Below are positions 1 to 51,880 of a stretch of 51,880 nucleotides of DNA, one piece after another. The DNA is from Myxacorys californica WJT36-NPBG1 (GTDB lineage: Bacteria; Cyanobacteriota; Cyanobacteriia; Leptolyngbyales; Leptolyngbyaceae): the NCBI GenBank assembly GCA_019359315.1, contig JAHHHO010000039.1, positions 1 through 51,880 of the forward strand, given 5' to 3'. A program made the translations under genes and the position numbers. The stretch's first letter is position 1, and each line of letters starts with the position of its first letter. The notes beneath the pieces were generated by a model. It saw only the letters and a program-made list of their open reading frames with translations, had not been told where the DNA came from and ran no database searches.

Positions 1-279
1 AAACAGCACACCGGGTTGGAATCGGCTTAGGTACGCAACCAGGAAGCGGCCAACCGCCACTTTCGTCTCAGTTGCGTGGCGCAGTCGATTCTGCAACGGA
101 CGGGTTGTTCCGGCGCACAATCTGAACAATTTGGGTTTGCTCAAGGCAAGCAAACCGTGGGACAGAAGCTGCTGACGCTCTCTCGCAAAGTGCTCGACGA
201 TTTGCTGCAATTCATCTGGACGCAGTTCTCTCAGGGGCAAACGAGTCAGCAGATTTTGGAGGTGTTTCTACCCAGCTAA
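1..279 (+). pseudogene. C-terminal remnant of a DDE-type transposase
   Basis: The reading frame from base 1 resembles the C-terminus of a family of cyanobacterial DDE transposases (N-R-H-F-R-L-S-C-V-A-Q-S followed by a helical tail ending LEVFLPS). A TAG at 28-30 interrupts the frame, and no start codon with a ribosome binding site precedes the rest. I read it as the 3' end of a decayed transposase whose body lies left of the window. The family (IS701/IS4-like) is a guess from general resemblance. It could also be intact upstream with one nonsense mutation. Confidence 0.45.
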
Positions 280-366
280 TTTGCAAGCGATTTTCGCAAC
301 CGTTTTTCTACGTCTGTAACTTGCCAAGTTGTGTCCACAAACCCCTGAAAAAGAGTTTCTATTAAG

Positions 367-405
367 ATAGCCATCCTGCAATCTGTGTTGATGCAGAATG
401 GCTAT
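367..405. repeat. Imperfect 14-bp inverted repeat
   Basis: Arms ATAGCCATCCTGCA (367-380) and TGCAGAATGGCTAT (392-405) pair with one mismatch around an 11-base loop. The hairpin lies about 90 bases after the transposase remnant. It could be its terminator or part of the insertion sequence end. No T-run follows on either strand, so a terminator role is weak. Confidence 0.4.
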
Positions 406-473
406 AGCAGATTTGATCTAGGCGCTTCAATCTACCTGTAGGATTAAAAAATTTTTCAGATTAAGGAAATTTA

Positions 474-491
474 GAGAGCAGATGTTCTCTC
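474..491 (-). terminator. Possible terminator of the HU gene
   Basis: A short stem (GAGAG at 474-478 with CTCTC at 487-491) lies 20 bases downstream of the HU stop codon. On the minus strand it is followed by the T/A-rich TAAATTT. The stem is only 5 bp, so this is a tentative call. Confidence 0.3.
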
Positions 492-511
492 AATCACGCC
501 CAAATCCAAAA

Positions 512-787
512 TTACGACGCAACCCGCTCCTTAAACAGTTTGCCAGCAGAAAAAGCAGGAACCCGAGTTGCCGGAATTTGAATGGCATCTCCAGTTTGCG
601 GATTGCGTCCTTCACGGGCTTGTCGATCGCGCACTTCAAATGTGCCGAACCCAACTAGCGAAACTTTGTCTCCGGTAGAAACGGTATCGAGAATAGTATC
701 GATAATCGCTGAGAGAACAGCATCTGCCTCTTTTTTGGTGACATTTGCCTTATCTGCGATCGCGTCTACGAGTTCACCTTTGTTCAT
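512..787 (-). CDS. hup: DNA-binding protein HU
   Basis: Histone-like HU, a small homodimeric protein that bends and compacts DNA. The 91 residues match the family length (about 90) and layout: N-terminal MNKGELVDAIA helix pair, then GFGTFEVRDR, then the DNA-contacting beta-arm with R-N-P-Q-T-G, then the C-terminal helix with A-F-S-A-G-K-L-F-K. The ATG at 787 is preceded on the minus strand by GAGAGGAAA at good spacing, which fixes the start. It is monocistronic, separated from nth by about 230 bases that would hold both divergent promoters. IHF-type relatives are longer or lack this exact pattern, so HU is a secure call. Confidence 0.97.
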   Translation of the reverse strand: MNKGELVDAIADKANVTKKEADAVLSAIIDTILDTVSTGDKVSLVGFGTFEVRDRQAREGRNPQTGDAIQIPATRVPAFSAGKLFKERVAS

Positions 788-1047
788 TAGAATTTCCTCT
801 CATCAAAATCCTTGAAATTGTAGTCTACGAAGTCAAGGCGTGCAAGTGTACTAAATTAAGGTCAGAACAGTTCTGAACCGAGTTTGAGAATAGCCTCATC
901 AGGTTGTTTTGGCTAGGGTATTTCGCGAGCTAGAAGCTAACCGTTAGCCTGTTTGTCATGATGGGCGTACTCATTTCCTCTATTGATGCACGTTGACTTG
1001 ATACAACGTCTCTCCTTAGACAGAGATCCCTGACGGTTAAGAGATTC

Positions 1048-1713
1048 ATGACTGTTCAATCATCCTTTGACATCGACCGTGCGATCGCCCTTATCCGTGA
1101 GGCGGTAAAACCCTTTCCTAAAGCTGCCATGTTTGCGTTAGCAGAGGAAGGCTATACCTCGTTGTTTGAACAACTGATTGCTTGCTTGATTTCGATTCGG
1201 ACGTATGACGAAGTGAGTTTACCTGTGGCGCGCAGGTTGTTTGAGCGGGCGCATACCCCAGCAGCGATCGCGCAATTGACGCCCGACGAGATTGAATTGC
1301 TGATTCGAGAAAGCACCTATGCCGATCAGAAAGCAGGGCAGATTCGTGCCATCGCAACCCAAATCGTGACGCAGTACAACGGCGATGTACCTGCCGATCT
1401 CACAACGTTACTAAGTTTCAAGGGAATCGGTCCCAAATGCGCTCACTTGGCGCTCGGAGTGGCCTGCAACCAGCCCTTCATCAGCGTTGATGTTCACGTC
1501 CATCGGGTGACGAATCGCTGGGGCTACGTTCAAACTAAAACACCTGAAAAGACAACGCTGGCACTAGAAGCGACATTACCGCCGCCCTACTGGATCGAGA
1601 TCAATCAGCTACTTGTGCCCTTCGGGAAGCATATCTGCACCGGAAAACAGCCGCACTGCTCTACTTGCCCAGTAGAATCAATGTGTCAAAAAATTGGAGT
1701 AGAACACGATTGA
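1048..1713 (+). CDS. nth: Endonuclease III-like DNA glycosylase/AP lyase
   Basis: Base-excision repair enzyme of the HhH-GPD superfamily, which removes oxidised pyrimidines and nicks the abasic site. The helix-hairpin-helix region F-K-G-I-G-P-K carries the Schiff-base lysine (K130), and S-V-D-V-H-V-H-R-V carries the catalytic aspartate (D148). The C-terminal cluster loop has cysteines 197, 204, 207 and 213, exactly the C-X6-C-X2-C-X5-C pattern for the [4Fe-4S] cluster. Length (221 residues) is normal. Sequence around the hairpin (GPKCAHLAL in place of the commoner GRKTANVVL) suggests a divergent Nth subfamily, so substrate preference may differ from the E. coli enzyme. Confidence 0.9.
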   Translation: MTVQSSFDIDRAIALIREAVKPFPKAAMFALAEEGYTSLFEQLIACLISIRTYDEVSLPVARRLFERAHTPAAIAQLTPDEIELLIRESTYADQKAGQIRAIATQIVTQYNGDVPADLTTLLSFKGIGPKCAHLALGVACNQPFISVDVHVHRVTNRWGYVQTKTPEKTTLALEATLPPPYWIEINQLLVPFGKHICTGKQPHCSTCPVESMCQKIGVEHD

Positions 1714-1774
1714 GGCAAAAGAAGTGATAGGTTAATAACTTGCCTATTTGTCTGATCTTCTGGACGTACAACCC

Positions 1775-2020
1775 ATGCAAGACGCGATTGATCCTAATCT
1801 CTCCGACTCGGGATTAGTTCCTCCCAAGGTCGAACCTGTGAAAACCACCCTACGGGACGACATTGCGCAAGGGCTAGAGTTCGTGCGGTTTGTCTGGCGC
1901 ATCTCCAGTCGTATTCGAGGTAGCTGGAATCGTTTTCGGTTTGTGGTAGGTCTGATTTTTTGGAAACCGTTTTTACCCGACGATCCTTCGGAGCTTGGCA
2001 CAGCCAATCGCGATTCGTAG
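1775..2020 (+). CDS. Small hypothetical protein with repeat-derived C-terminus
   Basis: An 81-residue reading frame from the ATG at 1775; a TTG at 1748 would add nine residues. I do not recognise a family. The middle is arginine-rich and amphipathic (R-I-S-S-R-I-R-G-S-W-N-R-F-R-F) followed by a short hydrophobic stretch (VVGLIFWKPFL), which could associate with a membrane. The last residues, P-S-E-L-G-T-A-N-R-D-S, are encoded by a copy of the dispersed hairpin repeat at 1982-2011, also found inside pipY. No strong ribosome binding site precedes the ATG, so coding status is moderate. Confidence 0.45.
   Translation: MQDAIDPNLSDSGLVPPKVEPVKTTLRDDIAQGLEFVRFVWRISSRIRGSWNRFRFVVGLIFWKPFLPDDPSELGTANRDS
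1982..2011 (+). repeat. Dispersed hairpin repeat, copy 1
   Basis: About 30 bases with core GCTTGGC-ACA-GCCAATCGC, whose TTGGC/GCCAA arms form a small hairpin with a 3-base loop. Related copies lie at 14345-14371 (inside pipY) and 46152-46181 (between pstA and pstB, opposite strand). This copy encodes the C-terminal S-E-L-G-T-A-N-R of the preceding small protein. Confidence 0.65.
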
Positions 2021-2077
2021 AAGATCGTAACCTGTAGAGGAGCTTACTCCTAACCCCTGTCTGTGTGATGGAGCAAT

Positions 2078-2602
2078 ATGGTGTATTACGACCCCTATCA
2101 ATTTGACTTTGTATCGCGACTTGAAGAAAATTGGCAGACGATTAGAACTGAACTAGATCGGCTGGGGTCTAACGATTTCGTTCCCTATCCAGAAAAATAT
2201 CTTCTTCAAAAGAGAACTGGATGGGAAATTTTTGGTATCTACTTTCTTGGTGTCAAGATTGATGTCAATTGTGAGCTTTGCCCGGAGACTGCGAAACTGG
2301 TCAAATCTGTTCCAGGCATGATTACTGCAGGCTTCTCCCGGCTTGCTCCTGGAGCACATATTGTTCCTCATGCAGGTAAACCAACCAATGTGTTTCGCTG
2401 CCATTTAGGGTTGGATGTACCTGAAAAATGTGCCATGCGAGTCGCAACAGAGATCAAGCAGTGGGTCAATGGAAAGGGGATGGTGTTTGATGACACCTCC
2501 GAGCATGAAGCTTGGAATCTGAGCGATCGACACAGAGATATTCTGCTGTTAGATTTTAGAATTCCTGAGGGTTTCGAGGTGATTCGTAATCCGCAACATT
2601 AA
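2078..2602 (+). CDS. Aspartyl/asparaginyl beta-hydroxylase-family dioxygenase
   Basis: Predicted cytoplasmic Fe(II)/2-oxoglutarate-dependent hydroxylase of the Asp_Arg_Hydrox family (jelly-roll fold). Diagnostic stretches are P-H-A-G-K-P-T-N-V-F-R-C-H-L-G-L (98-112) and V-F-D-D-T-S-E-H-E-A-W-N (136-147), then R-H-R-D-I-L-L-L-D-F. H109 and H143 fit the metal-binding histidines, and the arginine of R-H-R-D is the usual 2-oxoglutarate contact. No signal peptide is visible. A GGAG lies upstream of the ATG at 2078. The 174-residue length covers the catalytic domain only. The substrate cannot be deduced; relatives act on peptides, free amino acids or lipids. Confidence 0.85.
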   Translation: MVYYDPYQFDFVSRLEENWQTIRTELDRLGSNDFVPYPEKYLLQKRTGWEIFGIYFLGVKIDVNCELCPETAKLVKSVPGMITAGFSRLAPGAHIVPHAGKPTNVFRCHLGLDVPEKCAMRVATEIKQWVNGKGMVFDDTSEHEAWNLSDRHRDILLLDFRIPEGFEVIRNPQH

Positions 2603-2750
2603 TATAATCTCATCAATGCATGAAGTTGAGACGCCACGGGTAAACTGAGAAAGTCAATCACAAACTAAGGGTACTTTCATCGCCTGCACCCTCTTTTTTG
2701 CGATTCAGATTGCAGGTTAAGCCCTATCTAAAACACTTATCTAAAACAAT

Positions 2751-3377
2751 ATGGAGTGGCACGTAACAGACGCGCAAAGTTTGGCAATCATTGATCGCGA
2801 AATTGGCGATCACGTTCTTTCACCCGCAGAATATGAGATTGTGCGGCGAGTCGTTTACGCCACGGCAGACTTTGAGTACAAGTCACTGATTCATTTTTCT
2901 GACTTGGCATTGCAGTCTGGAGCTGCCGCTCTCGCCGCGCGTACCACCATCATTGTTGATGTGCCCACGGTGCAAGTCGGCATTAACACCACAATTCAAA
3001 CCACGTTTTCAAATCCAATCTATTGCAGCATAGAGGCAATTACTCGTCCTCAGAAAGAAAAAACAAAATCCGCATGGGGCATTCAAACCTTAGCTCGCCG
3101 CTATCCTGAAGGAATCTTTGTCGTCGGGCAATCGCAGACTGCCTTGTCTGCTTTGGTTGAATTGATTGACGCTGAAGAAATTAAGCCTGCCCTAGTGGTT
3201 GCGACTCCTGCGGGATTTATTGATGCTGATCTCGCTAAAACTCGTTTAGAAGAATCCTTAGTTCCGCATATTCGGACACAAGGGCGCAAAGGAAGTGCCG
3301 TGGTTGCGGCTGCGATCGTCAATGGTTTAGTTGATCTAGCATGGCAAGCTTATGGCAGTGAAGGCAATGGTGGATAG
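2751..3377 (+). CDS. cobH: Precorrin-8X methylmutase (CobH/CbiC family)
   Basis: Corrin-ring enzyme that moves the C-11 methyl group to C-12 to give hydrogenobyrinate or cobyrinate in B12 synthesis. Family features are S-P-A-E-Y-E-I-V-R-R-V (24-34), the substrate-binding V-D-V-P-T-V-Q-V-G-I region, A-T-P-A-G-F-I-D-A, and the late R-K-G-S-A-V-V-A-A-A-I-V-N. Length (208) is typical. One oddity: the position aligned with the active-site histidine of Pseudomonas denitrificans CobH (V-R-M-V-H-A-C-G) holds tyrosine here (V-R-R-V-V-Y-A-T-A-D). No cob neighbours are in the window, so it stands alone, as scattered B12 genes often do in cyanobacteria. Confidence 0.9.
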   Translation: MEWHVTDAQSLAIIDREIGDHVLSPAEYEIVRRVVYATADFEYKSLIHFSDLALQSGAAALAARTTIIVDVPTVQVGINTTIQTTFSNPIYCSIEAITRPQKEKTKSAWGIQTLARRYPEGIFVVGQSQTALSALVELIDAEEIKPALVVATPAGFIDADLAKTRLEESLVPHIRTQGRKGSAVVAAAIVNGLVDLAWQAYGSEGNGG

Positions 3378-3884
3378 CTAGAACAGACTCACAATAGCGA
3401 AGGCCAACGCGGAACTCAGAGGGAGGGAATGAAGGGCAGACAAGGCAGCGAAGCAGAGTTGCCACTCCCTCTTTGAACCAAGGCAAAAACCTGGTAAACT
3501 TGTATTGCTCACCCACTCGCATGGCTGAAAAAAGGCTTGAAGCACGCCGCCTGCAACAAGTGTGAGCAACATGGCAGCCGTAGAGGAAGCGGCAAACCCA
3601 AAAGACAAATTAAGACCGTTCTTATTAGCTTCAGTTAGCAGCTGCACTTCAGCGAAGCAAGGTGGGGGTACTTCACGAGAATGTCTTAGATGGGGTAGTG
3701 TTTGTCTAGATTTGCCTTAAACTTGTTTGTACACGAAGTTTTTGCCGGTAGCAGCCAATCAGCTACAAACAGTTGTTCTACTGGGTCGTACTGCTACATC
3801 AGTCCTGTTGCTTGGTTAAAGGGTTCAATTCCTAACGATCTGCGCTCCGATTGTACTTCCACACCAGACCACCCTGGATAATCC
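3378..3884. other. 507-bp gap before the efflux genes
   Basis: Nothing here could be assigned with confidence. A minus-strand frame (3378-3647) would give an 89-residue product with two hydrophobic stretches, but it starts at GTG, lacks a ribosome binding site and matches no family I know. The right half presumably holds the promoter of the RND pair. I saw no clear TetR- or MarR-type palindrome and no adjacent regulator gene. Confidence 0.4.
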
Positions 3885-5318
3885 ATGAATGGCGAAGAAA
3901 CCAATCGAAAATTGACCGTTCAAACTCCTGCTGAAGTAGACATCTCGTCTTCAAATCATCAGGGAACTCCGCCCCCACGCTGGCGACGATTTCTCCTTCC
4001 TGGCCTAATAGGGTTAGCGATCGCGGGTGGAGTCGGCTGGATTGTGTTTAACCGGCTCATTCTGCCGCTGATAATGGCAAGCCAGATGAAGGCTCAGCCC
4101 ACACCTGTGCCGCTTGCAAATCCTCAAGCAGCGACCATTGAAGATAGTTCAGACTATGCGGCAAATCTAGATTCGCGGCAGTCTGTGACGCTACAACCCC
4201 GCGTTTCAGGACAGATTTCCGCCATTTATGTAAGACCCGGCGATCGGGTGGAAGCGGGGAAGCCGATCCTGCAAATCGATGCGGCTGAACAACGTGCCCA
4301 GGTCGCGAGTCGCCAAGCTGCCACTCAGACGGCGGCGGCTGAAATTGAATCGGCTCAAGCAGATGTAGACAACGCCAACGAAACCTTACGATCGCTCGTT
4401 GCTCGACGCGAGACAGCCGTCGCAAACGTGCAGCTAAATCAGCGAGAGTATGATCGGTATCTAGAGCTTCAGCGCCAAGGCGCAACCAGTAAGCAAGTTC
4501 TAGACCAGCGGCTAAATGCTCTGCAAACGGCGCGAGCCGCCCTACAAGAAGCAGAAGCAGAACTTCAAGCACAACGCTCCGCGATTAATCGCGCTAAGAC
4601 AACAGTGCTGAGGAATCAACGCGCCTTTGAGCAAACCCAGGCAAATGTTGCCGAAGGGCAAGCCCAATTGCAGTACTACACGATTACTGCCCCCTTCTCA
4701 GGCACAGTCAGCGATATTCCGGTCAAGGTGGGAGACACAGTCAGCAACACCACTCAGCTTTTCAACATTACTCAAAATGAGCAGTTAGACATTCAGATTC
4801 AGATTCCATTGGAGCGCTCTTCTGCTTTGCGACTGGGGTTGCCTGTGAAACTGCTAGACGATCAAAGCCGAGAGATCCAAACTGGGCGGATTTCATTTAT
4901 TGCGCCGAATGTCGATCCGGCTACTCAGTCAGTGCAGGTCAAGGCACGGTTTGAGAATGGCGCGGACAAATTTCGCACGTCGCAATTTGTTCGTGCCAGA
5001 GTGGTGTGGAGTAAGCGCCCGGGCATCCTCGTGCCGACAACCGCGATTTCTCGCTTAGGCGGAAGAGATTTTATGTTCGTTGCGGCTCCGTTCAAGGAGT
5101 CGGGATGTACCGCTCCTGCCCAATCGCCGTCAGGCGCAGCCGCCGAAGTGAGTCCTGATCAACTCGTTGCTGCCCAAAAGCCCGTCCAGCTAGGCAAGAT
5201 TGTCGGCAACAACCAAGAAGTTTTAGAAGGGCTTCGTGAGAACGATCGCATTGTGACGGCTGGCATTCTTCAATTGCAAAACTGTATGCCGATCTCGGAT
5301 GGAGCGCAAGCTCAATAG
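3885..5318 (+). CDS. RND efflux membrane fusion (periplasmic adaptor) protein
   Basis: Adaptor of a tripartite efflux pump, linking an inner-membrane RND transporter to an outer-membrane channel. Residues 1-35 are polar and cytoplasmic. A membrane anchor lies at about 36-60. Next comes the lipoyl/barrel-sandwich half (V-S-G-Q-I-S-A-I-Y-V-R-P-G-D-R-V-E-A-G), a long Ala/Gln-rich alpha-helical hairpin at about 115-255, the second lipoyl half (Y-Y-T-I-T-A-P-F-S-G-T-V) and beta-barrel and membrane-proximal domains. A Ser/Ala-rich, cysteine-containing insertion precedes the C-terminus. The RND gene follows 37 bases later, so the two form an operon. No TolC-type gene is nearby, so the outer-membrane partner must be encoded elsewhere. 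Confidence 0.93.
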   Translation: MNGEETNRKLTVQTPAEVDISSSNHQGTPPPRWRRFLLPGLIGLAIAGGVGWIVFNRLILPLIMASQMKAQPTPVPLANPQAATIEDSSDYAANLDSRQSVTLQPRVSGQISAIYVRPGDRVEAGKPILQIDAAEQRAQVASRQAATQTAAAEIESAQADVDNANETLRSLVARRETAVANVQLNQREYDRYLELQRQGATSKQVLDQRLNALQTARAALQEAEAELQAQRSAINRAKTTVLRNQRAFEQTQANVAEGQAQLQYYTITAPFSGTVSDIPVKVGDTVSNTTQLFNITQNEQLDIQIQIPLERSSALRLGLPVKLLDDQSREIQTGRISFIAPNVDPATQSVQVKARFENGADKFRTSQFVRARVVWSKRPGILVPTTAISRLGGRDFMFVAAPFKESGCTAPAQSPSGAAAEVSPDQLVAAQKPVQLGKIVGNNQEVLEGLRENDRIVTAGILQLQNCMPISDGAQAQ

Positions 5319-5355
5319 GATAGGGATTGGAGTTGTCTCTACAGGCACTGGCATC

Positions 5356-8300
5356 ATGATTCTGTCAATTTCTAATTTCTTCATCAAGCGTCCCGTTTTC
5401 GCGACCGTTTGTTCGATCATCATCACGCTGTTGGGAATTGCTTGTATTCCAACGTTGCCGATCGCGCAATACCCAGAGATTGCCTCCCCCCAAGTCACGG
5501 TTACCTCAAACTATGTCGGCGCAAACGCGGAAGTTGTGGAATCGACCGTGACGAATATTTTAGAGCGGGAATTGAATGGCATTAACGGTGTCAGGTATAT
5601 CAAGTCTACGAGTGACAACACGGGAACGAGCAACATTACCCTGACGTTTGATTTAGGGCGCGACCAAGACCTCGCCGCCGTTGATGTTCAAAATCGCGTG
5701 TCTACTGCGCTTTCACGACTGCCAGCGCCTGTGAACCAAACGGGCGTGCAGGTGACGAAAACAAACAATAACTTTCTGTTAGCGATCGGGCTGTATGCCG
5801 AGCGTGATCAGAAAACGGGACAGGATCTCTACGATGATATCTACCTGAGCAACTATGCTGACCTTTACCTTGCCGATGCCGTCAGGCGGATTAAAGGCGT
5901 GGGCGAGGTGCAGATTTTTGGCGAGCGCACCTACGCAATGCGACTTTGGCTCGATCCTGAGCGACTTGCTAGTCGGGCCACCACACCGCAAGAGGTCGTG
6001 ACGGCACTCCAGCAGCAAAACCTACAAGTGGGGGCAGGGCAAATCGGACAGCCGCCTGCCTTGCCCGGACAGCAGTATCAATACTCGGTGACTGCCCAAG
6101 GACGACTCAAAACCACTGAGGAATTTAATGATGTCGTAATCAAAACGACTAGTACGGGAACGCTCGTTCGGCTTAGAGATGTGGGTCGGGCGGAGCTGGG
6201 TGCAGAAAACTACGGCTCGGTGTTGCGGTTTACGCCCAACGATCGAATTACTCACCGAGGAGTCGGGCTAGGCGTCAACCAGCAGTTTGGCAGTAATGCG
6301 CTAGATGTTGCCAAAGCGGTTAAAGAAGAAATGCAGCAGCTTTCGGCAAATTTTCCGCCGGGGATGAAGTATGCGATCGCATTTGACACCACGACATTTA
6401 TTGATGCGGGCGCTAGAGAGGTGGTGCAATCGCTGATTGAAGCCGTGATTTTGGTAGTCATTATCTTGTTTTTATTTTTACAAGATTGGCGAGCTGCCTT
6501 GATTACTTCGATCGTGATTCCAATTGCATTCATTGGCACATTCATCTTTGTTAAATTATTGGGTTTTTCGATTAATACGCTGACCCTGTTTGGGTTGACG
6601 CTAGCGACTGGATTAGTGGTTGATGATGCCATTGTGATCATCGAAGACATTACTCGCCGCATTCAAGAGGGAATGCGACCGAGGGAAGCCGCGATCGCAT
6701 CGATGGACGTCCTGTTTGGTGTTGTGATTGCGACATCGCTAGTTTTGATTACCGTGTTTGTCCCGGTTGCTTTTTTTCCGGGAACAACAGGGCAACTCTA
6801 CCGACAGTTTGCGCTGACGATCGCGTTTTCAGTTACGGTATCTACGTTTAATGCGGTCACGTTCACGCCGATGTTGTCAGCGTTGTTACTACGACCAGGG
6901 CAGACGCCGATTCGTAATAATTGGTTTTTCGATCGAATTAATTGGGCGATTGATAAAACTCGCGAAAGCTATGGTCGGAATCTTAGCCGAGCAATCCGGC
7001 GAAAAAGCCTTGTCCTGACCGTTTTTGCGGGCGCATTGGTGCTGACCTATTTTGCGTACAACTTTGTGCCTCAAGCCTTCATTCCCGATGAAGACCAGGG
7101 CGTTTTTATTACCGTCGTTCAGGCACCAGAAGGCGTATCGCTCGATTACACAGAAAAAGTGTTGGAGAAAGCTGAAGCCATCCTGAAAGAACAGCCCGAA
7201 GTGACGAATATTTTTGCGGTGGGCGGATTTAGTTTCGGAGGTGCGACTCCCAACAACGGCTTAATTTTCACAACCTTAAAGCCGTGGGAAGAACGAACAG
7301 GCGCGAATCAAACGCTTGCTGCGATCATTGGCGGATTTTTTCCGCAACCCTCTGGACTGTTTCCTAAAATGGCATCAATTCAGGATGCAACGGTTCTTCC
7401 CTTTAACTTGCCAGCTGTTCCGGGGATTGGCAGTTTTGGCGGATTCGAGTTTCACTTGCAAGATCGCACTGGTCTAGGGTTTGCTGCTCTCGGGGAGACA
7501 CTGGGCAAATTTGTCGCACGAGCAACTGCGTATCCTTCGGCGCAAAGCCCTCAGATCACTGGTTTGCGACCCAATTTCAATGGAAATACCCCCCAGATCT
7601 CTGTTGAAGTCGATCGCGTTCGAGCCACTCAGCTTCAAGTTTCGCTCGAAGATATCTTCAACACGCTACAAATCTTTTTAGGCTCTACTTACGTTAACGA
7701 TTTCAACCAGTTCAACCGCGCGTATCGGGTGTATGTGCAAGCCGATCGCCAGTTTCGCTCAAATCCTGAGGACATTAAACGGCTCTATGTTCGCAGCCCT
7801 GGCGTAAACGGGGCTCCCGGACAGATGATTCCCTTGAGCAACTTGGTGAAGATCACCCAAACTAACGGTCCGTCAATTATTAATCACTACAATCTGTTTC
7901 GCTCTGTTGAAATTAACGGAGCGCCCGCACCCGGATCGAGTTCAGGACAGACCATTAAGGCAATGGAAGCGGTTGCCCAAGAAACGCTGCCACGCGGATT
8001 TGATTTCCAGTGGTCGGGGCTATCGCTAGAGGAACTAGAGTCAGGCGGAGCAGCGGTTTTTATTTTTGGATTGGCGATCGTGTTTGTCTTCCTGACGTTG
8101 GCAGCGCAGTATGAGAACTACATCGATCCAATCATCATCATGCTGACGGTGCCCCTCGCGATCTTAGGCGCACTGCTAGCAATTGTGCTGCGCGGCACAG
8201 CAAACGATGTCTATACCCAAATTGGATTTGTCATGCTGATCGGCATGGCAAGTAAAAACTCTATTCTGATCGTTGAATTTGCCAATGAAGAGCGAGAAAA

Positions 8301-8661
8301 AGGAAAGGGGATTGCCAGTGCCGTGGTTGAGGCGGGACGGGAACGATTGCGCCCAATTCTGATGACGGCGATCGCGACAACAGTGGGTGCAGTTCCGCTC
8401 GTGATTGCCACGGGTCCTGGAGCGGCGGCTCGTCAATCGTTGGGAACCGCGATCGTAGGTGGAATGGTTGTAGCAACGTTTCTCAGCTTATTTATTGTTC
8501 CTGTGCTTTACATTGTTATCAAATCCGCCGAGGCCCGGTTTAAGCGTTCTCCAAGACCCATTCTTATGGATGAAACGCGAGATGGACATGGCAGCAATCG
8601 TCCGAGCAGAGAAGCCGCAGCGCGCCACTCCTCCTCGGACGGAGATGGACATAGCTCCTAG
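5356..8661 (+). CDS. RND family multidrug efflux transporter (HAE1 type)
   Basis: Proton-driven inner-membrane exporter of the AcrB/HAE1 family, working with the adaptor just upstream. The N-terminus MILSISNFFIKRPVFATV is the classic first RND helix, which favours the ATG at 5356 over 5299 (inside the adaptor gene). The TM4 motif G-L-V-V-D-D-A-I-V-I-I-E-D has the proton-relay Asp pair. The second half repeats the layout with a further helix bundle (Q-I-G-F-V-M-L-I-G-M-A-S-K-N-S-I). Length is about 1101 residues against a usual 1030-1060; the excess is a hydrophilic tail rich in Arg, His and Ser. Exported compounds cannot be predicted. Confidence 0.95.
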   Translation: MILSISNFFIKRPVFATVCSIIITLLGIACIPTLPIAQYPEIASPQVTVTSNYVGANAEVVESTVTNILERELNGINGVRYIKSTSDNTGTSNITLTFDLGRDQDLAAVDVQNRVSTALSRLPAPVNQTGVQVTKTNNNFLLAIGLYAERDQKTGQDLYDDIYLSNYADLYLADAVRRIKGVGEVQIFGERTYAMRLWLDPERLASRATTPQEVVTALQQQNLQVGAGQIGQPPALPGQQYQYSVTAQGRLKTTEEFNDVVIKTTSTGTLVRLRDVGRAELGAENYGSVLRFTPNDRITHRGVGLGVNQQFGSNALDVAKAVKEEMQQLSANFPPGMKYAIAFDTTTFIDAGAREVVQSLIEAVILVVIILFLFLQDWRAALITSIVIPIAFIGTFIFVKLLGFSINTLTLFGLTLATGLVVDDAIVIIEDITRRIQEGMRPREAAIASMDVLFGVVIATSLVLITVFVPVAFFPGTTGQLYRQFALTIAFSVTVSTFNAVTFTPMLSALLLRPGQTPIRNNWFFDRINWAIDKTRESYGRNLSRAIRRKSLVLTVFAGALVLTYFAYNFVPQAFIPDEDQGVFITVVQAPEGVSLDYTEKVLEKAEAILKEQPEVTNIFAVGGFSFGGATPNNGLIFTTLKPWEERTGANQTLAAIIGGFFPQPSGLFPKMASIQDATVLPFNLPAVPGIGSFGGFEFHLQDRTGLGFAALGETLGKFVARATAYPSAQSPQITGLRPNFNGNTPQISVEVDRVRATQLQVSLEDIFNTLQIFLGSTYVNDFNQFNRAYRVYVQADRQFRSNPEDIKRLYVRSPGVNGAPGQMIPLSNLVKITQTNGPSIINHYNLFRSVEINGAPAPGSSSGQTIKAMEAVAQETLPRGFDFQWSGLSLEELESGGAAVFIFGLAIVFVFLTLAAQYENYIDPIIIMLTVPLAILGALLAIVLRGTANDVYTQIGFVMLIGMASKNSILIVEFANEEREKGKGIASAVVEAGRERLRPILMTAIATTVGAVPLVIATGPGAAARQSLGTAIVGGMVVATFLSLFIVPVLYIVIKSAEARFKRSPRPILMDETRDGHGSNRPSREAAARHSSSDGDGHSS

Positions 8662-8690
8662 ATCAGAACTGAGGGACGCTCAACAATCCG

Positions 8691-8987
8691 CTAGCTTCTA
8701 CTGGGAAGCTGAATCCTGGCTGTGCCAATTGGAATTTCTCCGCGCAGTCCAACCCGTTGACCCGTTACTCCATAAAGCAGGATTCCATCGTTTGAGGTTT
8801 TCATCTGCACTTCTCTGAATTCCACTTGCAAGTCACCGCCCGGAGCTACAGGCTGATCAAACGCGATCGCTAATCGATTCTGACTCAAGTTAATTTTGGA
8901 TGGGACTTCCTTACCCGACTGGTCAATCACTCGGACTCCATCAAACTTCTCCATTTGGCGGGGAATGGAAATCATCAGGTCTTTCAA
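8691..8987 (-). pseudogene. DUF2808-like fragment lacking its N-terminus
   Basis: The frame matches the C-terminal part of cyanobacterial DUF2808 proteins, exported proteins of unknown function: a L-A-I-A-F-D-Q-P-V-A-P-G-G core, G-I-L-L-Y-G-V-T-G, then G-E-I-P-I-G-T-A-R-I-Q. Intact members are about 150-180 residues with a signal peptide. Here fewer than 100 residues remain, an in-frame TAG lies just upstream of the first possible start (TTG), and no signal peptide exists. I read it as a 5'-truncated remnant. It is convergent with the RND gene, 29 bases away. Confidence 0.55.
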
Positions 8988-9025
8988 TATCTATTCAGCG
9001 ATCGCTCTGACTTAGAAAAGGACTC

Positions 9026-9682
9026 CTATAGCTCCGTAGATTTCCTAAACACGAGCGCAATGAACGTATAGTGCTTTTCGTACCAGGAAACCGTTGATTC
9101 GGCACAAGCTGGAATTTCTACCTGGCGATCTAACACCAGACCGTAACTGGAGGCACACGCGATCGCGTGCTCAATTTCGGGTTGTGAGAAAACAATCCAC
9201 GGTAGACCAAACGGCTGGATGGACGATTCAACCGCAATTTTGGTCTGCCAATAATCAGTTGTGACAAACAACAGTCCACCCGGTTTGAGCAGCCGACTTG
9301 CTTCCCTAAAAAACGTATTGAGATCGACGCCGTGTTCAATGACAGAAATGCTGACGGCAACATCGTAACTTTCATCAGCAAACGGAGTTGCGGTCAAATC
9401 GCCCTCATAGAGTTGATAAGGGCGGTCCTGAAGCGATGGCTTCATCGCTAAGTCAATCCCGTGTAAATGCTCAAACTCCAGTGCCGCTAAAAAGTCAAGC
9501 GTGCAGCAGTCGCCGCACCCGAGATCGATAATGCTAGACTGCCGATCTTGATCGTGCAGCAGTTGATACAGCCACCACTGATCCCAATTCTTCTCAGTCG
9601 TGATGTGAGTCGGCAGCGAGGCCTTTTGGAGCTGCTGCGTCGCCGCCTCAACCTCCTGGCAATGTTGCAACACCTTAATCAC
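9026..9682 (-). CDS. Class I SAM-dependent methyltransferase
   Basis: A Rossmann-fold methyltransferase of the UbiE/Methyltransf_11 kind. Motif I is I-I-D-L-G-C-G-D-C-C-T-L-D-F-L (51-65). The acidic residue after strand 2 is in H-G-I-D-L-A, motif II is S-Y-D-V-A-V-S-I-S-V-I-E-H, and the post-motif is L-L-K-P-G-G-L-L-F-V-T-T. The start is GTG at 9682, supported by GAGGAG upstream on the minus strand. It lies 53 bases downstream of leuC on the same strand and could share its transcript. The acceptor is unknown; the catalytic fold alone does not specify it. Confidence 0.85.
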   Translation of the reverse strand: MIKVLQHCQEVEAATQQLQKASLPTHITTEKNWDQWWLYQLLHDQDRQSSIIDLGCGDCCTLDFLAALEFEHLHGIDLAMKPSLQDRPYQLYEGDLTATPFADESYDVAVSISVIEHGVDLNTFFREASRLLKPGGLLFVTTDYWQTKIAVESSIQPFGLPWIVFSQPEIEHAIACASSYGLVLDRQVEIPACAESTVSWYEKHYTFIALVFRKSTEL

Positions 9683-9735
9683 TAGCTTTTTCTCCTCACT
9701 ATAGCGCTGAGTGCATTGGTATAAGCCGTCTGCCG

Positions 9736-11139
9736 CTAAATGAGCGCCCGAACGTCGGTCACTTCTCCGGTCACGGCTGCCGCAACTACCATCGCTGGAC
9801 TCATCAACAGCGTGCGCCCCGACGATGAACCCTGACGCCCTTTAAAGTTTCGATTAGAAGACGACGCGCTGAGTTGACGGCCCTCTAGCTTATCGGGATT
9901 CATGGCCAGACACATCGAGCAACCCGCTTCGCGCCATTCAAACCCAGCGGTCAAGAAAACCTGATCGAGGCCTTCTGCTTCCGCCTGTTTTTTGACCTGC
10001 TCCGAACCTGGCACGATAAACGCTTTCACGCCTTTTGCCACATGGCGACCTTGAGCAAACTTAGCCGCCTCCCGCAAGTCGGTGATGCGACCATTGGTGC
10101 AGCTTCCGACAAAGCACACGTCTACTTTAGTGCCTTGGATCGGTTGACCCGGCTCCAAATCCATGTAGCGGTATGCTTCCTCTGCGATCGCGCGTTCTGC
10201 TTCTGGCATCACATCGGCGGTAGGCACAGCCTCGTCAATGCCAATGCCTTGACCCGGAGTAATGCCCCATGTGACTGTGGGGGCAATATTATCGGCATCA
10301 AAAACAACCACGTCGTCGTAAACCGCATCAGCATCACTGCGGAGGTCATTCCACCATGCGATCGCGCTGTCCCAGGCCTCTTCTTTAGGAGCAAATGTGC
10401 GCCCCTGCAAATAATCGTAGGTAACCTGATCGGGATTAACATAGCCACAGCGTGCGCCGCCTTCGATCGACATGTTGCAAACCGTCATGCGTTCTTCCAT
10501 GCTCATTTGCTCAAATGTCGTCCCAGCAAATTCGTAAGCGTATCCGACGCCGCCGTTCACGCCGAGTGCTCGAATGATGTGCAGAATGACATCTTTGGCA
10601 TAAACGCCGGGTTGCAGCGTACCGTTCACTTCAATTTTGCGAACCTTCAGTTTTGCCAGTGCCAGCGTCTGCGAGGCGAGGACATCCCGGACTTGACTCG
10701 TGCCGATGCCAAATGCGATCGCGCCAAAGGCTCCATGTGTCGAAGTATGGCTATCGCCGCACGCGATCGTCATTCCGGGCTGTGTTAACCCTTGCTCTGG
10801 GGCAATCACATGCACAATGCCCTGACTTCCAGACCCAACGTTATAGAACCGGATGCCATTTGCCGCCGTGTTTTTCTCCAGTTCCTGCATCATTGCTTCT
10901 GCCATGCCATCGGCGAACGGACGCGCCTGATTATCAGTTGGAACGATGTGATCGACGGTCGCTACGGTTCGGTCTGGAAACATCACCTCCAGTCCGCGCT
11001 CTTTTAGCATGGCAAACGCTTGCGGGCTAGTGACCTCATGAATCAGGTGCAGCCCAATGAATAGCTGAGTCTGACCCGACGGTAAGGTTCCAACCGTGTG
11101 CAAATCCCAAACTTTATCAAACAGCGTTCCCTTACTCAT
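9736..11139 (-). CDS. leuC: 3-isopropylmalate/(R)-2-methylmalate dehydratase large subunit
   Basis: Aconitase-family isomerase subunit. With LeuD it converts 2-isopropylmalate to 3-isopropylmalate in leucine synthesis, and citramalate to 3-methylmalate in the pyruvate route to isoleucine. Cluster ligands are visible in F-V-G-S-C-T-N-G-R (about 350) and G-C-S-M-C-L-A-M-N (about 410). Early F-D-K-V-W-D-L-H and [12 protein letters not shown] are family signatures. Length (467) is normal. leuD is not adjacent; citramalate synthase (cimA) sits 24 kb away in this window. A GATGGCGTGGTGT motif occurs twice just upstream (about 11142-11183), function unknown. Confidence 0.97.
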
Positions 11140-11293
11140 AGTGATGGCGTGGTGTGTGTGGCGTAGTTCGATGGCGTGGTGTTGTAGACCAGCAAGAGCC
11201 TAAATTTTATCGTACAACTAGGCGAGTTCGGTAAGAGAAGTCAGAGATGAGTTGCCACGTATAGGTCACTCGGGGTCTGCACGAGCTAAAAAA

Positions 11294-11413
11294 CTATGGA
11301 CTGCGGACGCGACCGAAATGCCACGCGAGCGTAATGGCAATGATGAATGCACCTGCAAAGACTACGATCGTATCGAGGTTTAGACCAAATTCTAGCCCTC
11401 TAACCCCAACCAT
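11294..11413 (-). CDS. Putative 39-residue single-span membrane protein
   Basis: A short open frame from ATG (11413) to TAG (11294). The product begins M-V-G-V-R-G-L-E-F-G, then has one hydrophobic helix (L-D-T-I-V-V-F-A-G-A-F-I-I-A-I-T-L) and a basic tail ending R-V-R-S-P. This resembles the small one-helix subunits common in cyanobacterial photosystem, cytochrome b6f and NDH-1 complexes, but I cannot match it to one. The ribosome binding site is weak. It lies in the 420-bp gap upstream of leuC; the rest of that gap shows nothing else I can name. Confidence 0.4.
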   Translation of the reverse strand: MVGVRGLEFGLNLDTIVVFAGAFIIAITLAWHFGRVRSP

Positions 11414-11561
11414 GAGCCAAGCACGAATCTAGCCTTGGAGCAGTCTGAAAATCACGACAGTCTACCTGAATAAACATCTGAAGAACATAGACGTTTCTCT
11501 CTTGCTTGTAGTACAAACCCTCGCATCGCTGTAGAATGCCTCTGAGGGATGGAGAACTGCT

Positions 11562-12185
11562 ATGCGCTTAGGCAAAGTCGTCAAGTCAAATTCTCATTGT
11601 GATTACATTGTGCAAGTCGATGACCAGATGGATTTTATCGATGCGCCACGGGCAGATGACTATGGCTTTGGCACATTTGTGAAGCTAGAGGACGAGCCGC
11701 GCAGCGGGGGAAGCCAACGTCACTGGGCAGTCGGCGTGGTGTACAACTCGCAGTTGCTCAATCCAGCGTTTCTCAACTCAGGTGTACGGCTAACGAGCGA
11801 CCCTGATCCCCTGTTTACGCCTGACCAAATTCAGGAAGTGCGAACGCTGCTCTGGACAGTGTTAGTGGGCGCAGTGAAAACCGCACCAAATGACAGAAAA
11901 TATGGTGTTCAAGGGATTCCGCGAGTGGTGGTTCCGGTGAATACAGAAGTGCGACGAATGACAATGGATGAGATTCACCAGTTTCACCTCAATCAAGACG
12001 GGCGATCGCAGTTCTGCTATTACAGCCATCTGTTGCGCTGCGGCGGCACATTTTCTGTGCAACTGACCCATCAAGTGTTAGAAGAATTGATCCAATCCAA
12101 GCTATTTAAAGGAGCCGAAGAACGCGCCCTGATTGTGTTGTGCAGAGAACTTGCTTGGAAGAACACGATGGGAGCGATGAAGTAG
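11562..12185 (+). CDS. Conserved hypothetical, possible N-terminal HAS-barrel-like domain
   Basis: A 207-residue soluble protein. The opening M-R-L-G-K-V-V-K-S-N-S-H-C-D-Y-I-V-Q-V and the following V-K-L-E-D segment recall the small beta-barrel (HAS-barrel) at the front of HerA-type ATPases. No Walker motif follows, so this would be a barrel-only protein. The C-terminal half is alpha-helical with several cysteines (F-C-Y-Y-S-H-L-L-R-C-G-G). The start is supported by GGAG 10 bases upstream. No operon partner is evident. Coding status is secure; the domain call is inference. Confidence 0.7.
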   Translation: MRLGKVVKSNSHCDYIVQVDDQMDFIDAPRADDYGFGTFVKLEDEPRSGGSQRHWAVGVVYNSQLLNPAFLNSGVRLTSDPDPLFTPDQIQEVRTLLWTVLVGAVKTAPNDRKYGVQGIPRVVVPVNTEVRRMTMDEIHQFHLNQDGRSQFCYYSHLLRCGGTFSVQLTHQVLEELIQSKLFKGAEERALIVLCRELAWKNTMGAMK

Positions 12186-12313
12186 GGAGGAGGGATAGAA
12201 TCTGACCGGCACCTCAATCTAAATCTGCAACAGAGCGATTCATCTGCGCTACCGAAATTTATTTGATATATCGTTCAAGTCTGACGTGATTTATACATTC
12301 AATTCTCAATAGT

Positions 12314-12787
12314 TTACTCAAGCCCATCATAGTAACCCTGTGTAAATACAGTCACTTCCATTGGTAGCTCGTTCTTCAGTACTTCAGGGTCTTCAGCGTA
12401 CAAACAAATACCAAACTTATACGAATAAATTCCATCGCTCTCCACTTGGCATGCCTCATCTATTGATTCAAGCCACTTCCTCAATTCAGATAATTTTGAC
12501 TTAAGCAGTGATTGACCTTGCAATACGGGATTAGCAGGTTCAAAAAAGCCAACTGCGACACAGCAATGGGGTGATTGCAAATCATAGGCAACGCGAACAC
12601 CATCTTCACAGAACAGGTCTACCAACTCTACATCTTCAATAGGAAACATACCCGCTGCTAACTGTTCTTCCAAAGTTCCATTGGAAAGCTCCTTTGGCGA
12701 AGCAGAAAAAAGTTGCCGAATCTCTGTGCGTGTCATGCCAAATCTAATTGACCCGGCTTGCTGATAGGGAATTATTTCAAAATCCAT
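12314..12787 (-). CDS. Hypothetical protein resembling toxin-immunity proteins
   Basis: About 157 residues from the ATG at 12787, which has GGTGAA upstream; a longer frame starting at TTG 12991 runs through repeats and is unlikely. The start M-D-F-E-I-I-P-Y-Q-Q-A-G-S-I-R-F-G-M-T-R-T-E-I resembles the opening (I-x-P...G-x-I-x-F-G-M-T-x-x-E-V) of many small proteins near polymorphic toxins, some of them immunity proteins. No toxin gene is adjacent, so if that reading is right it is an orphan. The upstream 200 bases consist of an inverted-repeat element and a short hairpin repeat, which may have displaced its original promoter. Confidence 0.6.
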   Translation of the reverse strand: MDFEIIPYQQAGSIRFGMTRTEIRQLFSASPKELSNGTLEEQLAAGMFPIEDVELVDLFCEDGVRVAYDLQSPHCCVAVGFFEPANPVLQGQSLLKSKLSELRKWLESIDEACQVESDGIYSYKFGICLYAEDPEVLKNELPMEVTVFTQGYYDGLE

Positions 12788-12810
12788 ACGTTTCACCCAT
12801 GATTCTATTA

Positions 12811-12971
12811 AATTAGGACTTACGCAAATCATTGCAGATGTTACAGTGCAGCCGTAGGTCTTTACAAACAGAGTTCCTGGCGTAACGAACCTTGCTTCTG
12901 CGATTGAGTCTAGGTTCGTGTCGTTTAAGGTCAGTATCTTGATGTCACCCAGTGCGTAAGTCGTGGGAATT
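12811..12971. mobile_element. Short inverted-repeat (MITE-like) element A
   Basis: The left end AATTAGGACTTACGCA and the right end (reverse complement AATTCCCACGACTTACGCA) share an AATT border and a 10-bp GACTTACGCA core in inverted orientation, about 160 bp apart. No transposase is encoded between. A second element with the same terminal motif lies at 49974-50134. It sits directly upstream of the immunity-like gene. Internal sequence differs between the two copies, so they are related mainly by their ends. Confidence 0.45.
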
Positions 12972-13000
12972 GTTAGGTTTCGCACACTCAACCCAACTTA
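12972..13000. repeat. GTTGGGTT-type hairpin repeat after folA
   Basis: GTTAGGTT (12972-12979) pairs with AACCCAAC (12990-12997) with one mismatch. This matches a hairpin family common in cyanobacterial intergenic DNA, where arms read GTTGGGTT...AACCCAAC. It abuts the folA stop codon and could mark the transcript 3' end. Confidence 0.5.
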
Positions 13001-13528
13001 CTAAAGATCGCACTTCATCCCTTCCCTAACATAGGTTTCAAATCGATACCCATCTCGCGGCTCTACCTTGACCAACTCAAAGTGCGTGCCAATCAAATGA
13101 CGAAAAGGCGGAAAGAAGACATCTCCTTCGTACTCCCCATCTATTAGGGTTAGCTCTAGCTGATCGGCGATCGGCGCAGCACCTAATGACGGAATCGCTA
13201 GTGCTTGAGCATAAAGCGACGCTCCTCCGGCAATAAATACGTGATCGCACTCCTGACACCGCCCGATCGCATCCGTTAGCGATCGCACTACTTCAATTCC
13301 CGGTGTTGAACCGGATAGTGTCGAAGACACTACAATCAGTGAGCGATGCTTTAACGGGCGTTTCTCCAAATCGAATTCCCAGGTTTTGCGACCCATAATA
13401 ACGGTATGATGAAGCGTCAATTGCTGAAATCGCCTCAAATCCTCTGGGATTGACCACGGCAGTTTTCCACGGTTGCCAATCACTCGATTTGAGGACGCTA
13501 ATGCGGCAATCACAACTATTCTGGGCAT
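13001..13528 (-). CDS. folA: Dihydrofolate reductase
   Basis: NADPH-dependent reduction of dihydrofolate to tetrahydrofolate. Family landmarks in order: I-V-V-I-A-A-L-A-S-S-N-R-V-I-G (start), L-P-W-S-I-P-E-D-L-R-R-F with the acidic catalytic residue, V-I-M-G-R-K-T-W-E cofactor motif, S-L-I-V-V-S-S-T, and H-V-F-I-A-G-G-A-S-L-Y. Length (175) is typical for chromosomal enzymes. Several cyanobacteria lack folA and use ThyX-type thymidylate synthase, so its presence suggests ThyA-type thymidylate synthesis here, but thyA is not in the window. The gene is divergent from pipX. Confidence 0.93.
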   Translation of the reverse strand: MPRIVVIAALASSNRVIGNRGKLPWSIPEDLRRFQQLTLHHTVIMGRKTWEFDLEKRPLKHRSLIVVSSTLSGSTPGIEVVRSLTDAIGRCQECDHVFIAGGASLYAQALAIPSLGAAPIADQLELTLIDGEYEGDVFFPPFRHLIGTHFELVKVEPRDGYRFETYVREGMKCDL

Positions 13529-13739
13529 GATACAGAATAGATTCGGACGACACGTTTGGCAGTATGAATTGTCATGAAATAATCACCAAATGAAAATTTT
13601 GAACGAGAAACATTGTAAACAAGGATTGATGACCAACTCCTTGCCTTCTACAAACACCGTTTACGATTTTCAACTTATGCCTTCCAAAAGCACTCCAGAA
13701 TTCAATCAACACATGTATTTCCCTGCTGAGCAACTTTAG

Positions 13740-14009
13740 ATGGACAACGAGAATTATCTAAATCACCCGACATTTGGCTTGTTATTTCGAGTGTGTTTGG
13801 TTGAGGAAAATCGCGAACTGTTTAGTACTCTCTACGCTCAGCGACTGTTTTTCGTGGTTACAGCAGAGTCAGATGGGCTAGATTTTCAACCGATTGGGCG
13901 CAGTGATGCAAAAGCGATGGTTGAGAACCGAATGCGGATGTTGCGGCGATCGGGCATGTCTCAGGAGTACGATCAAATTCAGAAAGTCCACAAACGTACC
14001 TTTCAATGA
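13740..14009 (+). CDS. pipX: PII-interacting protein X (NtcA co-activator)
   Basis: Small cyanobacterial regulator that swaps between the PII signalling protein and the transcription factor NtcA, boosting NtcA when 2-oxoglutarate is high. The sequence E-N-Y-L-N-H-P-T-F-G-L-L-F, then L-F-S-T-L-Y-A-Q-R-L-F-F-V-V (the Tudor-like core) and a C-terminal helical pair ending K-R-T-F-Q is closely PipX-like, at the family length of 89. The stop overlaps the start of pipY (ATGA), indicating translational coupling. I saw no perfect GTA-N8-TAC NtcA site in the 186-bp upstream region. Confidence 0.95.
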   Translation: MDNENYLNHPTFGLLFRVCLVEENRELFSTLYAQRLFFVVTAESDGLDFQPIGRSDAKAMVENRMRMLRRSGMSQEYDQIQKVHKRTFQ

Positions 14010-14731
14010 GTAAGTTTGCTTCTGAATCGTTGAGCGATCGCCTCATCCAATTCCGCAACACGATCCCCGCATCGGTGCGGGTAATTGCGGTGACAAAGCA
14101 GGTTTCTGTAGAAGCAATGCGAGCCGCCTATCAAGCTGGCTTTCGGGAGTTTGGTGAAAGCCGCATCCAAGAAGCAGAAGCCAAACAGGCGCAATTAAGC
14201 GATCTAGAAGATGTGACGTGGCATCTGATCGGACATTTGCAGAGTAATAAAGTTCAAAAAGCGATCGCGCTGTTTGATTGGATTCAGTCGGTTGATAGTC
14301 TAAAGCTCGCCCAACGAATCGATCGGCTTGCCGCAGAAAGCAATGCTTCCGAGCTTGGCAAAGCCAATCGCACTCCTCATCTTTGTTTGCAGGTGAAGCT
14401 GACCGATGATCCAAACAAGTCAGGGTGGAACGTATCGGATCTATTGAAAGAACTTCCGCAGCTGAATCAACTCGCTCATGTCCGCATCAAAGGACTAATG
14501 GTGATCCCCCCCTTAGGACTAGATGATCGTGCAGTGTTAGCTCTGTTTAAAGAAGCACATCGTCTTGCGGAGAAGATTCAGCAACAGGGCTTTTCTCAGA
14601 TCTGTATGGATCAGCTTTCGATGGGAATGTCGAATGACTATTTACTGGCGATCGAGGCAGGAGCAACAATGATTCGCCCGGGACGAGTACTGTTTGGCGA
14701 TCGTCCAGAGCTATATAAGGTCAATCAATAG
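14006..14731 (+). CDS. pipY: PLP homeostasis protein PipY (YggS/PROSC family)
   Basis: Pyridoxal-phosphate-binding protein of the COG0325 family, with roles in vitamin B6 and amino/keto-acid homeostasis. The fold-III TIM barrel is recognised by V-I-A-V-T-K-Q-V (the lysine binds PLP), F-G-E-S-R-I-Q-E-A, W-H-L-I-G-H-L-Q-S-N-K, and late L-S-M-G-M-S-N-D-Y and G-A-T-M-I-R-P-G-R-V-L-F-G. It overlaps pipX by four bases, the known cyanobacterial pairing. The stretch N-A-S-E-L-G-K-A-N-R-T (about 114-124) lies where the family usually has a short loop and is encoded by a dispersed hairpin repeat. Confidence 0.95.
   Translation: MSKFASESLSDRLIQFRNTIPASVRVIAVTKQVSVEAMRAAYQAGFREFGESRIQEAEAKQAQLSDLEDVTWHLIGHLQSNKVQKAIALFDWIQSVDSLKLAQRIDRLAAESNASELGKANRTPHLCLQVKLTDDPNKSGWNVSDLLKELPQLNQLAHVRIKGLMVIPPLGLDDRAVLALFKEAHRLAEKIQQQGFSQICMDQLSMGMSNDYLLAIEAGATMIRPGRVLFGDRPELYKVNQ
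14345..14371 (+). repeat. Dispersed hairpin repeat, copy 2, inside pipY
   Basis: Core GCTTGGC-AAA-GCCAATCGC, with the same TTGGC/GCCAA arms as copies at 1982 and 46152; the loop differs (AAA here, ACA and AGA-type elsewhere). It is translated in frame as S-E-L-G-K-A-N-R within a surface loop region of PipY. Confidence 0.65.
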
Positions 14732-15682
14732 CACGTAAACGGCTGTGATCTGTCTATCTATAGGTGTGCTGAGACTCCTTGCGAGGCTAACGCCTAGCCT
14801 CTAAGTACTGACAATTCAGCATCGAAAATAGAGCTTTGTTAAAGAGAATGTAGAACGGTAGACTTCGATGAAACCTTGAAAACCTATTTTTAGACTAGGT
14901 TACGCATCATTGAAGTATTGAAAAACACATTGATATGCGTAATTTTAGTTATGAGTTGCGTCAGCTTAAACTTAATTTCTTCATTTAAAGTAACGATTTA
15001 GAAAATGAGGGCTTAAAAAACCTTTAACCTTAGAAAAAAGGGTGTTGCATCTTCGAGGAAAAGTGATAAGGTTGTTTACCTGTAACGGGATTTCGACCTA
15101 GATTCAGTGTTCAAACCTAGATTTATCTAGATTTTATTTGGACACTTGCAAAACACGGAGGAGTCAGAGTTGCAAATAATGCGGCTGTTTCTAAAAGACC
15201 CGGCTGTGTAAAACGCATAGCTGAGATCTGCAAGGATTTCTTCTTAGCTAGGTTTGTTGTAGCGGCTGAAAACACAAAAAATATGGTTTGCGGCTGACGA
15301 CTTCACCGAAGTAATTGGGGGCGGTGGTCTATAAAGAAACAATTTGAGAGGAAGATTCTGAGATGGAGTTTTTTGAATTGCTAACAAAGTTTCAATTCGG
15401 CGTTCCATTTCTCAATCTACCGATACAATTGCTGCCGAGACCTAGAAAAAATAGATATTCCAACTTTGGAGCTTGGAGGTATACTATTTCTTCAAATCAA
15501 TGTAGTCTCATCTAGTCAGCTAACCTATCTAAGCTGACCACTAGCAAACCAAGGTTTGCTTAACTACAACAAAAGATTAGCTTAGGAGAGTATTTCCCCT
15601 CTCTAAAATATTAAGATCTTTTAGCTGGATTTTCTGCTACTCTCGATGACTTTCAACTAACCTCAAGTAAACTCGATAGATT
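14732..15682. other. 950-bp AT-rich spacer between pipY and sepF
   Basis: No tRNA, known small RNA or long reading frame is visible. A hairpin GAGGCT...AGCCTC (14783-14801) may end the pipXY transcript but lacks a T-run. Around 15156-15305 the heptamer GCGGCTG occurs three times. A ribosome-binding-site-like GGAGGAG (15157-15163) precedes a 13-codon frame. A 50-codon frame at 15363 has a better site and is listed separately. The length suggests a long 5' leader or an unrecognised RNA upstream of sepF. Confidence 0.5.
15363..15515 (+). CDS. Possible 50-residue small protein upstream of sepF
   Basis: The ATG at 15363 follows AGAGGAAG at 8 bases, better than many annotated genes here. The product starts M-E-F-F-E-L-L-T-K-F-Q-F-G-V-P-F and is hydrophobic and proline-rich up to about residue 27, then basic (R-P-R-K-N-R-Y). 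I recognise no family. It may be a chance frame. Confidence 0.28.
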   Translation: MEFFELLTKFQFGVPFLNLPIQLLPRPRKNRYSNFGAWRYTISSNQCSLI

Positions 15683-15700
15683 GTGACGGAGCGTGACACA

Positions 15701-16333
15701 GTGAGTATCTTCAGTAAATTGCGGGATTTCGTAGGACTAAACGAACCAATGGACTACGAATACGAGTATGACGAGATGGATGGACAGGATTATCAAACCC
15801 TGTACCAAGAAGAAACCCCAACTCCAGCCCCGGTTCCTGCAACGGAAGATGAGGCTCGTGCGCGTCGAGGAACAAGCCGATTTCGCGACACAGACGGAAG
15901 CCTGCGGAATAATCGGGCAGCTGTCATAGGTTCAGAAACAACTGGTGTAGTAGGAACAACAATGAACAACGTAATTGGAATGCCCGGTGCAACGAACGGT
16001 ATTTCTGAAGTGGTCGTTATGGAGCCGCGCACGTTTGAGGAAATGCCTCAAGCCATTCAAGCTCTCCGGGAACGCAAGTCGGTTGTCTTGAATCTGACCA
16101 TTATGGATCCCGATCAAGCGCAGCGTGCGGTTGACTTCGTGGCGGGTGGCACTTATGCGATCGACGGTCATCAAGAGCGCATTGGTGAGAGCATTTTCTT
16201 GTTCACTCCAAGTTGTGTTCAGGTCAGCACGTCAGGCAACGTGATTCACGAAGTGCCTCAGCCTCAGCCCGCTCGTCCCCGCACGACTGCACCTGCCCCT
16301 GCATGGACAGAGCAGAGAACAGCTCAAGGCTAA
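15701..16333 (+). CDS. sepF: Cell division protein SepF (Cdv2/YlmF)
   Basis: FtsZ-binding membrane-tethering protein of the division ring. The N-terminus [12 protein letters not shown] is the amphipathic membrane-targeting helix. An acidic, tyrosine-rich linker follows (Y-E-Y-E-Y-D-E-M-D), then the SepF domain with [20 protein letters not shown] and [15 protein letters not shown] Pro/Ala-rich tail ends the protein. I prefer GTG 15701 (CGGAG upstream) over GTG 15683, because homologues begin directly with this helix. proC follows, a common cyanobacterial neighbour, but a terminator separates them. Confidence 0.93.
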
Positions 16334-16387
16334 TTGGTAGCTCCAACGGTAAGTTACACGTGGTTAAACGTTTTGAATAGTTTGGTT

Positions 16388-16417
16388 AAAGACCCTCAAT
16401 GAGGGTCTTTCTTTTTC
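16388..16417 (+). terminator. Rho-independent terminator after sepF
   Basis: Stem AAAGACCCTC with GAGGGTCTTT around a short AAT loop, then CTTTTTCT. It lies 55 bases after the sepF stop and just before proC, implying proC has its own promoter or relies on read-through. Confidence 0.85.
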
Positions 16418-16432
16418 TAAACCCTTGAAGTT

Positions 16433-17245
16433 ATGAATAACAAGTCAGTTCGGTTTGGCATGATTGGTGGTGGGATGATGGGTGAAGCGCTCTTGTCTCG
16501 CCTAGTTGCTCAGCAGATGTATGGCTCGGCAGAAATAGTGGTAAGTGAGCCATCTACTGAGCGGCGGGAGTTCCTAGCGCAAACCTACAAGGTCGGGGTG
16601 ACGGGGCACAATCAGAACGCTGCGATCGCGTCTGAAGTTGTGCTGCTTGCCATCAAACCCCAGATTCTTCCCCAAGTCGCATCAGAAATATCAAGTCACC
16701 TCCAGCCTTCGGCGTTGGTCATCTCGATTCTGGCAGGGACATCGCTGAGCCAATTAGAAGCGGCATTTCCAGGACAACCTGTGGTTCGCTCTATGCCTAA
16801 TACGCCTGCTGCGGTGGGTGCAGGCGTAACTGCGATCGCGGCAGGTCAGCAGGTCCAGCGATCGCACCTCGACCTTGCCACTCACATTCTTCAAACGGTT
16901 GGCGAAGTCGTTGAAGTTCCAGAATCGTCAATGGATGCAGTCACAGGGCTGTCGGGATCAGGACCCGGCTATGTAGCGCTGATGATCGAAGCTCTGGCAG
17001 ATGGTGGGGTTGCCGCCGGATTGCCGCGAGGAGTGGCAATGAAACTCGCGCTGCAAACCGTGCGCGGAACAGCACAACTTTTGCAAGAGACGGCAATGCA
17101 TCCGGGAGAACTAAAAGATCGGGTGACGAGTCCGGGCGGAACGACGATCGCGGGGATCGCTCAGCTTGAAAAAGCGGGATTTCGATCGGCAGTTATGGAG
17201 GCGGTTAAAGCGGCATGGTTGCGATCGCAAGAATTAGGACGCTAG
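16433..17245 (+). CDS. proC: Pyrroline-5-carboxylate reductase
   Basis: Last step of proline synthesis, NAD(P)H reduction of pyrroline-5-carboxylate. The N-terminal dinucleotide-binding motif is F-G-M-I-G-G-G-M-M-G-E-A (8-19). Next come V-L-L-A-I-K-P-Q and V-V-R-S-M-P-N-T-P-A-A-V-G-A-G, then the C-terminal dimerisation and substrate domain with G-L-S-G-S-G-P-G-Y and V-T-S-P-G-G-T-T-I-A-G. The 270-residue length is standard. It is convergent with the DUF1824 gene, sharing a bidirectional terminator. Confidence 0.97.
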   Translation: MNNKSVRFGMIGGGMMGEALLSRLVAQQMYGSAEIVVSEPSTERREFLAQTYKVGVTGHNQNAAIASEVVLLAIKPQILPQVASEISSHLQPSALVISILAGTSLSQLEAAFPGQPVVRSMPNTPAAVGAGVTAIAAGQQVQRSHLDLATHILQTVGEVVEVPESSMDAVTGLSGSGPGYVALMIEALADGGVAAGLPRGVAMKLALQTVRGTAQLLQETAMHPGELKDRVTSPGGTTIAGIAQLEKAGFRSAVMEAVKAAWLRSQELGR

Positions 17246-17408
17246 AATCATTCATCTCATCTGCGTAACGGATTCTATAAAAAGTTGAAGAACCTTTTAT
17301 TTTTTCAACGTTTCTCTATCTAAAGCCGTAGACTCATATTCACAGCAAGTATTTGCTCTGCTGAACAAAAACGCCACCAGTTTTAATAGGGTTGGTCTAT
17401 AAAGGCCG

Positions 17409-17436
17409 AGCCCAGATCGAATACTGATCTGGGCTT
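17409..17436. terminator. Bidirectional terminator between proC and the DUF1824 gene
   Basis: AGCCCAGATC and GATCTGGGCT form a perfect 10-bp stem around an 8-base loop, followed by TTACTTTA on the plus strand. It sits between two converging genes, 16 bases from the DUF1824 stop. Confidence 0.75.
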
Positions 17437-17451
17437 ACTTTACGGGTAGGT

Positions 17452-17847
17452 TTAGTCAAACAAATCAAGCGGCAGATGTCCAAAAGTTTCGTTAACGCCA
17501 TCGCTGTAGTCAGACTGACAGGACACTAATACACCACGATGCTTTCCTAAATAAGGTTCCATGTAAGCGCGTTCCCGCATCGGATTGTATTTGATATAGG
17601 TCGCGCCTGAAATGGTATCAATTTCTGGAATTGTTTCGTAGCCCAATGCTTTCGAGTAGGAATACAGCGATCGTAGTCCTTGTTCAGCATTGTCGGCACA
17701 AATTCCTAAAATCTGATAATCCGATAAACCTGCAACGAGTAACAACGCTTCGCGAATCAGCGCAGAGTCAGAGGGTTGAGGAGATGCATCATTACAAATA
17801 AATTGTTGCAACATCTCTTCAGCGTCTTTTCTTGTCAAAATAGCCAC
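17452..17847 (-). CDS. DUF1824 family protein
   Basis: Cyanobacteria-specific protein of unknown function. Recognised by L-I-R-E-A-L-L-L-V-A-G-L-S-D-Y-Q-I-L-G-I-C-A-D, then A-E-Q-G-L-R-S-L, K-A-L-G-Y-E and a C-terminal V-L-V-S-C-Q-S-D region that are DUF1824 hallmarks. The start is uncertain: GTG 17847 (used here) or TTG 17883, neither with a good ribosome binding site. The usual family length is about 130-145 residues, compatible with both. Confidence 0.85.
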   Translation of the reverse strand: MAILTRKDAEEMLQQFICNDASPQPSDSALIREALLLVAGLSDYQILGICADNAEQGLRSLYSYSKALGYETIPEIDTISGATYIKYNPMRERAYMEPYLGKHRGVLVSCQSDYSDGVNETFGHLPLDLFD

Positions 17848-18048
17848 GTTAGTTAGAGCAGATAAATGATTATGAAAGAGCAAATTTTAGAAAATAATCT
17901 TCAACAGCTATGAATTATGATTAGCAACTGAAAAATTTAGAATCACAGTAAATTTAGAAATTCAGCGCATTCACAACACAGCTATTCACCAACAGCATAA
18001 CGGCTGTTGTGAGCCGTGGCGAGTCAAACAGAACAAAGCGCTGGTCTT

Positions 18049-18570
18049 TTAACTGCCTGCTTCAATGTCTGATTGTGCCACTTTAATTTCCCATTGCCAC
18101 AATTGTCCATCTTCAGGATCAACAATCTCCGCTACTCTCATCATTCCGCTTTTTTCTAATACTGTGGTGGATGCACTCGGCTCTGCCAACGTATGGGCAC
18201 ACACCTTGTCAACCAAGGCTGAAGCAGCTGCAATTTCGATTAATTGGCGCGCTGCAGAAGTTGCAAACCCTCGGCCTTGATAGGCGGGTGCAACCGAGTA
18301 ACCAATCTCAACAACACGACTAGGATCAGGAACTGATTTGAATCCGCCAAGACCGACCAACGCTTTGTCGTTTGGAAAAATAAATAGATAGGGCAACCAC
18401 GGATTCCAAATTTGTGACGATCGCAGCAGGTTCAGCGAGTATTGAAGTGCTCCTTCAAACGGCAAGTAGCCATCAACGACTTGAAGTCCAAACGCTGCAC
18501 GAAAAGCATCTGCGCCTTGAATCAGGGCTTCAAGGTGTTCAACAGAGCAAGGAACCAGTTCTATATCCAT
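18049..18570 (-). CDS. GNAT family N-acetyltransferase (RimJ/RimL-like)
   Basis: Acetyl-CoA-dependent acetyltransferase fold. The acetyl-CoA-binding core is V-V-E-I-G-Y-S-V-A-P-A-Y-Q-G-R-G-F-A-T (86-104), with the Q/R-x-x-G-x-G/A motif (Q-G-R-G-F-A). A strand and helix ending V-L-E-K-S-G-M follow, typical of the RimJ/RimL branch. Length (173) fits. Substrate unknown. It lies alone between DUF1824 and the tRNA gene, on the same strand as both. Confidence 0.87.
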   Translation of the reverse strand: MDIELVPCSVEHLEALIQGADAFRAAFGLQVVDGYLPFEGALQYSLNLLRSSQIWNPWLPYLFIFPNDKALVGLGGFKSVPDPSRVVEIGYSVAPAYQGRGFATSAARQLIEIAAASALVDKVCAHTLAEPSASTTVLEKSGMMRVAEIVDPEDGQLWQWEIKVAQSDIEAGS

Positions 18571-18754
18571 GATTAAAACTTCTCACTTGATTGGTTTTAA
18601 GTGCTCGATAGATACTGATTCTCCTGAAGGCAGTAGACAAGCTCAGTTGTCTAGGCTGCGGTTCCGTATGCCGCCGAAGGGCGGTTCCTAGCAATCATCA
18701 CTGTCAGGAACCACTACTTTATTTGTTGGCACTGTAATTTACTAGCACTGTAAA

Positions 18755-18838
18755 CGGAGAGGGTGGGATTCGAACCCACGGACCTTTTGGGTCATTCGAT
18801 TTCAAGTCGAACGCTATCGACCACTCTGCCACCTCTCC
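18755..18838 (-). tRNA. tRNA-Ser (anticodon UGA)
   Basis: Read on the minus strand: 7-bp acceptor stem GGAGAGG (18838-18832) with CCTCTCC (18762-18756), discriminator G, anticodon loop CTTGAAA with TGA at 18804-18802, a long class II variable arm, and a T-loop GTTCGAATC. CCA is not encoded. UGA reads UCN serine codons. Confidence 0.95.
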
Positions 18839-18930
18839 AGGAGACAAATCTTATATTAGCTCAGTTGGGCAAAAAGGAGAACGTTTAGCGCTGAAAGTGC
18901 TGATGTGGGATTGCGACGATCGCACAGATA

Positions 18931-19872
18931 TTACTTACGGTTAGCAGCATGTAGCGCTGGATCGTCGATAGCGATCGCATCTGGAGCATTGTAAAGAATT
19001 TGCTCTGAAGCGACTTCAAAATCTCGGTTGAGCCACAGCAGCGACGCTTGCGACACCAGACCATTTTGCAAAGTGACGATCGAAAAATTGCGGAAGCGAT
19101 CGCCGTTTCGCTCCACGATGCGAGGCACGTTTGCGGCATTGAGATAAACGGTTCCTGCCGGATCGATGTGGATGGCTCGTCGCGTTTGATCTTTGGTATG
19201 GCGCAGGGTGTGATGCATATGCCCAAAGGTGGCAAAAGGAATGGTTTTGCCCAGTTGACGGGTTTTGGCGATCGCGTCTGCAAAATCCGGGTCGCCGTGA
19301 TCACCGCCAATGGGTTGCCAATCTTTACCACAGGGGTCTTCCGCCGCATTGCCCAGTCCTAACGGACCGTTGTGACCCATAAACAGCAGCGTATCGGATT
19401 GCGTTTGACTCGCTGCCTCGACGATGCGCTCTACCGACTCTTCAAAACTTTGCACCCCAAAGCGCTCTCGATAGAACCGATTATTTTTCCAGCTTGACCC
19501 GCCCCAACTAAACGGGCGAGTGCCCACCACGCTGAGGTTTAACTCTGGAAAATCGAGCTTTCCAAAGCCTACATGAGCCTCTCCCAGCAGATCTAACTGC
19601 TGCTGCACCCGATCTTCCTTGGCGCGATCGTAGGGACATTTGCTAATTCCCCAGTCGGTGGCGTTGTACCAAGCATCGTGATTGCCCATGATGGCCGCTT
19701 TCGGGATATTGATACCCGCGATTTGCCGCACAATATCAACGGATTCGTTGCCAAAATCTCCGACAAACAGGGCAAGATCGACGCCTAGATATTCTAGAGC
19801 GGCTTCATCCTCCGACTCCCATCGGTCGTGGATGTCTCCGATCGCGGCGATTCTAATTCCCTGACTGGTCAT
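18931..19872 (-). CDS. Calcineurin-like metallophosphoesterase (TIGR04168 type)
   Basis: Binuclear-metal phosphoesterase found in cyanobacteria and plants. Motifs in order: G-D-I-H-D (metal 1), G-D-F-G-N-E (bridging Asp), M-G-N-H-D-A-W (catalytic His), F-M-G-H-N-G, and F-G-H-M-H-H. ATG 19872 with AAGGAT upstream is preferred; a GTG at 19962 would reach back to the previous gene's stop. The product is about 313 residues. The gene upstream on the same strand (310 residues, unknown) ends 93 bases away, and the two may be co-transcribed. Substrate unknown. Confidence 0.88.
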   Translation of the reverse strand: MTSQGIRIAAIGDIHDRWESEDEAALEYLGVDLALFVGDFGNESVDIVRQIAGINIPKAAIMGNHDAWYNATDWGISKCPYDRAKEDRVQQQLDLLGEAHVGFGKLDFPELNLSVVGTRPFSWGGSSWKNNRFYRERFGVQSFEESVERIVEAASQTQSDTLLFMGHNGPLGLGNAAEDPCGKDWQPIGGDHGDPDFADAIAKTRQLGKTIPFATFGHMHHTLRHTKDQTRRAIHIDPAGTVYLNAANVPRIVERNGDRFRNFSIVTLQNGLVSQASLLWLNRDFEVASEQILYNAPDAIAIDDPALHAANRK

Positions 19873-19965
19873 GTGTCTATCCTTTTCATCCAAAAATGAT
19901 TCATTCAAAAATGAGGCGTAACTCCTATCATGCCTTGTCTTCTGGTTTCTGTCTTCTACCACGCG

Positions 19966-20898
19966 TTACTCATTCGTCCAGGTTGACTTCCAGGCAAGGC
20001 GAGCTTGGGCGATCGTATGGTCGCGCTGTTTCTGCCCATACTCCTTTGCCAACGCCTGATATTGTTTCTTGAGATTGCGGAGTTTGTTGCGATCGCTCAT
20101 CACGCTCATGTCATTAAATTCGATTTCGGCAAGCCGCAGGTTAACGGCAATCACATGCACTAGCGTTGCCGGATTTAGCTTTTTAGATTTGGCAGAGTCG
20201 GCGCTGGCATCGACCAGCAAGTTCAGCAGATTTGGAGGACCGGACGATGGCTCATTGCCCTTTGCCTTTGCCGCTGCTTCTAACACCGGAGGCGGCACTT
20301 GTTTGGGCAAAACGTCATGATGTTGCAAGAGTTGGTTCGCCGCTTGAGAGGTGATTTGCAGCGTTCTCGTAATCGAGCGTTCTAGCGTCGATTGCCACTG
20401 ACCGAGCCGCTCGATCGGAGTGAGGGGTTTGCGTTCGGCTGGAGATAAAACCACTTTCGAGAGGAGCGCTTCGAGCTCGTTTTCATCTTCTAGCTCTAAC
20501 TCTTCTATCTCACCCTCGGCTTCGAGGAGTTCAAGGTCATCGTCGCTGAGGGAAAAGTCTAGCTCTTCACTCAGTTCGTCGAGCGATTCGTCATCATGAC
20601 TTTCGGTGGCTTCATCAGCCAGGGTAAGCGTGTCAATTAAGTCGTGTTCTACCTGTTTTGCCAAATCGCGCAGAGCATCTTGAAGCTGTTGGCGACCTCT
20701 GACCGATAGCGTCAAAAACGCTTGGGGATACCCTTCGGTGCAGATGTGGTGACAAGAGAGAATAAACTGCTGACGAGCGACTTTTCCTAAGGTCTGCAAG
20801 TAGTTGGAGTAGGCGGTGCGAAAGTCTTCTCTCAGTGCCTCTACTTTTTGGTCGAGAGCAGCAAGGTTTTGGGTAATTTGTTCAAGCGATCCGACCAT
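19966..20898 (-). CDS. Conserved hypothetical with acidic central linker
   Basis: A 310-residue soluble protein with no catalytic motif I can name. Residues 1-105 are helical (E-Q-I-T-Q-N-L-A-A-L-D-Q-K-V coiled-coil-like, then a compact segment with C-H-H-I-C). Residues about 105-150 are strongly acidic (runs of E, D, L), and the C-terminus is helical and basic (D-R-N-K-L-R-N-L-K-K-Q-Y). ATG 20898 has AGGTAAAG upstream. Placement directly upstream of the metallophosphoesterase hints at a shared task, unproven. Confidence 0.7.
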   Translation of the reverse strand: MVGSLEQITQNLAALDQKVEALREDFRTAYSNYLQTLGKVARQQFILSCHHICTEGYPQAFLTLSVRGRQQLQDALRDLAKQVEHDLIDTLTLADEATESHDDESLDELSEELDFSLSDDDLELLEAEGEIEELELEDENELEALLSKVVLSPAERKPLTPIERLGQWQSTLERSITRTLQITSQAANQLLQHHDVLPKQVPPPVLEAAAKAKGNEPSSGPPNLLNLLVDASADSAKSKKLNPATLVHVIAVNLRLAEIEFNDMSVMSDRNKLRNLKKQYQALAKEYGQKQRDHTIAQARLAWKSTWTNE

Positions 20899-21043
20899 CA
20901 ATCTTTACCTAGACGACAAACCACGTTCTTTTAGGATAAACGAGGGGAGGAGATAGGGGATGAGAGAGACTGAAAAAAGAAGATTTTAAGACTTAAACAC
21001 GGAGGATTGAGAATAGAGGGCGAAAGGTGGAGATTCAAGGGCG

Positions 21044-21331
21044 GTGTGCGAGGCTTTTAGCTCAAAATGTCGGGCTCTTAGCTTGAAGCATCAAGCTTTT
21101 AAGTCAAAGTACGAGGCTTTTAGCTCGAAGTGCCGAGCTTTTAGCCTGAAGTGCCGAGCTTTTAAGTCAAAGTACGAGGCTTTTAGCCCGGAGTGTCGAG
21201 CTTTTAGCTTGAAGCATCAAGCTTTTAAGTCAAAGTACGAGGCTTTTAGCCTGAAGTGCCGAGCTTTTAGCCTGAAGCGTCAAGCTTTTAGCTTGGAGTT
21301 TGCAGATTCAAGCTTGGAGTATCAGCCTTGA
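21044..21331 (+). CDS. Possible heptapeptide-repeat protein encoded by tandem repeats
   Basis: The frame is open through twelve 21-bp units and would encode repeated heptads of the form A-F-(S/K)-(L/S)-K-(C/Y/H)-(R/E/Q). The other two plus frames and all minus frames hit stops inside the unit, so this is the only frame that can be read through. The start would be GTG (21044) with a weak AAGGTGG-like site. The product would be rich in Phe, Lys, Ser and Cys. Translation is unproven; it may simply be a repeat array whose 3n length keeps one frame open. Confidence 0.3.
   Translation: MCEAFSSKCRALSLKHQAFKSKYEAFSSKCRAFSLKCRAFKSKYEAFSPECRAFSLKHQAFKSKYEAFSLKCRAFSLKRQAFSLEFADSSLEYQP
21053..21325. repeat. 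21-bp tandem repeat, 12 units plus one degenerate unit
   Basis: Consensus GCTTTTAGCCTGAAGTGCCG plus A. Units 3, 6 and 9 (21095-21115, 21158-21178, 21221-21241) are identical (GCTTTTAAGTCAAAGTACGA plus G), units 5 and 10 are identical to each other, and units 2 and 8 nearly so. This gives a 63-bp higher-order period and indicates recent amplification of three-unit blocks. There are no spacers, so it is not a CRISPR array. Confidence 0.92.
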
Positions 21332-21400
21332 ATCTGTAATCTTTGGTCATTGTAAGGTCGGAGGGTGGATTCCTAATAAAAGCCTATCCAACAGCCTCTT

Positions 21401-21620
21401 AATCAACGTGAATTCGGGATAAGACGAGATGTGTTAGAGCGAGTTGGGTGGCGTTGCCACAATTCGGGGGACTTTCCCCCGCGCCCCCGCTCGTCAGGAG
21501 ACGGAAGCCGTCCCCCGACACCCCCTCGCTAAGGGAAATGAGAGGGGACGGGTGGAGAAGCGAGGGCGGTTGGAGCGTGGCTTTGGCACTGATGGCTTAA
21601 CCCGAATTGACGTTAATCAG
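21401..21620. mobile_element. GC-rich MITE-like inverted-repeat element
   Basis: The left end AATCAACGTGAATTCGGGAT (21401-21420) and the right end, read as its reverse complement (GATTAACGTCAATTCGGGTT, within 21596-21620), match over about 22 bases with three mismatches. The 175-bp interior is G/C-rich with runs of G and C and internal hairpins (GGGGGACTTTCCCCC). No transposase is encoded. It adjoins the stop codon of the glycosyltransferase gene. Confidence 0.55.
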
Positions 21621-21622
21621 GA

Positions 21623-22786
21623 TTACTCCAATTGACGAATGATTCCGTCCCCTTCAATTTGCAGCCGTCGCCCGCGCCAGTAAGCTTGTCGCCCAAACGC
21701 TCCCATGACCCAAATGACGAAGCTTAATCCATCTCGCAGGGGTAACGTCCAAAACCACCGCACGAGATGAGGACTCTGCATGCTCAATGCCGCGATCGCC
21801 GCTTGACCAAACCGAATTCCAAAGGTGAATCCCGTTAGGACGATTGCCCAACTTGCAAAACCTGAAACCAATAGCAACGGCAAACACAACACCGTGCCAT
21901 AGCAAAAAATCATGGTGTAGTAAATTGCACCCCGATTAAAGCGAATCGTTCTTGCCCATCGCAATTCTCGCTGAAACAGTTGCCCAATGCTTTCGCGCCC
22001 CGTATCCGACTCAAGCACTAAATGAGAAAGTTCTACTTGGTAGCCTGCTTGAGCGGCCCGTTTGCCGAGATTGTAATCAGACCCAATGCGATTAAGTTGC
22101 AGTCCGCCAAATCCTTCGAGTGTAGTTTTGCGAGTTGCGATCGTCACTCCGATCGCAAACTTCAAGCCGCCATCTAGGGCACGAGCAATCAGCGCACTCG
22201 GAATAAAATCGCAGCACCGCCCCAAAGACGCTAATGCTGCCCCTAAAAACTGCGGATTGTGGGCAATGTAAGCGCAGGTGACTACATCGACTTGAGACAG
22301 CGGAGCGGTAACGGTGTGAATGTAGTCTGGATTCACACAAATATCACTATCCGCAAAAATTAAAGTTTCAAATTGCGCCTCTTCGAGTAGATAACTCAAG
22401 GTGCTGTCTTTATGATTGATGCCACGGGGAGCCAAATCGACAAAAACGCGAACGCAATTGGCTCCAAGCTCCGAACGATCGCGGTAGGTTTCTTCCAATT
22501 TACGGAGTGTTGGAATGGCTGGATCAGTCGTGTCAGCGACCCCAAACAATACTTCGTAACGGGGATATTCTTGCTCACAGAGTGATGTCCAGTTCTCTAA
22601 CGCTCCTTCATCTAAGCCGCAAATCGGGACTAAAATCGAAACGGGTTCATCTGGTGTAGCATCATCTGTTGTAGCAATGGTTGGGGCAACAGTTGAGAAG
22701 AACTGCTGAGTAAACCAAGCACACGCGAGATAGAACACAATCGAACCTAGAATCAAAACTCCTAAAACAATTTGAACAGCTAACAT
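21623..22786 (-). CDS. Glycosyltransferase family 2 (ceramide-glucosyltransferase/HpnI-like)
   Basis: Membrane GT-A glycosyltransferase. An N-terminal helix (M-L-A-V-Q-I-V-L-G-V-L-I-L-G) is followed by V-S-I-L-V-P-I-C-G-L-D-E, L-I-F-A-D-S-D-I-C (metal-binding DxD), R-I-G-S-D-Y-N-L-G (catalytic Asp) and Q-R-E-L-R-W (QxxRW). Three or four C-terminal hydrophobic segments follow. This order fits the ceramide glucosyltransferase/HpnI branch. HpnI acts on hopanoid lipids, but no hopanoid genes are nearby. ATG 22786 is preferred over an upstream frame extension that would run into sufS. It follows sufS on the same strand, 55 bases on. Confidence 0.85.
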   Translation of the reverse strand: MLAVQIVLGVLILGSIVFYLACAWFTQQFFSTVAPTIATTDDATPDEPVSILVPICGLDEGALENWTSLCEQEYPRYEVLFGVADTTDPAIPTLRKLEETYRDRSELGANCVRVFVDLAPRGINHKDSTLSYLLEEAQFETLIFADSDICVNPDYIHTVTAPLSQVDVVTCAYIAHNPQFLGAALASLGRCCDFIPSALIARALDGGLKFAIGVTIATRKTTLEGFGGLQLNRIGSDYNLGKRAAQAGYQVELSHLVLESDTGRESIGQLFQRELRWARTIRFNRGAIYYTMIFCYGTVLCLPLLLVSGFASWAIVLTGFTFGIRFGQAAIAALSMQSPHLVRWFWTLPLRDGLSFVIWVMGAFGRQAYWRGRRLQIEGDGIIRQLE

Positions 22787-22841
22787 GCCGAGATCAGATG
22801 AAGGACAGTCTAAAGCACTGGGATAGCTTAGTTTAAGCTTC

Positions 22842-24104
22842 CTACCCAAAAATACTGCCAAAGAAGTCAACCGCATCCTTTAACGACGCAATAAATACGT
22901 CAATCTCTTCGCGAGTGTTGTAGAAATACAAACTTGCCCGTGCGGTCGATTGAGCTTTAAGGTATCGATGCAAAGGCTGTGTGCAGTGATGTCCTGCCCG
23001 AATCGCAACTCCGGCCTGATCCAAGATTGTAGACAAATCGTGGGGATGAACATCGCCTGCGGTAAACGAAGCAAGCGCCGCTCTCCCGCTGCCATCAGCT
23101 TTCGGCTTGGGTCCATACAGGCGAAGCTCTGGAATTGTCGCAAGCTGTCGGAACAGATAATCGGTTAGCTCTTCTTCATAAGCATGAATCCTATCCATGC
23201 CAAGATTGGTTAGATAATCCACTGCTGCACCGAGCGCGATCGCTTCTCCAATGGCAGGCGTACCCGCTTCAAACTTGTGAGGCAAGTCAGCATAGGTAGA
23301 ATGATCAAGGAACACATCGGCAATCATTTCGCCGCCGCCCATAAACGGAGGCATCGATCGCAGCAAATTCAACTTGCCATACAAGAAGCCAATCCCGGTC
23401 GGCGCACACATCTTGTGACCTGATGCCACTAACCAATCGCAATCAATCTCTTGAACATCGATCGGCATGTGCGGCACACTCTGACAGGCATCGATCAGCA
23501 CTCGTGCGCCAACGTTGTGAGCTTCGGCACAAATCTCTTTGACGGGATTAATACAACCCAGCGTGTTGGAGACATGTACCGCTGAAACGAGCTTTGTCTT
23601 ATCCGACAACAGCAACTTGAACTGCTCAAAGTCAAACTCTTCCGTCTCAGTCAATTCAACATGCTTCAGCACTGCGCCTGTCCGACCAGCAATAATTTGC
23701 CACGGAACCAGATTGCTATGATGCTCCATTACCGACAGCACAATTTCATCGCCTTGCTTTAGCGTATTCAACGCCCAAGAGTAAGCAACCAAGTTGATCG
23801 CCTCGCTGGCATTACGGGTATAGACAATCTCCTGACGAGATGCCGCATTCACAAACGCCGCAACCTTGTCGCGAGCGCCTTCATAAGCATCTGTCGCCCG
23901 TGAACTGAGCGTATGCACGCCTCGATGCACATTCGCATTGTCATACCTGTAATAATGACCAATCGCATCTAGCACCGCGATCGGCTTTTGCGAAGTCGCC
24001 GCATTATCAAGATAAACCAGTGGCTTGTCGTGAATCGTCTGATTCAGAATGGGGAAATCAGGTCGAGTCAGAGCAGAGAGCGTTTTTTCCTGGATGATAG
24101 TCAT
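22842..24104 (-). CDS. sufS: Cysteine desulfurase SufS
   Basis: PLP-dependent group II desulfurase supplying sulfur for Fe-S assembly. [13 protein letters not shown] starts the fold. The PLP lysine lies in [14 protein letters not shown] and the catalytic cysteine in [10 protein letters not shown] (about 370). Length (420) is standard. It is the last suf gene in the order sufB, C, D, S, 66 bases after sufD. Sulfur would pass to the SufBCD scaffold; no SufE gene is adjacent. Confidence 0.97.
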
Positions 24105-24170
24105 CGTTCAAGAAGAAATAAAGGATCAATAAACCTGTAGAGATGCCAAACTCCGCGTCTTGGTCGAAGA

Positions 24171-25502
24171 TTATGCACTCTGAATCCGCACCAATTGAGT
24201 TAATGCATTGCGTAGTGACGCCACCGAGATCCGATCGATCACCTCGATCGCAAAGGCATAGGTCAACAACTTCCGCGCTTGGTCTGCCTCAATGCCCCGA
24301 CTCTGCAAATAGAACACTTCATCATCTTCTAACTGGCTCACTGTGGCTCCGTGAGCGCATTTCACATTGTCAGCCGTAATTTCTAGCTGGGGCTTAGTGT
24401 CCACTCGTGCTTTCGGTGACAGCAACAAGTTCCGGCTTAACTGCGCCGCATTCGTCAACTGAGCCGCTTTCGGCACAACCACTCTGCCATTGAATACAGC
24501 ATGAGCGCGATCGCTGACAATCGTCTTATTGACCTGATTCGCAGTTCCATAGGGCTGACTCAGTGCAATCAAGCTGTGAGTATCCCCCAAGCGATCGCCA
24601 TCGACGATCGTCAGTCCGTTTAACTTAGTATCGGTCTGCTCACCCGTCTGATATACCTCTAAATGATGGCGAGACAATTTCCCGCCCAAACTCACCGTCG
24701 TACAGTCATAGCGAGAATCTCGCGCTTGAGAAACAGCCGTCTTGCCAATATGGAACGCGGCAACGCTATCCCTTTGAACTCTAGTATGGCGAACCTCAGC
24801 ATTTTCCCCAAGCCAGATTTCCGTAACTGGATTGGTGAAGTATGCACCCTCAGCCAAGCAGACATACTCTTCGACCAGCGTTACGCTACTGCCCGTCTCT
24901 GCCACAACCAAAGCGCGGGGATGACAAAGTGCTTCTCGCGTCGAGACAAATAGAAGATGAATTGGAGGTGTAATCGCTTGATTCTTCGGAACCCATACGA
25001 TCGCGCCATCGGTAAAGCTCGCGGTATTCAACGCCGTGAAAATTTCCTCACCGCCTGGATGCAATGCTAAATGCTCGTACAGCTTTGGAAACAGTTGCAC
25101 TCCAGCGGCCAAGTTTCCCGCTAACACGCCGTCTGGCAAATCATTAACAGCAGATAAGGCAGGCGCATAAACGCCATCCACAAAAACCAAACGGCTATTA
25201 GTAGATTCAGGTAGTAAAAACGATTCAATCTGAGGAAATCCAATCTCAGACGGCGCACTGTTTTGAAACTGAACTTGCAGCAGCCCCGAGAGATCGGTAA
25301 AGCGCCATTCTTCTTCGCGTGTGCTGGGAATGGCGCGATCGCGAACGAGGGAGAAGGCGCGATCGCGGATCTCCTTCAGCCCAGCCAACTCCGATGGCAA
25401 CTCACTCCGCAAGCTCAACAACCCCAAAAGATAAGCCGCGCGATCGACCTTCGTAGACACGCCCAAATTTCCAACGTCAGATAGGGTAGATTGGATTGTC
25501 AT
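24171..25502 (-). CDS. sufD: Fe-S cluster assembly protein SufD
   Basis: Scaffold partner of SufB in the SufBC2D complex. The C-terminal half has the beta-helix of the SufBD family, with R-H-H-L-E-V-Y-Q-T-G, V-F-N-G-R-V-V-V-P-K-A and T-A-D-N-V-K-C-A-H-G-A-T-V-S-Q-L containing the conserved Cys-His pair, then Y-L-Q-S-R-G-I. The 443-residue length is typical. Its start overlaps the sufC stop by one base, so translation is probably coupled. Confidence 0.96.
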   Translation of the reverse strand: MTIQSTLSDVGNLGVSTKVDRAAYLLGLLSLRSELPSELAGLKEIRDRAFSLVRDRAIPSTREEEWRFTDLSGLLQVQFQNSAPSEIGFPQIESFLLPESTNSRLVFVDGVYAPALSAVNDLPDGVLAGNLAAGVQLFPKLYEHLALHPGGEEIFTALNTASFTDGAIVWVPKNQAITPPIHLLFVSTREALCHPRALVVAETGSSVTLVEEYVCLAEGAYFTNPVTEIWLGENAEVRHTRVQRDSVAAFHIGKTAVSQARDSRYDCTTVSLGGKLSRHHLEVYQTGEQTDTKLNGLTIVDGDRLGDTHSLIALSQPYGTANQVNKTIVSDRAHAVFNGRVVVPKAAQLTNAAQLSRNLLLSPKARVDTKPQLEITADNVKCAHGATVSQLEDDEVFYLQSRGIEADQARKLLTYAFAIEVIDRISVASLRNALTQLVRIQSA

Positions 25503-26272
25503 TACGCACCTACCGCTTGGCTGTCTAACACCCAGTCATACCCTTTCGCTTCTAGTTCTAGAGCCAAGTCTTTACCGCCACTCTTCAGAATGCGTCCATT
25601 CGCCATTACATGCACAAAGTCCGGCGTGATGTAGTTTAGCAAGCGTTGATAATGAGTAATGATTAGCGTTGCATTCTCTGGCTTTTTAAGCGCATTTACA
25701 CTGCTCGCAACAACCTTTAAAGCGTCGATATCAAGACCCGAATCAATCTCATCGAGAATGCCTAGGCTTGGCTCTAGCAAAGCCATTTGCAGAATTTCAT
25801 TTCGCTTCTTCTCACCACCCGAAAAGCCTTCATTCACACTGCGGTTGAGAAACGAAGGATCCATCTTCAGCAGCGTCACTTTAGATCGCACCACTTCATC
25901 AAAGTCAAAGGCGTCTAACTCATCTAACCCTTCGTGTTTGCGCTTGGCATTGTACGAGACGCGCAAGAAATCGACGTTACTCACGCCCGGGATTTCTAAC
26001 GGATATTGAAATGCCAAAAACACTCCAGATTTGGCGCGTTCGTCTGGCTCCAGTTCCAGTAGATTTTGCCCTTGAAAGACAATCTCGCCGCCAGTCACCG
26101 TATAAGCAGGATGCCCCGCCAAAATTTTAGAGAATGTGCTTTTGCCCGATCCATTCGGTCCCATAATGGCGTGAATTTCCCCGGCTTTAATCTCTAAATT
26201 GAAGCCTTTAAGAATTGGAGTACCATCGACCTCAGCGGTCAAATCCTTCACTGATAAAATTACGTCACTCAT
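25502..26272 (-). CDS. sufC: Fe-S cluster assembly ATPase SufC
   Basis: Soluble ABC-type ATPase that drives SufBD rearrangement. Walker A is [10 protein letters not shown] (38-47). Q-loop Q-Y-P-L-E-I-P-G is SufC-specific. The signature region is F-S-G-G-E-K-K-R-N, Walker B is [12 protein letters not shown], and the H-loop is I-I-T-H-Y. Length 256 residues. Its ATG overlaps the stop of the decayed retropepsin-like frame upstream (ATGA), so ribosomes could arrive from that remnant. Confidence 0.98.
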
Positions 26273-26668
26273 TTCAACCTCGCTACCTGCTGAGCTATCG
26301 TTACATCAACATCATCTTCAGTAATGTCTGGACTTTCAGAATTGACGATCAGCCGCTCCCGCTTGGGATCGATCAAGACATCTATCCCTTCAATTGGAAT
26401 CGCGCCCAGCAACACCTGTTTTGATTCGGGAGTGAGGGGTTCCTTCAGACACGCTAGAACTATCAACAAACTCTGCCCCAATATCGTTGAGCTTACGAAG
26501 CGCTAATTGTTGTCTCACAAAGCCTGAAATCGCCAGCATGGTAGCACCGCTATCTAGAAGCGCCGACAACGTACAACGCCGCATCTGATCCTCTTGAAGA
26601 AACCCTTCTTGCACCAGAATGACATCTGCGCCCCGTACTAATTCAATCCCTGCGAATCCCAATCCCAT
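26269..26668 (-). pseudogene. Broken retropepsin-like aspartic protease between sufB and sufC
   Basis: Two frames each carry part of a cyanobacterial clan AA protease of about 120 residues. The first (to 26390) has M-G-L-G-F-A-G-I-E-L-V, Q-M-R-R-C-T-L and the active-site L-L-D-S-G-A-T-M. The second (26269-26481) has V-L-L-G-A-I-P-I-E-G-I-D-V-L-I-D-P and R-L-I-V-N. The middle of the domain (the segment after the A-E-F-V-D-type position) is shortened by perhaps 15 residues, and the halves are in different frames. So there appear to be a deletion and a frameshift. Programmed frameshifting is less likely because core strands are missing. Confidence 0.7.
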
Positions 26669-26718
26669 GCTTGCCGATTCCACCTGTTCCCCCCAATTGA
26701 AGCAGGAACCATATCTCT

Positions 26719-28155
26719 CTAACCTACGCTGCCTTCTAGCTTGAGGCTGAGCAGACGATCTGCCTCAACCGCAAACTCCATCGGCAACTGGTTAAATACA
26801 TCCTTGCAGAAACCGCTAATCATCATCGAGATAGCATCTTCTTGAGAAATGCCCCGTTGAGCAAAGTAGAACAACTGGTCTTCGCCAATTTTAGAGGTGG
26901 AAGCTTCGTGTTCAACCTTGCTTCCGTTGTTTTGCACTTGAATGTAAGGAAAGGTATTGGCTTGGGCATTGTCGCCAATTAGCATCGAGTCACACTGCGA
27001 GTAGTTGCGTGCGCCTGCTGCTTTAGGGCTGATCTTCACTAAGCCGCGATAGCTATTCTTTGAATTTCCCGCCGAAATTCCCTTAGAAATAATCGTGCTG
27101 CGAGTATTCTTGCCAACGTGAACCATTTTGGTTCCAGTATCGGCTTGCTGATAGTGATTCGTCAGAGCCACCGAGTAGAATTCGCCAACCGAATTATCGC
27201 CAGCTAACACACAGCTTGGATATTTCCAGGTAATAGCAGAACCTGTCTCTACTTGAGTCCAAGAGATTTTAGAATTCACGCCTTGGCACAACCCGCGCTT
27301 GGTCACGAAGTTGTAGATGCCACCTTTGCCGTTTTCGTCTCCGGCATACCAGTTCTGCACAGTTGAGTATTTGATATCGGCATTATCTAGCGCCACTAAC
27401 TCTACAACCGCCGCATGAAGCTGGTTAGTGTCATACATTGGAGCGGTACAGCCTTCGAGATAGCTCACTTGGCTGCCTTCTTCGGCCACAATCAACGTCC
27501 GCTCAAACTGACCAGAATCTCCGTTATTGATGCGGAAATAAGTAGACAACTCCATTGGACAAGCGACGCCTTTAGGAATGAACACAAAGGAGCCATCGCT
27601 AAACACTGCCGCATTCAGAGCCGCAAAGAAATTGTCGCCAGCCGGAACAACGCTTCCCAAATACTTCTTCACGAGTTCGGGATGCTCTTTTACCGCTTCC
27701 GAGATTGAGCAGAAGATAACGCCCTTTTCTGCCAGCTTCTCCTTAAACGTAGTTGCGACAGAAACGCTGTCAAAAATCGCATCGACTGCAACGTTGGTCA
27801 AGCGCTTTTGCTCAGACAGAGAAATGCCGAGCTTCTCAAAGGTTTCTAGAAGCTCTGGATCAACTTCGTCCAGGCTCTTTTTCTTCTCTGATACTTTAGG
27901 CGCAGAGTAATAGATGATGTCTTGATAGTTAATCGCTGGATAATCAACTAATGCCCAGGTTGGCTCTACCATCTTGAGCCACTGGCGATAAGCTTTTAGC
28001 CGAAACTGGAGCATCCAGTCTGGCTCTTCTTTCTTGGCAGAAATCAGACGGACGGTGTCTTCACTTAGCCCACGAGGAAGAGTATCGGATTCAATATTGG
28101 TGATGAATCCGTACTTGTAGGGCTGATTGACGAGGCTTTGAACGGTTGCACTCAT
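26719..28155 (-). CDS. sufB: Fe-S cluster assembly protein SufB
   Basis: Main scaffold subunit of SufBC2D. ATG 28155 gives [17 protein letters not shown], as in cyanobacterial homologues; an upstream extension would overlap the regulatory gap. Family features are [33 protein letters not shown] and the late [16 protein letters not shown]. Length is about 478. It lies 49 bases after ftrC and is the first suf gene proper of the operon controlled by SufR. Confidence 0.98.
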
Positions 28156-28204
28156 GGTTAAAGTAGTGTTCTCAGGTCTAGAGAGGTTTGTCAAAAAGAA
28201 ATGG

Positions 28205-28567
28205 TTAGCTGTGATTGGTGACAGTACGAATTTCGTCGAATCCAATATCTTGCCGTTCACCCGCAAAATCGTTGTCTGGCGTCAAGAACAACATGCAGTG
28301 GCATTCTTTGCGCTCTCGCATTGGTACACAGGGGCAATTCCAGTAAGCGACGGCGACCTCGGCTTCTTTGTCTTCGTAATGCCGACAAGGGCAAAGCGGT
28401 GCGCCTAAGTCATCTTTGTGCTTGGCAAGTCCCTCGATTACGACGGCAGTTACACCCGGATCGACACAAAAATAAGTCCCCGTTCGCTTCGCATACTGCT
28501 CTGAGAAATGCCGCATTGCTTCGAGGCTTTTATCTGATGCTTGCGTAGTTTGATCTTGAGTATTCAT
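28205..28567 (-). CDS. ftrC: Ferredoxin-thioredoxin reductase, catalytic (beta) chain
   Basis: Passes electrons from photoreduced ferredoxin to thioredoxin through a [4Fe-4S] cluster and a redox disulfide. The diagnostic cysteine array CPC-X16-CPC-X8-CHC is intact (C-P-C-R-H-Y ... N-C-P-C ... C-H-C), with an additional early Cys in F-C-V-D-P-G. Length 120 is typical. It is the promoter-proximal gene of the suf operon: SufR operators lie immediately upstream and sufB follows by 49 bases. That places an Fe-S enzyme under the same control as the cluster-assembly machinery. The variable (alpha) chain is not in the window. Confidence 0.96.
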
Positions 28568-28609
28568 AAGCCAAAACGACAGTACATCCGATAGATCTTA
28601 TAATTAAAA

Positions 28610-28623
28610 CAACACACTTGTTG
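28610..28623. promoter_or_regulatory. SufR operator 1
   Basis: CAAC-ACACTT-GTTG, an exact CAAC-N6-GTTG match to the published cyanobacterial SufR site. It lies 43 bases upstream of the ftrC start. Confidence 0.75.
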
Positions 28624-28644
28624 CGCAACTTCTATTGTAGAATA

Positions 28645-28670
28645 CTTTGACAACTTAGATGTTGTCAAAG
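28645..28670. promoter_or_regulatory. SufR operator 2, perfect palindrome
   Basis: CTTTGACAAC (28645-28654) and GTTGTCAAAG (28661-28670) form a perfect 10+10 inverted repeat around TTAGAT and contain CAAC-N6-GTTG. On the minus strand TTGACA in the arm, 18 bases, then TATTCT could form a promoter for ftrC-suf. Repressor binding would cover its -35 element. Confidence 0.8.
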
Positions 28671-28846
28671 TCATCTTTTTAGGACGTGGGGAATGTGTAG
28701 GGAAATCCGGTAGATCAAGCTGGATTGCACCAGACACAACAGCGCTATAACTAAAGCACAGTAATTTTTTATCCCACCCCTTTTAGCTACCGTCTTGATC
28801 GCACCGACTTTTGCCAAGTGTTAGCCAGCGTTGTGAGAACACAAGG

Positions 28847-29491
28847 ATGACCCCAATTCAGCAGCAATCCACAAAACAGGACATCCTGCAACACCTTTTG
28901 AAGCAGGGTCAGGCAACGGCCCAAGAGTTGTCGGAGCAGTTGCAGGTCAGTCCGCAAGCCATTCGGCGTCATTTAAAAGATTTGGAAACAGAAGGATTGA
29001 TTTTGCATCAGGTGGTGCAGGCTGGAATGGGGCGTCCCAATTTTGTCTACGAGTTAAGCCGCGTCGGGCGATCGCAGTTTCCCGATCGCTATGATGATTT
29101 CGCTGTTTCGCTACTTGATACGTTGGCAGAAACGGTGAGCCAAGACCAGATGAAAACGATTTTACGAAAACAGTGGGAGCGTAAGGCGATAGAGTATCGC
29201 GATCGTGTCGGCACTGGCTCGCTTGCAGAGCGAGTTGCAAAATTGGTCGAACTGAGAAAGCAAGAAGGCTATATGGCCGAATGCCATCCGGTCGAGTCGG
29301 AAGGTGCGGATCTAAAATATGTTCTGACTGAGTATAACTGCGCGATCTCTCACATTGCAGAGTCGTTTCCGAGCGTTTGCGGCCATGAGCTAGAAATGTT
29401 TGCGTTGGCACTACAAGGATGCACAGTCGAGCGGACGCATTGGCTGGTAGAGGGCGAGCATCGCTGTGGTTATTTAATTCAAGTAAAATAA
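28847..29491 (+). CDS. sufR: Iron-sulfur cluster biosynthesis repressor SufR
   Basis: DeoR/ArsR-like winged-helix repressor that senses Fe-S status. The HTH is at about residues 8-60 (A-T-A-Q-E-L-S-E-Q-L-Q-V-S-P-Q-A-I-R-R-H-L). The C-terminal cysteines follow exactly C-X12-C-X13-C-X14-C, the cluster-binding pattern described for SufR. ATG 28847 gives M-T-P-I-Q-Q-Q-S-T-K-Q-D as in homologues. The gene is divergent from ftrC-suf and shares its operator region, so autoregulation is expected. Confidence 0.96.
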   Translation: MTPIQQQSTKQDILQHLLKQGQATAQELSEQLQVSPQAIRRHLKDLETEGLILHQVVQAGMGRPNFVYELSRVGRSQFPDRYDDFAVSLLDTLAETVSQDQMKTILRKQWERKAIEYRDRVGTGSLAERVAKLVELRKQEGYMAECHPVESEGADLKYVLTEYNCAISHIAESFPSVCGHELEMFALALQGCTVERTHWLVEGEHRCGYLIQVK

Positions 29492-29527
29492 CTGAGTTGG
29501 GTTGTAGATGTCATTCTAATTTTTAGC

Positions 29528-29842
29528 TTGGGCGAGGTCTGGACTGAAGAAATAGAACTTGCTGAGGAAGGGATTGAGCCAGTTGAACCGGTTCTTCCTG
29601 TTAAAAATATCAATGCTTGGCTTGCGCAGCAAAGCTATTCCCCTCTTGAGAATTTGAATCAGTATGTTAATACTGGCAAAGTTATGGGAACCCGTATTTA
29701 TGGCGGTGCATACAATTTCTTAAGGATTTGGGAGTTTATTGAAGTTGTAAAAGCTCAGTCTTGGCAAGAGCCGCAGAATGTTCAGCTACTTATTCAGGAT
29801 GAGCCTGATGAGCGATTCACCTTGTACACCTTGTCTGACTAA
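29528..29842 (+). CDS. Hypothetical protein after sufR
   Basis: A 104-residue frame that starts only at TTG and has no ribosome binding site. It lies in the same frame as sufR, just past its stop codon, and the frame is open back to that stop. Content is acidic at the start (E-E-I-E-L-A-E-E-G-I-E-P-V-E-P-V), then mixed with many aromatic residues. I do not recognise a family. It may lack its true N-terminus or be translated by reinitiation. Confidence 0.4.
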   Translation: MGEVWTEEIELAEEGIEPVEPVLPVKNINAWLAQQSYSPLENLNQYVNTGKVMGTRIYGGAYNFLRIWEFIEVVKAQSWQEPQNVQLLIQDEPDERFTLYTLSD

Positions 29843-29858
29843 TGAAACCTAATTTTTT

Positions 29859-30230
29859 ATGCAGTCTCCAACAGAATTTTTAACTCCTGAAGAATCGGCG
29901 GAAGTGGATAAAGCGCTGTTGACTTCAAAAGACAAATTTGCGACGCGAGTCGCCCTGTATTCGCTACGATCGCTGAAAAAAATCTCCTCCGAATCGGGAC
30001 AAGCGATCGCGAATCTCAACCCGAATCAAATTGAAGATTGGATCTACCAAGACGAGAGTTTGCAGGGCGCGATCGACAACGAGTTCAAACGATTTTTTAC
30101 GCAGCTTGTGATTTCTGCTAACAAACCTTTGACGTTAGCTGCACAGGATAGCGGAATTGCGATCGAAAATCTTACCGTTCCCCAGGTTGTGGCTTGGTTC
30201 GAGAAAGAAGCGAAATCTCGTTTAGGATAA
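29859..30230 (+). CDS. Conserved cyanobacterial hypothetical protein
   Basis: A 123-residue, mostly helical soluble protein. The opening M-Q-S-P-T-E-F-L-T-P-E-E-S-A-E-V-D-K-A-L-L is followed by F-A-T-R-V-A-L-Y-S-L-R-S-L-K-K-I and two similar-looking helix segments, each ending in a W (I-E-D-W-I, V-V-A-W-F). That suggests a duplicated helical unit. I recall similar proteins across cyanobacteria but no function. It lies 16 bases after the previous small frame. A GAAA-loop hairpin (30242-30255) follows. Confidence 0.6.
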   Translation: MQSPTEFLTPEESAEVDKALLTSKDKFATRVALYSLRSLKKISSESGQAIANLNPNQIEDWIYQDESLQGAIDNEFKRFFTQLVISANKPLTLAAQDSGIAIENLTVPQVVAWFEKEAKSRLG

Positions 30231-30261
30231 AATTTCTTCGGACGGCGAAAGCCGTTGCTTT

Positions 30262-30300
30262 AAAAAGAAAAAAGGAGGCGTCGTACTAACACGACTCCCC
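30262..30300 (-). terminator. Minus-strand terminator downstream of gatB
   Basis: On the minus strand a GGGGAGTCGT...ACGACGCCTCC stem-loop (30274-30300) is followed by TTTTTTCTTTTT (30273-30262), a classical terminator facing away from gatB. It lies about 180 bases beyond the gatB stop. The intervening DNA holds a GGGGTGGGGGGAGTAACCCC-type hairpin and nothing I can name. Confidence 0.7.
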
Positions 30301-30482
30301 CTGTCATCAGGGTGCATCTACTTATCACAGTATGCCATCGAAGGGGTGGGGGGAGTAACCCCTTTCCCTCTTCTTCGTCAAAAATACACTGAGTTTTTGC
30401 CAGAAATTCATAAAAATCGGTATTTCCTCGGTAGTAGGGTTTGGCTCACCCTATCCAACGCGGCGCTACTGAATTTCAAGCC

Positions 30483-31988
30483 TCAGGCGTTGAGCTTCTT
30501 TGCCAAAAGCTGGTTGGTCAGCTTCGGATCTGCCCGTCCTCCTGTTTGCTTCATGACTTTTCCCACAAAGAAGCCAAGAAGCTTGGTTTTCCCTGCACGA
30601 TACTGCTCTAACTCGTTGGGATTTTCTGCCAGCACTGCCTCGATCGCGGCTTCGATCGCGCCCGTATCCGAAATTTGGATCAAGCCTTTGCTCTCGACGA
30701 GTTCTTTGGCAGAACCGCCTTTTGCTAGCAGTTCTGGCAGAATGTCTTTCGCAATTTTGTTGCTAATCGTTCCGGCTTCAATCAGACCAATCAGTTCACT
30801 CAGGGATTCTGGCTTGAGCGGAATTTCCGTGATGCTGAGCCGCTCATTGTTAAGATAGGCGCTAATGTCGCCCATAATCCAGTTGGCAGCGAGTTTAGGA
30901 TTCGCTTTTGCGGCAACGGTCGCTTCAAAATAGTCTGCGATCGCACGGTCATCGGTCAGTACTCGCGCATCATACGGTGAAAGCCCCAAGGTTTTCTCAT
31001 AGTAAGGACGCTTCTGATAGGGAAGTTGCGGAAGCTCTGAGCGCCACGTTTCAAGCTGCTGAGGGGACACTTCAATCGGACCCAAGTCAGGTTCTGGAAA
31101 ATAGCGGTAATCGCTCGATCCTTCTTTGACCCGCATTGTGATCGTGCGCTGAGCGCCTTCTTCCCACAACCGAGTTTCTTGCAAAATTCGCTCCCCAGTC
31201 TCGATCGCACGAATTTGTCGATCAATCTCGTAATCGATCGCTTTCTGGATCGCGCTGAACGAGTTCATGTTTTTGATTTCGACCTTCGTGCCGAACTCTT
31301 TCTGCCCAATCGGGCGCACTGAGATATTCACATCGCAGCGCAGCGATCCTTCTTGCATGTTGCCATCGCTCACACCCAAATAGAGCATGATCCGGCGCAA
31401 TTCTTGAGCGTATTCGGCGGCTTCTTGTCCGGTTCGCATATCCGGCTCAGACACGATCTCGACAAGGGGCACCCCAGCGCGATTGTAGTCTACCAAGGAA
31501 TAGGTCGAGCCAGATAAACGGTCACTTCCTCCATGCACCAGTTTCCCGGCATCCTCTTCCATATGGAGGCGAGTAATCCCAATTCGCTTTGTAATTGACT
31601 GACCATTTTCATCGAGCAATGGCTTACCCGTGCTGTCGGTAATTTCGATTTCTAGCCACCCGTGTTCTGCGATCGGCAAATCGAATTGCGAAATCTGATA
31701 ATTTTTTGGTAGATCAGGATAAAAATATTGCTTGCGATCGAACTTACTGTAAGGCGCGATCTGACAGTTAAGCGCCAGCCCTGCTTTTACAGCATACTCC
31801 AGCACCTTTTGATTGAGAACCGGCAGCACTCCCGGCAGTCCCATACAGACCGGATCAATATTAATGTTTGGATCAGCTGTAAATTTCGCAGAGCTATCTG
31901 AGAAGATCTTGGTTTCGGTACTCAACTGACAGTGAGTTTCAAGTCCGATAACAGCTTCGTACTGAGTTTTTGTAATCGCAGTGGTCAT
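30483..31988 (-). CDS. gatB: Asp-tRNA(Asn)/Glu-tRNA(Gln) amidotransferase subunit B
   Basis: tRNA-binding, kinase-active subunit of GatCAB, which makes Gln-tRNA(Gln) and Asn-tRNA(Asn). Typical blocks: [48 protein letters not shown], and the C-terminal helical YqeY-like tail. ATG 31988 gives 501 residues, the family norm; an extension further upstream would run into heptamer repeats. gatA and gatC are not adjacent, as is common in cyanobacteria. Confidence 0.97.
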
Positions 31989-32027
31989 AGATTCATTGCA
32001 TCTGCAAAGTCTGGCTCTATTGTACAG

Positions 32028-32055
32028 GGATGAAGGATGAGGGATGAAGGATGAA
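32028..32055. repeat. Heptanucleotide tandem repeat (GGATGAA) x4
   Basis: Four contiguous heptamers, GGATGAA, GGATGAG, GGATGAA, GGATGAA, with further degenerate copies to 32087. Such short tandem heptamers are common in filamentous cyanobacteria. The reverse-complement pattern (CCTCATC) recurs at about 34319-34338, at the 3' end of the small gene there. Confidence 0.8.
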
Positions 32056-32166
32056 AGCCGAACCTTTGCAGGAGATGAGGGATGAATCCTTCTAAAAATC
32101 AAAGCACCATCACTAAAAATGTGCGTAAGATTGGAATGTCTCCATCCCAGTGAGAAGTAGAGATCA

Positions 32167-34056
32167 ATGCTTGTTTGCTCTCAGTGTCAGTCTGAAAATC
32201 CAGACGCTCACGAATTCTGTCAGGTGTGCGGAATGTCTCTCACGGAAAAATCCTGTCCAGGTTGTGATGCTTTGGTACTGCTTGCTGCTGAAAGATGTTC
32301 TCAGTGCGGTACTGTAACGGGAACGATCTTGTTAGCAATTTGTGATATTCATCCTCTCAAAGCAACTGCAGTTAGCGATTGTCGCAACCCTGAAGGAACC
32401 AAAAAAGATTCGGCAGCATTGAAGTATTTAGATCCTGCCTGTCGATATCAGATTTTGTCAGCGTTTCAAGAAACTGACCTAGGCAGCGAATGCCTGGTAT
32501 TGGATACTCAGCCCCTCCAGCCACCTTTTTTTGACGAGTCTCAACCCTTGTCCGAACTTGCTAGTCCCTATCTTCATTTACCTGAATTGCATCAGGTACT
32601 GCCTGCGGTATATGACGCTTGGCAGCAGAGCGATTCTTCTGGAGTTGTCAGCGGAGCTAACATTTTGCTGCTAGAAGAGCGATCGCACCTGCTGCAACTC
32701 ACAGACTTCATGACCCAAAACAACGACACTGTACCCATGCTGCAAATCTTGCACTGGTTCTACGAAATGGTAGACCTGTGGGAAATGCTAGATCCGTGGC
32801 GAATGCGGCAAAGTCTTTTAGAGTTGCCCAATCTTCGGTTGGATGAAGATCAGGTACTGTGTTTACAGCGATTGTATCCTGACCCTCCGAGCGAACTGAC
32901 GTTGAGAAACTTGGGTACAATTTGGCAGTTACTGCTAGCCCGTCTGTCTCAAACTCAATCGGCTGATCTGCATTTACTGATTGCAGATGTTTTAGTAGAG
33001 GCAGTCGTGACGGTTGAAGACCTGCGATCGCGGCTCAGAACGCTTGCCCAAGAGTTTCAAGATACTCCCCCTCCGGCCATCACCATGTCTGAATCTATGT
33101 CTGAGTTACCTCCGAATTCTGAACCCGCCTCTTCATTAGAGGCGACAACCGAACCGATAGACGCCGCAGTTGACGCGGACGACTTGCCCACCGTCGTTTT
33201 GCCGATGCAGCTATTCAGCCTAGATGATGCTGGACGAACAGATATTGGACGGCAGCGCGATCACAACGAAGATTGCTTTAGCATTGATACGCAAGTCGCA
33301 AAAACTCATTTATCTTCTGGTAAAGCGGTACGAGCGCGGGGCTTGTATGTGCTGTGTGATGGTATGGGCGGACATGCAAGTGGCGAAGTGGCAAGTCAGT
33401 TAGCCGCAGATACGTTACGCAGCTATTTTCAGCAGTATTGGCAACAGGCCGCAGAGACTGGAGCAGATGCCAAGCTGCCGCCCGCAGACGTCATTCGGGA
33501 GGCGATCCAGCGTGCGAACAAAGCAATCTATGATGTGAATCAAACCAATGCCCGGTCGGGAAGCGGCAGAATGGGAACGACAATGGTGCTGCTGCTGTTG
33601 CAAGATACGGAAATTGCGATCGCGCATGTGGGTGATAGTCGTCTTTACCGCTATACGCGCAAGCGTGGCTTAGAGCAACTCACACTCGATCACGAAGTAG
33701 GGCAGCGTGAAATTCTGCGCGGGGTTGAACCTGAAATTGCCTATAGTCGTCCAGATGCGTATCAGCTAACGCAAGCGTTGGGACCGAGAGACGAACACTT
33801 CATTCACCCAGACGTGCAGTATTTTGAGATTAACGAAGATGCGGTGATTATTCTAGCATCGGATGGACTAACCGATAACAATCTACTGGAACAGAATTGG
33901 CAAACCCACATTGATCCGCTGGTGAGTTCGCAGACCAATTTAGATCAAGGCGTGAGTAAGCTGATTGATTTAGCCAATCAGCTCAATGGGCACGATAACA
34001 TCACCGCGATCGCGATTCGAGCCAAAGTACGCCCTAATTTAGGACACTTGCGCTAA
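32167..34056 (+). CDS. PP2C-type protein phosphatase with N-terminal double zinc ribbon
   Basis: Metal-dependent Ser/Thr phosphatase. Two zinc-ribbon units open the protein (Cys 4/7/18/21 and 30/33/44/47). A middle region (about 55-340) of unknown fold follows, ending in a Pro/Ser/Glu-rich linker. The PP2C domain (about 350-625) shows [28 protein letters not shown] and A-S-D-G-L-T-D-N, retaining the metal-binding aspartates. No kinase gene is adjacent. The zinc ribbons and linker suggest a soluble, partner-recruiting enzyme; targets are unknown. Confidence 0.9.
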
Positions 34057-34322
34057 CTTAAAGCGCAAGAATTCTGAAATAGCATCACTCATATCTTGAA
34101 GGTGAGATTTGGCTGTCCAGCGCGATCGCCGTAATTCAGCACCCTGACGTTAGTAGATCATTCTTGACTACCAAAAGCTTCTTGAGTAAGCTTCCTGTCT
34201 ATAAAGCAGCGTTACAGGATTAGTCCAAGACTACGGTTTGTCAATTGCAAATTGTCCAATGGTGACGTGAAGATGACTTCAATGCTTTACAAGAAGCACT
34301 TTAAAGGCTCTTGTTTCATCCC

Positions 34323-34547
34323 TCATCCCTCGTCTTCTTCCCACGTATCAACAGCAAGTAAAGCGCTTACTGGATCTTTCATTGAGAATTCAAACGAAAG
34401 CAATTCTTGCTTCCAATACGCCCACTCATCTCCGTAAAGGAGTGCAATCTTCCACAAACCATCGGTAGATTTTATCAGTTTAGAATCAACAAGTTTTTGA
34501 ACTTGACGCTGCAATTTCTCCATTGGGTGTGCGACCTGTTGGCTCAT
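34323..34547 (-). CDS. Small hypothetical protein
   Basis: A 74-residue frame with ATG 34547 and AAGGAAT upstream, a convincing start. The product is amphipathic: M-S-Q-Q-V-A-H-P-M-E-K-L-Q-R-Q-V-Q-K, then D-G-L-W-K-I-A-L-L-Y-G-D-E-W-A-Y-W, ending W-E-E-D-E-G. The last codons coincide with a CCTCATC heptamer repeat, so the C-terminus may be repeat-derived. No family recognised. The 34057-34322 and 34548-34845 gaps on either side show no other supported gene. Confidence 0.55.
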   Translation of the reverse strand: MSQQVAHPMEKLQRQVQKLVDSKLIKSTDGLWKIALLYGDEWAYWKQELLSFEFSMKDPVSALLAVDTWEEDEG

Positions 34548-34845
34548 ACGATTCCTTGATTCCTTTTTTAAGAATTAAATTGTTGAAGTTTCTAAATGTG
34601 GGCATCTTGGTGATAGCATCGCAACGTGTATCGTGGCTATCCAAGACCTTACAACTTCTAATGGTATCGTACTTTCTTACTGTTGTGGCAATTAATATTT
34701 CTGCCTATAGTCTAATTTTTTTGCCTGTAGTTATGCTCAAAACTATCCGCAACATCTGGAAGAACTTCAGCGTTACAGGAGCTTGGTTGAAACGAAAGCA
34801 TCTTCATGTTGGGACGAAGATACTCCTCTAACCATCAGTGCAATC

Positions 34846-36480
34846 CTACGTTGTCAGCACTGTCTTTGCTTGGTGCTGTAAAAACAGCCCATACTCCAAT
34901 CCTTCGACTACTGCTTGGTAAGACGCTTCCAGAATATTGCATGATACTCCAACGGTTCGCCAGCGCTGAAAGCCATTGCTCGACTCAATCAACACGCGAG
35001 TATTAGCTGATGTTCCGGCAGCGCCATCTAAAATTCGGACTTTATAATCGGTGAGATGGAACGCTTGAATTTCTGGGTAGAACGTTACGAGCGCTTTCCG
35101 CAACGCTGCATCGAGAGCAGAGACCGGACCGTTTCCTTCCGCCGCTTCAAGAATGTTGTTTCCATTCACTCTAACTTTCACCGTTGCCAGCGACTGGCTG
35201 CGCCAATCTCCCACTGAACACACGGGCAGTGGAATTCCGGGCAGCATATCATAGTGCACCTGAAATCCTTTGACCTCGAATGGGGAATGCCGTTGTCCTA
35301 ATGCCTCACGCATCAGTAATTCAAAGCTCGCTTCTGCCGCTTCAAATTGATAGCCTTCGTGTTCTAAATGCTTCAGCCGCTCTAAAATTTGGCGGCAGGC
35401 AGGATTGTTCTTATCGAGGTCAATGCCTAGCGATCGCGCTTTCGCTAAGACATTGCTCATGCCCGCTTGCTCAGAAATCACAATCCGCCGACCATTGCCC
35501 ACTAATTCTGGTGCAATGTGTTCATACGTAATCGGGTTTCGCTCGACCGCGCTGACGTGTAATCCGCCTTTGTGAGCGAAAGCAGATAATCCGACAAAAG
35601 CCGCATGATCATCAGGGGCAAGGTTGGCAACTTCGCTCACAAATCGACTGGTTGCTGTCAAGTGCGCAAGCTGTGCGGGCGCTAAGCAGTCATAGCCTAA
35701 TTTAAGCTGCAAATTGGGAATGAGCGAACAGAGATTGGCATTGCCGCAGCGCTCGCCATAGCCGTTGATTGTTCCTTGCACCATTCGCGCCCCGGCTTGT
35801 ACCCCTGCGATCGCATTTGCAACCGCAAGTTCTCCATCGTTGTGAGTGTGGATGCCGAATTGAGCGGCAGGAAGATATTCTAGAACCGCCTGAATAATTT
35901 GAGCGATTTCGTGGGGCAACGTTCCGCCATTCGTGTCACATAGGGTTAGCCACTCCGCTCCAGCATCATGAGCGGCTTTCAGCGTTTCTAATGCATAGGT
36001 TGGATTGTATTTAAACCCATCAAACCAGTGTTCGGCATCGTATACCACTCGTCGATCGTGACTGCGTAGATACGAAATCGTATCTCGAATCATGGCTAGG
36101 TTTTCGTCTAGCGAGGTTTTGAGTCCCTCTGTGACTTGTAAATCCCAAGACTTACCGACGATTGTCACCCACCGAGTCCCGGCAGCGAGGATGGGTTGCA
36201 GCATTGGATCGGTTGCCGCCGTTTTACCAGGGCGACGAGTAAAGCAAAAGGCAACAACCTCTGCTTGGCTGAGCGGTTCTTCTTTCAGTTGCCAGAAGAA
36301 CTGCACATCTTTCGGATTTGCACCGGGCCATCCTCCCTCAATGAAGGGCACACCCAATTGATCTAATTGCCGCGCAATCCGCAGCTTGTCTGAAATAGAT
36401 AGCGTCAAGCCTTCGCGCTGAGCGCCATCACGCAAGGTGGTGTCGTAGATGCAGATCTGGTGAGTCGATTGGGCAGTCAT
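34846..36480 (-). CDS. cimA: Citramalate synthase
   Basis: Condenses pyruvate with acetyl-CoA to (R)-citramalate, the threonine-independent entry to isoleucine. DRE-TIM family motifs: Y-D-T-T-L-R-D-G-A-Q-R-E-G near the start, G-I-H-T-H-N-D-G-E-L-A-V-A-N, G-T-I-N-G-Y-G-E-R-C-G-N, and a C-terminal LeuA-like regulatory domain. The total of 544 residues and the V-P-F-I-E-G-G-W-P-G-A-N-P-K-D segment mark the CimA (TIGR00977) type rather than LeuA. Its product can be processed by LeuCD, whose large subunit is in this window. Confidence 0.93.
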   Translation of the reverse strand: MTAQSTHQICIYDTTLRDGAQREGLTLSISDKLRIARQLDQLGVPFIEGGWPGANPKDVQFFWQLKEEPLSQAEVVAFCFTRRPGKTAATDPMLQPILAAGTRWVTIVGKSWDLQVTEGLKTSLDENLAMIRDTISYLRSHDRRVVYDAEHWFDGFKYNPTYALETLKAAHDAGAEWLTLCDTNGGTLPHEIAQIIQAVLEYLPAAQFGIHTHNDGELAVANAIAGVQAGARMVQGTINGYGERCGNANLCSLIPNLQLKLGYDCLAPAQLAHLTATSRFVSEVANLAPDDHAAFVGLSAFAHKGGLHVSAVERNPITYEHIAPELVGNGRRIVISEQAGMSNVLAKARSLGIDLDKNNPACRQILERLKHLEHEGYQFEAAEASFELLMREALGQRHSPFEVKGFQVHYDMLPGIPLPVCSVGDWRSQSLATVKVRVNGNNILEAAEGNGPVSALDAALRKALVTFYPEIQAFHLTDYKVRILDGAAGTSANTRVLIESSNGFQRWRTVGVSCNILEASYQAVVEGLEYGLFLQHQAKTVLTT

Positions 36481-37175
36481 AAAGGGAATTCTTGCGGTGA
36501 GAGAGGCTTGAAGCTCAGTGAATGCAACCTATTGCTTCCTATTCAATCTAAAGCATTGCTTGTCACCAAGGAAGGCGAAACAGAGCGCTTTCTCTCAACT
36601 TATTGTTAAAAACCTTGTTAAAAATTGTCTACGATGATGTCATTGGATTGGATCTGTAGTGATGCCCAATCTACTACTCATGTTTCCCTGTACGAGCAAG
36701 ATTCTACGCTATGGATTGGCGATTACGCAGAGTACAACTCTGAAGCAAACGCAGCATTGATGCAAGAAGCATTTTCGATAGTCACATTGCCAAATATGAA
36801 CACTCTAAGTTCTTGAAGATTGTTTATTCCTGTTTCTCATGGTCAAGCCGCGATCGCGGCTTCACGATTTGAGAACAGTTGCAATAATTGGCAACGCAAA
36901 TGCAAATATCACTAACATCGCTAAGGCAAACACCAGAATCTACAGTTGCGATTTGTGTTGCCAACGTATAAGCACAAGAACAATCTCAAACAAATACGAT
37001 TGGCTACTAAGTAAGTATTTATTCACCTGTCAAAGAACTCTATGGAAACTCTAATACCACGTTTAGATTGCTCTCAGATTTGAGCGCGAGAATAGCGAGT
37101 ATTGGAAGCCATCAAATCATGGATTGAGCTACCATAAAGAAAAGTAAAGCAGTCTGAAAAGAAGAGTTTAAAGCC
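36481..37175. other. Gap between cimA and msrA
   Basis: Apart from one weak small frame (36634-36816), this 695-bp region has an 18-bp perfect palindrome with a HIP1 core (AAGCCGCGATCGCGGCTT, 36845-36862). On the minus strand a 24-codon hydrophobic frame (around 36866-36940) reads V-F-A-L-A-M-L-V-I-F-A-F-A-L but lacks a start signal. Otherwise I see only AT-rich sequence and the msrA promoter region. Confidence 0.4.
36634..36816 (+). CDS. Possible small hypothetical protein
   Basis: About 60 residues from the paired ATGs at 36634/36637 (M-M-S-L-D-W-I-C-S-D-A-Q). The composition is soluble and protein-like (V-S-L-Y-E-Q-D-S-T-L-W-I-G-D-Y), but there is no clear ribosome binding site and no family I recognise. 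Confidence 0.3.
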   Translation: MMSLDWICSDAQSTTHVSLYEQDSTLWIGDYAEYNSEANAALMQEAFSIVTLPNMNTLSS

Positions 37176-37838
37176 ATGGTGCTATTTGGATTTGGCAAAA
37201 AATCATCGCTTCCGACACCAGAAGAAGCACTGCCCGGACGCGCAACTCCAATGCCCGTTCCCGCAAAGCATTTTGTGAATGGTAATCCGCTCAAGCCTCC
37301 CTTCCCTGCCGGAATGCAGATGGCGATGTTTGGGTTGGGGTGCTTTTGGGGTGCGGAGCGAGTCTTTTGGAAGCAAGATGGCGTGTTTACAACGGCTGTT
37401 GGTTATGCGGCAGGCGTGACACCAAACCCGACCTACCAGGAAGTCTGCTCTGGAATGACGGGTCATAATGAAGTTGTTTTGGTTGTGTTTGATCCCAACG
37501 TGATCAGCTACGAGCAACTGCTGAAGGTCTTTTGGGAAAGCCACAATCCGACTCAAGGAATGCGCCAAGGCAACGATCGCGGGACGCAATATCGATCGGG
37601 CATTTATGTCTACTCCGATGAACAACGTCAACAGGCAGAAGCCTCTCGTGATGCCTATCAAAAAGAGCTTCAAAAGGCGGGTTACGGCGAAATCACGACG
37701 GAGATCTTAGAAGCTCCTGAGTTTTACTACGCGGAAGATTACCACCAGCAATATCTAGCAAAGAATCCTGGTGGATATTGTGGTTTGGGCGGTACTAAGG
37801 TTTGCTATCCCGAGACGGCTGAGGTTAGCGAAAAGTAG
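37176..37838 (+). CDS. msrA: Peptide-methionine (S)-S-oxide reductase
   Basis: Repairs methionine-S-sulfoxide. The catalytic G-C-F-W-G-A-E-R motif (about 55-62) is intact, followed by [17 protein letters not shown] and [17 protein letters not shown] and E-D-Y-H-Q-Q-Y-L follow. C-terminal Cys residues ([14 protein letters not shown]) are positioned as resolving cysteines. The N-terminal 45 residues form an extension common in plant/cyanobacterial MsrA. A strong terminator follows 24 bases after the stop. Confidence 0.96.
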
Positions 37839-37862
37839 TAAGCGATTGAATTAAAGGTTTGA

Positions 37863-37894
37863 GACGGGATGGACATTTCATCCCGTCTTTTTTT
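37863..37894 (+). terminator. Rho-independent terminator after msrA
   Basis: GACGGGATG (37863-37871) and CATCCCGTC (37879-37887) form a perfect 9-bp stem with a 7-base loop, followed by a run of T to 37894. Confidence 0.92.
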
Positions 37895-37939
37895 GGTTAA
37901 CAACTGGCAGAACGCCGTCCTTCAACGTTGCACTCTGCG

Positions 37940-38923
37940 CTAATCGTTGGGAGCTTCGCGAAGTGAATCGCGCAATTTCTGCACAAAAAATTCTTCTAGC
38001 GACGGTCGTGCCAGTTGGATGGACACCAATTGGGCGTTCATGAGGCGCACACTCGCCATAAAGTCCTGCGGTTCCCCAAGCAGATGCCCGATCCACAACC
38101 CGTCTTGAAACTCCACATCGGGAACGCGCTGACGCAGTAGATCAGGATTGCCACCTTTGACCACGACGCGATACTGTTCGGCTACGCCTAACAACTCTTG
38201 CATTGAGCCGATCGCAATTAATTCGCCGCCAGCCAGCAATGCTACGCGATCGCAGATCTTCTCGACATCCGACAACACATGACTGTTAAAGAAGATCGTT
38301 TTGCCTTGCCTTTTGAGCGAGCCAATGATCTCGCGCATTTGATAACGACCGAGCGGGTCGAGTCCTGACATCGGTTCATCTAAAAACACAAGCTCTGGAT
38401 CGTTGATCAGCGCTTGTGCTAGACCGATGCGTTGCAGCATTCCTTTCGAGTAGCGGCGTAATTGTTTTTTCTTCGCATCCGATTTCGCTAAGCCAACGAG
38501 ATCCAATAGTTCAGGAATGCGTTTACGAACATGCGATCGCGGCAGGCGAAACAACCCTGCGGTAAATTCAAGAATTTCCCACCCAGTGAGGTAATCGTAG
38601 AAATAAGGATTTTCAGGCAGGTATCCGATGTTTTGCTTGACACTGCGATCGCCTAGGGGTTGACCGAGCAGGGTTGCCCGTCCCGCTGTTGGACGCACAA
38701 TTCCCAGCAGCGCTTTGAGCAGCGTTGTTTTACCTGCTCCATTTTGCCCTAGTAATCCGAAGGTTTCGCCTTCATACACGGTTAGCGTCACTTTCTTCAG
38801 CGATGTCACCTTCTGATTCAGCCAAAATCCGGTTCGATAAGTCTTACTCAGTTCGTAGGTTTGCAGCGCGATCGCCCGGTTGGCATCGGTAGTAGAAGTT
38901 AGAGGATCAACAGCAGTATCCAT
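37940..38923 (-). CDS. ABC transporter ATP-binding protein (ABC-2 type)
   Basis: Cytoplasmic ATPase of an exporter-type ABC system. Walker A is G-Q-N-G-A-G-K-T-T-L, the Q-loop region is I-G-Y-L-P-E-N-P, the signature Y-S-K-G-M-L-Q-R-I, Walker B is L-V-F-L-D-E-P-M-S-G-L-D-P, and the H-loop is N-S-H-V-L-S. The C-terminal domain (about 240-327) is as in ABC-2 ATPases (DrrA/NatA-like). ATG 38923 gives about 327 residues; a start at 39043 is possible but less family-like. The permease normally follows on the same strand, but msrA on the other strand lies there, so this gene is an orphan. Confidence 0.9.
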   Translation of the reverse strand: MDTAVDPLTSTTDANRAIALQTYELSKTYRTGFWLNQKVTSLKKVTLTVYEGETFGLLGQNGAGKTTLLKALLGIVRPTAGRATLLGQPLGDRSVKQNIGYLPENPYFYDYLTGWEILEFTAGLFRLPRSHVRKRIPELLDLVGLAKSDAKKKQLRRYSKGMLQRIGLAQALINDPELVFLDEPMSGLDPLGRYQMREIIGSLKRQGKTIFFNSHVLSDVEKICDRVALLAGGELIAIGSMQELLGVAEQYRVVVKGGNPDLLRQRVPDVEFQDGLWIGHLLGEPQDFMASVRLMNAQLVSIQLARPSLEEFFVQKLRDSLREAPND

Positions 38924-39113
38924 ACGGAAGGTTACAGAATAGCGTGTTGCCATTAAAACATCCAATCCGATTTTCGATGCATGGATTTTTGGGTTGAGTG
39001 CGATTAGGGCAAAGCGCAACTTCAGGGAAAACGGCTTTGCCAAACTCCGAACGATCGCCGCAGTGAAATTTTGCTTACACTGAATGTAAGGACGTTTGGC
39101 TCTAATTCTATTT

Positions 39114-39260
39114 ATGAATCGCTCAAAGTTTGTCGCTATTTTGACTGGCGTTATTTCTCTAATTCTGGGAATCGCGTATTTAATGCTGGTTCAACTGCTG
39201 GATCTACGGGGCGAAATGATTCCTGCGCCGATTAGTTTACTCCCATTCTGGTTTCACTAG
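39114..39260 (+). CDS. 48-residue single-span membrane protein
   Basis: Open frame from ATG 39114 to TAG. The product is M-N-R-S-K-F-V-A-I-L-T-G-V-I-S-L-I-L-G-I then A-Y-L-M-L-V-Q-L-L-D-L-R-G-E-M-I-P-A-P, one membrane helix with a positive N-terminus and a short polar tail ending W-F-H. It looks like a conserved cyanobacterial small membrane protein, name unknown to me. The higA start follows 27 bases later, so the two could be co-transcribed. Confidence 0.55.
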   Translation: MNRSKFVAILTGVISLILGIAYLMLVQLLDLRGEMIPAPISLLPFWFH

Positions 39261-39287
39261 AAACGTTGTGTGACGCAGAGAGATTAT

Positions 39288-39602
39288 ATGAAAGACATAC
39301 AAGATATGATTCAGGGGAGGCGCATAAGACCAGTACATCCTGGTGAAGTCATTTCAGATGTGCTTGAAGATCTCGAAATGACTCAAACAAACTTTGCTGA
39401 AATTTTTGGAGTATCTCGGCGTACTATCAACGAAATTGTTCAGGGCCGAAGACCCGTTACGGTAGATATGGCGATTCGCATTGGGAAAGCATTGGGGAAT
39501 GGTCCTCAGTTTTGGCTTAATCTTCAGCAAAAAGTTGATATCTGGGATGCAATCCAAGCTCATGAAGAAGACTATAGTAGAGTGACCACGATCGCATCAT
39601 GA
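39288..39602 (+). CDS. HigA-family antitoxin-like HTH protein (no HigB nearby)
   Basis: XRE-type DNA-binding protein of the HigA/VapI group. R-P-V-H-P-G-E-V-I-S-D-V-L is the family opening, then the helix-turn-helix T-Q-T-N-F-A-E-I-F-G-V-S-R-R-T-I-N-E-I-V-Q-G, R-R-P-V-T-V-D-M-A-I-R-I, and G-P-Q-F-W-L-N-L-Q. ATG 39288 is preferred to GTG 39270. HigB normally precedes HigA, but the upstream space is taken by a 48-residue membrane protein. So it is an orphan, either a transcriptional regulator or a remnant of a lost toxin-antitoxin pair. Confidence 0.85.
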   Translation: MKDIQDMIQGRRIRPVHPGEVISDVLEDLEMTQTNFAEIFGVSRRTINEIVQGRRPVTVDMAIRIGKALGNGPQFWLNLQQKVDIWDAIQAHEEDYSRVTTIAS

Positions 39603-39613
39603 GATGCCGCTTT

Positions 39614-41257
39614 CTACTGCCAGTCATCGATCGTCTCTTCATCTGAATCAGTCCGAATTTCAACTCGCTCCGGTGCTTGAATCGGTTTCATCGGTTGCCG
39701 TAACTCCAAGGGTTCCATTTCACCCGGATCGATTTCATTTTCTCCGCGAATATCAAGTTGCAACGGCTTCACCACTTTTGCGATCGCGTCTTGCACAAAT
39801 GACTTAATAAACTCGTCGCGTCGATTCAGTTGAAACTGACGTTGTACCACTTCCGTAATACCGCCATCGCCCCAATCTTGATCATGGCGGAAATATTCAA
39901 TAAAGCTTTTACCTGCGATCCGAGTCAAATAGGCTGCACTCACGCCTTGAATCACTCTTCCGGCTAAAAACCCTGCCACACTGAGCTGAAGTGCCTTACT
40001 TAAAAGGTCGATCGCACCTTTGACAACGCCTAAACTAACCAGCGTTTTCGCGAGCGAAAACGCCAACTCTCGCCCCCGCTCCATGTTAATGTCACAGCCA
40101 TACACTCGCCCGATCTCAACCACCATCTGAGCATTAACCGCCGCTGTTGCCAACAAATCCACTACCGGAAGCGGCGTCACTGAAATGACGCCCGCCCCGA
40201 TCCACTGAAAGCGCTCTACGATTTTTTCGGCCTGTCGTCGCCGTTGTCCGTCAATCAGTCGCCGTGCTTCTTCTCCCAAGCGCTGCGACTGAAGCAGAAT
40301 GTTGTCGGCTAACAAATCATCGCCCTCGGCTCTCAGGACAGCAGCAAGTCGGCGGATCAACGGCATCACGTCTGGTTCGGGATGCAGCGTTTCGCCCGTT
40401 TCCATACGGAAGGGTTGAGGATTTGCCGCGATCGCAATTACATCATTGTGATTGACAATGCCACGAACCCGCTCTCTCAATCGCGCCTGAATCGTTTCTA
40501 AATCTTGCTCGGTATAGAGATCGGCTTTATTGAGAATGACTAGCGATCGCTTGCCAATTTCCGCCAGCATCTTTAGCGGATCGTATTCCGATTGCCGCAA
40601 ATCGTTATCGAGAACAAAGATCAGCAAATCTGCTTCAGTTGCCAATCGACGCGCCAATTTTTCTCGTTCTGTTCCCGCAACGCCCGCTTCTAAAATTCCA
40701 GGCGTATCAGTGATGAGAATCTCGCGATCGACGCCTTTTAGTTTCAATCGATAAGTTTCTCCAACTTCTGTTGTGCCCATTGGTGCGCCGACCTGCCCAA
40801 CCATCCGACCCATCAGCGCATTGACCAGGGAGGTTTTGCCCGATGATCCTGTGCCAAACACGACAACCATGACTTCCCCGCGAGCCAGATTTTGTTCAAT
40901 CTCTCGCGATCGCATCAGCAGTTCTTGCTTCGTCACCTCATCTTGAATCTGAGCGACCTGCTGCCGTACCGCTTGCAGGTTTTCTCCTGCCGCTTCAACT
41001 TTGTCTTGTGAAACCTTTGGCGTAACTCGCCGCCGACTTCGCTTGCGCTGCTGATTTGGTAATAAGAAAAAATAATAGATAAACGCCGCGATCAAGGTTC
41101 CCAACAAGCCAATGATCAGCAGAATCACGATCGCACCCAGAAACGGGTAATACGCCAACAAATACCACAAGCGATTTAGCGAATCGATTAACCAAATCAC
41201 CAGCCCTAAGATCAGCGCCACCCCAAAAATTAGCGTTAGAAGTCGTGACAGAGGCAT
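39614..41257 (-). CDS. Membrane-anchored GTPase with DUF697 domain
   Basis: Two N-terminal membrane helices (about 5-25 and 38-66) are followed by a coiled-coil segment and a G domain (128-310) with G-T-G-S-S-G-K-T-S (P-loop), D-T-P-G-I-L-E (G3) and N-K-A-D (G4). The C-terminal part (about 330-480) is the DUF697/YcjF-like hydrophobic domain. The tail is acidic. Relatives are annotated as Era-like or dynamin-like proteins; membrane tethering is certain from sequence, function is not. It is convergent with higA, 11 bases apart. Confidence 0.9.
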   Translation of the reverse strand: MPLSRLLTLIFGVALILGLVIWLIDSLNRLWYLLAYYPFLGAIVILLIIGLLGTLIAAFIYYFFLLPNQQRKRSRRRVTPKVSQDKVEAAGENLQAVRQQVAQIQDEVTKQELLMRSREIEQNLARGEVMVVVFGTGSSGKTSLVNALMGRMVGQVGAPMGTTEVGETYRLKLKGVDREILITDTPGILEAGVAGTEREKLARRLATEADLLIFVLDNDLRQSEYDPLKMLAEIGKRSLVILNKADLYTEQDLETIQARLRERVRGIVNHNDVIAIAANPQPFRMETGETLHPEPDVMPLIRRLAAVLRAEGDDLLADNILLQSQRLGEEARRLIDGQRRRQAEKIVERFQWIGAGVISVTPLPVVDLLATAAVNAQMVVEIGRVYGCDINMERGRELAFSLAKTLVSLGVVKGAIDLLSKALQLSVAGFLAGRVIQGVSAAYLTRIAGKSFIEYFRHDQDWGDGGITEVVQRQFQLNRRDEFIKSFVQDAIAKVVKPLQLDIRGENEIDPGEMEPLELRQPMKPIQAPERVEIRTDSDEETIDDWQ

Positions 41258-41486
41258 GGAAACTACTCAACACAGAGAAAAGATCGGAACGCCCGATGTA
41301 CTGTCTTATTCTCCTTTATTCCTTAAGCTACAACAGCCTCTAGAGAATGAAAGCTTGATTATGCTGCCTGACTTGCTATATTCGGGCACCCAAGTGATGG
41401 TAACGGAACACTCTTGACTTTACACAGCAAAGTTTTTACCGTTTAGAGGTTAATCACTCTCTAAAATCGTTTTGGAATAAAGATCT

Positions 41487-42005
41487 ATGAGCCTTTTCGA
41501 CCAAATTCTAGGTGCTGTTAGCAATCCTCAACAGCAAGCTTCTCCAGATCAATTGGGAAGCATCTTGGGTGTTGCACAACAAGTCGCAGGCAATCATGGC
41601 ATGGATGGTAATGCAACTCAAGCAATCATGTCTATTTTAGGCGGACACGTGCGATCGTCGTTGCAAAACCAGCAAGGCAATAATCCCCAAGATGTCGTCA
41701 ATCAGTTCGCTGGACTGGGCAGCAATCCGCAAGCTGTTCAGTCTCTATTTCCAGGAGGACAGCAGCAACAAGTTGCTCAAGATATTTCGCAGCGCACCGG
41801 GTTTGACACCAATACAATTCTGTCAATGCTGCCTGTTTTAGTGCCCTTAGCTCTAAATCTATTGCAGAGCGGAAATTCTACTGGAGGAGTGCAGCAATCC
41901 GGTAATCCTGTTCTGAATGCATTTTTGGATTCTAACCGGGATGGAAATGTTGATTTGGGGGATGCGATGGGTTTAGCGGGACAGTTCCTCAGTCAGCGAC
42001 GTTAG
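41487..42005 (+). CDS. DUF937 protein with a C-terminal calcium-loop-like motif
   Basis: A 172-residue Gln/Asn/Gly-rich protein of the DUF937/YidB-like type: M-S-L-F-D-Q-I-L-G-A-V at the start, I-M-S-I-L-G-G-H-V, and L-S-M-L-P-V-L-V-P-L-A-L-N-L-L. Near the C-terminus D-S-N-R-D-G-N-V-D-L-G-D matches a dockerin/EF-hand calcium-binding loop (acidic at positions 1, 3, 5, 12). No signal peptide. A bidirectional hairpin terminator follows. Confidence 0.85.
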   Translation: MSLFDQILGAVSNPQQQASPDQLGSILGVAQQVAGNHGMDGNATQAIMSILGGHVRSSLQNQQGNNPQDVVNQFAGLGSNPQAVQSLFPGGQQQQVAQDISQRTGFDTNTILSMLPVLVPLALNLLQSGNSTGGVQQSGNPVLNAFLDSNRDGNVDLGDAMGLAGQFLSQRR

Positions 42006-42056
42006 AACCAGCGACGTTAGAAAGAGTGTCTCAGTCGTAGCGCACTCCATAACAAA

Positions 42057-42083
42057 TGCGCCTATCTGAACAAGATAGGCGCA
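42057..42083. terminator. Bidirectional terminator between the DUF937 and RRM genes
   Basis: TGCGCCTATCT and AGATAGGCGCA form a perfect 11-bp stem with a 5-base loop. It lies between two converging genes, with ATAATTTTGT on the plus side. Confidence 0.8.
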
Positions 42084-42113
42084 CATAATTTTGTGAGTTG
42101 GTTTTGTGAGTTG

Positions 42114-42410
42114 TTAGTAATTGTCTCGGCTAAAATTTCTGCCACTACCGCTTACCCCTGCCCGAGGTTCGCGCGGCTTTGCTTTATTTACCTTTAATTC
42201 GCGACCGAGCCACTCGGCTCCATCAAGCGCGGCGATCGCTGCATCTTCCTGCGTGTCATCCACCATCTCAACAAAGGCAAATCCACGCTTCCTGCCCGTT
42301 TCTCGGTCAGTGGGAAGGCTGACTCGGCTGACTTCACCGTATTCAGCAAAGACTTCCTTTAAATCCTCTTCAGTCGCCTGAAAAGATAGATTTCCAATAT
42401 AAATAGTCAC
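42114..42410 (-). CDS. rbp: RRM-type RNA-binding protein (cyanobacterial Rbp)
   Basis: Single RNA-recognition-motif protein. RNP2 is I-Y-I-G-N-L and RNP1 is K-R-G-F-A-F-V-E-M. A short Gly/Ser/Arg tail (G-S-G-R-N-F-S-R-D-N-Y) follows, as in the glycine-rich Rbp proteins often induced by cold. GTG 42410 is preferred because GGAGAG lies 6-11 bases upstream; a TTG at 42422 would overlap that site. The product is about 98 residues. A gap of about 500 bases upstream, shared with pstS, may hold a long leader, as is usual for cold-regulated rbp genes. Confidence 0.93.
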   Translation of the reverse strand: MTIYIGNLSFQATEEDLKEVFAEYGEVSRVSLPTDRETGRKRGFAFVEMVDDTQEDAAIAALDGAEWLGRELKVNKAKPREPRAGVSGSGRNFSRDNY

Positions 42411-42684
42411 GCTTCTCTCCAAACAAATCTTGTGAGGGCGAACTCGGTTAAAGCTGTGGGAGCAGGGGCATTGGCACTACTCAAAATAGCCCAGCCGAAC
42501 TCTTGGTTTGGAGATTATTATAACTGACTCTCTCGATCCTGAGAAGCATACTCAATGCATTTCGTCTAGCTATAAAAATAGGAATTTCGATTGTCTGTCC
42601 AATCGATTCTTATGAAAGAAGCTAAAGTGTTTATGCTGAACAATTTTTAACCTGAAATCGTTCAATAGTTAAAAAAAGATGAGT

Positions 42685-42722
42685 GTTTACCTAAACTTAA
42701 CCTAAGTTGTAAACCTTAACAT
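42685..42722 (+). promoter_or_regulatory. Pho-box-like repeats upstream of pstS (distal)
   Basis: GTTTACCT (42685-42692) and CTTAACCT (42696-42703) are 11 bases apart in register, followed by TTGTAAAC and CTTAACAT. This matches the cyanobacterial PhoB/SphR direct repeat (PyTTAAPyPy(T/A), 11-bp period), with two good and two poor units. It lies about 210 bases upstream of the pstS start. Confidence 0.6.
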
Positions 42723-42860
42723 TCAAAAAAAACGTAGATGGTCTAGGGCATTCTGGTAGAAACTGCCGGAAGTTATTGAATAATTAATAGCCGTAGTTTT
42801 GTTATAGCTCAAGGAAAACACTGTAAATTAAATATTGGTTGAGGCAAAAAATAAATCTGC

Positions 42861-42879
42861 CTTAACCTTGTCTTTAAGG
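42861..42879 (+). promoter_or_regulatory. Pho-box-like repeats upstream of pstS (proximal)
   Basis: CTTAACCT (42861-42868) and CTTTAAGG (42872-42879) sit 11 bases apart, about 50 bases before the pstS start. The second unit is imperfect, so this is weaker than the distal cluster; it may be near the promoter. Confidence 0.4.
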
Positions 42880-42928
42880 TCAGGGTGTATCCTGAGAGGG
42901 ATATCACTTGCCCTGCACTAACGTTTTT

Positions 42929-44044
42929 ATGTCTTTTCTAGTGAGCAAAACTCGTCGGACACTGTTCTCTACCTCTGCGATCGCGCTAGTGGTTGGTCTT
43001 GCATCTTGTACTCCCAATACCCCAACCGCTCCCCCCCCTCAAGCAGGCGGAAGCCCCGCAGCTGCACCTGCGGCAGGAGGAAATACGTTAACGGTGAGTG
43101 GTGCGGGTGCAACTGCTCCTAATCCGCTCTATCAGCGTTGGTTCCAAGAATACAACAGACAAAATCCCACGGTTCAAATTAGCTATGATTCTGTAGGCAG
43201 TGGTGCGGGTGTCAGGCGCTTTCTAGATGGAACCGTTAATTTTGGTGCAACGGATTCTCCTCTAAAAGAAGAGGAGCGTCAAAAGATTCCTGCCGCTCGT
43301 GGTCAAGCTGTTCAAGTCCCTTCAACAGGTTTATTTGTCGTATTTGCCTACAACTTGGATGGCGTCGAGAATCTCAAACTATCGCGCGAAGCCTTTTGCG
43401 GCATCACGGACGGTTCGATTAAGACGTGGAACGATGCCAAGATTACCAAAGACAATGCTGGGGTGAATCTGCCTGCTGATCCGATTACATTTGTTCACCG
43501 CTCGGACGGAAGTGGAACCACGGATATCTTTACCAAGCACCTCGTTAAAGCCTGCCCGAACTGGAAGGCGGGAGCAGGAAAAACGGTTGAGTGGTCCACT
43601 GGAACGGGGGCAAAAGGCAACGAAGGGGTGTCAGCTCAAATTCAGCAAACCAAAGGCGCGATTGGCTACACCGAGTATTCCTATGCCAACGAGACGAAGC
43701 TGAAAATGGCGTCTATCCAAAACAAGGCGGGCGACTTCATCACGCCGACTCCTGATGCAGCCGCAAAAGCATTAGTCGGTGCTCAAGTCCCAGCTGATTT
43801 TGCCCTGTCTGTGCCCGATCCAGAGCAAAAAGATGCTTACCCGATTGTCAGCTTAACCTGGCTGCTGTTCTATGAGAATCCTCAAGAGCCAGCTAAAACT
43901 AAAGCAATGACCGAATTTATGAAGTGGGCTTATTCCGAGCCGGGTAAGCAAATTGCCACCGAACTGGGATATATTCCTCTACCAGATGATTTATCAACGA
44001 AGGCAGCGTCCGCGTTAGATACAATTAAAGTAGCAGCGAAGTAA
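42929..44044 (+). CDS. pstS: Phosphate ABC transporter, phosphate-binding lipoprotein
   Basis: High-affinity phosphate receptor. ATG 42929 is preferred to TTG 42908. It gives a basic N-terminus, a hydrophobic stretch and a lipobox L-A-S-C (Cys27). A Pro/Ala/Gly linker follows, then the binding domain with S-G-A-G-A-T-A-P-N-P-L-Y, S-V-G-S-G-A-G-V-R-R-F, N-F-G-A-T-D-S-P and H-R-S-D-G-S-G-T-T-D. These are the phosphate-coordinating loops. Length is about 371. It heads pstSCAB, and Pho-box-like repeats lie upstream. Confidence 0.97.
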   Translation: MSFLVSKTRRTLFSTSAIALVVGLASCTPNTPTAPPPQAGGSPAAAPAAGGNTLTVSGAGATAPNPLYQRWFQEYNRQNPTVQISYDSVGSGAGVRRFLDGTVNFGATDSPLKEEERQKIPAARGQAVQVPSTGLFVVFAYNLDGVENLKLSREAFCGITDGSIKTWNDAKITKDNAGVNLPADPITFVHRSDGSGTTDIFTKHLVKACPNWKAGAGKTVEWSTGTGAKGNEGVSAQIQQTKGAIGYTEYSYANETKLKMASIQNKAGDFITPTPDAAAKALVGAQVPADFALSVPDPEQKDAYPIVSLTWLLFYENPQEPAKTKAMTEFMKWAYSEPGKQIATELGYIPLPDDLSTKAASALDTIKVAAK

Positions 44045-44179
44045 CTTCACAATTTAGCCTAGGGGTTGAGTGCTATTGTCGTCTCATTGGTTGATTCCAC
44101 GATGAACCGATAACAGCACTTGACTGCCTCCTTGAACGATTTGTGACGCTCCCCTTAACCTTTTTTGCCAGCAGGTATT

Positions 44180-45136
44180 ATGGCTTCGACAACTGATCAC
44201 TCTTCGCCAATGAATCGTAAGCGATCGGCGGCAACTCGATTGATCGACGATGGATTTGTCTGGGGTACGACGGCGATCGCGATCGCCGTCGGGTTGCTTT
44301 TAGCCGTGATTGCGCTGCAAGTTGGAGAAGATGCTCTCCCAGCAATTCAGAAATTTGGGCTGGGTTTTCTGGTTTCCAACCGATGGAGCGTCATTGATGG
44401 CGAATTTGGTGCATTGACCCAAATCTACGGCACGCTCGTCACCTCATTCATTGCCCTCCTCATTGCCGTACCCATCGGAGTTGGAGTGGCAATTTTCTTG
44501 AGCGAAGATTTCTTGCCCCCTCGAATCAAGCAGCCGATTGTTTTTTTAGTTGAACTGCTGGCAGCCATTCCTAGCGTCGTCTATGGGCTTTGGGGAATTT
44601 TTGTCTTGATTCCTTTTCTCAGTCCAATCGGGATCTGGTTAAACGCAAACTTGGGCTGGATTCCGCTCTTTAGCACCGCTCCGGCAGGTCCTGGTATCTA
44701 TGCCGCCGGGCTTGTTCTAGCGATCATGATTTTGCCTATTATTGCCGCGATCTCCCGGGATGCTATGGTCGCCGTACCGGCTGAATTGCGCCAAGCCGCC
44801 TATGGTTTGGGGGCTACTCGCTGGGAAACGATCTTCCAGATTCTTTTGCCAGCAGGATTTTCTGGTATTGCTGGCGGTGTGATGTTAGCGCTTGGTCGAG
44901 CGATGGGCGAAACGATGGCAGTCACTATGCTGATTGGTAACTCCAACACGATCGACTCATTTTCTATCTTGTCTCAAGGCTCAACTGTTTCTTCGCTGTT
45001 GGCAAACCAGTTTGCGGAAGCGGGGGGACTTCAGGTTTCTGCCTTGATGTACGCTGCGTTGGTGCTGTTTGGCCTGACACTGGTGGTGAACGTTTTAGCT
45101 GAGATTGTGGTTCGCCGCTTTAGTTTGAAACTGTAA
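44180..45136 (+). CDS. pstC: Phosphate ABC transporter permease PstC
   Basis: Inner-membrane permease with six helices. After a hydrophilic start, helix 1 (A-I-A-I-A-V-G-L-L-L-A-V-I-A-L) is followed by the PstC-type G-L-G-F-L-V-S-N-R-W. The EAA-type loop is P-A-E-L-R-Q-A-A-Y-G-L-G-A-T-R-W-E-T, and A-L-G-R-A-M-G-E-T-M-A-V-T-M is the family signature. ATG 44180 is chosen over TTG 44165. It lies about 130 bases after pstS. Length 318. Confidence 0.96.
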   Translation: MASTTDHSSPMNRKRSAATRLIDDGFVWGTTAIAIAVGLLLAVIALQVGEDALPAIQKFGLGFLVSNRWSVIDGEFGALTQIYGTLVTSFIALLIAVPIGVGVAIFLSEDFLPPRIKQPIVFLVELLAAIPSVVYGLWGIFVLIPFLSPIGIWLNANLGWIPLFSTAPAGPGIYAAGLVLAIMILPIIAAISRDAMVAVPAELRQAAYGLGATRWETIFQILLPAGFSGIAGGVMLALGRAMGETMAVTMLIGNSNTIDSFSILSQGSTVSSLLANQFAEAGGLQVSALMYAALVLFGLTLVVNVLAEIVVRRFSLKL

Positions 45137-45233
45137 GCGAGGCGATAGTTTTGTGAAACTGGAAATTTGCAAAATTGAGACCTTAACTTAAGACCTGAGA
45201 CTGTGAATTCGTTGAATTTTAGGAACCGTTGAC

Positions 45234-46121
45234 ATGCCTGCTCCAGACTTTGCCGCTGCTCGAGGCCCCAGGAGTTTGAACCGATCGCCTACCTCACCCC
45301 GGACGCTGTTTGCTTCTGCAATGACGGTACTCTCAGTTCTATTTACCCTGCTTGCCCTGATTCCGTTGGTTGCAGTGTTAGCTTATGTGGTAGTCAATGG
45401 CTTACCTCGGCTAGACATTGCAGCATTTACCCAACTTCCCCCTGCTCCTGGGTTGCGCGGTGGCGGCTTTGGAAATGCGCTGCTTGGCACGCTCTTAACG
45501 GTTGTGATCGCGGCTGCTATCAGCATTCCATTTGGGGTCGTCGCCGCCATCTATCTCTCAGAATTTGGTCGCGATACCCGGCTTGCAGAATGGGTAAACT
45601 TCTTCACTAACGTGCTGAGCGGCGTTCCCTCGATCGTGATCGGGGCATTCGCTTATGCCGTTGTTGTGCTGACCACCGGAACGTTTTCTGCCGTGGCAGG
45701 GGGGGTAGCGCTGGCGATTTTGATGCTGCCGACCATTGTCCGCACAGCGGCAGAAGCTTTAGAAGCTGTGCCCAACGATTTTCGGCAAGCTGCGATCGGG
45801 CTAGGAGCAACTCGGCTGCAGACGACGCTGAAAATTGTTTTGCCTGCTGCTGTTCCAGCTATTCTAACGGGGATCATGCTAGCGATCGCCCGCGCAGCAG
45901 GCGAAACGGCCCCAGTTTTGTTTACTGCCTCATTTAGCCGATACTGGAATACCACGGTTTGGCAACCGACTGCCACTCTGTCACGCTTGGTATTTGACTT
46001 TGCAACAGCTCCTTACGCAAGCCAACAACAATTGGCTTGGACGGGTTCTCTAGTCCTCGTGGCGTTGGTGCTTGTAACGAGCATATTGTCTCGCTTGGTC
46101 ACTCAGCGAAGACGTAAGTGA
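45234..46121 (+). CDS. pstA: Phosphate ABC transporter permease PstA
   Basis: Second permease of the phosphate importer. It has multiple helices, with F-G-N-A-L-L-G-T-L-L-T-V-V in the second and the EAA loop V-P-N-D-F-R-Q-A-A-I-G-L-G-A-T-R-L. A-I-A-R-A-A-G-E-T-A-P-V-L-F is the diagnostic PstA signature. ATG 45234 has AGGA upstream. Length 295. About 100 bases separate it from pstC, and 128 bases including a dispersed hairpin repeat separate it from pstB. Confidence 0.96.
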   Translation: MPAPDFAAARGPRSLNRSPTSPRTLFASAMTVLSVLFTLLALIPLVAVLAYVVVNGLPRLDIAAFTQLPPAPGLRGGGFGNALLGTLLTVVIAAAISIPFGVVAAIYLSEFGRDTRLAEWVNFFTNVLSGVPSIVIGAFAYAVVVLTTGTFSAVAGGVALAILMLPTIVRTAAEALEAVPNDFRQAAIGLGATRLQTTLKIVLPAAVPAILTGIMLAIARAAGETAPVLFTASFSRYWNTTVWQPTATLSRLVFDFATAPYASQQQLAWTGSLVLVALVLVTSILSRLVTQRRRK

Positions 46122-46151
46122 TTGCCAGCCTTCGCTTGGGTCACGCTTGCT

Positions 46152-46181
46152 GCGATTGGCTCTGCCAAGCTTCGGAGGATC
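46152..46181 (-). repeat. Dispersed hairpin repeat, copy 3, between pstA and pstB
   Basis: On the minus strand this 30-mer matches copy 1 (1982-2011) at about 26 of 30 positions, and its TTGGC/GCCAA arms have loop AGA. It lies in the untranslated gap between pstA and pstB, so unlike copies 1 and 2 it is not translated. Confidence 0.65.
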
Positions 46182-46249
46182 GCATCTGATCTATCTAGTC
46201 TGATTCTGTTCGATTCTCGACTAGTCTTCTTTCACTCAGTGAGACGTTT

Positions 46250-47056
46250 ATGACTTCCCGACTTCAAAGCGCCCGCCAAACCGATTCCGTTTTCCACACC
46301 GAAGATCTCAATATTTACTACGGCAACTTTCTAGCCGTTCGAGATCTCTCGATCGATATTGCCAAAAATTCGATCACGGCCTTTATCGGACCATCTGGCT
46401 GCGGCAAAAGCACTGTTCTTCGCTGTTTCAATCGGCTCAATGACTTGATCAAGTCATTTCACATTAAAGGCAAGATTTACTATCACGACCAAGATTTATA
46501 TGCCTCAGAGATTGACCCGGTAGAAGTGCGTCGACAGGTTGGCATGGTATTTCAGAAGCCGAATCCGTTTCCGAAATCAATTTATGACAACATCGCGTTT
46601 GGACCTCGGCTGCTGGGTTATAAGGGCGACATGGATGAACTCGTCGAGCAATCGCTTAAGCAAGCGGCGCTTTGGGACGATGTGAAAGATAAGCTCAAAG
46701 CGTTTGGAACTGACCTTTCTGGTGGACAGCAGCAGCGCTTGTGCATCGCTAGAGCCATTGCCGTTCAGCCAGATGTCATTTTGATGGATGAACCTTGTTC
46801 TGCTCTCGACCCGATTTCAACCCTCAAAATTGAAGATCTGCTGCAAGAACTCAAAGAGAAATACACGATCATGATCGTGACTCACAACATGCAGCAAGCC
46901 TCTCGTGCCTCTGATTACACGGCATTCTTTAACGTAGAAGCTAATAGCAAAGGGCAGCGAACCGGATACGTTGTGGAATACGATCGCACGGAGGCAATTT
47001 TTCAGAGTCCTAAAGAACAAGCAACCCAAGCTTATGTCAGTGGACGTTTCGGTTAA
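46250..47056 (+). CDS. pstB: Phosphate ABC transporter ATP-binding protein
   Basis: ATPase powering phosphate import. Walker A is [12 protein letters not shown], the Q-loop region is [12 protein letters not shown] (PstB-specific), the signature L-S-G-G-Q-Q-Q-R, Walker B is [12 protein letters not shown], and the H-loop is V-T-H-N-M-Q-Q-A. C-terminal [10 protein letters not shown] is the usual PstB end. Length 268. A terminator follows, closing the pst operon; no phoU is adjacent. Confidence 0.98.
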
Positions 47057-47076
47057 TCAAGCCGATTGAAGTTTTA

Positions 47077-47121
47077 CAACCGCTGGAGAGACACCTAATC
47101 GTCTTTCCAGCGGTTGTTTTT
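47077..47121 (+). terminator. Terminator of the pst operon
   Basis: CAACCGCTGGA (47077-47087) and TCCAGCGGTTG (47106-47116) form a perfect 11-bp stem, followed by TTTTT. The loop of about 18 bases is long but can fold further. Confidence 0.88.
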
Positions 47122-47261
47122 AGCCCAGTTCTAACTCTAGGTAGAAAATTGGGTGTAGATTCTGTGGCAAACTTGCGGAGCGACGTTATGGTGATCCCGC
47201 TGTTCCTAATCACGGTAGGATTAAAAAACTGTTACTTTTATTCACTCACACGTAAAGGCTT

Positions 47262-47657
47262 ATGAAGCGCTATTTGTCTCGCCTGCTGGCTTTGGTGTTA
47301 GTAGCGGCGGTCGCTCTTGTGGGGTGTTCTTCGCCCAATGGGCTGACGGGTAATTATAGAGAAGATACCCTGTCCGTTATCAGCACTTTGAAAGCCGCGA
47401 TCGATCTGCCTCAAGACGATCCGGCTCGAATTCCGGCGCAAAACAGTGCCCGTCAGTTGATCAATGACTTTGCCTCTCGCTACCGTCAAGATTCTAGTCT
47501 GACCAAGCTGAGTTCGTTCACTACAATGCGGACAGCGCTCAACTCTCTGGCAGGTCACTATAGCTCCTATCCAAATCGCCCAGTTCCTCAGAAGCTAAAA
47601 GATCGCGTTGCCCAAGAATTTCAGCAGGTCGAACTTTCACTTAAGCGTGGGACTTGA
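47262..47657 (+). CDS. psb27: Photosystem II assembly lipoprotein Psb27
   Basis: Lumenal lipoprotein that binds CP43 in assembling or damaged photosystem II and blocks premature Mn-cluster assembly. A 21-residue signal ends in lipobox V-G-C (Cys22). The mature four-helix bundle shows N-Y-R-E-D-T-L-S-V-I-S-T-L, D-F-A-S-R-Y-R and L-N-S-L-A-G-H-Y-S-S-Y-P-N-R-P. Length 131 is typical. It confirms an oxygenic phototroph. A hairpin terminator shared with the convergent deaminase gene follows. Confidence 0.95.
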   Translation: MKRYLSRLLALVLVAAVALVGCSSPNGLTGNYREDTLSVISTLKAAIDLPQDDPARIPAQNSARQLINDFASRYRQDSSLTKLSSFTTMRTALNSLAGHYSSYPNRPVPQKLKDRVAQEFQQVELSLKRGT

Positions 47658-47688
47658 TTCAATTTAGCCGTGAATTGAGAAAAGGCTC

Positions 47689-47740
47689 TAGATCTTAATC
47701 GAGCTGAATTGAAGTTCAACGTTTAAGATCTAAAGTCTTT
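47689..47740. terminator. Terminator between psb27 and the deaminase gene
   Basis: TAGATCTTAA (47689-47698) and TTAAGATCTA (47723-47732) form a perfect 10-bp stem, followed by AAGTCTTTTT. The loop is 24 bases, so efficiency is uncertain. Confidence 0.6.
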
Positions 47741-47748
47741 TTAAAGGG

Positions 47749-48783
47749 TTAACTTGCTGTTGCATCCGTCATTAAGATTCGATTGAGCAAAGAGGCGGGG
47801 CGCTGAGCATATCTCCACGCAAATGCATGACGGAAAGCAGCATCTTGGCAGGCTTGCAGTTCCTTAAAGCCGATAATGTCTTGCGTCAGCAACGTTTCAT
47901 ACTCAAACGGCAGCCGCACATCGTTGAGACCTGCGTTATCAGTGCAAATTGCGATATCTACGCTTGCCTCGAAACAGGAGTCGAACACATGCTTCAGTTG
48001 CCGTAAGTCTTGCAATGTTCCCGTTTTTAGGTAAGTGGTTGGGCACACTTCGAGGCACTGCTGACGTTCGGCGACTTCCTTAAGCAAATGAGGATGCTGC
48101 AACGGAATTTGAATTCCGTGCCCGATTCGCATCAAATATGGCAGAAGCTTTGGGTAATGCCCATCGGTTGTCTCGTACAAATGACAGGTTGTATTGAGAT
48201 CTAGCGATCGCGCATAGGCATACAATTCAACAAACTCATCCAACCGCTCTGCATAATGGGCATCACCTCCGGCTAAATCAATTCCACAAACGTATTCTCG
48301 CGATTGCGCTGCTAAATCGACTAGGGCGCGATTCACCTCATAGGGTAGGCGCGAATGCATACACAGAATTTGGCTACTGACGATGGGATATTCTTTTAAC
48401 TGACTTGCTTTACCCACAATTTCGATAATCTGAGCCATTTGGTCAATGCGCTCTGACTGAGTGAGTGTAGGGTTTGTTCTCAAGAACGGCGTATAGCGCA
48501 ACTCTAAATAGGCCAAATTCTCGAAAATATAGGCTCCGCGCATTAAGCGGTAAATGAAATACGGCAGTGCATCCGCTGTCTGCACGCCTTCGACTAGAGT
48601 ATGCAGTTCTAAGTATTCATCTAACGTATTTCGAGGACGAGTATAAAAATCCTCGAATTCGGGATATTCAGTGAAGCGCTCAATGAGTTCTGATTCGTTG
48701 CGTTGTAGGTAGCGCCACAAGACTCGCGGCACAACTGACCCACCGAGATGACGATGTAATTCTGCGTATAAAGCCACAAGCAC
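47749..48783 (-). CDS. Adenosine deaminase family protein with altered active site
   Basis: TIM-barrel amidohydrolase of the ADA family. The Zn-binding E-L-H-R-H-L-G-G-S (H10, H12), catalytic H-L-Y-E (H and Glu in the usual H-x-G-E spacing), R-I-G-H-G-I and C-P-T-T-Y are present. The motif usually reading S-T-D-D-P is C-T-D-N-A-G here, so the metal Asp is kept but the neighbouring substrate-contact Asp is Asn. The usual C-P-x-S-N is C-P-T-T-Y. The substrate may therefore not be adenosine. Length 344 is normal. Confidence 0.8.
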   Translation of the reverse strand: MLVALYAELHRHLGGSVVPRVLWRYLQRNESELIERFTEYPEFEDFYTRPRNTLDEYLELHTLVEGVQTADALPYFIYRLMRGAYIFENLAYLELRYTPFLRTNPTLTQSERIDQMAQIIEIVGKASQLKEYPIVSSQILCMHSRLPYEVNRALVDLAAQSREYVCGIDLAGGDAHYAERLDEFVELYAYARSLDLNTTCHLYETTDGHYPKLLPYLMRIGHGIQIPLQHPHLLKEVAERQQCLEVCPTTYLKTGTLQDLRQLKHVFDSCFEASVDIAICTDNAGLNDVRLPFEYETLLTQDIIGFKELQACQDAAFRHAFAWRYAQRPASLLNRILMTDATAS

Positions 48784-49000
48784 CTCTTCCGATTCTGATA
48801 ATTCTTTCTATTGTGGCGTCTATACCTAGAATTGTCCGGCAGTGATAGATACCAACAAGAAGAATTCAGAAAAAAATAGGTTTTGTACAAGAGGTCAAGA
48901 TCGATCTTTCACAAAGAGTGATTTTCCGGGGCTTTCCTCACTCATTTACAATGATCAATAGATGCTAAAGTCTGCTGATTGCAGGGGGAAAAAACACGAC

Positions 49001-49975
49001 ATGGATTTGGTCGCACTTCAAAGCATATTAGACAACGTTTCATTTGCGGTTCTGTTCGTGACGATGCTGGTTTATTGGGTCGGAGCTGCTTTTCCGCAAT
49101 CCTACCTCGCAAGCTTGGGAACTGCAGGAATGGCGATCGCAAACCTTTCCACTGCCGTCCTACTGGGCGCACGCTGGCTAGAAGCGGGTTATTTCCCCCT
49201 CAGCAACTTGTACGAATCGCTATTTTTTCTCGTGTGGGGTATCACCACGATGCACCTAGTTGCCGAGCAGATGAGCGGCAGTCGGCTAGTTGGGGTGGTG
49301 ACGGCTCCGGTGGCGATGGCAATTACAGCGTTTGCGGCTCTGACGTTGCCAGACACGATGCAAGCGTCCGCTCCGCTGGTACCAGCGCTGAAGTCTAACT
49401 GGCTGATGATGCATGTCAGCGTCATGATGTTGAGCTATGCCACATTGATGGTCGGGGCACTGCTGGCGATCGCGTTTCTCGTGGTCACGCGGGGTCAGAA
49501 TGTCGAGTTGCGCGGAAGTTCGGTCGGTACGGGCAGTTATCGAGAGCGCTCCTACCAGTTGCGTCGAGCAGAACCAATAGAGACTCCGATTCAAGGAGGC
49601 GGAACTGCCGTTTTAAATTCAGTCTCGGCTGAAGCAACCCTCTCCCCGCAGCGACTTAGCCTCGCAGATACGTTAGACAATATCAGCTACCGCGTCATTG
49701 GACTCGGATTTCCCCTCCTCACGATCGGCATCATCGCTGGGGCTGTCTGGGCGAACGAAGCCTGGGGCTCTTACTGGAGTTGGGATCCGAAAGAAACATG
49801 GGCAATGATCACTTGGCTTGTGTTTGCGGCCTATCTTCATGCCCGTATCACTAAAGGTTGGCAAGGTCGGCGTCCGGCAATTCTTGCAGCAGCAGGGTTT
49901 GTCGTCGTATGGATCTGCTACTTAGGTGTCAATCTTCTGGGTAAAGGGCTTCATAGCTACGGTTGGTTTCTATAA
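49001..49975 (+). CDS. ccsA: Cytochrome c biogenesis protein CcsA (Ycf5; also called CcsB)
   Basis: Heme-handling membrane protein of the System II (Ccs) pathway, which delivers heme to thylakoid c-type cytochromes. About eight membrane helices. The heme-binding [13 protein letters not shown] (WWD domain) is intact near residue 260. Flanking histidines include M-H-V-S-V-M-M-L and C-terminal L-H-S-Y-G-W. ATG 49001 gives the usual N-terminus (M-D-L-V-A-L-Q-S). A Ser/Arg-rich stretch at about 170-220 is a longer loop than in some homologues. The partner Ccs1 is not in the window. Confidence 0.93.
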
Positions 49976-50134
49976 TTTAGGATTTGCACAAAGGTTTCCC
50001 GTTGGCAACGGATGGCGGGTATCTTCAAGAGGCTTCGCCTGCGGATTTAACAGAGTCACACTTCAACTTCAGCCAGAACCGTGCATGGGATACATCCCGA
50101 TCAAATCCGTTGCCGATGCGTAAGTCCTATAATT
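49974..50134. mobile_element. Short inverted-repeat (MITE-like) element B
   Basis: The left end AATTTAGGATTTGCAC and the right end (reverse complement AATTATAGGACTTACGCATC) are an imperfect terminal inverted repeat, and GGCAACGGAT recurs inverted inside both ends. The element (about 160 bp) starts at the ccsA stop codon and ends 37 bases before the KGK gene. The ends match element A (12811-12971), the interiors do not. No transposase is encoded. Confidence 0.5.
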
Positions 50135-50171
50135 CACACATTCAGAACGAGATTGAGAGCGAACTATCACT

Positions 50172-50537
50172 ATGGATAACGGATTTGTACCTTTGAACGA
50201 TGATGAAGTATTGTTTACCGATCGCGGTCGGGTCTTGATGTCGAATCCGACGTTCAAGGTCAGCGAATTTCTCGACCAGTTGGCTCAAGCCGTCAGCGAT
50301 CGTCAAGGTGACTGGACAGAAGAGAATGAAGCGTGGTTTGGCGATGGACTCCCGTGTGAAGCGCTGCGCTTTACGTCTGGTGGTTGGCAGCGCGGTAGAG
50401 TCCGCATTCGCCTAGAATTCATGCCACTCAAGCCGCCCGGAACCCTGCCAGAACGTTCTTCTGCTCGTCCAGAACCGCTTGATAAGCTGCGTCCGCGCCC
50501 AATTGACGATATTTACTCTGACGATAGCGATTATTGA
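50172..50537 (+). CDS. KGK-domain family protein
   Basis: Cyanobacterial protein of unknown function. It is recognised by D-D-E-V-L, T-F-K-V-S-E-F-L, a W-F-G-D-G-L-P-C-E-A-L-R segment and the domain-defining G-G-W-Q-R-G-R-V-R-I-R-L-E-F-M-P near residue 76. The usual KGK (K-G-K-V) positions are R-G-R here, a conservative change. The tail is Pro/Arg-rich, then acidic (D-D-I-Y-S-D-D-S-D-Y). It ends 4 bases before tilS, so the two are co-transcribed; the functional link is unknown. Confidence 0.82.
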   Translation: MDNGFVPLNDDEVLFTDRGRVLMSNPTFKVSEFLDQLAQAVSDRQGDWTEENEAWFGDGLPCEALRFTSGGWQRGRVRIRLEFMPLKPPGTLPERSSARPEPLDKLRPRPIDDIYSDDSDY

Positions 50538-50540
50538 TCG

Positions 50541-51530
50541 ATGAGCCGTCTCCTCTGGACACCGCTTCATGTTCGCCTGCATCAAACAATTCGTCAGCGC
50601 ATGTTGCTGAAACCAGATCAAGCAGTTCTGATGGCGGTTTCTGGAGGTCAGGATTCGATTTGTCTGGCTCGATTGCTGCTTGATTTGCAGGCGAAGTGGA
50701 AGTGGAAGCTGGCGATCGCGCATTGCGATCATCGCTGGCGTTTGGATGCTCAAGCCAATGCAGATCATGTGGCTCACGTTGCTAAGACCTGGAATCTACC
50801 GTTCTATTTAGAAATAGCCCAACAGGTTCCGGCAAGTGAGGCCGAGGCGCGAGTGTGGCGCTATGACGTGTTGAGTGCGATCGCGAATGAAGAAGGGTAT
50901 AGTGCGATCGCCACTGGGCACACCACCAGCGATCGGGCGGAGACGTTGCTATTCAACTTGATGCGAGGCAGTGGATCTGATGGGCTGCGATCGCTCGGCT
51001 GGATGCGTTTGCTCAGCCCGACCCTAACTTTGGTTCGTCCTTTGCTAGAGACAACTCGAACTGAAACGGGCGAGTTTTGCCAACACGCTAATCTTCCAAT
51101 TTGGGAAGATTCGACTAATCAAGACCTCCGCTATGCACGGAACCGAATTCGTCACGAGCTATTGCCCTATCTCAAAACTCACTTCAATTCTCAAACAGAG
51201 CGGCATCTTGCTCAAACGGTGGAACTTTTGAGTGCGGAGGTGGACTATCTCGAAGCAGAAGCCTCTACCTTGCGCGAAAAAGCGGCTGATTTGGATGATT
51301 CCCGTTTGAACCGCCAAATTTTGAGGCAAGCACCCCTTGCGCTGCAACGTCGAGCGGTGCGGCAGTTTTTACAGAAAACTCTCCAGTTCAACCCAAATTT
51401 TGAGCAGGTTGAAAAGTTTATGGCGTTGGTTTCTGCACCTAATCGGACGCGGACTGATCCGTTTTTGAAGGATGCGATCGCAGAAGTTGAGGGCGATTGG
51501 ATTTGGCTCAGAAACTTAGTCAAAAATTAG
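50541..51530 (+). CDS. tilS: tRNA(Ile)-lysidine synthase
   Basis: Adds lysine to C34 of tRNA(Ile) with anticodon CAU, an essential modification for AUA decoding. The N-type ATPase P-loop is V-S-G-G-Q-D-S-I (34-41). I-A-H-C-D-H-R-W-R, G-H-T-T-S-D-R-A-E-T and R-N-R-I-R-H-E-L-L-P follow as in the family. At 329 residues it has the catalytic and a short C-terminal region, the compact cyanobacterial form. It follows the KGK gene by three bases. Confidence 0.95.
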   Translation: MSRLLWTPLHVRLHQTIRQRMLLKPDQAVLMAVSGGQDSICLARLLLDLQAKWKWKLAIAHCDHRWRLDAQANADHVAHVAKTWNLPFYLEIAQQVPASEAEARVWRYDVLSAIANEEGYSAIATGHTTSDRAETLLFNLMRGSGSDGLRSLGWMRLLSPTLTLVRPLLETTRTETGEFCQHANLPIWEDSTNQDLRYARNRIRHELLPYLKTHFNSQTERHLAQTVELLSAEVDYLEAEASTLREKAADLDDSRLNRQILRQAPLALQRRAVRQFLQKTLQFNPNFEQVEKFMALVSAPNRTRTDPFLKDAIAEVEGDWIWLRNLVKN

Positions 51531-51778
51531 CTTGTTTTCAAGCAGTCATTCAATTAGCCAAACTGTGCGATCGCACCCTCATTCATCCCATCAAAGCGAA
51601 ACCTGCGATCGCACTCCTAGGTTCTGTTGACCTTTCAGCGAAGTTCAATCAGCAAGGCTGTGAAATAAACAAAGCTCAGAAAATTCTTGGCGGTCTTCTC
51701 GAAGCGAGAAAAGACCCGGCGAAAGTGCTTGAGCTTGTTGAACCAGCACTCAATTATAGCTACTGCCAGTTTAGTTAG
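51497..51778 (+). CDS. Possible hypothetical protein, truncated by an insertion sequence
   Basis: A frame that begins at TTG within the tilS 3' end and runs 93 codons. The interior (D-R-T-L-I-H-P-I-K-A-K-P-A-I-A-L, then K-I-L-G-G-L-L-E-A-R-K-D-P-A-K) is protein-like but matches nothing I know. The last residues (N-Y-S-Y-C-Q-F-S) come from sequence that seems to belong to the left end of the IS630-type element. The original gene, if real, was probably longer. Confidence 0.3.
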   Translation: MDLAQKLSQKLACFQAVIQLAKLCDRTLIHPIKAKPAIALLGSVDLSAKFNQQGCEINKAQKILGGLLEARKDPAKVLELVEPALNYSYCQFS

Positions 51779-51816
51779 GACATAGACTAAGAAGAGTGGT
51801 GATAGAGGAAGCTGAG

Positions 51817-51880
51817 ATGGCTAAGGCTTACAGTTACGACCTGCGGCAAAAAGTGATGCAAGCAGTCGAACTCGATGGGA
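51817..51880 (+). mobile_element. IS630-family transposase, 5' end only
   Basis: The frame starts at ATG 51817 with GAGGAAG upstream and reads M-A-K-A-Y-S-Y-D-L-R-Q-K-V-M-Q-A-V-E-L-D-G to the window edge. This is the typical opening of cyanobacterial IS630-type transposases (helix-turn-helix region follows in the family). The left end probably lies near 51760, next to a TA dinucleotide, the usual target. The rest, including the DDE domain, lies outside the window. Confidence 0.8.

Follow-up and report, generated by a model that had tools for sequence, protein, structure and literature searches.

Minisatellites are tandem arrays whose units measure about 10–60 bp. Cyanobacteria are known to carry shorter repeats built from heptamers (PMC4692102 and PMC4679880), those of Calothrix and Nostoc being named in PMC4692102. 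A study on prokaryotic satellites attributes unit lengths divisible by three to coding (PMC6749651). BrickBuilt of Porphyromonas gingivalis is described as a 23-bp tandem minisatellite residing inside an inverted-repeat MITE (PMC4596501). A repeat survey of Leptolyngbya-like species deals with units of 1–6 bp, and a term search of it finds no "minisatellite" and no "21 bp" (PMC8619395). A literature search that covered titles and the openings of abstracts, with most subscription papers lying outside it, turned up nothing on cyanobacterial intergenic arrays with 21-bp units.

The window, a 51,880-bp contig of Myxacorys californica WJT36-NPBG1, contains an array of tandem 21-bp units that falls within the unit-length definition of a minisatellite (or VNTR). 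This array is probably an untranslated intergenic minisatellite that belongs to a dispersed family, termed family A, is locked in its spacing, and changes in 21-bp steps. It sits between the 3' end of a glycosyltransferase gene and the 5' end of a gene for a 311-aa protein, both on the minus strand (Table 1). Among nine loci, the best match to the glycosyltransferase, at 81% identity, comes from Myxacorys almedinensis A. The same locus was found in no other genome, so no change in unit number was seen at it; in the same-genus genome G001, which has a different gene order there, the alignment breaks off approximately 90 bp before it reaches the array core from the left, and the gene that follows looks, from its translation, like an aspartate carbamoyltransferase. 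A plasmid collection held no match to the window array or to the array of a second family, family B.

Table 1. Positions of the array, its neighbors, and related features (window coordinates unless a locus is named).
Feature	Position	Strand	Remarks
Inverted-repeat element	12817..12962		10-bp ends; without an array here, carries a family D array elsewhere in the genome
311-aa gene, function unknown	19966..20901	-	Downstream of the array; number of matching genomes in the family 42/42
Left edge of array	21007..21048		Two degenerate unit-length stretches; from lag-21 trimming and unit print
ORF along array	21044..21331	+	95 aa, GTG start; most likely no gene
Array core	21049..21300		12 units of 21 bp, 63-bp higher-order copy, inner 7-bp rhythm
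Right edge of array	21301..21342		Degenerate unit and hairpin arms (21297-21312 with 21327-21342, 88% complementary)
MITE-like element	21397..21622		Right of the array, separate; 27-nt inverted ends, 81% complementary
Glycosyltransferase gene (Glyco_transf_21)	21623..22876	-	Upstream of the array
menC with in-frame 21-bp array	L010:1061-2437 (G028), also L099-L102		Array between two domains

The preliminary description of this DNA had recognized a 21-bp tandem repeat with a 63-bp higher-order structure, and both levels are real according to Tandem Repeats Finder (TRF) and a print of the units. TRF reports period 21 at 21094-21269 and 21116-21299, period 42 at 21053-21295, period 63 at 21049-21290 (87% matches, 0 indels, score 365), and period 126 at 21049-21290 (score 407). 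Read in the GCTTTT register, the array has one identical trio (units 3, 6, and 9) and one identical pair (units 5 and 10), just as the description had stated; units 2 and 8, which it had also paired, differ at one base. The lag scan that detects this array returned zero arrays in three local shuffles of 1.24 Mb. The array matches itself at 0.66 at lag 21 and at 0.41 at lag 7, against an expectation of 0.26, and its purine pattern has a 7-bp power of 0.54 (P 0.003). Every third heptamer is therefore alike, while adjoining heptamers are unlike, and the raised match at lag 7 allows the 21-bp unit to be read as a trimer of degenerate heptamers. The window family thus resembles the heptanucleotide STRRs in being intergenic, cyanobacterial, and marked by a 7-bp rhythm, if only as a sub-period, and heptamer runs adjoin several family A arrays of genome G032 (as judged by reading) or lie at an orthologous site. 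It differs from them in that the main period of the window array is 21 rather than 7, and in that its neighboring heptamers are not the same.

Whether the array is translated was left between two alternatives in the preliminary description, a repeat protein of hypervariable length or a non-coding array. The open reading frame at 21044-21331 on the plus strand is the only one of at least 80 aa along the array, and the observation that a single frame of the six stays open was borne out; however, one open frame is what chance provides, since at least one was present in 98% of 300 column permutations of the array. Variability is 0.28 at third codon positions and 0.26 at the others, so that the synonymous bias between units suggested as a check is absent, by a test that is weak because three menC arrays that are truly in frame (see below) show no third-position bias either. 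The same tests found significant codon-phase bias in none of 25 arrays of the window's genome (lowest P 0.06), and five of the 25 have stops in each of the six frames. When 18 family A arrays were set in one register, six from the window's genome and 12 from others, the best common frame was open in 11 (null mean 12.5, P 0.77), and the frame of the window was open in six and closed in 12. Stop avoidance, a shared frame, and freer third positions were thus all missing from the window array, the last of these by the weak test. Since chance alone would leave a frame open, third positions show no extra freedom, and the 18 arrays have no open frame in common, the window array is read as untranslated and most likely makes no protein.

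That the window array is instead a gene, encoding a length-variable protein built from AFSxKCR-like repeats, is accordingly a very improbable reading, although one frame is open across 95 aa, the third-position test lacks power, and proteins can evidently carry such arrays. The last point comes from the genus g3, in which menC of genome G028 (o-succinylbenzoate synthase, NCBIfam E 1.5e-140) contains an in-frame family A array. The menC frames of seven g3 genomes measure 458, 437, 479, 409, 344, 330, and 358 aa; the array is present in the first four, where it separates the N-terminal domain from the barrel, and absent from those of 330–358 aa. The four inserts fit family A at 12.3 to 14.0 of 21 positions, compared with at most 8.4 for shuffles, and, taken alone, have their best lag at 21, 42, or 63 in all four cases, the general scan at the menC locus having given periods of 21, 14, 21, and 7 for the four genomes. 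As the length of the menC array differs among g3 species, the frame-neutral length variation foreseen for the 21-bp unit does occur, in four of seven g3 genomes, and the repeat-protein alternative applies to the menC of these relatives; for the window itself the non-coding alternative is favored. The menC genes all read their array from the other strand than the one that carries the open frame of the window, and the product of that open frame has no Pfam match at E 0.001. The menC case shows that such arrays exist inside a protein gene too.

Family A comprises six of the 25 arrays compared in the window's genome (the window array, L004, L147, L198, L193, and L088:4892) and is the tightest group among them: a profile comparison linked 14 of its 15 pairs (z above 4). 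Each of the six has the 7-bp purine rhythm (P at most 0.003). A DNA search with the window array retrieved one further array in its own genome (contig C49) and arrays in four of 57 other genomes, all of genus g3; a short array in G001 also fits the family A profile. In G032, a family A array adjoins a SpoIIM-like gene that five other g3 genomes also have. Of these five, two have 7-bp arrays at the site, G028, which has a different left neighbor, shows a weak period of 8, and two have none, so that some relatives carry heptamer repeats where G032 has its 21-bp array. The family A arrays have no common flanks, except for a palindrome of approximately 35 bp next to two of the six. This short dispersed palindrome, around GGAGCTTGCGAAGC, occurs at L004:3528-3562, L088:4837-4871, and L094:14675-14702, and adjoins three arrays, including two from family A.

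Family A is part of a wider population of arrays built on 21-bp units. A lag scan unbiased as to sequence, run over 1,243,246 of the 5,966,494 bases of the window's genome (21%), yielded 40 intergenic arrays, of which 19 have period 21, two have 42, one has 63, one has 20, and none has 22, the rest ranging from 6 to 41; a period of 21, 42, or 63 is thus found in 22 of the 40. A further 33 arrays lie inside ORFs, two of them with period 21, the division between intergenic and in-ORF arrays following an ORF rule rather than annotation. TRF is concordant, giving period 21 in 12 and period 42 in three of 31 arrays with at least four copies. In 400-kb samples of other genomes, G001 had two arrays of period 21 (one in an ORF), G014 had none of period 21 and 14 of period 7, and G032 had six of period 21 (one in an ORF), one of 63, and 31 of period 7; the scan found no array in one 50-kb stretch of E. 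coli. The prevalence of 21 bp in intergenic arrays without a coding signal sets this genome apart from the prokaryotic satellites whose multiple-of-three lengths PMC6749651 attributes to coding.

The members of this population are largely unlike in sequence. Single linkage at z above 4, weak links included, places the 25 arrays in 14 groups, and common descent of all 21-bp arrays was rejected, as only 20 of 300 pairs are linked at this threshold, 14 of them within family A. Relatives of the family B array occur in 11 of 58 genomes, a count that includes its own genome and three in which the only matches have E above 1e-4, whereas the family D array was found in its own genome only (1 of 58). 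No 7-bp purine rhythm is present in 12 of the 17 arrays outside family A (P above 0.2), a further difference from the heptanucleotide STRRs, and heptamers therefore provide no general explanation of the number 21.

What the arrays keep is their spacing. Of the 224 unit spacings in 23 arrays of the window's genome, 221 are exactly 21, in a set that was found by constant lag, which is biased against indels; adjacent units there are nevertheless unlike at about 8 of 21 positions. Arrays found instead by BLAST gave spacings of 21 in 176 of 176 cases for family A (12 arrays), 80 of 82 for family B (eight arrays), and 38 of 43 for family D (three arrays). With the window array and four other constant-lag arrays added, family A reaches 231 of 231, compared with 53 of 58 for family D after the addition of L129 (15 of 15) (P 2.8e-4). 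This constancy in family A contrasts with adjacent units that, in the arrays of the window's genome, are unlike at 7–11 of 21 positions. The 21-bp spacing is strict in family A, nearly strict in family B, and looser in the element-borne family D. Substitutions and indels stand at 619:2 in the arrays, 32:5 in the arms of family D, and 91:11 when two other repeats are pooled with these arms (P 1.7e-8), a rough comparison in which the counts are lower bounds, the reference sets are small, and the 619 omits L136, from which one of the two indels comes.

Spacing that is far stricter than sequence would be expected if the array were a platform on which a nucleoid or other DNA-binding protein found its sites in helical phase, with selection holding the 21-bp interval, and dyad symmetry in the units points the same way: in column permutations, P is 0.013 or less in four of the six family A arrays, 0.020 in the fifth, and 0.090 in the window array, and P is 0.000 in the family B array. 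Yet the unit sequences are unlike between families, and the family A dyad, whose consensus pairs at 0.68, shows no covariation across 188 distinct units; a selected hairpin was rejected on the same ground. Nor is the 10.5-bp component elevated in the nucleotide profiles of the units, where, over 28 arrays, the power at k=2 is 0.076 against an even share of 0.1, and the AA/TT and WW dinucleotide profiles, at 0.127 and 0.144, are slightly above the even share at k=2 and no higher than at k=4 or k=6. Curvature or a 10.5-bp sub-phase was rejected on these profiles, and, given the nucleotide profiles, little besides the number 21 points to the helix. A binding platform of this kind is therefore considered unlikely; it is possible that phased sites are selected.

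At the RNA level, the array could also serve as a spacer or attenuator rich in hairpins, since both genes that flank it run in the same direction on the minus strand, and its predicted folding beats that of shuffled sequences, with a z of -4.21 for the minus strand and -2.50 for the plus strand. The shuffles break the repeats, tandem dyads inflate such z values and can produce them in any case, and the lack of covariation applies here too. The arrays occupy nine tandem, six divergent, and three convergent gaps, compared with 158, 86, and 49 among all gaps, a count of 18 of the 22 arrays that leaves out four at stretch ends, and this distribution is without orientation bias. A role in RNA between co-directional genes is thus quite unlikely.

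The family D array is carried in an inverted-repeat element with 12-bp ends (P 0.003), a minisatellite inside an inverted-repeat element like BrickBuilt (PMC4596501). Copies of the element lie at L221-L224; the array is inside it in other places of the genome, and L223 is without a recognizable left end. By analogy with family D, the window array might be the inner part of a MITE, and a 10-bp inverted repeat, AGATTCAAGG, does flank its core (from 21031 and to 21335). This repeat lies at the edges of the array itself, however, and outside the array, up to 120 bp on each side, no inverted repeat rises above chance (best score 6, P 0.975), so that MITE ends were rejected for the window array, which in this respect is unlike BrickBuilt. 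The left flank of the window array is single-copy in the genome, and, apart from the palindrome beside two of the six, the flanks of family A are not common to its members. Residence within a MITE is the least credible of the alternatives and is considered extremely improbable.

The preferred reading of the window array is thus that of a family A minisatellite whose 21-bp unit would represent a trimer of degenerate heptamers, set within the larger 21-bp population. The presence of whole 21-, 42-, and 63-bp copies suggests that the array lengthens and shortens by these amounts, probably through slippage or unequal exchange. Base changes would accumulate freely in such an array, and none of the family A arrays seen has a length change that departs from the 21-bp step. 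The spacing may be retained because 21 bp corresponds both to two turns of the helix and to three heptamers. A period that prevails without a coding signal, and a spacing that is kept while the letters drift, make it possible to test whether the unit length of bacterial satellites is set by DNA geometry or by a copying mechanism. A wider proposal, that some cyanobacterial genomes keep untranslated, sequence-unrelated satellites locked to 21 bp, with selection acting on spacing and not on sequence, is advanced only tentatively and is rather doubtful. If it were true, there would be a class of satellites set by DNA geometry, namely by two helical turns, and such satellites could live inside genes like menC because 21 bp keeps the reading frame.

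Several other features were noted alongside the array. The body of the MITE-like element to its right (21406-21617) has an 83% copy elsewhere in the same-genus genome G001. Flanking sequence is common (78% over 81 bp) to L097:16937-17098 and L136:5779-5989, both of which are arrays of period 41. An Rfam search over 18000-25000 of the window gave three matches at E up to 1, of which only a tRNA passed its gathering score; this tRNA gene lies at 18755-18838 on the minus strand, and the opposite strand matches a plastid 3' UTR family below the gathering score.
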